Source of the DNA: an uncultured Caulobacterales bacterium
GTDB taxonomy: Bacteria > Pseudomonadota > Alphaproteobacteria > Caulobacterales > Maricaulaceae
NCBI GenBank assembly: GCA_937924355.1
Contig: CALDSY010000155.1
Location: forward strand, 1 to 34,795
DNA: 34,795 bases
Reading direction: 5' to 3'
The first letter of the stretch is position 1. Each line of letters begins with the position of its first letter. The notes under the pieces were generated by a model. That model did not search any database, was not told the DNA's origin, and saw only the letters and a program-made list of their open reading frames with translations. Position numbers and translations under genes: made by a program. Below are positions 1 to 34,795 of this stretch, in pieces.

Positions 1-199
1 GCAGTTCTACTTCAGAACCACAGACGTGACGGGTGTTGTGACGCTGAATGCGGGCACAGAAATGGTCATGCCGGGCGACAATGCTGAGCTGAACGTTGAA
101 CTGATCGTGCCGATCGCCATGGAAGAGAAGCTGCGCTTCGCCATCCGTGAAGGCGGCCGTACAGTCGGCGCCGGCGTCGTCTCGAAGATTGTTGAGTAA
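1..199 (+). CDS. tuf: Elongation factor Tu, C-terminal end (5' cut by window)
   Basis: Reading from base 2, 65 codons encode the last part of EF-Tu domain 3, beginning [11 protein letters not shown] and ending [10 protein letters not shown] before TAA. EF-Tu is the GTPase that delivers aminoacyl-tRNA to the ribosomal A site. The FRTTDVTG and [16 protein letters not shown] segments are hallmarks of the family. The gene sits directly upstream of rpsJ, as tuf does in many proteobacteria at the junction of the str and S10 operons. A hairpin with a T-run follows, so it is probably terminated separately from the S10 cluster. Only the 3' end is in the window, so copy number and start cannot be judged. 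Confidence 0.97.
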
Positions 200-207
200 T
201 TAAACCT

Positions 208-233
208 GTGTCGTCTTTTAGGCGGCACTTTTT
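208..233 (+). terminator. Rho-independent terminator after tuf
   Basis: The arms GTGTCGTC (208-215) and GGCGGCAC (221-228) pair over 8 bp with two G-U pairs around a TTTTA loop, followed by five T. It lies 9 bp after the tuf stop and separates tuf from rpsJ. The remaining bases up to 281 would then have to hold the S10 promoter. A weak TTGAAA (240-245) is the only -35-like match I see, with no convincing -10. Confidence 0.75.
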
Positions 234-281
234 CGTTGTTTGAAAGCGTAAATCGGACCCTGGAATTAACTGGATAAAGTT

Positions 282-596
282 ATGGATAGTCAAAACATTC
301 GCATTCGGCTGAAAGCCTTCGATCACCGCATCCTGGATAATTCCACGGCGGAAATCGTTTCGACAGCCAAGCGCACAGGCGCAACTGTTCGGGGCCCGAT
401 CCCGCTGCCGACGCGTATTGAAAAGTTTACGGTGAACCGCTCACCGCACGTTAACAAAAAGTCTCGTGAGCAATTCGAGATCCGCACACATAAGCGGATG
501 CTGGATATTGTTGATCCGACACCTCAAACCGTCGACGCGCTTATGAAGCTCGATCTGGCTGCTGGTGTGGACGTCGAGATTAAGCTGGGAGCATAA
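282..596 (+). CDS. rpsJ: 30S ribosomal protein S10
   Basis: A 104-residue protein of normal S10 length, with the typical [14 protein letters not shown] start and the [29 protein letters not shown] region written here only in part ([19 protein letters not shown]). S10 is a head protein of the 30S subunit and also the NusE partner of NusB in antitermination. First gene of the S10 cluster. Its stop is 3 bp before rplC. The Shine-Dalgarno is weak (GGATAAAG just upstream of the ATG). Confidence 0.98.
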
Positions 597-599
597 GTC

Positions 600-1619
600 A
601 TGCGTTCAGGCGTTATTGCAAAGAAACTAGGCATGACCCGGGTCTATTCAGACGACGGAAGACACATTCCTGTGACTGTTCTGTCCTTGGAAGGCTGTCA
701 GGTTGTTGCCCATAAAACAATGGACCGTGACGGTTACGCTGCTCTGCAGCTGGGCGCGGGTGAGGCCAAGGCCAAGCGCGTCTCCAAGGCGGAGCGTGAG
801 CGTTTTGCCAAGGCGAAAGTTGCTCCGAAGAAAAAGCTCGCTGAATTCCGTATCGCGGAAGACAACGCGATCGCTGTGGGGTCCGAGTTGACTGCGGATC
901 ACTTTGTTGTCGGTCAGAAGGTTGACGTCAAAGGCACATCTATCGGTAAGGGTTTTGCCGGTGCCATGAAGCGTTGGAACTTTGGTGGTCTTCGCGCCAC
1001 GCACGGTGTTTCAATCTCTCACCGGTCTCACGGTTCAACGGGTCAATGTCAGGATCCGGGTAAGGTCTTCAAGGGCAAAAAGATGGCTGGTCACATGGGC
1101 GCCCGTCGCCGGACCATGCAAAACGTCGAGATTGCCCGCGTTGACGTTGAGCGCGGCCTGCTGCTGATCAAAGGCGCCGTTCCTGGCTCAAAGGGCGGCT
1201 GGGTTGAGGTGCGCGACGCGATTAAAGGGACCAAGGTCGATGAGCTGCCATTACCGGGTAAGTTCCGGGAAGCGGCTGCGCCGAAAGCTTCAGACAAGTC
1301 TGCCAAGGGCGGCAAGAAAAAAGAAGCGGCTGCCTCTAACGACTTTGTTGATGCGGTTGTGTTGATCGACGGAATCGGACCGAAGGGCGAAGAAGCTCTT
1401 GCCGAAGCTGGTATCACCAAGCTGACCCAATTAGTGGCTATGTCGGCTGATGACATTGCGGCCTTGGAAGAAAAAATCGGCAAATCTGGTGTCGTCGCCA
1501 AGGAAGAATGGATCGAGCAAGCCAAGGAAATGATTGGCGGAGCCGAGCCGCGTTCGCAGGTCGACAAAGATCTGGCCAAGAAGATGCGCGCTGAAGCTGC
1601 CAAAGGCGAGGAAGAATAG
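600..1619 (+). CDS. rplC: 50S ribosomal protein L3 with C-terminal helix-hairpin-helix extension
   Basis: Residues 1 to about 225 are a full L3, with [16 protein letters not shown] at the start and the conserved [20 protein letters not shown] loop that nears the peptidyl transferase centre. L3 is normally about 205-240 aa; this one is 339. After an Ala/Lys-rich linker (about 226-246) comes a helix-hairpin-helix unit at about 247-312 (core [17 protein letters not shown], end [14 protein letters not shown]), then a short charged tail. The frame is continuous with no sign of frameshift, and rplD starts 2 bp later. The same type of HhH domain occurs on L15 in this window. Known HhH units bind nucleic acids or mediate packing; the role here is unknown. 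Confidence 0.97.
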
Positions 1620-1621
1620 TC

Positions 1622-2242
1622 ATGAAAATGGACGTTCAAACATTAGGCGCCAAGAAGAAGGGTTCTGTGGACCTGGATGACGGCGTATTCGGCCTGGAGC
1701 CGCGCAAAGACATTTTGCACCGTATGGTGCGCTATCAGCTGGCCAAGCGCCAAGCAGGTACGCACAAAGTGCAAGAGCGCGGTGAGGTGTCAAAGACAAC
1801 CAAGCGTATTGGTCGCCAAAAGGGTGGTGGTACTGCCCGTCATGGTAACGGATCTGTGTCGCAGTTCCGCGGCGGTGCCAAAGCGCACGGTCCGCGCGTT
1901 CGTTCGCACGCGCATGACCTGCCGAAAAAGGTTCGCCGGATGGCTCTGAAGCACGCTCTGTCTGCCAAGGTCACATCGGGCGAGTTGATCGTCATTGACG
2001 AAGCGGCTCTAAAGGACGCGAAAACCGCAGGTCTTCGTGAGTCTCTGGAGAAGTTGGGGGTCACAAACGGCCTGATCGTTTCCGGAAACGCTGTTGATGA
2101 AAACTTTGCCAAGGCGGCGCGCAATATTCCAAATCTGGATGTACTGCCCAGCCAAGGCGCGAATGTATATGACATCCTGCGTCGGCATAAACTTGTGCTG
2201 ACCAAGCAGGCGGTCGAAGATCTGGAGGCGCGACTAAAATGA
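1622..2242 (+). CDS. rplD: 50S ribosomal protein L4
   Basis: A 206-residue L4 containing the tunnel-lining loop motif [18 protein letters not shown] and the conserved [11 protein letters not shown] segment. L4 lines the polypeptide exit tunnel, and in E. coli autogenously represses the S10 operon; whether that applies here is not visible. A second in-frame ATG lies two codons downstream (MKM). The stop overlaps the rplW start by 4 bases (ATGA), which fits translational coupling. Confidence 0.98.
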
Positions 2243-2535
2243 GTATAGCTGCCCGTCATTATGATGTTGTCGTCGCGCCGGTCATCACCGAAAAGTCGAC
2301 TATTTTGTCCGAGAACAACCAGGTTGTTTTCGAAGTGGCCATCGATGCCAATAAGACAGAAATTAAAGATGCCATTGAGGCGTTGTTTAGCGTGACCGTT
2401 ACGGCCGTGAATACAATCCGCGTCAAAGGTAAAACCAAGCGCTTCCGGGGCATTCCTGGTCGCCGCAAAGATGTCAAAAAAGCTGTTGTTACCCTCAAGG
2501 ACGGCGACATGATTGACATTGCAGATGTATTGTAG
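2239..2535 (+). CDS. rplW: 50S ribosomal protein L23
   Basis: A 98-residue L23 with the family signature around [15 protein letters not shown] and the C-terminal [21 protein letters not shown]23 sits at the exit of the peptide tunnel and is the docking site for trigger factor and SRP. It starts inside the rplD stop (4-base overlap), and rplB follows after 9 bp. Confidence 0.98.
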
Positions 2536-2544
2536 GGAAGACCA

Positions 2545-3381
2545 ATGGCTTTAAAGACATTCAACCCCACATCACCGTCCCGTCGGAACCTGGTTCAGGT
2601 TGACCGGTCTGACCTCTACAAGGGTCGCCCGGAAAAATCCCTAACCAAGGGTAAGACGAAAAAAGGCGGACGGAACAACACAGGCCGCATCACCATGCGT
2701 CGCCAAGGTGGTGGCCACAAGCAGTTGTACCGGACAATCGATTTCAAGCGCAGTAAGCGCGACATGGACGCGACTGTTTTGCGTTTGGAATATGATCCGA
2801 ACCGCACAGCCTTTATTGCTCTGATTGAGTATAAAGACGGAGAGAAAGCTTATATCCTGGCCCCGCAAAGATTGGGTGTTGGCGATAAGGTTGTTTCTTC
2901 CGAGAAAGCAGACGTTAAGCCCGGTAACACCATGTCATTGCGTGTCATGCCGGTGGGTACGATCATCCACAATGTGGAAATGAAGCCAGGCAAGGGGGGC
3001 CAGATTGCCCGCTCTGCAGGAACATATGCGCAGCTGGTTGGTCGTGACAGTGGTTACGCTCAGGTTCGCTTGAAATCCGGCGAAATGCGCATGGTTCACC
3101 AGAACTGTATGGCGACTGTTGGGGCTGTGTCTAATCCTGATCACATGAACATCAATCTAGGTAAAGCGGGCCGTAAACGGTGGCTTGGCAAGCGTCCACA
3201 AGTTCGAGGCGTGGCCATGAACCCGGTCGATCACCCACACGGTGGTGGTGAAGGTCGGACCTCTGGTGGTCGTCACCCTGTGACACCTTGGGGTAAGCCA
3301 ACCAAAGGTGCCCGCACACGGTCCAATAAGCAGACCGACAAATTCATCATTCGTTCGCGTCACGCGAAGAAGAAACGATAG
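2545..3381 (+). CDS. rplB: 50S ribosomal protein L2
   Basis: A 278-residue L2, normal length. It holds the conserved [18 protein letters not shown] region, the central RNA-binding core, and near the C terminus the universally conserved [14 protein letters not shown], whose histidine lies close to the peptidyl transferase centre. L2 is required for subunit association and peptide bond formation. Preceded by a GGAAGA-type ribosome binding site. Confidence 0.99.
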
Positions 3382-3392
3382 GGAGAGCTGGT

Positions 3393-3671
3393 ATGCCACG
3401 CTCAGTATGGAAAGGCCCGTTTGTTGACGGATATCTCCTTAAGAAGGCCGAGAAAGCCCGCGACGAAGGATCTCGCAAGCCGATCAAAACTTGGTCGCGC
3501 CGCTCGACCGTTATGCCACAATTTGTGGGTCTGACCTTTCAGGTCCATAATGGCTCAAAGTTCATTCCCGTCACAATTGATGAGGACATGGTTGGACATA
3601 AACTTGGCGAATTCGCCCCGACACGAACTTATTACGGTCACGGCGTCGATAAAAAAGCGAAGCGGAAGTAG
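3393..3671 (+). CDS. rpsS: 30S ribosomal protein S19
   Basis: A 92-residue S19 starting [12 protein letters not shown] with the family core [20 protein letters not shown] and [14 protein letters not shown]19 works with S13 in the 30S head near the A site. GGGAGAG precedes the start at good spacing, and rplV begins 2 bp after the stop. Confidence 0.98.
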
Positions 3672-3673
3672 AT

Positions 3674-4054
3674 ATGGCTAAGACTAAAAATCCACGCCGC
3701 GTGGCCGATAATGAGGCCATGGCAAAGCTGCGGATGATCCGCATCAGCCCGCAGAAGTTAAATCTGGTGGCGCAGATGATCCGCGGCTCAAAGGTCGACA
3801 AGGCTTTGGCTGATCTGGAGTTTTCTCCCAAGCGGATTTCCAGCGACGTCAAGAAGTGTCTGGAAAGCGCCATTGCCAATGCGGAAAATAATCACGGCCT
3901 CGATATCGATAGCCTGATCGTGTCCGAAGCCTATGTGGGCAAAAATTTGGTGATGAAGCGATTCCGTGCCCGGGCCCGTGGCCGCGGCGCGCGTATCCTG
4001 AAACCATTTTCCGAGCTGACCATTATCGTCCGCGAAGTTGAGGAGGCCGCATAA
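3674..4054 (+). CDS. rplV: 50S ribosomal protein L22
   Basis: A 126-residue L22. The [16 protein letters not shown] region and the C-terminal hairpin loop [15 protein letters not shown], which reaches into the exit tunnel and is the usual site of macrolide-resistance changes, are intact. The stop shares one base with the next start (TAATG), so rplV and rpsC are probably translationally coupled. Confidence 0.98.
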
Positions 4055-4812
4055 TGGGTCAGAAGATTAATCCAATTGGACTGCGCCTTGGTATCAACCG
4101 CACATGGGAGTCTCGCTGGTACGCGAATACGGCTGAATATGGCGATTTATTGCACCAAGACCTGACGATCCGTAACTTCCTGATGGGTGAGCTGAAAAAT
4201 GCGTCCGTCTCTCGCGTGATCATTGAGCGTCCGCACAAGAAATGCCGCATCACCATTTACACGGCGCGTCCGGGTGTTGTGATCGGTAAAAAAGGTGGCG
4301 ACATCGAGAAGCTGCGCAAAAAGGTGGCGACATTGGTCGACGGCGAGGTGTTCATCAACTTGGTTGAGGTTCGCAAGCCAGAAGTCGACGCTAATCTGGT
4401 CGCTGAAGCGATTGCTCAGCAGCTTGAGCGCCGGATGTCTTTCCGCCGCGCGATGAAGCGGGCTCTACAATCCGCCATGCGCATGGGCGCTGTTGGTTGT
4501 AAGATCAAGCTGGGCGGCCGTTTGGGCGGTGCTGAAATTGCCCGTGTCGAGCAGTATCAAGAAGGTTCCGTGCCGTTGCACACAATGCGCGCTGACATCG
4601 ATTACGGTGTGGCCAGAGCGCTGACGGCTTACGGCATTATCGGTATTAAAGTCTGGATCAATAAAGGCGAGATCATGGAGCATGACCCATATGCACATGA
4701 AAAGCGCATGAACCAGCAAGGTGATACGCGTTCGCGCGGCAATGATCGTCCTCGCGGTAATGACCGCGGCCGGGGCGGTGATCGCGGACGCGGCGCGCAA
4801 GCTAGAGGTTAA
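4054..4812 (+). CDS. rpsC: 30S ribosomal protein S3 with RG-rich tail
   Basis: A 252-residue S3 beginning [18 protein letters not shown], with the KH RNA-binding domain motif [18 protein letters not shown] and the C-terminal domain ending [11 protein letters not shown]3 lines the mRNA entry tunnel and takes part in helicase activity. The last 30 or so residues form a low-complexity tail with about seven RG dipeptides alternating with Asn and Asp (for example [14 protein letters not shown]). Such basic tails are seen on S3 of other alphaproteobacteria and may contact mRNA, but the exact sequence is lineage-specific. Confidence 0.98.
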
Positions 4813-4817
4813 GGCAG

Positions 4818-5240
4818 ATGTTACAGCCAAAACGTACAAAATTCCGGAAAGCCCATAAAGGCCGTATCAAAGGTATGGCCAAAGGCGGAACGGCATTGAA
4901 TTTCGGATCTTATGGTCTGAAGGCCATGACGGCTGAGCGGGTTACCGCTCGCCAGATCGAAGCCACTCGTCGTGCCATTACGCGTCATATGAAGCGTTCT
5001 GGACGTGTTTGGATCCGTATTTTCCCTGATGTTCCGGTCACCAAGAAGCCGACCGAAGTCCGGATGGGTAAGGGTAAGGGTTCTGTCGAGTTTTGGGCCT
5101 GCAAGGTCAAGCCCGGACGGGTTATGTTTGAAATCGACGGTGTGTCTGACGCTGTTGCCCGCGAAGCGCTGCGCCTTGGTGCTGCTAAGCTTCCGGTCAA
5201 GTGCAAGATCGTGACCCGCCCAGGCGAAAAGAAGGAGTAG
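4818..5240 (+). CDS. rplP: 50S ribosomal protein L16
   Basis: A 140-residue L16, starting [19 protein letters not shown] and containing [20 protein letters not shown], the conserved segment around the arginine hydroxylated in E. coli. L16 helps position the A-site tRNA. Five bases separate it from rpsC and three from rpmC. Confidence 0.98.
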
Positions 5241-5243
5241 GCC

Positions 5244-5447
5244 ATGAAAGCCGTTGATGTCAGAGCTATGACAGAAGACCAGCTTGGCGATGAGCTTCTG
5301 AAGTTGAAAAAAGAGCAGTTTAACCTGCGTTTCCAAAAGGCAACAGGCCAGTTGGAGAAGTCGTCTCGTGTGCGCGAAGTGCGCCGGGATATTGCGCGGG
5401 TCAAAACCATCATGGCTGAGAAAAAATCAGCCGCGAAAGCAGGGTAG
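5244..5447 (+). CDS. rpmC: 50S ribosomal protein L29
   Basis: A 67-residue all-helical L29 with the family motif [18 protein letters not shown] and the RREIARVKTI-like segment written as [11 protein letters not shown]29 sits at the tunnel exit next to L23. A strong GGAG lies just before the start, in the rplP stop region. Confidence 0.97.
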
Positions 5448-5453
5448 GTCGAG

Positions 5454-5684
5454 ATGCCAAAAAGAATATTACAAGGCACAGTCGTTTCCGACAAAGGTAA
5501 CAAAACCATTGTCGTCAAAGTCGAGCGGGCTTATCTGCATCCGCTTTTCAAGAAGACCATCCGTCGGACGAAAAAATATCACGCGCATGATGAAAACAAT
5601 GCGCACAAAGTGGGCGATCAGGTTCGTATCATCGAATGTCCGCCTAAAAGTAAACTCAAGCGGTGGGAAGTCGTCGCCGGTTAA
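5454..5684 (+). CDS. rpsQ: 30S ribosomal protein S17
   Basis: A 76-residue S17, short as in many alphaproteobacteria. It starts [18 protein letters not shown] and has the OB-fold core with [18 protein letters not shown]17 is a primary 16S rRNA binder in the 30S body. A 39-bp gap, longer than its neighbours' gaps, follows before rplN. Confidence 0.97.
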
Positions 5685-5723
5685 ACCGGGGATGTTTGCC
5701 AAAGCAAGCTCAAGGAGAGTCGC

Positions 5724-6107
5724 ATGATTCAAATGCAGACAAATCTGGATGTTGCCGATAATTCCGGTGCCCGCCGCGTGCAGTGTATTAAAGTGCTTGG
5801 AGGGTCCAAGCGCCGTTATGCATCCGTGGGCGACGTGATCGTTGTATCCATCAAAGAAGCCGCCCCACGCGGCAAAGTAAAAAAGGGTGACGTGCGTCGC
5901 GCCGTTGTTGTTCGTGTAGCGAAAGACATTCAGCGCTCTGATGGCTCCGTCATTCGGTTTGACAGTAATGCTGCTGTCATCATCAATACGAATGGTGAGC
6001 CAATCGGTACTCGTATTTTTGGCCCGGTGCCGCGCGAACTTCGCGCCAAGTCCAGCCCGACCAAAAACCTGATGAAGATCGTGTCTCTGGCCCCAGAAGT
6101 TTTATAA
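5724..6107 (+). CDS. rplN: 50S ribosomal protein L14
   Basis: A 127-residue L14 beginning [18 protein letters not shown], a close match to the family start, with the conserved [20 protein letters not shown] stretch and the [13 protein letters not shown] end region. L14 lies at the subunit interface and forms bridge B5/B8. AAGGAGAG precedes the ATG at good spacing. Confidence 0.98.
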
Positions 6108-6124
6108 GAGAAGGTGCTTTAAAA

Positions 6125-6445
6125 ATGGCAGCTAAGATTAAAAAAGGCGATTATGTCGTTGTCCTTACGGGCAAGGATAAAGGCCAAAAAGGCGAAGTCA
6201 CGAAAGTCTTCCCTAAAGACGGCCGTGTCATCGTCTCGGGTGTTCGTATGGTTAAGCGCCACGTTCGCCCGACGCAGTGGGATCCTGAAGGGGGCATTCG
6301 TTCATTCGAAGCGCCGATCGACATTTCAAATGTTGCGCATCTGGACCCGAAAGACGGCAAACCGACCCGTGTTGGTTTTAAAGTGTTGAAAGACGGCACC
6401 AAGGTCCGTGTGGCCAAGCGTTCCGGCGAGGTTATCGATGTCTAA
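6125..6445 (+). CDS. rplX: 50S ribosomal protein L24
   Basis: A 106-residue L24 with the KOW motif at its start ([20 protein letters not shown]), then [16 protein letters not shown]24 nucleates 50S assembly by binding the 5' end of 23S rRNA. Its last 8 coding bases overlap the start of rplE, so L5 translation probably depends on L24 translation. Confidence 0.98.
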
Positions 6446-6992
6446 GCCATATATCCCAAGACTGGCCGCGAAGTATAACGACGAAATTCGCGCCACTATG
6501 AAAGAGAAGTTCGCTTACAAGAACGACATGCAGATTCCGAAGATTGAGAAAATTGTACTCAATATGGGTCTCGGCGAAGGCGTTGGCGACAAGAAAAAGG
6601 TCGAAGCGGCGATCAATGATCTGGAACTGATTGCAGGTCAGAAAGTCATCCCGACCAAAGCCAAGAAATCTATCGCGGGCTTTAAGCTCCGTGATGGCAT
6701 GGTGATCGGTGCAAAAGTGACTTTGCGTCGTGATCGTATGTTTGAATTTGTAGACCGCCTGGTCAACATCGCGCTGCCGCGCGTCCGTGACTTCCGGGGT
6801 CTGAATGGCAAAAGCTTTGACGGCAATGGCAATTACGCCATGGGCCTGAAAGAACATATCGTATTCCCAGAGATCGACTATGATTCCGTCGATAGTGTTC
6901 TGGGTATGGATATTGTGGTTCAAACAAGCGCCACAACTGATGAAGAAGCCAAGGTACTGCTGGCAGAGTTCGGATTTCCATTCCGCAACTAA
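6438..6992 (+). CDS. rplE: 50S ribosomal protein L5
   Basis: A 184-residue L5 from the ATG at 6438 ([15 protein letters not shown]). Longer in-frame starts exist upstream, but this one has a GCGAGG ribosome site inside rplX and gives the standard length. The family motifs [14 protein letters not shown] and [20 protein letters not shown] are present. L5 binds 5S rRNA and contacts P-site tRNA. The 56-bp gap after it holds a small hairpin, CGACT/AGTCG with a GTA loop (7013-7025). Confidence 0.97.
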
Positions 6993-7048
6993 CGCAGCAG
7001 ATCAAGCAGGTTCGACTGTAAGTCGACTTCGCAAAAGGAGTAAAATGA

Positions 7049-7354
7049 ATGGCTAAAATAAGTGCAACAGAACGCAATATGAAGCGTCAGCGCCTTGTGG
7101 CAAAATATGCCGGCAAGCGGGCTCTGCTCAAAGATATTGCCCGCAACAAAGACCTGCCGGTCGAAGAGCGTTTCGCCGCCCAGCTAAAGCTGGCCGAGCT
7201 GCCGCGCAATTCTGCCCCAAGTCGTGTGCGCAACCGTTGTCAGGTCACCGGTCGTCCGCGTGGCTATTATCGCAAAATGAAAATGTCTCGTATCGCTCTT
7301 CGTGAACTGGGTTCACAAGGTCTGATCCCGGGACTGGTTAAGTCCAGCTGGTAG
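7049..7354 (+). CDS. rpsN: 30S ribosomal protein S14, zinc-free form
   Basis: A 101-residue S14 of the long, zinc-independent class: no CxxC pairs are present, and the C-terminal [20 protein letters not shown] signature is intact. The start is the ATG at 7049. A second ATG at 7045 in another frame opens only a three-codon reading frame (ATG AAT GGC TAA), and the AGGAG at 7036-7040 could serve either, so some ribosomes may start and stop just before S14. Confidence 0.97.
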
Positions 7355-7366
7355 GAGGAAAGCAAG

Positions 7367-7762
7367 ATGTCTTTTAGTGATCCTCTGGGCGATATGCTCA
7401 CACGTATCCGTAACGCGATCATGCGCGGACGGACAAATGTTTCAACGCCGGCTTCAAATCTGCGCGGTCGTGTTCTCGACGTGTTGGCTGAAGAAGGGTT
7501 TATCCGCGGTTACTCCGAAGTGGAGTCTGACGGATTTAAAGCGTTCGAAATTGAACTGAAATATTATGAAGGCGAAGCCGTGATCCGCGAGATCAAACGG
7601 GTCTCCAAGCCGGGCCGTCGTGTCTACTCTTCTGTGAAGAGTTTGCCGCAAATCCGCAACGGTCTGGGTATCGCTATTTTATCAACCTCTAAAGGCGTGA
7701 TGAGTGACACGGCTGCCCGCGAAGCGAATGTGGGCGGCGAGATCCTCTGTCAGGTCTCTTAA
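7367..7762 (+). CDS. rpsH: 30S ribosomal protein S8
   Basis: A 131-residue S8 ([13 protein letters not shown] start, with the family end [20 protein letters not shown] and GGEILCQVS). S8 organises the central domain of 16S rRNA and in E. coli represses the spc operon by binding mRNA near rplE. The 56-bp rplE-rpsN gap here would be the nearest place for such a site, though I do not recognise an S8-type motif in it. GGAGGA precedes the start. Confidence 0.98.
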
Positions 7763-7773
7763 GGAAACGAATA

Positions 7774-8310
7774 ATGTCTAGAATTGGAAAACAACCGATA
7801 TCTATTCCTGATGGGGTCACCCTCAGCCAGGACGGTCAGGTAATCACAGTTAAGGGCAGCAAGGGTGAGCTTTCTTTTACGCTGCACGACTCTGTCGTCG
7901 GCTCTATGGAAGACGGTGCCTTCTCTGTTAAGCCTGTGAACGATAATGACAAAGTGGCCAAGTCCATGTGGGGCATGTCCCGCACAATGGTCGTCAATAT
8001 GATCACTGGTGTCACAGAAGGCTTCAAAAAAGAATTGGAGCTGCGCGGTGTTGGTTACCGGGCTCAAATGAAAGGGACTGACCTTTCTATGCAGCTGGGT
8101 TACTCTCACGATGTGAACTACACCCCGCCACAAGGCATCAAGATCGAAGCACCGAAGCCGACACAGATTATTGTGACCGGCATCGATAAGCAAAAAGTTG
8201 GTCAGGTCGCTGCTGAAATCCGCTCATTCCGTAAGCCGGAGCCATATAAAGGCAAGGGTGTGCGTTATGTCGGCGAATATGTCCGCAGCAAAGAAGGCAA
8301 GAAGAAGTAA
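7774..8310 (+). CDS. rplF: 50S ribosomal protein L6
   Basis: A 178-residue L6 with two repeated alpha/beta domains, [15 protein letters not shown] at the start and the C-terminal signature [22 protein letters not shown]6 sits near the factor-binding centre at the sarcin-ricin loop. A three-base gap follows before rplR. Confidence 0.98.
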
Positions 8311-8313
8311 GCC

Positions 8314-8664
8314 ATGAAATCTGCAAAACAAAATACACAACGTCGCGCGCAGCGAGTTCGCCGCCGCCTCAAGAAAAATGCCAATGGTCGTCCGCGTCTG
8401 TCTGTTTACCGCAGCAGCAAGAACATCTCGGTGCAAATCATCGACGACGCCACAGGCACAACACTGGCCTCAGCCTCTACGCTTGAAGATAAAAAGGGTA
8501 AGGGCAGCAATATGGAAGCAGCCGCCGGTATCGGCAAGCTGATCGCCGAACGCGCCAAGAAAGCCAAAGTCGAGGAAGTTATCTTTGACCGGGGCGGTTA
8601 TCTATATCACGGCAGGGTGAAAGCCCTGGCTGAAGCGGCCCGCGAAGCCGGACTGAAGTTTTAG
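8314..8664 (+). CDS. rplR: 50S ribosomal protein L18
   Basis: A 116-residue L18 with the basic N terminus ([20 protein letters not shown]) and the conserved [20 protein letters not shown] end, which binds 5S rRNA together with L5 and L25. Length and position between rplF and rpsE are standard. Confidence 0.98.
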
Positions 8665-8672
8665 GAGTTATC

Positions 8673-9242
8673 ATGGCACGAGAAAATAATAACCGTCGTG
8701 ATCGCGATGAAGACAATGAATTTATTGATCGTCTGGTCCACATTAACCGGGTTGCTAAAACTGTAAAAGGTGGCCGCAATATGAGCTTTGCTGCTCTGGT
8801 TATCGTTGGTGACGAAAAAGGCCGCGTCGGCTTTGGTAAAGGTAAGGCCCGCGAAGTGCCTGAAGCCATCCGCAAAGCGACCGACGAAGCCAAGAAGTCT
8901 ATGATCCGCGTTCCGTTACGTGAAGGCCGTACATTGCACCACGACCTGAAAGGTCGCCACGGTGCTGGTAAGATCATGATGCGCGCTGCGCCTCCAGGTA
9001 CTGGTGTTATTGCCGGTGGTCCGATGCGTGCCGTTTTGGAATGTCTGGGCGTTCAGGACGTGGTTGCTAAATCCGTCGGAACTTCCAACCCTTATAACAT
9101 GGTTCGCGCCACATTTGATGCGCTCAAGCGCGCCGAAAGCCCCCGCACAATTGCTGCCAAGCGCGGCAAAAAAGTCGGTGATTTGGTGGCCCGTCGTCAA
9201 GACGGTGCGTCGGCCCCTGAAGCACTAGATGCTGCGAGCTAG
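8673..9242 (+). CDS. rpsE: 30S ribosomal protein S5
   Basis: A 189-residue S5. The [20 protein letters not shown]-like double-stranded RNA binding segment (here [20 protein letters not shown]) and the [18 protein letters not shown] core are clear, as is the [15 protein letters not shown] motif. S5 affects decoding accuracy and mRNA entry. Residues after about 170 form a short alanine-rich tail. Confidence 0.98.
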
Positions 9243-9253
9243 GAGTCGTCACA

Positions 9254-9442
9254 ATGGCTAAAAACAAAACATTCAAAGTCCGCCAGACCGGTAGCCCGAT
9301 CCGGCGTCCCAAGGACCAGCGTCAGACACTTGTCGGCCTGGGCCTCAACAAAGTTGGCCGTGTGCGCGAACTGGAAGACACCCCGTCTATACGTGGGATG
9401 GTCGCCAAGGTCGCTCACCTGGTTGAAATCGTCGAAGAATAG
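9254..9442 (+). CDS. rpmD: 50S ribosomal protein L30
   Basis: A 62-residue L30 ([20 protein letters not shown], then [20 protein letters not shown]), matching the bacterial family in length and sequence. Lies 11 bp after rpsE and 8 bp before rplO, the standard spc order. Confidence 0.97.
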
Positions 9443-9450
9443 AGATCGTC

Positions 9451-10707
9451 ATGCGATTAAATGAACTGAGTGATAATCCCGGAGCAACCAAGCCGCGCAC
9501 CCGCGTCGGTCGTGGTGTGGGTTCCGGCAAAGGTAAAACCGCTGGTCGCGGTGTTAAAGGTCAGAAGTCCCGTTCAGGTGTTGCCATTAAAGGCTTCGAA
9601 GGCGGACAAATGCCTATTCACATGCGTCTGCCAAAGCGGGGCTTCAACAAGCCGAACCGTAAAAAGTGGACCGAGCTGTCTATCGCCAATCTCGAACGCG
9701 CTATTCAGCGCGGCAAGCTGGACTTGAAAAAGCCGGTTGATGCGGAAGCTCTAGTCAAGGCTGGCGTTATCCGTCGTGCCAATGACGGTGTGCGTCTCAT
9801 CGGCGGCGGTGAGCTGTCCAAAGCTGTCAATCTGGTTGTTTCTGGCGCAACGCCGGGTGCCACCAAGATCGTAGAAAAAGCCAAGGGATCTGTTGAAGTC
9901 ACAGAAGCCAAGCCGGCGCGCGCCAAAAAGGATGCCGATGCGGCGCCTAAGGCCAAGAAGGCGGCACCTGCGAAGAAGCCCGCTGAACCGAAAAAGGCCC
10001 CCGCACCGAAAGCTGAGCCAAAGCCGGCTGCTAAGGCAGCGCCCGCTGCGCCCAAGGCCGCAGCGCCTAAAGTGCTCTACACAGATGGCCCGACAGACGG
10101 TGAACCTGATGATCTGAAAAAGATTAAGGGTATTGGGCCAAAGTTCGAAGGTGATCTGAACAGCAAAGGTATCTATTACTACCGCCAGATCGCGGCTTGG
10201 AAGCCGTCGGATGTGGAAATGGTTGAAGGCATTATAGACTCCTTCCCAGGCCGGATCGAACGGGATGAGTGGATTAAGCAGGCTGCAGGCCTGGCGGATG
10301 GTGCGGCGCCTCGCGCCATGAAGGCTAAGCCAGATGCGCCGAAAGCGAAATCTAAGTCTAAATCTGCTGGTGACTACGACAAGCACATTCCATATTTCGA
10401 CAATATCAAAGAGAAGTATGACGCCAAGGCTGATGAAGCTGTCGTTATGACCATCACCAAATATCTGGGTGCCTCTCTGAACGATCGCGATGCGAAATAT
10501 GTTGCCTGTGGTGACGAGACCGAACGCAATACGGTTCGGGATGCTTTCTTGAAAAAGAAACTGGGTCTGAAGGACGACAATGAGGTCCTGGATGCCAAGG
10601 TCATGGCCGTTTGTGACGAGATGAAAGCTGCTAAGCAGCGCATGAAAGATCGTGTGACTTTCTATTATCTGCTCGCCAAAAACGAAGGCAAGCTAGGCGA
10701 TCTTTAG
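9451..10707 (+). CDS. rplO: 50S ribosomal protein L15 fused to HhH and DUF2853-like domains
   Basis: Residues 1 to about 155 are a complete L15 ([20 protein letters not shown], then [19 protein letters not shown]). L15 is usually 145-165 aa; this one is 418. It continues through an Ala/Pro/Lys-rich linker (about 155-210) into a helix-hairpin-helix domain at about 220-285 ([17 protein letters not shown], then [12 protein letters not shown]). That domain resembles the tail on NuoE and on L21 of some alphaproteobacteria. A second linker leads to residues 309-418, which look like DUF2853 ([20 protein letters not shown], then [12 protein letters not shown]). The frame is continuous and codon use does not change visibly. 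Domain assignments of the tail are from memory of the families; the L15 call itself is certain. Confidence 0.96.
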
Positions 10708-10724
10708 GGAGCGCCTTTAAATCT

Positions 10725-10758
10725 GAAGTTAGGCCCCCATATGGGAGCCTATAACTTC
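10725..10758 (+). other. Intergenic hairpin between rplO and secY
   Basis: Outer arms GAAGTTA (10725-10731) and TAACTTC (10752-10758), middle arms GGC/GCC, and an inner palindrome CCCATATGGG (10736-10745) stack into one long hairpin with a 2-base bulge. No T-run follows, so it is not a classic terminator. It fills half of the 67-bp gap before secY, the longest gap within the spc part, and may be an mRNA processing or stability element. Confidence 0.6.
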
Positions 10759-10774
10759 ATAACGGGACAACATA

Positions 10775-12175
10775 ATGGTTTCAGCTTCTGAACAACTCGC
10801 CAGAAACGTATCCTGGGGAACGTTTGCCAAGGCTAAAGAGCTTCAGCAGCGACTCCTATTTACCCTATTCGTACTTATTCTTTACCGCCTTGGGACCTTT
10901 ATTCCGGTTCCGGGCGTGAACGTTCAGGCCTTTGCGGAGACCATGAACGGATCTAATTTCGGGGGTCTGTTTGATCGCCTGAACATGTTTGCAGGGGGCG
11001 CGGTCGAACGTATGGCCGTTTTTGCCCTTAATGTTATGCCCTATATCTCTGCGTCGATTATCATGACGCTGATGAAAGGCTCGATCCCGTCGCTCAAAGA
11101 GCTCGACAAGGAAGGGCAGCAAGGGCGAAAACAAATCAATCAGTATACAAGATACCTCACAGTCTTCTTGGCGGCTTTCCAAGCTTACGCTATTGCCAAA
11201 GCATTACAGGGCTCAACCGCGTCGGTGAACGGCGAAGTTGTTCCGGTTGTAATGAATCCTGGCCTGTTTTTTGAGGCCAGCACGGTCATTACCCTTGTGG
11301 GCGGCACAATGTTGCTCATGTGGTTAGGTGAGCAGGTGACGGCGCGCGGCGTGGGTAACGGTGTATCCTTGATCATTTTCGCTGGTATTGTCGCGGAATT
11401 ACCCCGCGCGATCGGCCAGGTCTTGCAGCTCAACCAATCTGGCGGCCTGTCCGGTGGAAGTATCGCCTTTATTATCTTCCTATTCGTGGCACTTTCCGTG
11501 CTCATTGTATTCGTGGAACGAGCGCAAAGGCGATTACTGGTGCAATATCCCAAACGGCAAATGGCCGGCGGTAAAACATTTGGCGGCGAAAGCTCCTTCC
11601 TGCCGCTAAAGCTGAACACGCCGGGCGTTATTCCGCCAATCTTCGCCAGTGCCTTGATCATGTTACCAACAACAGCTGGTGGTATTGTTCTGGCGAACCA
11701 GACACAAAACGGGGGTGAGGCCAGCGAATGGTTGACAACTGTTATGGCTTGGCTGGGTTACGGGCAGAATGGATATCTGATCCTTTATGGTCTTTTGATT
11801 GTCTTCTTCTGTTTCTTCTATGTGCCTTATGTCTTCAAGCCTGAGGACGTGGCCGACAATCTTCGCAAAAATGGCGGCTTCCTGCCGGGCGTCCGCCCGG
11901 GCGAAGCGACAGCCAACCGCTTGTCATATGTTCTGTCCCGGCTGACATTCATCGGAGCGCTTTACGTGGCCTTTGTTTGTGTGGTGCCTGAAATCGTTAT
12001 CGCCAGAAGTGCAGGCGCGATCCCGGCATCCGTCGCCATGTTGATCGGCGGCATGAGCCTGTTGATTATCGTTTCGGTGACACTGGATACAGTGTCGCAA
12101 ATCCAGTCGCATCTGATCGCGCACCAATATGAGGGACTGATCAAGAAGTCCCGCATGCGCCGGAAAAAGAAATAG
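10775..12175 (+). CDS. secY: Protein translocase subunit SecY
   Basis: A 466-residue polytopic membrane protein with the SecY signatures: the N-terminal LGTFIPVPGVNVQAF segment, the plug and TM2 region with ALNVMPYISASIIMTLMKG, and the cytoplasmic loop VFVERAQRRLLVQYPKRQ, with GVIPPIFASALIMLP further on. SecY forms the protein-conducting channel with SecE and SecG in the inner membrane. Its length exceeds E. coli SecY (443 aa) through loop insertions. It follows rplO as usual in spc operons, and adk follows after 12 bp. Confidence 0.98.
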   Translation: MVSASEQLARNVSWGTFAKAKELQQRLLFTLFVLILYRLGTFIPVPGVNVQAFAETMNGSNFGGLFDRLNMFAGGAVERMAVFALNVMPYISASIIMTLMKGSIPSLKELDKEGQQGRKQINQYTRYLTVFLAAFQAYAIAKALQGSTASVNGEVVPVVMNPGLFFEASTVITLVGGTMLLMWLGEQVTARGVGNGVSLIIFAGIVAELPRAIGQVLQLNQSGGLSGGSIAFIIFLFVALSVLIVFVERAQRRLLVQYPKRQMAGGKTFGGESSFLPLKLNTPGVIPPIFASALIMLPTTAGGIVLANQTQNGGEASEWLTTVMAWLGYGQNGYLILYGLLIVFFCFFYVPYVFKPEDVADNLRKNGGFLPGVRPGEATANRLSYVLSRLTFIGALYVAFVCVVPEIVIARSAGAIPASVAMLIGGMSLLIIVSVTLDTVSQIQSHLIAHQYEGLIKKSRMRRKKK

Positions 12176-12187
12176 AGGTTGATAGCA

Positions 12188-12808
12188 ATGAACCTCGTAC
12201 TCTTCGGACCGCCGGCCGCTGGTAAAGGCACACAAGCTAAAAAGCTGGTGACTGATCGCGGCCTCATCCAATTGTCGACGGGTGATATGCTGCGCGCGGC
12301 GCGCGCCTCTGGCTCTGATCTGGGTAAACAGGTTGCGGAAATCATGGATACGGGCGGACTGGTTTCTGATGAGATCGTGATTGCCTTGATCGAAGAGCAA
12401 CTGGACAATAACCCCAATGCGGCCGGATTTATCTTTGATGGTTTCCCGCGGACACTCCCACAGGCTGAAGCATTGGATGCCTCGCTGAAGTCACGAAATC
12501 AAAAGGTTGATTGTGTGATCCGTCTGTGTGTCGAGGATGCGTCCATTATCAACCGCATCGGTGCAAGATTTGAAAAACAGGGTCGTCCCGACGACAATCC
12601 TGAAACTTTCAAGAAACGCCTAGAAGCCTATCACACCAATACGGCGCCGCTCCTGCCTTACTATTCCAAGCAAGGCAAGCTGACCGAGGTAGACGGCATG
12701 GCGGATATAGATACGGTCGCGAGCTCTATTGCCCGCGTCCTGGATACAAATGGCAATGGGAAACAGGTTGAGAAACCCTCATTCTGGGCTCGATTGTTTG
12801 GACGTTAA
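12188..12808 (+). CDS. adk: Adenylate kinase
   Basis: A 206-residue enzyme catalysing ATP + AMP to 2 ADP. The P-loop GPPAAGKGTQ is at residues 7-16, then STGDMLRAA and the AMP-site motif FDGFPRTLPQAEAL. The start at 12188 gives MNLVLFGPP; an upstream TTG in frame is less likely because AGAGG lies at good distance from the ATG. The LID is the short type (RIGARFEKQGRPDDNPETF) with no zinc cysteines, typical of alphaproteobacteria. A C-terminal extension (KPSFWARLFGR) is unusual in composition. The secY-adk order is common. Confidence 0.97.
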   Translation: MNLVLFGPPAAGKGTQAKKLVTDRGLIQLSTGDMLRAARASGSDLGKQVAEIMDTGGLVSDEIVIALIEEQLDNNPNAAGFIFDGFPRTLPQAEALDASLKSRNQKVDCVIRLCVEDASIINRIGARFEKQGRPDDNPETFKKRLEAYHTNTAPLLPYYSKQGKLTEVDGMADIDTVASSIARVLDTNGNGKQVEKPSFWARLFGR

Positions 12809-12826
12809 ATAAGCCTTAAATCCCGC

Positions 12827-12855
12827 TTGACTCTGCGGGGTATGGGGACTAGTGA
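12827..12855 (+). promoter_or_regulatory. Candidate promoter for the rpsM-rplQ operon
   Basis: TTGACT (12827-12832) is followed after 17 bases by TAGTGA (12850-12855). The -35 is good and the -10 poor by E. coli standards, but GACTAG resembles the GCTANA-type -10 of Caulobacter. It lies in the 150-bp gap between adk and rpsM, the largest gap in the ribosomal cluster, where a start for the alpha operon is expected. The gap also holds a small CCGC/GCGG hairpin near 12858-12871. Confidence 0.4.
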
Positions 12856-12958
12856 AGCCGCTTTCACGCGGATGTTGAAGACAGGCCGCCCCTTTTGCGT
12901 GGCGAAATGGGACTCGCTTCAATATCAGTAAGAAGAGCGAATTTTGAGGAGGCCGATT

Positions 12959-13327
12959 GTGGCACGTATTGCGGGTGTAAACATTCCCACAAATAAGCGC
13001 GTAGTGATCGCGTTGACATATATATACGGTATTGGTCCGGCCATCTCACAGGCAATCTGTGAAAAGGTTGGCATTGCCGCTGAACGTCGCGTCAATGAAT
13101 TGACAGATGCAGAAATTCTGCGGATCCGTGAAACCATTGATGCTGAGTTTCAGGTCGAAGGTGACCTGCGCCGGGAGCGCAACCAGAACATCAAGCGTTT
13201 GATGGATATGGGTAATTATCGCGGCCTGCGCCACCGTCGTGGTCTGCCAGTTCGTGGTCAGCGCACACATACTAATGCTCGTACTCGTAAGGGTCCAGCC
13301 AAGCCGATCGCCGGCAAGAAGAAGTAG
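12959..13327 (+). CDS. rpsM: 30S ribosomal protein S13
   Basis: A 122-residue S13 starting at GTG ([14 protein letters not shown]). The start is set by a perfect AGGAGG at 12947-12952, six bases upstream; longer in-frame starts would destroy that site. [20 protein letters not shown] and the basic C terminus [12 protein letters not shown] are intact. S13 contacts P-site tRNA and bridges to the 50S subunit. Confidence 0.98.
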
Positions 13328-13338
13328 AGGGCTAGACA

Positions 13339-13728
13339 ATGGCAAAAGAACCAGGTCGCGTCCGCCGTGCGGATCGCAAGAATATCACATCCGGCGTTGC
13401 CCATGTGAATTCGACTTTTAACAATACAATGATCACCATTACGGATGCCCAGGGCAATACTGTATCTTGGTGTTCAGCGGGTGCGATGGGCTTTAAAGGC
13501 TCCAGAAAGTCAACGCCTTACGCCGCTCAGGTGGCTGCTGAGGAAGCCGCTCGCAAAGCGGCCGAGCACGGCATGACAACTCTGGAAGTCAACGTCAACG
13601 GTCCAGGCTCCGGTCGTGAAAGTGCTGTACGTGCACTGCAAGCGGCGGGATTCACAATCACAACAATCCGTGACGTAACACCGATACCGCATAACGGTTG
13701 CCGCCCCCCAAAGCGTCGCCGCGTATAA
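13339..13728 (+). CDS. rpsK: 30S ribosomal protein S11
   Basis: A 129-residue S11 with [38 protein letters not shown] and the C-terminal [17 protein letters not shown]11 lies on the 30S platform near the E site. The C-terminal HNGCRPPK motif is the universal family signature. It follows rpsM by 11 bp, and rpsD is absent between rpsK and rpoA, as is normal in alphaproteobacteria. Confidence 0.98.
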
Positions 13729-13733
13729 AGTTT

Positions 13734-13786
13734 TTCCGAGACGTCGGAAGACAACCTATTTTTCGAGCGGACAGCAAGGTCCGACA
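13734..13786 (+). other. Two small hairpins between rpsK and rpoA
   Basis: TTCCGA (13734-13739) pairs with TCGGAA (13744-13749) around a GACG tetraloop, and CGGAC/GTCCG (about 13769-13784) forms a second 5-bp stem. There is no long T-run directly after either. They occupy most of the 79-bp gap and could tune rpoA levels or mark an RNA cleavage site. Confidence 0.4.
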
Positions 13787-13807
13787 TTTGCTTAAAGAGG
13801 CAAGACT

Positions 13808-14824
13808 GTGATTGAAAAAAACTGGCAAGAACTTATTCGTCCCATCAATCCGGAAATCATCCCGGGCCGTGAGCCGGAACGCTTTGCAACCATTACGGCT
13901 GAACCGCTAGAGCGTGGTTTTGGTATGACGCTGGGGAATTCCCTGCGCCGCGTATTGCTTTCGTCTCTGCAAGGGGCGGCGGTTAGCGCTGTTCAAATCG
14001 ATGGTGTCGTACACGAGTTCACATCCATTCAAGGTGTACGCGAAGACGTCACCAATATCGTTCTGAACCTGAAAGACCTGGCTGTGCGCATGCACTCAGA
14101 AGGTCCAAAGCGTCTTCTGCTGAAGAAATTAGGATCTGGTCCAGTGACTGGTGCTGATATCGAAGAAACAGCTGATGTTGAAATCCTCAATCCAGAGCAC
14201 GTTATTTGTACCATGGATGAAGGCACAGAGCTTCGCATGGAGCTGACGGTCACAACCGGTAAAGGGTATGTGCCCGCTGCTGCTTCCCGCCCAGAAGATG
14301 CGCCGATCGGTTTGATTTCCATCGATGCGCTGTATTCACCGGTCAAACGAGTTTCTTATCGCGTTGAAGACACACGCGAAGGTCAGGTGCTCGATTATGA
14401 TAAACTGTACATCGACATTGAAACCAATGGTGCTGTGACACCGGAAGACGCCGTGGCTGTGGCCGCTCGTATTCTCCAGGATCAATTCCAGGTCTTCGTC
14501 AACTTTGACGATCCAGAAGACAGTGTCCGCGAAGCTGACAAGCCGGAACTGGACTTCAACCCGGCTCTGCTGCGCAAGGTCGAAGAGTTGGAACTATCTG
14601 TCCGTTCTGCCAACTGCTTGAAGAACGACAATATCGTTTACATCGGCGACCTTATTCAGAAGTCAGAGTCGGAGATGCTCCGCACGCCAAACTTCGGTCG
14701 CAAGTCCTTGAACGAGATCAAGGAAGTTCTGGCCGCTATGGGTCTGCATCTGGGTATGGATGCGCCAAATTGGCCGCCGGAAAACATCGAAGAGCTTGCT
14801 AAAAAATATGACGACCGGATTTAA
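13808..14824 (+). CDS. rpoA: RNA polymerase alpha subunit
   Basis: A 338-residue alpha subunit starting at GTG ([12 protein letters not shown]) after AAAGAGG. The N-terminal dimerisation domain holds [20 protein letters not shown], the alpha-family signature needed for core assembly. The C-terminal domain (about 255-330) contains [19 protein letters not shown] and [13 protein letters not shown], which include the residues that bind UP-element DNA and activators. Length is normal. Confidence 0.99.
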
Positions 14825-14853
14825 TCCAGGCCAGAGAATAAGAGGATAAAGCC

Positions 14854-15276
14854 ATGCGCCACCGCATTGCACACCGTAAACTAAACCGCACGTCATCGCA
14901 CCGTAAAGCGATGTTCGCCAATATGGCGTCGAGCCTGATCGAGCACGAGCAGATCGTGACGACTGTGCCAAAGGCCAAAGAGCTGCGTCCATTCGTAGAA
15001 AAGCTGGTCACCCTCGCCAAAAAGGGGGATCTGAATTCCCGCCGTCTGGCCATATCGCGCACGCGCAATAAAGAGATGACCAAGAAACTCTTTGATGTGC
15101 TGGGTCCTCGCTATGCCGAGCGTCAGGGCGGTTATATTCGCATCATGAAAGCGGGTTTTCGCTATGGCGACAATGCACCCATGGCGGTCATCGAATTTGT
15201 TGATCGCGACGAGAGTGCCAAAGGTGCTGCAGACCGCGCCCGTGTAGCAGCCGAAGAGGCTTCTGAGGACGCATAG
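14854..15276 (+). CDS. rplQ: 50S ribosomal protein L17
   Basis: A 140-residue L17 ([20 protein letters not shown], then LITHEQIVTT-like segment as [19 protein letters not shown] and [20 protein letters not shown]). The last gene of the cluster. A charged, Ala/Glu-rich tail of about 20 residues extends past the core. A strong terminator follows after 24 bp. Confidence 0.98.
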
Positions 15277-15300
15277 GCGCGCTTCATATCAAGTTTCAAG

Positions 15301-15328
15301 AAGCCCGGCCATGAGCCGGGTTTTTTTT
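15301..15328 (+). terminator. Rho-independent terminator ending the ribosomal cluster
   Basis: CCCGGC (15304-15309) and GCCGGG (15315-15320) pair around a CATGA loop, extended by AAG against the first T residues, and eight T follow. It closes the rpsM-rplQ transcript. Confidence 0.93.
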
Positions 15329-15382
15329 ATAAATAATTGATGAAAACTTGATCCGACATCACTGCTGTGTCGTAACTAGTTT

Positions 15383-15434
15383 GAGGTTAGTAAAATTACT
15401 TACATTTTCTGCAGCGCAGTACCAATCTAACCTC
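15383..15434 (+). repeat. Inverted repeat upstream of the carbonic anhydrase gene
   Basis: GAGGTTAG (15383-15390) and CTAACCTC (15427-15434) are perfect 8-bp arms 36 bases apart. A smaller CTGC-AGC-GCAG hairpin (15409-15419) lies inside. The repeat ends 36 bases before the lipoprotein start, so it could be an operator or a leader structure. Confidence 0.5.
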
Positions 15435-15470
15435 TGGTATTGTTGCTGCACCAAATTGTGAGAGCGTATC

Positions 15471-16331
15471 ATGAGAAACAATTTAATCATTTCGACCGCT
15501 GCTTTAGCAGCCCTTGTTTTGGCCGGATGTAAAGGCGAGACAACAACGGACAAAGCAAAGCCAGACGCTGCAGACAAGGCCCAAGTGGAAGCCACTGCCT
15601 CTGCGGAGCTGTGTACGGATATGGGGCCACAAACCCCGCGAGACATCACTTTCAAGGCCGGGAAGAACATGACGAAATTCCCTATGGCCCCGAACTACCG
15701 GAAGCTGAACCTGTGTAATATTCACACCCATACCAATGCCGAACACAAAGGCCCGGGGTTTTCAACTTTCGTCAATAATTCGGATAATGGGGGCTACGCT
15801 TGTAATGACACAGACACACTTACCGATGCTCAGCTTATAGACCCGATGGGTGGCAAAGGCGCCTATAAGGGCGTAAAGCCCGGCGATACGATTGAAGTCC
15901 ACTGGGTGCATACATCCTGCGATATCACACCCGGTCCAACTCTGGGTTCGTGCTTGTCTGATACGTGTTCAGACCCATTACTGCGGGTTGAAACGCAGGT
16001 ATTCCTCGTGGTCAATGATCCTGACAATGCCTATGATTTCACCAAGCTGGCGTATGGCGGAACGCAGCGCAACGGCTTCCATCAGGCCATCAAGATCCCG
16101 AATGATACCGGCAAACCGGTTGTCTTTCGCGGTTCGACAACGGGCCCGAAATACACACAATCCGTCTGTTCCCCTATGAAAGTCACATGGTCGGTCAGGC
16201 CACAGTGTGCCCGCGTGGATATTAGCTCTCTGCATAAATGGGCGTCAGAGGGCAATGTGTTTAACGAGACGAAATCCCACGGTGTTCGCCAGCTGGTGAC
16301 CGCCCCGGAACTGATCTCGCCAATTCGATAA
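15471..16331 (+). CDS. Delta-class carbonic anhydrase-like lipoprotein
   Basis: A 286-residue protein. Residues 1-20 are a lipoprotein signal with lipobox LAGC (Cys20), followed by a Lys/Asp/Thr-rich linker to about 45. The body matches the delta carbonic anhydrase-like family (Pfam CA_like) as I recall it: LCNIHTHTNAEHKGPGF at 81-97 and IEVHWVHTSC at 141-150. By analogy with alpha carbonic anhydrases, His85, His87 and His144 are the likely metal ligands, with Glu91 or Thr residues in the second shell. Cysteines at 82, 111, 150, 161, 166, 233 and 246 suggest disulfides, fitting a periplasmic location. The expected reaction is CO2 + H2O to bicarbonate and a proton. It stands alone between the ribosomal terminator and its own terminator. 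Family call is from memory; activity is unproven. Confidence 0.75.
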   Translation: MRNNLIISTAALAALVLAGCKGETTTDKAKPDAADKAQVEATASAELCTDMGPQTPRDITFKAGKNMTKFPMAPNYRKLNLCNIHTHTNAEHKGPGFSTFVNNSDNGGYACNDTDTLTDAQLIDPMGGKGAYKGVKPGDTIEVHWVHTSCDITPGPTLGSCLSDTCSDPLLRVETQVFLVVNDPDNAYDFTKLAYGGTQRNGFHQAIKIPNDTGKPVVFRGSTTGPKYTQSVCSPMKVTWSVRPQCARVDISSLHKWASEGNVFNETKSHGVRQLVTAPELISPIR

Positions 16332-16337
16332 ACCCCA

Positions 16338-16368
16338 ACTCGGCGGGGTCCGCCCCGCCAGTTTTTTA
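16338..16368 (+). terminator. Terminator after the carbonic anhydrase gene
   Basis: GGCGGGG (16342-16348) and CCCCGCC (16353-16359) form a 7-bp GC stem with a TCCG loop, extended by ACT/AGT across a bulged C and followed by a run of T. The T-run overlaps the stop codon of the convergent acetyltransferase gene. Confidence 0.88.
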
Positions 16369-16911
16369 TTTGTATCTTTCGGCCCGGTATAGAACATGTA
16401 ATGACAGCGGGTCGTCTTTATCCAAAGAAGGATGGGCAAAGTCACCCTCTACGACCTTGCACATACCTATTTTCTGCATGACCTTTTGCGAAGCTCGATT
16501 TTCCGGCACCGTAAATGACCAAATTTGATCCATGTCCCAATTAGCAAAAGCAAAGGCGAGCGCGGCTTTAGCACCTTCCGTGGCATAGCCTTGTCCCCAA
16601 AAATGACGGGCCAATCTCCAGCCGATCTCATAACCCGGTTTCGGAGCAGCAAACGGGGCGTCGAAATTGATAGCTCTAACGCCAATAAATCCCATAAATT
16701 CACCCGAAGATCTTAACTCTGCCGCCCAAAAGGCCGGCTCGTCTTTGGCATAAAGAGCCATTTGATCCTCGGCGGCCTGGTCGCATGCGGCTGTATCCCG
16801 CAATCCGCCCAGATATTTCATAACCTCAGGGTCTTGCCCCATTTGCGCAAAATGTGGTTTGTCCGTGTCTTGCCAATTTCTGATTATCAGGCGTTTAGTT
16901 TCAAACAACAT
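16366..16911 (-). CDS. GNAT family N-acetyltransferase (RimJ/RimL type)
   Basis: A 181-residue protein beginning MLFETKRLIIRNWQDTD, the classic opening of the Acetyltransf_3 (RimJ/RimL-like) GNAT group. YEIGWRLARHFWGQGYATEG holds the acetyl-CoA binding motif, and SQKVMQKIGM the C-terminal signature. These enzymes move acetyl groups from acetyl-CoA to protein N termini or small amines; the substrate cannot be read here. The start is the ATG at 16911; in-frame TTG codons upstream lack support. It converges on the carbonic anhydrase gene. Confidence 0.88.
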   Translation of the reverse strand: MLFETKRLIIRNWQDTDKPHFAQMGQDPEVMKYLGGLRDTAACDQAAEDQMALYAKDEPAFWAAELRSSGEFMGFIGVRAINFDAPFAAPKPGYEIGWRLARHFWGQGYATEGAKAALAFAFANWDMDQIWSFTVPENRASQKVMQKIGMCKVVEGDFAHPSLDKDDPLSLHVLYRAERYK

Positions 16912-17000
16912 ACGGTAATCTCTACAATCTCTCAAATTTTCTGGTACAAATAGTTGCGCGCCGTCATAATTTCAATCATCGCATTTGGAGAGAGGGAAAG

Positions 17001-17714
17001 ATGCGTCTGAGGAATGTTACCAAGAACGTAAAAGAGCAAAACTGGTTTGCGGTTTTCTTGGACTTCTTGATTGTCGTGTTGGGTGTTTTCATGGGCATTC
17101 AGCTAGGGAATTGGAATCAAGCCAGACAGGTCAAAGCATCTTTTGCAGAATCTAAGGCCCGCTTCGAGACGGAGAGTAAAGCCAATATCGAATCCGCTGA
17201 TATATTCTTGACATCCGTAGGAATTCGGCTCGAACAAGTTAAGGACGCCGTGAACGTTTTGCGGGACTGTAGACATGATGGGGACGCGCTTCAGAAAGTC
17301 GAAACGGGGATCAATGTCATTCGCGGCACAGGTTTTCTCAATATACGAACCACAGCTTTAGAAGCCCTCACAGGGAATGACGGGTTTCTTTCACTGATGA
17401 AAGAGAACAAGCGAGAAGCGCTCAAAGAATATGAGCGTAATGTTCAACAGACGCAAAAAACACTGGATTGGCTCGAGGAACTGCCATTTCGTCATCATAT
17501 CGAAGATCAGAATTATATTCAGTTTGGAGAACTAACAACGCCGCCGGCACTTAACGGCGCAAAAATACGACGCCTATCATTAAGTGCTGATCTTGGAGAG
17601 GCCTGTAAGGATAAGAATTTGTTGAAATCGTTCTACCTCTGGGAGCGGGCGTCGACATTCCAGCACTTGCGGGTGACACAGCTTAAAGAAAGACTTGAGG
17701 CTAATCTGGACTAG
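17001..17714 (+). CDS. DUF6090-like single-pass membrane protein
   Basis: A 237-residue protein with one membrane segment near the N terminus (about 16-33, FAVFLDFLIVVLGVFMGIQL) followed directly by GNWNQARQ, a combination typical of the DUF6090-type family, then a mostly helical soluble part. The function of that family is not known to me. GAGAGAGGGAAAG gives a ribosome site. Its last 14 coding bases overlap the end of the convergent CcmI-like gene. The A+T-richer base use than the ribosomal genes is mild. Confidence 0.7.
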   Translation: MRLRNVTKNVKEQNWFAVFLDFLIVVLGVFMGIQLGNWNQARQVKASFAESKARFETESKANIESADIFLTSVGIRLEQVKDAVNVLRDCRHDGDALQKVETGINVIRGTGFLNIRTTALEALTGNDGFLSLMKENKREALKEYERNVQQTQKTLDWLEELPFRHHIEDQNYIQFGELTTPPALNGAKIRRLSLSADLGEACKDKNLLKSFYLWERASTFQHLRVTQLKERLEANLD

Positions 17715-18510
17715 AATTTCTAGCTAATATCTGATCAATCATATCAGGCCGGTCCTCGAACTGCTTCTTCATGATGTCTAATTCCTCGGCCAGCAAAGCG
17801 TCTTCACCGCGTACCTGTCGGGCTTTGATCAGGCGTTGCCACTCCTCGGCGGTGCCGCCCTTGTCGCGCAAGCGCGCGGACAGTCCGGACACCATATTGT
17901 CGATCATAGCCTGTTGATCCTCCGGGCTCATGTCCTGTGCTTGTGATTGCGCTTCGATAAAGTTGACCGCGCGCGCCAGCTCATCGGTATGGGCGGTGTT
18001 ATCGGGCTCTAGCATGACCGCGCGTTTAAAGGAGACAAGGGCGTCATCATAAGCTCCCAATTGCATTTGCGAATTCGCCAAGAGTCGCCACTCTTTGGCA
18101 TTTGCAGAATTTTCGGCGTAAAGACGCTGTTTTAGCTCGGCGACTGTTTGGATGATCTGTAACTCTTCTTTCGAAATTTTCGACAGATCCAAAAGCACTT
18201 TGTCAAACTCCGCTTTAAGGGCGGTGTCGTCGGGATAAAGCGCGATGAGATCTTCATAAGCGCTGACCGATTGGGATAGTAGGCCTTCTGAGTAATAATA
18301 TTGGGCCTGCAGGCTGTTCTGTTTGTCGGCCAGTTCAGGATGGCCTTTCCATATATAGAGCCCGGTGATGGTGGCCATACCAAAACCCGCTGCGAGCCAA
18401 GCCAATTTGGCGGTGCGCAATAGCGGCGCAAACAAAAACACCATGGCCACAAACATAGTCGATATAAGTAAAAACCAAATCACGGCTCCTACATATAAGA
18501 ATTTTTCCAT
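17701..18510 (-). CDS. CcmI/CycH-like TPR protein for cytochrome c maturation
   Basis: A 269-residue protein with two N-terminal membrane segments (about 6-31 and 37-55). The second ends GLYIWKGHPELAD, much like the GLYLxxGSPxLPD of CcmI. TPR-like helical repeats follow: YYYSEGLLSQSVSAYEDLIA at about 87-106 and WRLLANSQMQLGAYDDALVS at about 155-174. CcmI holds apocytochrome c for heme ligation by CcmF/CcmH. No other ccm gene is in the window, so the role is inferred from layout and sequence; another membrane TPR protein is possible. Divergent from the flavoprotein gene with only 34 bp between starts. Confidence 0.65.
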   Translation of the reverse strand: MEKFLYVGAVIWFLLISTMFVAMVFLFAPLLRTAKLAWLAAGFGMATITGLYIWKGHPELADKQNSLQAQYYYSEGLLSQSVSAYEDLIALYPDDTALKAEFDKVLLDLSKISKEELQIIQTVAELKQRLYAENSANAKEWRLLANSQMQLGAYDDALVSFKRAVMLEPDNTAHTDELARAVNFIEAQSQAQDMSPEDQQAMIDNMVSGLSARLRDKGGTAEEWQRLIKARQVRGEDALLAEELDIMKKQFEDRPDMIDQILARNSSPD

Positions 18511-18544
18511 ATGTCACGGTCGGTTAAGCTGATAAAAGAAAGCT

Positions 18545-19708
18545 ATGTCCACGATCACATATGAGGAAATTGTCCGAAACATTCAGGCCCAAAAAAAGGA
18601 TCTGTCTGAACTTCGCTCTGTCATGGATCGGGCGAGACGGTTGCCAGAGCAGTCTGCAATCTCGCTCGCGTCGACCGGCATGTTTCGATTGCTGACACCG
18701 AATACAATTGGCGGACCGGAACTTTCACCTTTGGCATTTTTTGAGACCTTGGAATTGATCGCCCTGTCAAATCCCTCTGCGGCCTGGTGTTCCATGATCA
18801 GTTCGACCAATGGGCTCAATGCGGCCTACCTGCCGCTCCATACGTCCCGTGAGATTTTCGGGGACCCTAATGTGATTACGGGCGGTGTCTTCGCGCCAAA
18901 AGGCAAGGCGATTGACAAAGGCAATCATTATCTGGTTTCTGGGCGCTGGGCATGGGGGTCCGGCTCCGCCAATTGTGCCTGGCTGGGCGGAGGCTGTACG
19001 GTTTGGAAAGATGGCGACATGGTCAAGAGTGCTCAAGGCGGGCCAGAAATTCGCATGATGCTTTTCCTGGCGGCGGACGCTGAGCTGATTGATAGCTGGC
19101 ATGTCATGGGCTTGCGGGGTACTGGGTCTGGCGATTTTGAAGTAAAAGACATCCGAGTTCCCAAAACACATTCTGTATCATTTTTATCGGACCGGCCCCG
19201 AGAGACCGGCGCCTTGTATAAGTTCCCGGTTTTCGGTTTACTGGCTCTGGGGATTTCCGGCGTGGCGGTCGGAAATGGGCGCGCGGCGATCGATACGCTT
19301 ATGGCCCATGCTACGGGCAAATCACTACCCAACGGGAAAACATTCGCGGACAAAGCTTTTCTGCAAACGGCGCTGGCCGAAATTGAAGCGGATTGGCAAG
19401 CCAGCCGTTCCTTTCTTGTTCAAGAGCTAAGTCGCGCCTGGGACATCGCGCAAACCCAAGACGCGATCCCGGTTAAAGCCCGTGCGGCTTTACGCTTGGC
19501 CTGTACCAAAGCCACACGCACCAATGCGCATCTATGCCAGCGGATTTTTGAATTGGGCGGAGGCGATGCCCTGTTTGAGCGCCATGATTTTGAACGGTAT
19601 TTCCGGGATGGCGCTGCCATGACCCAGCATATTATGACCGGTGCTGGAACTTATGAGATGGTCGGGCGCGTGATGCTTGATCGACCCATCAACGCATCAA
19701 TGATTTAG
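18545..19708 (+). CDS. Acyl-CoA dehydrogenase-family flavoprotein (HsaA/HpaB-like monooxygenase type)
   Basis: A 387-residue protein. The N-terminal helical domain carries GGPELSPLAFFETLELIALS and SNPSAAWCSM. The central beta domain has VSGRWAWGSGSANCAWL and the signature WHVMGLRGTGSGDFEVKDI, and the C-terminal helical domain resembles Acyl-CoA_dh_2. This subgroup includes flavin-dependent hydroxylases fed by a separate reductase (HsaA, DszC type) as well as true dehydrogenases. I see no catalytic glutamate that would settle it, and no flavin reductase gene nearby. Substrate unknown. Divergent from the CcmI-like gene. Confidence 0.85.
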   Translation: MSTITYEEIVRNIQAQKKDLSELRSVMDRARRLPEQSAISLASTGMFRLLTPNTIGGPELSPLAFFETLELIALSNPSAAWCSMISSTNGLNAAYLPLHTSREIFGDPNVITGGVFAPKGKAIDKGNHYLVSGRWAWGSGSANCAWLGGGCTVWKDGDMVKSAQGGPEIRMMLFLAADAELIDSWHVMGLRGTGSGDFEVKDIRVPKTHSVSFLSDRPRETGALYKFPVFGLLALGISGVAVGNGRAAIDTLMAHATGKSLPNGKTFADKAFLQTALAEIEADWQASRSFLVQELSRAWDIAQTQDAIPVKARAALRLACTKATRTNAHLCQRIFELGGGDALFERHDFERYFRDGAAMTQHIMTGAGTYEMVGRVMLDRPINASMI

Positions 19709-19711
19709 TAT

Positions 19712-19762
19712 TTTCTTGCATATTTAACTGCAATTCATAGCTGCACAGGCATATTTCTTGCA
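19712..19762 (+). repeat. Direct repeat upstream of the small exported protein
   Basis: TTTCTTGCA occurs at 19712-19720 and 19754-19762, exactly 42 bases apart (four helical turns). TATAAG (19764-19769) directly after the second copy is a plausible -10, about 36 bases before the proposed start, but no good -35 is seen. Whether the repeats bind a regulator is speculation. Confidence 0.3.
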
Positions 19763-19805
19763 CTATAAGCCTCGCGTTAGACGGGGCAGTGAACGGAGGA
19801 AAGAC

Positions 19806-20267
19806 GTGTTGAAGCGAACTGTTTTAACTTTATCTCTTATTTTGGGCATGGGAGCGGCCGCGACACCAGCTGTCGCGCAATCCGATACGAGCCCTGTACT
19901 CTTGCTAGAGAGTGTACCATCGGACAATCCGGAATATCGCCGGATGATGGTCGTGTCTTATTTGTCAGGTGACTCGATCCGTGTTTCCTACAAAGCTTAT
20001 AACCGGTCAGAATTTGCCCGGATCACCAACACAACGCCCCGGGATGTCCTGGCGCAATGTGCAGGCGGCTCGGCCACATCTTTCCGCGAAATTCAGGCTT
20101 TTGAACGGGCTGAAGCCCGTCGCAAGCGAAACGGCCAGCCGCCGGAAGCGACCAAGTTCTGCATTAAGAATGTGAGTGGCTGGGAATCGCGCGGGAACCG
20201 CAAGAAATATCTGGATCCGATTTTTAACGGCATGCCTTATGCCGCGACCCTAAACGACGGTCGTTAG
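19806..20267 (+). CDS. Small exported protein of unknown function
   Basis: About 153 residues from the GTG at 19806, chosen because GGAGGA (19795-19800) lies just upstream and the product then begins with a clean signal peptide (LKRTVLTLSLILGMGAAATP, cut after AVA before QSD). An adjacent TTG (19809) is an alternative. The mature part is soluble and basic, with two cysteines (AQCAGGS and KFCIKN) that may form a disulfide. I do not recognise the family. A TAGGC/GCCTA hairpin overlaps the stop codon (20265-20277), but no T-run follows. Confidence 0.75.
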   Translation: MLKRTVLTLSLILGMGAAATPAVAQSDTSPVLLLESVPSDNPEYRRMMVVSYLSGDSIRVSYKAYNRSEFARITNTTPRDVLAQCAGGSATSFREIQAFERAEARRKRNGQPPEATKFCIKNVSGWESRGNRKKYLDPIFNGMPYAATLNDGR

Positions 20268-20305
20268 GCTCCGCCTACCTGTCCGGAAAATTACAGCTCT
20301 TTTAA

Positions 20306-20344
20306 TTGACCACAGCTGTAGTCGTGATTATCGACTACAGCTGT
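20306..20344 (+). promoter_or_regulatory. Promoter with overlapping BlaI-type operator
   Basis: A perfect inverted repeat, ACAGCTGTAGTCG (20312-20324) and CGACTACAGCTGT (20332-20344) with a 7-base spacer, lies across a promoter made of TTGACC (20306-20311) and TATCGA (20329-20334) at 17-base spacing. Each arm contains the palindrome ACAGCTGT and the GACTACA/TGTAGTC element known from BlaI/MecI operators. Two repressor dimers could bind, with centres 25 bp apart. This predicts autoregulation of the blaI-like/M56 pair. Confidence 0.8.
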
Positions 20345-20363
20345 AATCATTTGAAAGAGCCGT

Positions 20364-20738
20364 ATGTCCAAACCCTCCAAACAAATCTCGCAGGCCGAGC
20401 TGGATGTCATGGATGTTCTATGGGCCCAAAGCCCGCTGGCCGCCAGTGATGTGGCAGAGCGTCTTTCAGAGAAAAGCTGGAACATCCGAACGGTCAAAAC
20501 GCTTTTATCCCGCCTTGTGGAAAAACAGGTCGTTGGGACAGAGCCCGATGGTCGTCGCTTTCTTTACAGTCCTTTGGTGTCAAAAAACACCTATGCCCAA
20601 GGGGCGGTTCGGAAGCTGACGAACCGTCTGTTTGGCGGGCGCGCGGCGCCTTTGGTGGCCCACCTGGCCGCCAGCGACGGTCTGTCTGACGAGGATATTG
20701 CCGAGCTTGAGGCTCTGATTAAGGCGCTGAAACAATGA
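20364..20738 (+). CDS. BlaI/MecI/CopY-family transcriptional repressor
   Basis: A 124-residue winged-helix repressor: QISQAELDVMDVLWAQSPLA at the N terminus, then the recognition helix region WNIRTVKTLLSRLVEKQVVG and wing GTEPDGRRFLYSPLV, all typical of BlaI/MecI. The C-terminal helices would dimerise. In the known systems an M56 membrane protease removes the repressor when its sensor is triggered. Here the M56 gene overlaps the stop by 4 bases (ATGA), and an operator palindrome covers the promoter, so the pair looks complete. The inducer is unlikely to be a beta-lactam (see next gene). Confidence 0.92.
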   Translation: MSKPSKQISQAELDVMDVLWAQSPLAASDVAERLSEKSWNIRTVKTLLSRLVEKQVVGTEPDGRRFLYSPLVSKNTYAQGAVRKLTNRLFGGRAAPLVAHLAASDGLSDEDIAELEALIKALKQ

Positions 20739-22405
20739 GTGCGCAGACCCTGTTGGATTGGGCCCTGCAGACGGGACTGTCCGTCTCTATTCTCATTCTA
20801 TTTGTCTTGCTCATTCGTACGCCGGTGGCTCGGAAACTGGGCGCAAATGCAGCCTATGCATTGTGGTCTCTGCCCATACTCCGTTTGTTTTTACCGGCCT
20901 TGCCAGTCTTGCCCGCCCCGGCCCCAACCCCTGTTTTGCCGGTTCCGCCGAACACAGCGTTGATAGAACACGCCATAACAGTCCCGGCCCTGGTAACCCG
21001 CTCTGAGACAACGATTAGCACGGCCACGATCCTCTTAGGGGTGTGGGTATCCGGGGCGATAATCTGGCTGATCTGGCAGGGTGTTCGGCAAAATCAGTTT
21101 TCGTCCCAATTGAAACAAACGACCGACAAAGCGCCAAGAGGGATTCTCAGAACGGCCGCGCCTTTGGCGGCGGATCTAGGCCTTTCCGGCATGCCGGAAT
21201 TCCGATTATCTCCGTCCGGCGCTGGGCCATTGGTAAGCGGGTTGCTTCACCCCGTGATTGTCTTACCAAACGACTTTGAAACCGAATTCACCCGTGATCA
21301 GCAAGTTCATGCTTTGACCCATGAACTGTCACATATTCAACGCAGAGATTTGTGGATATCAGCCGCGGCGCTTGTTTTTAGGGCGCTCAACTGGCCCAAT
21401 CCGCTGGTCCATCTAGCGGCACCTCTATTTCGGGCGGATCAGGAAGCCGCCTGTGATGCTCGCGTTATCGCAATCCTGGGCGATAACCGCTCCACACGGA
21501 CAGCCTATGCCGATACCTTGATAAAATCGGCCAAACTGTCTAAATCCAAGGCTCAATTTCAGCCCGCCATGGCGCCTTTGGGTCTGACCATTAGTAACCC
21601 TCTCAAGGAGAGACTTATGATATTGAAATCCAATCCTTCGAAACGCCGCGGTCTGCGTCTGGCTCTTGCCGGGACAGCCGGTCTGGCCTTGCTGGCGACA
21701 GCTCCGCTCACAACGGCACAAACCCCGACACCGCCGGATGTACCAGAAACGATCGTCACTGCTAAATCCGTCGACAAACAGGTCATGAAATGGGTGACCA
21801 AAGAGAACGGTGTTGAAGTCAAAAAGCACATAGAAATCATCACGGAAGATGGCGTGACAACCGCTTGGGAAATTGATGCGCTTGGCAATCGTATTCAGGT
21901 GCCCGCCGACTCTATTGATATGCCAATGGATTTGGGCGCAGCGGGTGACGGAAAAATGCGCATCATGATGAAACATCTAGGCGATGGCGAGGCCATGTCA
22001 GAGCAAGACATCGAGGTGATGATTGCCGAAGCGATGGAAGACATGGATATCGAAGATCTGGCCGGTCCGGATGGTGAGCGCAAAGTCATCGTCAAACGTT
22101 TTGGCTCTGGAACGGATGTGGATATTGATGTTGAAAAACTGATCGAGGGACATGCGGGCGACGGTAAGAAAGTCATCATCATGGAAAGCCACGGCATGGT
22201 CGATTTGTCCAGCGATGGTGAGAAAAGCTTTATGTTCCACTCTGGTGATCAGATGAAATCCGAGCCCGGCATGATGGTTGGTGTTGCCAGCAAAATGCTC
22301 GATGGTGTCAACACGGAGGGCTTGGACAACCATGCCCGCGCCAAAGTTGAAGCGGCGCAACAAGCCCAAAAAGAGGCTCAGGAAGCGCTCGCCGCAGCAG
22401 AGTAA
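20735..22405 (+). CDS. M56 (BlaR1/MecR1-like) membrane metalloprotease with uncharacterised C-terminal domain
   Basis: A 556-residue protein. Membrane segments near 10-27, 37-55 and 95-112 are followed by a cytosolic M56 zinc protease domain with HELSH at 196-200 (His196, Glu197, His200) and AAPLFRADQEAACDARVIAI, which supplies the third-ligand region. A further membrane or signal-like segment lies at about 306-325 (LRLALAGTAGLALLATAPLT). The last 230 residues are acidic, repeat IxVKRxG/IIMESHG-like strands, and end in an Ala/Gln/Glu-rich helix. They do not resemble the penicillin-binding sensor of BlaR1. The substrate is presumably the upstream repressor. An AAGGAG followed by ATG at 21617 lies in frame just before the fourth segment. 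Confidence 0.88.
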   Translation: MSAQTLLDWALQTGLSVSILILFVLLIRTPVARKLGANAAYALWSLPILRLFLPALPVLPAPAPTPVLPVPPNTALIEHAITVPALVTRSETTISTATILLGVWVSGAIIWLIWQGVRQNQFSSQLKQTTDKAPRGILRTAAPLAADLGLSGMPEFRLSPSGAGPLVSGLLHPVIVLPNDFETEFTRDQQVHALTHELSHIQRRDLWISAAALVFRALNWPNPLVHLAAPLFRADQEAACDARVIAILGDNRSTRTAYADTLIKSAKLSKSKAQFQPAMAPLGLTISNPLKERLMILKSNPSKRRGLRLALAGTAGLALLATAPLTTAQTPTPPDVPETIVTAKSVDKQVMKWVTKENGVEVKKHIEIITEDGVTTAWEIDALGNRIQVPADSIDMPMDLGAAGDGKMRIMMKHLGDGEAMSEQDIEVMIAEAMEDMDIEDLAGPDGERKVIVKRFGSGTDVDIDVEKLIEGHAGDGKKVIIMESHGMVDLSSDGEKSFMFHSGDQMKSEPGMMVGVASKMLDGVNTEGLDNHARAKVEAAQQAQKEAQEALAAAE

Positions 22406-22413
22406 AAGCGACC

Positions 22414-23211
22414 TTAGATAAACACGGCGACCGATTGCATCCCTTCTGCAATCAGGTCGCCTTTTCTATTCCAGAACCGCATAAGTTGGGAGCAATACCC
22501 GCCCGCCGCCGCATTGAGGATGGTCTCGATCTGAAACCAACCATCCTCTGTGGTGATGTCATCGACCAATATATTCATGTGCCAATTCATGGAACTGATC
22601 GGTCCCATGGTTGTGAACATGGGGAAGGCGGAGGGCGGTAGGACATCGCCCAGACACATAAAGCTGTCGGTGCCGTTCCAACTCGCGGGATCTTTGTGAC
22701 GCGTCCAGCACCGAATATAGCCGCGATCAGAGCCGCTAAATGGGCGTTCCCCTTCGATCATTAGCATGTCAAAATAGTGGGTAAACTTTGGGACGAAATC
22801 CAGCTGTTCGTCCGGGTGGAAAGGGGGTGTGTCTTTAGGAGGCGTGCTATCAGGCATGGATAGGTCTTGGCGAATGCTGGACTCTCGGGATGCGCCGAAC
22901 ATGAGTGTTGCCACAGAGCTCACGCCATCAACACCGATACCCAGAACCTCCACAGAGGTTACATTTCGGCCTTTGCGTAATAGCCGGGTTTCATATCTGG
23001 GCGTGGTTTTGACGGGACCAACAAATGTAACCTGCGCCGTGCGCAAGGGAGGCAAATCTGAAAAGTCTCTCAGCGCTGCCGCGACCGACAGGCCTGCGGT
23101 CACCCCGCCATAGGCGGTTCGACCCTGTCGCCAGCTATCGTCGATATGATAGTCAAGGCCGGACATGACTTTGTCAGCGAGTGTTCGAAAAGGAATCGGA
23201 TTTTCAGACAT
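22414..23211 (-). CDS. TesB-like acyl-CoA thioesterase
   Basis: A 265-residue double hot-dog protein. WRQGRTAYGGVTAGLSVAAA and LRTAQVTFVGPVKTTPRYET are typical of the 4HBT_3 acyl-CoA thioesterase family, and the second half repeats the fold (SSMNWHMNILVDDI, then MRFWNRKGDLIAEGMQSVAV). It likely hydrolyses acyl-CoA to free acid and CoA; chain length cannot be told. Its 3' coding end contains a strong hairpin that can serve as terminator for the convergent M56 operon. Starts at ATG 23211 with a weak ribosome site. Confidence 0.85.
   Translation of the reverse strand: MSENPIPFRTLADKVMSGLDYHIDDSWRQGRTAYGGVTAGLSVAAALRDFSDLPPLRTAQVTFVGPVKTTPRYETRLLRKGRNVTSVEVLGIGVDGVSSVATLMFGASRESSIRQDLSMPDSTPPKDTPPFHPDEQLDFVPKFTHYFDMLMIEGERPFSGSDRGYIRCWTRHKDPASWNGTDSFMCLGDVLPPSAFPMFTTMGPISSMNWHMNILVDDITTEDGWFQIETILNAAAGGYCSQLMRFWNRKGDLIAEGMQSVAVFI
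22426..22465 (+). terminator. Terminator for the blaI-like/M56 operon, inside the convergent thioesterase gene
   Basis: GGCGACCGATTGCA (22426-22439) pairs with TGCAATC-A-GGTCGCC (22447-22461), a 14-bp stem with one bulged A and a 7-base loop, followed by TTTT. It starts 20 bp after the M56 stop and lies wholly within codons for DLIAEGMQSVA of the opposite gene. Confidence 0.8.
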
Positions 23212-23229
23212 GTTAGAATTCTATCACAA

Positions 23230-23268
23230 CTCATATGAGATTATATGAAAAAAATTGCATATGAACAA
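23230..23268 (-). promoter_or_regulatory. Candidate thioesterase promoter with CATATG palindromes
   Basis: On the minus strand TTGTTC (23263-23268) is followed after 17 bases by a perfect TATAAT (23240-23245). CTCATATGAG (23230-23239) is a 10-bp palindrome just downstream, and ATATGA recurs three times across the element, including around the spacer. This looks like an operator overlapping a promoter, though the regulator is unknown. Confidence 0.5.
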
Positions 23269-23274
23269 TACAGG

Positions 23275-23304
23275 CAAAAAGAAGGGCGCGTCTGATGCGC
23301 GCCC
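23275..23304 (-). terminator. Terminator after bacterioferritin
   Basis: GGGCGCG (23284-23290) and CGCGCCC (23298-23304) pair around a 7-base loop. On the minus strand the stem is followed by CTTCTTTTTG. It lies about 70 bp past the bfr stop and before the thioesterase promoter. Confidence 0.8.
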
Positions 23305-23373
23305 TAGTGGAGGGGAATAAAGGCTTTATACCTTAATTCCAATATTGAGTTTGTGACGGGGGTCACGGCGAAA

Positions 23374-23853
23374 TTACTCGCCTTCGGGGCTCGATTGTAG
23401 CTGAATATAGTTTTGCAGACCCATTTGCTTGATCATCTCCATCTGGGTTTCAAGCCAGTCGACATGTTCTTCCTCATTGGTCAGGATTTTCTGCAAAAGA
23501 TCGCGGCTCACATAGTCCCGGACTTTTTCGCAATGCTCAATTCCGTCCCGGAGCAGGGGGATAGCGTCGTTTTCGAGCTTGAGGTCACAGTCGAGGATTT
23601 CCTCAACATTTTCGCCGATACGCAGTTTCCCAAGGTCCTGGAGATTGGGTAGGCCATTGAGAAACAAAATCCGCTCGATCAACTCATCGGCATGTTCCAT
23701 CTCTTCAATGGATTCCTCATATTCCTTTTTCGCCAGCTTGCTAATGCCCCAATCTTTGAGCATGCGAGAATGCAGGAAATATTGATTGATCGCTGTCAGC
23801 TCGTTTTTCAGCGCCTTGTTTAAAAAGGTAATGGTCTCAGGATTATCAAGCAT
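23374..23853 (-). CDS. bfr: Bacterioferritin
   Basis: A 159-residue four-helix ferritin. The full ferroxidase site is present at the standard positions (Glu18, Glu51, His54, Glu94, Glu127, His130), and Met52, the heme ligand that defines bacterioferritin, is in place (EEMEHADELIERILFLNGLP). It stores iron as ferric mineral in a 24-mer cage. GGAG lies 7 bases before the ATG. Bfd, which releases the iron, is encoded upstream on the same strand. Confidence 0.97.
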   Translation of the reverse strand: MLDNPETITFLNKALKNELTAINQYFLHSRMLKDWGISKLAKKEYEESIEEMEHADELIERILFLNGLPNLQDLGKLRIGENVEEILDCDLKLENDAIPLLRDGIEHCEKVRDYVSRDLLQKILTNEEEHVDWLETQMEMIKQMGLQNYIQLQSSPEGE

Positions 23854-23874
23854 TGTCTCACTCCATTTTCGCCT

Positions 23875-23928
23875 AAAAGATACCAGCCCGACTCTTCCGT
23901 CAATGAAAATAGCGGCGACTCATTCTCA
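23875..23928 (-). promoter_or_regulatory. Candidate bfr promoter with Fur half-site
   Basis: On the minus strand TTGACG (23898-23903) is followed after 17 bases by TCTTTT (23875-23880), an acceptable sigma70 match. Upstream, TGAGAATGA (23920-23928) matches the first nine bases of the Fur box in front of bfd, but the second half-site is not present. A GCGCA/TGCGC hairpin (about 23932-23948) lies further upstream. Confidence 0.45.
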
Positions 23929-23995
23929 CTTGCGCAAAAAAATGCGCAGCTGCAAATCATGTGCAATATGAGCGGCTATTTAGTGGGTTTGCCAG

Positions 23996-24187
23996 CTATT
24001 CGGCGGCGAGTAATGGCTCTGGGTGAGCCTGAAGTACGGCCAGACGGTCCTCGATAGATTCGCGGCACTGACCACAATTAAAGGCCATGCCACAGTGACT
24101 CTGGACCTGATCGGCGCTTTTGGCGCCGCAGCGGGCCGCTTGGTCGACTTTTGCCGTATTGATATTATTGCAAACGCAATGGATCAT
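23996..24187 (-). CDS. bfd: Bacterioferritin-associated ferredoxin
   Basis: A 63-residue [2Fe-2S] ferredoxin, MIHCVCNNINTAKVDQAARC at the N terminus. Cys4, Cys6, Cys38 and Cys41 reproduce the C-x-C-x31-C-x2-C pattern of E. coli Bfd. It reduces the iron core of bacterioferritin through its heme so that iron is released. The start at 24187 fits the family; upstream in-frame starts would place the promoter inside the gene. No Shine-Dalgarno exists, because the -10 element ends only six bases before the ATG. It lies upstream of bfr on the same strand, a common pairing. Confidence 0.95.
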   Translation of the reverse strand: MIHCVCNNINTAKVDQAARCGAKSADQVQSHCGMAFNCGQCRESIEDRLAVLQAHPEPLLAAE

Positions 24188-24193
24188 GAGGCC

Positions 24194-24223
24194 TATATAG
24201 TGCAATTGAGAATGATTGTCAAT
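24194..24223 (-). promoter_or_regulatory. bfd promoter with Fur box
   Basis: On the minus strand, a perfect TTGACA (24217-24222) stands 17 bases from TATATA (24194-24199). Between and overlapping them is TGAGAATGATTGTCA (24207-24221), which matches the 15-base Fur consensus TGATAATNATTATCA at all but two positions and extends to a 19-bp imperfect palindrome. Iron-loaded Fur would block RNA polymerase and shut off bfd. The expected transcription start coincides with the A of the bfd ATG. Confidence 0.85.
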
Positions 24224-24240
24224 TTTAACAAGTGGTAAAT

Positions 24241-24269
24241 TTGCAGTTATGGTTAATATCCGGTAAATT
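24241..24269 (+). promoter_or_regulatory. Candidate promoter for the ketopantoate reductase-like operon
   Basis: TTGCAG (24241-24246) is followed after 17 bases by TAAATT (24264-24269), 19 bp before the proposed start. It diverges from the bfd promoter, whose Fur box lies about 20 bp upstream, so Fur might affect both genes. Confidence 0.4.
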
Positions 24270-24288
24270 AAAACCATATTTCGAGGAG

Positions 24289-25335
24289 ATGAAATTGGGC
24301 GCTTTAAACCCGTTAAATGTGGTCATTTTGGGGGCTGGTTCGATAGGCTGTTACCTCGGGGGGTATCTTCAATCGGCGGGCGCGTCTGTAACCTTTATAG
24401 GGCGGGAGCGTGTGAAATGGGACCTGGATATGAAGGGTCTAACCCTGACCCATTATAAACGTAGGCCGGTTCACATATCCCGGGAACACATCAATTATCA
24501 AATGGTGTATGAGCCTTTGGCTGCGGCAGATGTCATTTTAGTCTGTGTAAAATCTCAGGATACGGCCGACGTCGCCCGCACAATTGCCCAGCTCGCCCCG
24601 GCTCAGGCTTTGCTTGTCAGTTTTCAAAACGGCGTGTCCAATGCCGAGACATTGCGCCAACATACGGCCCGTCCCACGCTGGCGGCGATTGTCCCTTTTA
24701 ATGTCACGCCGTCGGGGCGCGGAGAATATCACTGCGGGACCGAAGGTGATTTGATCATCGAAGCCACAGATGATGCGCGGTCGAAAACGTTGGTCAAAGC
24801 CTTCAAAAAATCCGGGATCGGCGTAAAAACCACAAAGGAAATTGTAAATTATCAATGGGGCAAACTGATCATCAATTTGAACAATGCCTTGAATGCTTTA
24901 TCGGGCGGGACGTTACGGCAAGGTTTGTCGCAAAAACCCTATCGGCAGGTCTGCGCGGCGATGATGGAAGAAGCGCTGAACATTTGCCGGGGGGCAGGGA
25001 CCGACCCCAAATCCTTCAGCAAGACATCGGTAGAAAAATCCATCAAAGTTTTAAGGCTGCCCAATCTTTTGTTTGGTCCGGTCATGAACAATATCATCAA
25101 GATTGATGAAAATGCCCGCTCGTCGACACTGGATGATCTGGAGGCTGGAAAGGCGTCGGAGGTGGATTATTTGCAAGGGGAAATTGTTCGTCTTGCGCGG
25201 CAGACAAACCAGTACGCGCCGATTAATTTGACCGTTTTGGAGCATGTTCAGAAGGCTTTTATGGTCGGGCAATCCCCCAATATGACAGGAGATGACTTGC
25301 TGAATTTGTTTGATTCCAGTGGAGGGTTTCAATAG
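24289..25335 (+). CDS. Ketopantoate reductase-like (ApbA/PanE family) oxidoreductase
   Basis: A 348-residue NADPH-type Rossmann enzyme. NVVILGAGSIGCYLGGYLQS holds the GxGxxG motif. VILVCVKSQDT and LVSFQNGVSN match the ApbA/PanE core, and NYQWGKLIINLNNALNALSG carries the conserved lysine of the family's C-terminal domain. PanE reduces 2-dehydropantoate to pantoate, but many paralogues act on other 2-keto acids. Starts considered: ATG 24289 (touching GAGGAG) or TTG 24295, which sits at better distance from that site. The methyltransferase gene follows after 9 bp, so it may serve a pathway with those enzymes rather than vitamin B5 synthesis. Confidence 0.85.
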   Translation: MKLGALNPLNVVILGAGSIGCYLGGYLQSAGASVTFIGRERVKWDLDMKGLTLTHYKRRPVHISREHINYQMVYEPLAAADVILVCVKSQDTADVARTIAQLAPAQALLVSFQNGVSNAETLRQHTARPTLAAIVPFNVTPSGRGEYHCGTEGDLIIEATDDARSKTLVKAFKKSGIGVKTTKEIVNYQWGKLIINLNNALNALSGGTLRQGLSQKPYRQVCAAMMEEALNICRGAGTDPKSFSKTSVEKSIKVLRLPNLLFGPVMNNIIKIDENARSSTLDDLEAGKASEVDYLQGEIVRLARQTNQYAPINLTVLEHVQKAFMVGQSPNMTGDDLLNLFDSSGGFQ

Positions 25336-25344
25336 GTCCCGGAT

Positions 25345-26097
25345 ATGGAACTGGATATCATACCGGCTTGCGGATTAAACATATTGGCGAAAAATGCCTT
25401 TGGCAAAACGGACGCGCTGCCGGATCATGATCTGATCATGTTGAAAAATCGCCAGCAAAGGCGGCTGTGGGAGCAAAAGATCAAGCTACACAAGCCAAGG
25501 CTGAACCATATACTGGAACTGGGTATCGCAGACGGCGGAAGTCTCCCCTATATATTCGAAATTTGTGACGCTGACTTTATCGCTGGCGTCGATATTCTTC
25601 CGGAGGATCCCAAAATACGGAGCGCCTATAATCGTTCGACAATGGAAGGCAAGTTTTCGCTTAATTTTGAAACAGATCAGACGGATCGGGCCGCGTTGAA
25701 TAAAATCGTCGCTGATAATTTTGGCGACGGGCTAGATATGATTATCGATGACGCGTCGCATTTTCTCGGCAATACGAGGGCGTCATTTGAGATATTGTTT
25801 CCGCATTTACGACCCGGCGGCTTGTATGTGATCGAAGACTATACATGGTCTCACAATGAAGCTTTCGCGATGATTGCAGCGAAGCGCTATTCAGGTCAGC
25901 CAATGACGTCCCAGCTTGTCCTGGAATTTACCATGCTGATGTCGACCCACCAAAAATGGATATCTCGGGTCGTGGCGGACTATAATACCATTACCGTTGT
26001 AAAAGGCCCGGCTAAGGTGCCTGATCCGCTATCCATCAAAGATAACACGGTGAATTGGGCCCCGTTACAGATGTCAAAACTGGCAGGACCACAATGA
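25345..26097 (+). CDS. Class I SAM-dependent methyltransferase, copy 1 of tandem pair
   Basis: A 250-residue protein with LELGIADGGSLPYIFE (57-72, SAM motif I), AGVDILPE (80-87, ribose contact), MIIDDASHF (132-140) and GGLYVIEDY (158-166). The IDDxSH element and layout recall MycE/TylE-type sugar O-methyltransferases and CmcI, in which the Asp pair binds magnesium. The substrate is unknown. The second copy overlaps its stop by 4 bases (ATGA) and is similar throughout, including the unusual N terminus (DIIPACGLNILAK) and C terminus (SIKDNTVNWAPLQMS). The pair is thus a recent-looking local duplication that has since diverged. Confidence 0.82.
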   Translation: MELDIIPACGLNILAKNAFGKTDALPDHDLIMLKNRQQRRLWEQKIKLHKPRLNHILELGIADGGSLPYIFEICDADFIAGVDILPEDPKIRSAYNRSTMEGKFSLNFETDQTDRAALNKIVADNFGDGLDMIIDDASHFLGNTRASFEILFPHLRPGGLYVIEDYTWSHNEAFAMIAAKRYSGQPMTSQLVLEFTMLMSTHQKWISRVVADYNTITVVKGPAKVPDPLSIKDNTVNWAPLQMSKLAGPQ

Positions 26098-26855
26098 AGG
26101 GGGTTGATGTTATAGACGCTTGCGGTCTCCGCATTTTGGCGAAAGAGGATATTTATCAAAAGAATGTTGACCTTCCTCCCCATGATCTGATTATCCGAAA
26201 AAATGCCCGGCAAAGGCGGCTTTGGGAGGGGCGGGTTAAGGGCCGAAAACACCGTTTCAACCAGATATTGGAAGTTGGAATCGCCGCTGGCGGAAGCCTC
26301 CCCTACCTGTTTGATCTTTGTGATGCGGATTTTATTGCTGGTGTCGATATTTTGCCGGAAACGTCTAAAATCCCGAACCTATATAACCGGTCGAAATTAC
26401 GGGGAAATTTCGCCCTGTATTTCGAAACAGATCAGACAGACCGAAACGCCTTGCAATCCATTGTCTCGACACATTTCCAGGACGGGCTGGATCTGATCGT
26501 TGACGACGGGTCTCATCTTCTGGACCACACCCGGGATACATTTGAAATTCTGTTTCCCCATCTAAAGCGGGGCGGTCTCTATGTGATCGAAGATTATGGA
26601 TGGTCTCAGAATCAAGGCTTCGCCTATCTGGCAGAGGACAGATATCGAAATCAGCCGACGACGACGCAATTGGTTCTCGAACTGACCATGCTCATGTGCA
26701 CCCATCCAAACTGGATCACTCGGGTCGTGGCTGACTGTAATACCATCACAGTTGAAAAAGGTCCGGCGCCCGTGACCAAGGCGTTTTCGATCAAAGACTC
26801 GTCTTTTAACTGGGCACCTGTGGAATTGAGCGCATTGGTGCAACCTGAAAACTAA
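26094..26855 (+). CDS. Class I SAM-dependent methyltransferase, copy 2 of tandem pair
   Basis: A 253-residue paralogue of the preceding gene, starting MKGVDVIDACGLRILAK. It keeps all the motifs: LEVGIAAGGSLPYLFD, AGVDILPE, LIVDDGSHLL and GGLYVIEDYGWS. The start at 26094 is preferred over 26055, since it aligns with copy 1 and lies in the ATGA overlap. By eye about 60 percent of residues match copy 1, with changes spread evenly. Two active-looking copies suggest two methylations on one molecule, or a heterodimer. The stop lies in a CTAAAC/GTTTAG hairpin shared with the end of the convergent fabI. Confidence 0.82.
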   Translation: MKGVDVIDACGLRILAKEDIYQKNVDLPPHDLIIRKNARQRRLWEGRVKGRKHRFNQILEVGIAAGGSLPYLFDLCDADFIAGVDILPETSKIPNLYNRSKLRGNFALYFETDQTDRNALQSIVSTHFQDGLDLIVDDGSHLLDHTRDTFEILFPHLKRGGLYVIEDYGWSQNQGFAYLAEDRYRNQPTTTQLVLELTMLMCTHPNWITRVVADCNTITVEKGPAPVTKAFSIKDSSFNWAPVELSALVQPEN

Positions 26856-26868
26856 ACTGTCCGTTTAG
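26852..26868. other. Short hairpin spanning both convergent stop codons
   Basis: CTAAAC (26852-26857) and GTTTAG (26863-26868) form a 6-bp AT-rich stem with a TGTCC loop. It contains the TAA of the second methyltransferase and the TAA of fabI on the other strand. No T-run is present on either side, so any terminator role is weak. Confidence 0.35.
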
Positions 26869-27692
26869 CCTAAAGCGTCCTTGAGCGGTTCTTCCTGCGG
26901 CATGCCGATGGCGTGGAAGCCGCCGTCCACATGATGGGTTTCGCCCGTGCATGAGAGCCCCAGATCAGAAAGCAGATACAGCGCTGCGCCTGCGACACCC
27001 ACAACATCCGTATTATCGCGCATGGCGCTGGCGGCCTTGTTGAACTTGAACATATGACGCCCAGAGCCGATTCCGGCTGCGGCCAGAGTTTTAATCGGTC
27101 CGGCGGAAATCGCATTGACCCGTATGCCGCGCGGGCCTAGGTCAGCGGCGATATAGCGGGTACAGGCTTCGAGGGCCGCTTTGGCTACGCCCATGACATT
27201 GTAATTCGGGATAACGCGTTCGGAACCCAGATAAGTCATCGTCACCATAGCGCCGCCATCATTCATCATCGCGCTTGCGCGCCGCGCCGCATCAACAAAT
27301 GAATAGGCGGAAATATCCAGCGCCTGACGAAATCCGTCCCGGGTTGTGTTATCGATAAATGATCCGGCCAATTGTTCTTTGCCGGCAAAGGCGATGGCGT
27401 GGACCAGAAAGTCAATCTTGCCCCATTTGTCTTTCAGGGTCGAAAATGTGTTGTCCATGGTCGCATCATCGGTCACGTCACATTCGACGAGTATGTCTGA
27501 GCCTATCCCTTCGGCCAGAGGTTTGACGCGGCGCAACAAGGCATCGCCTTGGTAAGTGAAGGCCAGTTCTGCCCCTTGCGCGTGGAGCTGCCTGGCGATG
27601 GCCCAGGCGATAGAGTTTTTATTGGCGACACCCATGATTAGGCCGCGCTTGCCTTTCATCAGCTCTCCAGCGGGAAAGTGTTGTTCAGCCAT
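26865..27692 (-). CDS. fabI: Enoyl-[acyl-carrier-protein] reductase (NADH)
   Basis: A 275-residue FabI of the short-chain dehydrogenase fold. It reduces trans-2-enoyl-ACP in the last step of each fatty acid elongation cycle. The N terminus has KGKRGLIMGVANKNSIAWAI, the FabI-type nucleotide loop. The catalytic residues are Tyr154 (TYLGSERV) and the Tyr164-x6-Lys171 pair (YNVMGVAK), with the C-terminal SCTGETHHVDGGFHAIGMP typical of the family. Located 18 bp after fur, as the probable last gene of a five-gene operon. It is the usual target of triclosan-type inhibitors. Confidence 0.96.
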   Translation of the reverse strand: MAEQHFPAGELMKGKRGLIMGVANKNSIAWAIARQLHAQGAELAFTYQGDALLRRVKPLAEGIGSDILVECDVTDDATMDNTFSTLKDKWGKIDFLVHAIAFAGKEQLAGSFIDNTTRDGFRQALDISAYSFVDAARRASAMMNDGGAMVTMTYLGSERVIPNYNVMGVAKAALEACTRYIAADLGPRGIRVNAISAGPIKTLAAAGIGSGRHMFKFNKAASAMRDNTDVVGVAGAALYLLSDLGLSCTGETHHVDGGFHAIGMPQEEPLKDALG

Positions 27693-27710
27693 TCTCAGCT
27701 CCTGTGTGAA

Positions 27711-28118
27711 TTATTTTATTTTGCGCCCATAAAGCTCGAGGCGATGATCGACGAGTTCATAGCCAAGCTTGCGGGCAATTTTTTCCTGAAGTTCTTCGAT
27801 TTCAGCATCCATAAATTCGATGACGTCGCCCGTCACCACATCGATGAGGTGATCATGATGATCTTCATCGGCCGTTTCATAACGGGCGCGCCCATCCCGG
27901 AAATCATGGGTCTCGATAATGCCGGCTTCGGAGAACAGACGGACTGTTCGGTAAACGGTTGCAAGTGAAATCTTTGGATCGACGGCAGAGGCCCGGCGAT
28001 AAAGTTCTTCCGCGTCGGGATGATCTTCTGCGTCAGACAATACTTTGGCAATTACCCGTCGCTGGTCCGTCATACGGAGCCCGCGTTCAGCGCATTTGAC
28101 TTCCACCCAACTTGTCAC
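27711..28118 (-). CDS. fur: Ferric uptake regulator Fur
   Basis: A 135-residue Fur-family repressor starting at GTG 28118 (VTSWVEVKCAERGLRMTDQR), chosen because AGAGGA lies six bases upstream; a longer reading frame into rimI has no support. The winged helix has EDHPDAEELYRRA and SLATVYRTVRLFSEAGII. The metal-binding dimerisation part has HHDHLIDVVTGDVIEF. No C-terminal CxxC pairs occur, as in other alphaproteobacterial Fur. It represses iron uptake genes with Fe(II); a fitting target site lies in front of bfd in this window. Irr or Mur are alternatives, but HHDH and the N terminus favour Fur. Confidence 0.88.
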   Translation of the reverse strand: MTSWVEVKCAERGLRMTDQRRVIAKVLSDAEDHPDAEELYRRASAVDPKISLATVYRTVRLFSEAGIIETHDFRDGRARYETADEDHHDHLIDVVTGDVIEFMDAEIEELQEKIARKLGYELVDHRLELYGRKIK

Positions 28119-28147
28119 ATTGATTCCTCTTCTCTTAGGGCCGTACC

Positions 28148-28594
28148 CTATCCAATCGAAGACGAAGCGTCCAGCCTTTTGCAAAAAGTCAAGGCTGCCA
28201 CCCGGCCTTCAGGCCGGCGGTAATAAGCGGGTCGACGTCCGATATGATCATAGCCGCGATCCCTATACAGCGCGATGGCCGGAACATTGTCCTCGGCAAC
28301 TTCTAGGAAGATAAGTTTTCCATTCTTTTCGCCAAGGATAGATTCTGTTTTATTCAGTAAGGCCCGGCCATGGCCTTGTTTTCGATGATCGGGGTCCGTG
28401 ACAATGGTGAGGATCTCGCCTTGATCCTCGACAAATCTAATAATGATAAACGCCTCTAGCGGTTGGCCAACTCCAAGACATATATCCCGGCCGGCATGTT
28501 CGACCATATCCTCTTGTGGCCAAGCGGGAGTGATGGACCTGGCATGGAGCGCGGCCATATCTCGCGCATCGGTCGATTGCAGAGTTCGGATCAA
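28148..28594 (-). CDS. rimI: Ribosomal protein S18-alanine N-acetyltransferase (RimI-like)
   Basis: A 148-residue GNAT enzyme. The acetyl-CoA binding signature DHRKQGHGRALLNKTE is clear, followed by LIFLEVAEDNVPAIALYRDRGYDHIGRRPAYYR, given here as its two parts LEVAEDNVPAIALYRDRGY and RRPAYYR. The AxxLYxxxGFxxxxxRxxYY pattern is the RimI hallmark. Its start overlaps the end of tsaB by 4 bases, and tsaB-rimI is a common pairing across bacteria, which supports the assignment. The C-terminal end lies 29 bp from the fur start. Confidence 0.9.
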   Translation of the reverse strand: MIRTLQSTDARDMAALHARSITPAWPQEDMVEHAGRDICLGVGQPLEAFIIIRFVEDQGEILTIVTDPDHRKQGHGRALLNKTESILGEKNGKLIFLEVAEDNVPAIALYRDRGYDHIGRRPAYYRRPEGRVAALTFCKRLDASSSIG

Positions 28595-29223
28595 GGCGTT
28601 TTACCACCGGGAAGTTTTGCGTCTGGGCCGCGGGCGTAAAACGGGTCTGGCGCGTAAATTTTGGGATCCAGGGTTTCGCTCATCCATCCTAATATAGGCC
28701 CTGAGACATGATCGATCTTTGATGGCTGACCCAGTAATTCAAATCCGCATCCGACCCCGTCATCATAGGGCAAAGCCGCGATTTCTGTGCGGGCGGCTTC
28801 GACGGGCATGGTTTGCGGCGCGCGTATCTCTTTGCCGTTTTCATAATAGGCCCAGCAAATATCGCCGCGCTTGGCATTAATGGCGGATAGGATCTTTTTA
28901 GAATCTTCCGGATCGGCTTCCGCGGCCATAGCGTGCAAAGCTGAGACTCCAATAACCGGAAGCTTTCGGGGCAGGGCAAAGCTGCGCCCAAATGCGAGGG
29001 CCACGCGCAGTCCTGTGAAACTGCCAGGTCCTGTCGCAACCGCGATCTGGTCAATGTCGCGGGCTTGGATTTGCGCCAGCTCGATGGCTTCGGCGACCAT
29101 GGGGGCCAGGCGCTCCGCATGACCGCGCCCGATATTCATGGACGGATGGCTGAGAATTCGATCTGGCGTAACAATGGCGCAAGTACACCAAGGTCCCGAT
29201 GTATCGAGAGCAAGCGTGATCAA
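28591..29223 (-). CDS. tsaB: tRNA threonylcarbamoyladenosine biosynthesis protein TsaB
   Basis: A 210-residue ASKHA-fold protein (MITLALDTSGPWCTCAIV, then the signature IAVATGPGSFTGLRVALAFG). With TsaD and TsaE it makes t6A37 on tRNAs reading ANN codons, from threonylcarbamoyl-AMP made by TsaC. The family is a catalytically inert partner of TsaD. It starts inside the nfu stop (ATGA, 4-base overlap) and overlaps rimI the same way. Confidence 0.95.
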   Translation of the reverse strand: MITLALDTSGPWCTCAIVTPDRILSHPSMNIGRGHAERLAPMVAEAIELAQIQARDIDQIAVATGPGSFTGLRVALAFGRSFALPRKLPVIGVSALHAMAAEADPEDSKKILSAINAKRGDICWAYYENGKEIRAPQTMPVEAARTEIAALPYDDGVGCGFELLGQPSKIDHVSGPILGWMSETLDPKIYAPDPFYARGPDAKLPGGKTP

Positions 29224-29795
29224 GCGGCCTGCTCGACCCGGTTCACTTCAGGGACATAATGCTTGAGCAGGTTTTCGATACCGGACTTCAATGTCATGGT
29301 CGAAGACGGACATCCCGCACAGGCGCCGCGCATTTCCAGAAACACGGTTCCGTCTTCGTCGTCAAAATGTTTAAAGACGATGTCGCCGCCGTCTTGGGCC
29401 ACGGCCGGGCGCACGCGCAGATCGATCAGCTCTTTAATCTGCTCGACAATCTCGAGCGTGACGCCTTCATAGACCTGCTCATCTTCCATTTCAGCGGCAA
29501 TCTGGTCCGTAAGCGGGACTCCGCCCGCTACAAAGAAATCCATAATAGCGCCTAGAACGGCCGGTTTCAGATGCTTCCATTCCGCCGTATCAGACTTGGT
29601 CACCGAGACATAATCTTCGCCAAAGAATATGCGTTTCACGTCCGGGATCATGAACAGCATTTCGGCCAAAGGGGCGGCGGAGACGTCGTCTTCGCGCTGG
29701 AAATCTCGAGGGGGATTGCCTTTACCGGCCACATCACGGCCCGGCAGAAATTTCAGCGTTGCTGGATTAGGTGTGTCTTCGGTCTGTATAAACAT
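29220..29795 (-). CDS. Nfu-type iron-sulfur cluster carrier
   Basis: A 191-residue protein. Residues 1-90 form the Nfu N-terminal domain (MFIQTEDTPNPATLKFLPGR, FFGEDYVSVTK). Residues 105-185 are the NifU C-terminal domain with the cluster-binding Cys159-Ala-Gly-Cys162 (GACAGCPSSTMTLKSGIENL). Such carriers hold a bridging [4Fe-4S] cluster and pass it to apoproteins. First gene of nfu-tsaB-rimI-fur-fabI. The link to iron regulation through fur in the same operon is suggestive. Confidence 0.95.
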   Translation of the reverse strand: MFIQTEDTPNPATLKFLPGRDVAGKGNPPRDFQREDDVSAAPLAEMLFMIPDVKRIFFGEDYVSVTKSDTAEWKHLKPAVLGAIMDFFVAGGVPLTDQIAAEMEDEQVYEGVTLEIVEQIKELIDLRVRPAVAQDGGDIVFKHFDDEDGTVFLEMRGACAGCPSSTMTLKSGIENLLKHYVPEVNRVEQAA

Positions 29796-29911
29796 GATCT
29801 ACTCCGATGCTTGGCAGACTACATGGCGATTTATGGGCGGCTCTGCAATAGGGCTGTGAAATTAATCCCACACGACTTGACCTTTTTGCCCAAGCGGGTT
29901 TGAACACAGCT

Positions 29912-30865
29912 ATGACGCGTTGGCTGGCGATAATACCTCTTGTCCTACTGGGATGCACCAGTCTGAATACCCGTTTACCGGATACGGACGTCGTGGCTGT
30001 TCAAAAAGAGAAAATCACGCAAGAACAGGCTGCCTTTGAAGAAATCGATCGCCTTCGCGCCCGTTTGGATACAGTCGCTCACCGCGTCCTGAGCGCCAAT
30101 GCCGACCTCTGTGAGAAAACCGCGCCCGATCCGGGTCTCAAGACCCAAAGCCTGAAATCCTTCCCCAAAGAGCTACGGGAAGGTGCCCGGCGCGAGCTGG
30201 GTCTCGGTGATAAACATTTGGTGGTTTATGTGCGGCCTGGATCTTCTGCAGATAAAGCCGGGCTACAAAAAGGGGATCAGATTTTTGGCAAAGACGGCGT
30301 CTTATCTGCGCCCGGCAAGACGTTGAACTGGCATCTAAAAGAGGGTGTACAAATTCAGAAATCCCGTCTGGGAGTCAAAGAAAATATCAATCTGGAAGGC
30401 GATGAGGCGTGCTATTACCCGGCTTTGCTTCGCATGAGCTCGGCCATCAATGCTTACGCCAATGGGAAATCTATCATCGTTACTGCAGGCATGATGAATT
30501 TCGTTAAATCCGATGACGAGCTGGCCTATATCATCGGTCACGAACTGGCCCACAACACCCAAAGCCATATTCGTAAATCCGTGACCAATTATGTTCTGTC
30601 ATTGGGCGGAACGCGCTATACGCGTATTTTTGAATCTGAAGCCGATTATGTGGGGCTCTACTATATGGCCCGCGCCGGTTTTGACCCGGCTAATGTCGAA
30701 GATCTCTGGCGGCGTTTGGCGTTGCAATCTTTGCGCGGGATTGGACGAGCCAAAACCCATCCGGCCTATCCTAATCGGTCTGTTCAGATCGAGGCGACAC
30801 GAGCCGAAATCGCGGCCAAGACATCGGCCGGCGAACCCCTGATACCGGAACTCAAAGACGAGTGA
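29912..30865 (+). CDS. PDZ-M48 metalloprotease lipoprotein, copy 1
   Basis: About 317 residues from ATG 29912. The signal has lipobox LLGC with Cys15, so it is likely anchored in the envelope. A PDZ-like segment covers about 98-145 (VYVRPGSSADKAGLQKGDQI). It is followed by the M48 catalytic part with IIGHELAHNTQSH (His210, Glu211, His214) and the third-ligand region FESEADYVGLYY. M48 lipoproteins such as BepA handle outer membrane protein quality control. Putting the PDZ domain ahead of the catalytic domain is less usual. A TTG at 29900 is a possible alternative start. The second copy overlaps its stop by 4 bases (GTGA). Confidence 0.85.
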   Translation: MTRWLAIIPLVLLGCTSLNTRLPDTDVVAVQKEKITQEQAAFEEIDRLRARLDTVAHRVLSANADLCEKTAPDPGLKTQSLKSFPKELREGARRELGLGDKHLVVYVRPGSSADKAGLQKGDQIFGKDGVLSAPGKTLNWHLKEGVQIQKSRLGVKENINLEGDEACYYPALLRMSSAINAYANGKSIIVTAGMMNFVKSDDELAYIIGHELAHNTQSHIRKSVTNYVLSLGGTRYTRIFESEADYVGLYYMARAGFDPANVEDLWRRLALQSLRGIGRAKTHPAYPNRSVQIEATRAEIAAKTSAGEPLIPELKDE

Positions 30866-31749
30866 GCCAAATTATCAAAATCATGATGGGATTATGGGGC
30901 TTTGTATTTTTAGCAGCCTGCCAACCTTCTGAAAGTGAAGTCACCCAAGCTTTAGTTCCCGCCGAAGATGATGTATTGCAGCAGTTCTTGGATCTGAATG
31001 CCACACTCGAAAACACAGCCTTTCGTATCCTTACGGCCAATGTCACGGATTGCCCCGAAACAGGCCCTGAAGTAGGGCTCCGTATTCATACGATTTTCGA
31101 TTTCCCCGAAGATATGCGCAAGGAAGCCAGGACCCGTTTGTCAATTGGACCAAGGCCGTTCGTGCGCCACGTTATTCCGGACTCGCCGGCTGAAAAGGCA
31201 GGCCTGAAAACCGGCGATGAAATCCTGTCTATTGGTGAAATTGATATGATTGAGGGCGACCGCTCACGCCTGTTTTATGAGGTCGTCTCGCGCGGCGAAT
31301 GGACGACCGGTACAACCCAGATCACGTTTAAACGGGGACAAGAAACCGACTCGGTTCAGCTCACGCCGCTCAATGCGTGTGCTTATCCCGTCCAGCTTTT
31401 CTTTGCAGATATGATCAATGCCTACACGGACGGCGAAGAGATTTGGGTAACTACGGAATTGGTCAATACCATTGATGCAGAAGAGTCCCTGGCTATGATC
31501 ATAGCGCATGAACTTGCCCACGCCACTGAAGGCCATATTTTTAAAACCCCAACCAAGGCTTTTGAATTAGACGCCGATCGCCTAGGGATGAAATATATTC
31601 TCGCGGCCGGTTATGATGGCCAGCTCGCTCTGGCACAGTGGAGCGCCAACCCGCTTAATCACAAATCCCAGATAGAGGACACCCATCCGGTTTTCGAAGA
31701 ACGCTGGCGGGCGATTGACAAAGCCCTCCAGGATTTTGGTCAAGAGTAA
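30862..31749 (+). CDS. PDZ-M48 metalloprotease lipoprotein, copy 2
   Basis: A 295-residue paralogue of the preceding gene, starting at GTG 30862 within the upstream stop. The signal ends in lipobox LAAC (Cys20). A PDZ-like segment at about 97-150 (VIPDSPAEKAGLKTGDEILS) leads to the M48 motif MIIAHELAHATEGH (His216, Glu217, His220) and FELDADRLGMKY, where the ligand Glu is kept while the next acidic residue is Asp rather than Glu. Divergence from copy 1 is large outside the motifs. It converges on the PCuAC gene with a 16-bp gap holding TTAGTG three times. Confidence 0.84.
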   Translation: MSQIIKIMMGLWGFVFLAACQPSESEVTQALVPAEDDVLQQFLDLNATLENTAFRILTANVTDCPETGPEVGLRIHTIFDFPEDMRKEARTRLSIGPRPFVRHVIPDSPAEKAGLKTGDEILSIGEIDMIEGDRSRLFYEVVSRGEWTTGTTQITFKRGQETDSVQLTPLNACAYPVQLFFADMINAYTDGEEIWVTTELVNTIDAEESLAMIIAHELAHATEGHIFKTPTKAFELDADRLGMKYILAAGYDGQLALAQWSANPLNHKSQIEDTHPVFEERWRAIDKALQDFGQE

Positions 31750-31765
31750 GAATTAGTGTTTAGTG

Positions 31766-32218
31766 CTATTTAGTGTGCGAGACCGTGTCCGCGATCTCAG
31801 CGATAATGGTCACATCAGGTGCATGTTTAAACTTCAGTGTTAGCGCCGCGTCTTTTTGATCGGCCTGTAAGGCCACATCAAATAACATGAGATGCAGCCC
31901 CTTGGGTTTGAACTCGAGCGTGTCGCCCGCCTTGATATCCAAAGAAACTTTCTTGCGCATGCTCATGCGCCCGTCGACCATTTCCGTGGCGTGCATTTCG
32001 ACCCGCGCAGCAACAGGGCTTTCTACACCGATCAGCGCATCATCCAGTTTCGTATAGTTCGTCAGCTGAAAATATCCGGCCGTCATGGTTTGGCCGCCCA
32101 TTGGCGTCCGCACGATAGCAGATGAAATCTCCATGCCTTTCTTCGGCGGTACTTCGGTTGTTGGCGTACAGGCCAGCAGGGCTAAGGACAACGTCAGCGC
32201 GCTTAGAACTTTTTTCAT
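31766..32218 (-). CDS. PCuAC-type copper chaperone lipoprotein
   Basis: A 150-residue protein from ATG 32218 with lipobox LLAC (Cys17). The mature domain has the copper motif H-x10-M-x21-H-x-M exactly (His76, Met87, His109, Met111) in EMHATEM...HLML. Periplasmic PCuAC proteins deliver Cu(I) to the CuA or CuB site of cytochrome c oxidase, often with Sco. No oxidase or sco gene lies nearby. The start shares one base with the trpS stop (TGATG), so it is translationally coupled to trpS. Confidence 0.9.
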   Translation of the reverse strand: MKKVLSALTLSLALLACTPTTEVPPKKGMEISSAIVRTPMGGQTMTAGYFQLTNYTKLDDALIGVESPVAARVEMHATEMVDGRMSMRKKVSLDIKAGDTLEFKPKGLHLMLFDVALQADQKDAALTLKFKHAPDVTIIAEIADTVSHTK

Positions 32219-33249
32219 CAGGCTTTCCAAAATCCCATTATATCACGCACATCGGAGACGATAGGGTCAGCGATGGCTGCTGCCGCTTCGGCGCCTTTGG
32301 CCAAAATGCGGTCAATCTCTGCGGGGTCGGCCAGGTAGCGGTTCATGGTCTCTGTAATGGGCGCGATTTTCTCGACGCATAAATCGGCGAGCGCCGGCTT
32401 GAACACTCCAAACCCTTCACCCGCGTATTGATTCAAGACGTCCTGATCAGATTTTCCAGACAGGGCCGCATAAATTCCAACCAGATTGGCAACCTCGGGG
32501 CGACCTTCCAGACCGTCCATCTCAGCCGGGATAGGTGCCGGATCGGTTTTGGCCTTGCGGATCTTCTTGGCAATCTTGTCGGCTTCGTCTGTCAGATTGA
32601 TCCGGGATAAATCGGACGGGTCAGATTTACTCATTTTGCTGGACCCATCTTTCAATGACATGACACGCGCGCCTGGACCTTTAATCAAGGGGTCGGGAAG
32701 CGGGAAAAATCCGGGCACACTAAAATCATTATTGAACTTGGCGGCAATATCCCGGGACAGTTCCAAATGTTGTTTCTGGTCTTCGCCGACCGGCACGTGG
32801 GTCGCCTTGAACGCCAGTATGTCTGCCGCCTGCAGGACCGGATAGTCATACAGCCCAACCGACATCTTCTCGGAGTTTTTGCCGGCCTTGTCCTTGAACT
32901 GGGTCATACGATTGAGCCAGCCAATGCGGGCCACGCAGTTGAAATACCAAGCCAGTTCTGAATGGGCCCGAACCTGGGACTGAGGATAGATAATGGCTTT
33001 GTCAGGATCGACACCAGCGGCCAGGAATGCCGCTGCGATATGGCGGGTTTGATCGGCCAGTTCTTTGGGGTCCTGCCAGACGGTCACAGCATGCAGATCC
33101 ACGATGCAATAGACGCAATCATGGTCATCTTGCAGATCGACAAACTTCTTTAACGCGCCCAAATAGTTCCCTAGGTGCAGGGAGCCAGAAGGCTGGACGC
33201 CGGAAAAGACCCGTTCAGGGCCGGTATATTCAACCGGTTTTTCACTCAT
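32218..33249 (-). CDS. trpS: Tryptophanyl-tRNA synthetase
   Basis: A 343-residue class I synthetase. The HIGH-like motif is SLHLGN (residues 23-28) in [17 protein letters not shown], and KMSKS is at 205-209 within [13 protein letters not shown]. It charges tRNA-Trp using ATP. Length matches bacterial TrpRS. AGAGG lies before the ATG. It lies downstream of murJ on the same strand, but a terminator separates them. Confidence 0.97.
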
Positions 33250-33261
33250 ATTGGCCTCTAT

Positions 33262-33289
33262 AAAAAACGAGGCGCTTGTAACAGCCTCG
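33262..33289 (-). terminator. Terminator after murJ
   Basis: CGAGGC (33268-33273) and GCCTCG (33284-33289) form a 6-bp GC stem around a 10-base loop. On the minus strand it is followed by TTTTTT. It lies 16 bp past the murJ stop and upstream of trpS. Confidence 0.85.
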
Positions 33290-33304
33290 CCGTATTACTC
33301 AAGC

Positions 33305-34795
33305 CTATTCAGAGGATTTGCGGCGAAACGCGTATCTGAAGTCAGCCGTGCTAAAGGCGCGAAAGACGAAGGAGAATATGACATAGGTTAGCAAGCCAAG
33401 CCCGCAGACAACGCCAAGCCAGAAATAGTCATTGGGAATAAAGCCGTTGAGCATGGGATGGGCCCATCGAGACAAAAACCACGTTACGACGCCCATGATC
33501 ACGGCGGCGGCGAAAATTCGCGGCAGGCGCAGACGCAGGCGTTTGTCAAACCGCAAATGCCCTTTCTGGAAAAGGACCCGGGCGAGAAGAACAACATTGG
33601 TCCAACCGGCGATAGTCGTTGCCAAAGCCAGACCAAAGAAGCCTAGCGTGAAAAACATGGTGGCCCCGAAGACCAGATTGATGAGCGCTGAAATAGCCGC
33701 GAAAATCATGGGCGTCCGGGTATTTTCCCTGGCAAAAAAGGCCGGGGTTAAAACCTTGAGCAGCACGAATGCGGGTAATCCAAAAGCAAACATCTGGAGG
33801 GCCATAGAGGTTTGCTTTGTGTCGTTCGGTCCGAACATCCCCCGTTCAAACAGCCCGCCGATCAGGAATTGCGGCATGATCGCCAGCGCGACCGTTGCCG
33901 GTATTGTCAAATAGGCGGTGATTTCGATGGCCCGGTTCATGGACGACATGGCGCCGGACTCATCACCAGATCGCAAGCGCCGGGCCAAAGCCGGGAGCAG
34001 GGCTACGCCCATAGCAATGCCGATAATCCCCAGCGGGAGCTGATAGAGGCGGTCTGAGTAATACAGCCAACTGGGCGCGCCTTCTTTGAGGGTAGAAATC
34101 GCGTGGCTGACCATAATATTGATATGGGTAATGCCCGCCGAGATCATACCGGGTACGCCCAATATCCAAAGGCGTTTGACCCCGGGTGTCAGCTTGGGGC
34201 GGTAAAGGGGCAGGCGAATGCCGCTGCGCTTTATACCGTAAAATAACATGCCCAGCTGCAAAAACCCCGAAACGGTCATGCCGATAGACATATAGAACCC
34301 GAGTTTTTCTAGCGGTAAATCTCCGCGCGTGGTCAGCACCAGAATTGATATTGAAACAACATTATAAAGCACGGGTACGAAGGCGGCGATGGCGAACCGG
34401 TTATGGGTGTTCAGCATGCCGGAAATCAATGCGGCCAATGACATGAGAAGCAAATATGGCATGGTAATCCGTGCATAGACGACAGCCAAATCGTAAACAG
34501 ATCGGCCACCTTCAAACTGGGCCAATTCCTTGTCGAGGCCACCACCGATCAAGTTCAGCGCCCAGGGCATGGTAATCTGAAATCCGATGACGATCAGGGC
34601 GACGAGGAAAAATAGAGCCGCTATGGCCTCGCCCGCAAATTGGGCCGCTTCCTGCTCGCCTTTATCCTTGTCGTCATTTTCGATCCGTTTTGCATAAAGC
34701 GGTATAAAAGCCGCGTTAAACGCACCTTCGGCGAACATGCGCCGGAACAAATTGGGAAGTTTGGTCGCCGTGATCAGCGCGTCATTGACCACGCT
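33305..34795 (-). CDS. murJ: Lipid II flippase MurJ (5' end outside window)
   Basis: At least 495 residues of a polytopic MATE/MVF-type membrane protein. LFRRMFAEGAFNAAFIPLYA near the start is the MurJ signature. AQFAGEAIAALFFLVALIVIG and later helices follow, with DRLYQLPLGIIGIAMGVALLP in the middle. It flips lipid II to the periplasm for peptidoglycan synthesis. The reading frame runs off the window at 34795; the first Met seen is internal, since MurJ normally has about 25 more residues before VNDAL. Terminated at 33262-33289. Confidence 0.96.
   Translation of the reverse strand, partial: SVVNDALITATKLPNLFRRMFAEGAFNAAFIPLYAKRIENDDKDKGEQEAAQFAGEAIAALFFLVALIVIGFQITMPWALNLIGGGLDKELAQFEGGRSVYDLAVVYARITMPYLLLMSLAALISGMLNTHNRFAIAAFVPVLYNVVSISILVLTTRGDLPLEKLGFYMSIGMTVSGFLQLGMLFYGIKRSGIRLPLYRPKLTPGVKRLWILGVPGMISAGITHINIMVSHAISTLKEGAPSWLYYSDRLYQLPLGIIGIAMGVALLPALARRLRSGDESGAMSSMNRAIEITAYLTIPATVALAIMPQFLIGGLFERGMFGPNDTKQTSMALQMFAFGLPAFVLLKVLTPAFFARENTRTPMIFAAISALINLVFGATMFFTLGFFGLALATTIAGWTNVVLLARVLFQKGHLRFDKRLRLRLPRIFAAAVIMGVVTWFLSRWAHPMLNGFIPNDYFWLGVVCGLGLLTYVIFSFVFRAFSTADFRYAFRRKSSE

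Follow-up and report, generated by a model that had tools for sequence, protein, structure and literature searches.

The window, the whole stretch of 34,795 nucleotides that was analysed, carries a reductase gene (RED) followed by two methyltransferase genes (MT1 and MT2), and we found that RED, or a remnant of it, lies beside fabI in every genus genome compared, with the methyltransferases present or absent. Because conservation lies with RED and the methyltransferases come as optional additions, the locus appears to be a minor variation and not a new pathway. The explanation that we tentatively prefer, at a little short of an even chance, is a housekeeping-type RED with optional, probably sugar-acting methyltransferases in its operon, which share a transcript and serve separate pathways. 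RED would be a 2-ketoacid reductase of the usual PanE type that depends on NAD(P)H, with pantoate as its most likely product. MT1 and MT2 would be lineage-restricted products of a duplication that fill the space from RED to the convergent fabI, that are presumably co-transcribed with RED yet act outside its pathway, and whose methylation targets are most likely vicinal hydroxyls on the sugars of a glycan synthesised by other loci of the genome. The features of the locus are as follows.

22414..23211, minus strand: TE, a two-domain acyl-CoA thioesterase (PF13622 and PF20789), divergent from RED.
23374..23853, minus strand: bfr, a ferritin-like neighbour (PF00210, 138.6 bits).
23996..24187, minus strand: bfd, a divergent neighbour with a BFD-like [2Fe-2S] domain (PF04324, 31.2 bits).
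24207..24221, no strand assigned: Fur-like box TGAGAATGATTGTCA, between the divergently oriented bfd and RED, with 2 mismatches to TGATAATNATTATCA, which we take to be the Fur consensus.
24295..25335, plus strand: RED, a PanE/ApbA-family 2-ketoacid reductase (PF02558, PF08546 and TIGR00745 above cut-offs).
25345..26097, plus strand: MT1, a single-domain MycE-like class I O-methyltransferase (profile match to MycE/SpnK, and model).
26094..26855, plus strand: MT2, a paralogue of MT1 (63% identity), with a start that shares 4 bp with the MT1 stop.
26865..27692, minus strand: fabI-like enoyl-ACP reductase (PF13561, 292 bits), convergent, marking the downstream edge.

RED, MT1 and MT2 are three plus-strand open reading frames with a spacing of 9 bp and then a -4 bp overlap, the same gaps that a first-pass annotation had given, and this operon-like layout supports the operon proposed there. 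The convergent fabI-like gene follows MT2 at a distance of 9 bp, and the second gene past MT2 belongs to the Fur family. Between 24100 and 26950, a consensus scan gave 11 promoter-like sites versus 4.0 in shuffles, and there were 2 terminator-like sites versus 3.9 in shuffles; neither count was drawn on for the interpretation. No known RNA elements were found in the whole window at gathering thresholds, and no antibiotic cluster was seen in the region read around RED and the methyltransferases. The host is a marine bacterium of the genus Hellea; its genome assembly (G000) comprises 2.3 Mb in 255 contigs and is 82% complete.

In the genus set of 10 genomes, G000 included, RED or a remnant of it lies beside fabI in all 10, with or without methyltransferases. 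Methyltransferases follow RED in three of them, as two copies in G000 and one copy each in G004 and G001, on the same strand and with gaps of 9 bp, 21 bp and 36 bp, respectively; none were found in the other seven, the nearest relative G002 included. The complete set of RED, MT1 and MT2 occurs in 0 of the 9 other genus genomes, and RED with one methyltransferase in 2 of the 9. The first-pass annotation had regarded the three genes as a functional trio, which this neighbourhood comparison does not bear out, as RED is conserved without the methyltransferases and the trio is not conserved. The RED of G002 is 85% identical to that of G000 and is followed directly by fabI, and it ends in a C-terminal tail unlike the one common to G000 and G004; both features would fit a deletion of the methyltransferases in G002. 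A different small gene occupies the slot between RED and fabI in G003, and the RED of G005 is broken into several frames.

Close relatives of the methyltransferases, with at least 48% identity, were found only in Hellea among the genomes searched, and a scan of named genomes returned two relatives, both in metagenome-assembled genomes of Hellea sp. The G004 methyltransferase is 70% identical to MT1, and the G001 methyltransferase shows 49% identity to MT1 and 52% to MT2. A tree of concatenated neighbours, to which several genomes contribute few genes, joins G000 with G002, then with G004 and then with G007 (supports 1.00, 0.91 and 0.98) and places G001 elsewhere; in the RED tree, G007 joins G001 instead (0.87). 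MT1 groups with the G004 methyltransferase and not with MT2 (support 0.96), which implies either that the duplication predates the split between G000 and G004 or that MT2 is the faster-diverging copy. The dN between MT1 and the G004 methyltransferase (0.217) is similar to that between the RED genes of the same two genomes (0.226); dN alone was used because dS, estimated by Biopython YN00 with an NG86 fallback, exceeded 1.6 or had no defined value in all 10 pairs.

The assignment of RED to the keto-acid reductases of the PanE family, made in the first-pass annotation, is borne out by PF02558 (96.9 bits, cut-off 22.2), PF08546 (75.6 bits, cut-off 22.7) and TIGR00745 (191.4 bits, cut-off 141.35). 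The nearest NCBIfam model, the equivalog PRK08229 (NF006083), gives 354.9 bits, below its cut-off of 371; a homologue in G021 passes this cut-off (383), and those in G025 (368.6) and G002 (362.8) fall short of it. K190 and E289 of RED do not vary among the 17 aligned homologues and align with K176 and E256 of E. coli PanE, and we take Lys176 and Glu256 to be the catalytic residues of that enzyme. The start of RED was previously placed at ATG 24289. TTG 24295 is probably the correct start, since GAGGAG abuts ATG 24289 (SD spacing) and since Met-Gly-Ala opens the orthologues of G002 and G004 at the position that corresponds to TTG 24295.

In our preferred explanation, RED most likely supplies the ketopantoate reductase step of pantothenate/CoA synthesis in a clade without detected IlvC. 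TIGR00745 (E<=1e-15) has one match each in 9 of the 10 genus genomes, which is RED, and no match in G005, where the RED copy is broken. PF02558 matches weaker than RED are present in all 10; in G000, two of them were examined as candidates for a second PanE, of which the one on C147 is a glycerol-3-phosphate dehydrogenase and the one on C168 is partial and looks by eye like a 3-hydroxyisobutyrate-type dehydrogenase, so that neither was taken for a second PanE. G000 contains both panB, present in 10 of the 10 genus genomes, and panC, present in 9. IlvC was not detected in G000 (82% complete), G002, G004 (rated 100% complete) or G007; since IlvC is able to replace PanE, RED plausibly forms pantoate in these genomes, and their clade plausibly has no other ketopantoate reductase. 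Buchnera ilvC replaced PanE in complementation (PMC4306246), and a Salmonella panE mutant is stated to retain about 10% of its CoA through IlvC (PMC5965847). The other six genus genomes contain IlvC, G005 with its broken RED among them. TIGR00119, a test for the branched-chain pathway, is absent from all 10 genus genomes, yet six have IlvC, so this model says nothing on the loss of the whole pathway. The first-pass annotation had set its trio against the case that RED is the sole pantoate enzyme and has unrelated neighbours, and such a case is plausible from these gene contents.

Other observations weigh against the pantoate role of RED, its score below the PRK08229 cut-off among them. Of 37 relatives that lack a TIGR00745 match, 34 keep panC, which indicates that RED is not required for the pantothenate pathway in general, and G016 and G032 have panC with both RED and IlvC missing. 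The complementarity of RED and IlvC is not significant, with a one-sided Fisher p of 0.075 for 61 related genomes and 0.156 for the 56 genomes with panC, kinship being ignored in both. RED might instead be a hydroxy-acid dehydrogenase in a small catabolic module with TE and with ISO, a DsbA-fold protein (PF01323), to which the methyltransferases were added later; we consider this unlikely, though it has the neighbourhood, the apparent dispensability of RED in the panC-bearing relatives and the broken copy in G005 on its side. Neighbours were counted at 24 RED loci, from 25 genomes with a RED match, several of them truncated by contig ends. TE lies upstream on the opposite strand, <=3 kb from RED, at 11 of the 24 loci, and ISO lies upstream on the same strand at 5 (a count that includes the locus of the ISO query itself), at a distance of 8-109 bp in four and 2.1 kb in the fifth. 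Such recurrent neighbours suggest a role for RED other than pantoate formation. However, fabI lies downstream and opposite at 13 of the 24 loci and in 10 of the 10 genus genomes, and bfd adjoins RED in 7 of the 10; because fabI and bfd/bfr recur beside RED as well, the neighbourhood alone is weak evidence. RED also keeps the PanE catalytic Lys and Glu, ISO does not adjoin RED in G000, where its sole match is weak (E 7.4e-4), and neither ISO nor TE reaches the cut-off of any NCBIfam model. By eye, ISO resembles 2-hydroxychromene-2-carboxylate isomerase.

MT1 and MT2 contain 250 and 253 amino acid residues and are 63% identical over their full length, with the motif IIDDASH in MT1 and IVDDGSH in MT2, in agreement with the earlier description of two diverged IDDxSH methyltransferases. 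Counted in 25-column blocks, they agree least at the two ends, with 12 of 23 positions identical in the first block and 11 of 25 in columns 226-250; the eight inner blocks have 14-20 of 25. The first-pass annotation had described matching N and C termini and deduced from them a shared partner or substrate; the termini are the least conserved parts, so the deduction loses its footing. Its MycE-like label holds by profile search, fold comparison and Foldseek, and its CmcI-like label does not: at E<=0.001, Pfam gave Methyltransf_24 (PF13578) alone for both proteins, with 21.3 bits for MT1, below the cut-off of 26.3, and 28.5 bits for MT2. The CmcI family, which we take to be PF04989, had no match at E<=0.001, and membership in TylF/MycF was likewise rejected, with PF05711 not reported at that threshold.

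A profile of the four genus methyltransferases matched, among solved structures, MycE (2.2e-12) and SpnK (4.8e-11). The MT1 model built from a 13-sequence alignment (A2) reached a pLDDT of 87.3; a model from a four-sequence alignment (A1) was poor (pLDDT 42.9) and was discarded. The top match of the MT1 model is MycE, with Z 18.8, an rmsd of 4.9, 190 aligned residues and 25% identity; TrmR, with Z 18.6 and 12% identity, is tied with MycE by fold, and COMT follows with Z 17.4. In Foldseek, MycE is the best match of the model (E 5.1e-13), and the first match outside MycE/SpnK has an E of 6e-8. D136 and D165 of MT1, the predicted metal ligands, align with MycE motifs; both are unchanged in all 13 aligned sequences, as is the DD-x-SH histidine. 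They match Asp275 and Asp304, the Mg ligands of MycE (PMC9275233), by a MycE numbering that was counted along the alignment with a presumed tag offset of 20 residues. MT1 and MT2 would be single-domain SAM O-methyltransferases of the MycE/SpnK type, with a predicted dependence on a divalent metal.

Outside the genus, matches to the methyltransferases at E<=1e-10 turned up in 5 of 384 sampled genomes of the class and 10 of 397 sampled genomes of the phylum, and the best of them scores 127.7 bits versus 473-482 for the copies in the window. Among the five nearest of these cousins that were read, two lie in polysaccharide-type clusters. The neighbours of the G503 cousin (L138:2592-4262) are a WbsX glycosyltransferase, radical-SAM/SPASM proteins and a Wzt C-terminal domain protein, and the G603 cousin is near a GDP-mannose-dehydratase/epimerase-type gene and a nucleotidyltransferase gene. 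The other three (G531, a Vibrio europaeus plasmid and G047) have no obvious sugar neighbours, and the two Vibrio plasmid cousins that were opened, that of V. europaeus among them, are beside EamA transporters, not sugar genes. More distant cousins are located near rfbF and a glycosyltransferase on a Methylocystis plasmid and near polysaccharide-export genes on a Sinorhizobium plasmid. The target is probably sugars, in a glycan-directed O-methylation, and the sugar or surface-glycan target proposed earlier was a reasonable guess. That MT1 and MT2 act on a non-sugar small molecule or on RNA is an unlikely alternative, suggested by the close Z values for MycE (18.8), TrmR, a tRNA methyltransferase (18.6), and COMT (17.4) and of the EamA transporters adjoining both opened Vibrio plasmid cousins. 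The sequences argue against it, with 22-26% identity to MycE and SpnK (best E 5e-13) versus 12-17% to TrmR and COMT, as do the fusion of one cousin to a TylF domain and the polysaccharide-type neighbours of several. Two sources for the methyltransferases were considered and rejected: a viral one, as 0 of 36 pattern matches in viral contigs were confirmed and MT2 had no phage match, and a plasmid one, as the MT1 matches were distant, in 11 records (4 of them opened), with 0 covering 80%.

A dedicated pathway, in which RED reduces a 2-keto acid (or a keto-sugar) and the methyltransferases O-methylate the product, is improbable. It would account for the tight spacing of RED and the methyltransferases in G000, G004 and G001 and for the three open frames with conserved catalytic residues, and in G253 a panC gene is located 4.7 kb from a distant cousin of the methyltransferases, which could be a hint of a link to pantothenate or could be chance. 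In contrast, RED stands without methyltransferases in 7 of the 10 genus genomes (one of them a remnant), the nearest relative included, and adjoins fabI whether they are present or not. Furthermore, the 16 stretches around cousins outside the genus contain no RED match better than E 0.001, and literature searches for such a gene set found no paper. A housekeeping-type RED with optional methyltransferases remains our preferred reading.

The intergenic region between bfd and RED contains the Fur-like box TGAGAATGATTGTCA, one of 2 places in the whole window with at most 3 mismatches to the Fur consensus as we take it. A Fur-like box with 2-3 mismatches to that assumed consensus is present wherever bfd adjoins RED in the genus (7 of 7 genomes), and also in G014. 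On the minus strand, TGAGAATGATTGTCA overlaps a TTGACA (24222-24217) that is 17 bp from a TATATA (24199-24194), ahead of bfd; this pair is not in the list of the consensus promoter scan. Because of the overlap with the minus-strand TTGACA, the candidate box most simply controls bfd, which it probably serves. It is very improbable that two metal-dependent methyltransferases O-methylate a RED-derived 2-hydroxy acid (pantoate or a branched analogue) in a genus-specific pathway whose methylated product resembles pantoate or is a surface acid, with iron possibly exerting control through this region.

An operon seen in one genome can therefore consist of a conserved housekeeping-type gene and optional passengers. 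The genus-restricted, compact MycE-like methyltransferases could serve as tools for sugar O-methylation, and the genus offers a clade in which ketopantoate reduction may depend on a PanE homologue alone, since IlvC is seemingly missing there.

Compared with PanE/ApbA 2-dehydropantoate 2-reductase, RED has both domains, the Rossmann GAGSIG motif and the aligned Lys and Glu, but it falls below the PRK08229 equivalog cut-off, its neighbours are TE, bfd and fabI with no other pan genes, and its substrate is a prediction. In the case of MycE (3ssm/3ssn/3sso) and SpnK (8ia9/8iaa), MT1 and MT2 share the sequence and fold of the catalytic domain and carry the metal-ligand Asp pair and the DD-x-SH and IED motifs. 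However, MycE and SpnK have 419 and 397 residues, respectively, with an extra N-terminal part; at 250-253 residues, MT1 and MT2 are single-domain relatives and not MycE proper. ThnM1, a Nocardia rhamnose 2'-O-methyltransferase, which we liken to them by description alone, is a divalent-metal-dependent member of the MycE family (PMC9275233). A further likeness exists in G503, where the C-terminal, MycE-like half of the cousin is the best match outside the genus (127.7 bits), but this protein is fused to a TylF domain (PF05711) in its N-terminal half and is 28% identical to MT1.

Between RED, the PanE/ApbA-family 2-ketoacid reductase gene of the window, and bfd, the BFD-like [2Fe-2S] gene, we located one conserved element:

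24207-24221, Fur-like palindrome in the intergenic region of the divergent bfd and RED

The palindrome is kept in all of the Hellea genomes that have bfd beside RED (7/7).

Whole-genome searches for IlvC, an enzyme able to replace PanE, returned no KARI_C match in G000 (the genome of the window), G002, G004, and G007, one of which is rated 100% complete; the remaining 6 of the 10 genomes of the genus contain a match. TIGR00119 was found in 0/10 of these genomes. In G005, RED is split into several frames with stops (L045:4266-5340), even though the genome has panB, panC, and IlvC. Across the whole genomes of G016 and G032, panC was found in both, and neither a reductase matching the PanE-type model TIGR00745 (E<=1e-15) nor IlvC was detected.

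Elsewhere in the window, a diverged tandem pair of proteins lies at 29900-31749. Both members match Peptidase_M48 and PDZ, and matches to the pair adjoin each other in G001, G002, G004, G006, G008, and G009.

Outside the genus, a panC gene (PF02569, 311.8 bits) is located 4.7 kb from a distant cousin of the MycE-like methyltransferases MT1 and MT2 in G253 (L081:1568-7915). Another cousin, in G503 (L138:2592-4262), is a single 557-aa protein in which a TylF domain is fused to a MycE-like methyltransferase; its neighbours are radical-SAM/SPASM proteins, a WbsX glycosyltransferase, and one protein combining a Wzt C-terminal domain with SPASM and radical-SAM domains.

At L051:8063-11305, L053:7034-9817, and L049:5045-7867, RED and a DsbA-fold protein appear to share an operon, which in L051 includes an SDR as well. 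An acyl-CoA thioesterase is divergent from the apparent operon in all three, and this DsbA-fold protein/thioesterase setting is perhaps the older context of RED.
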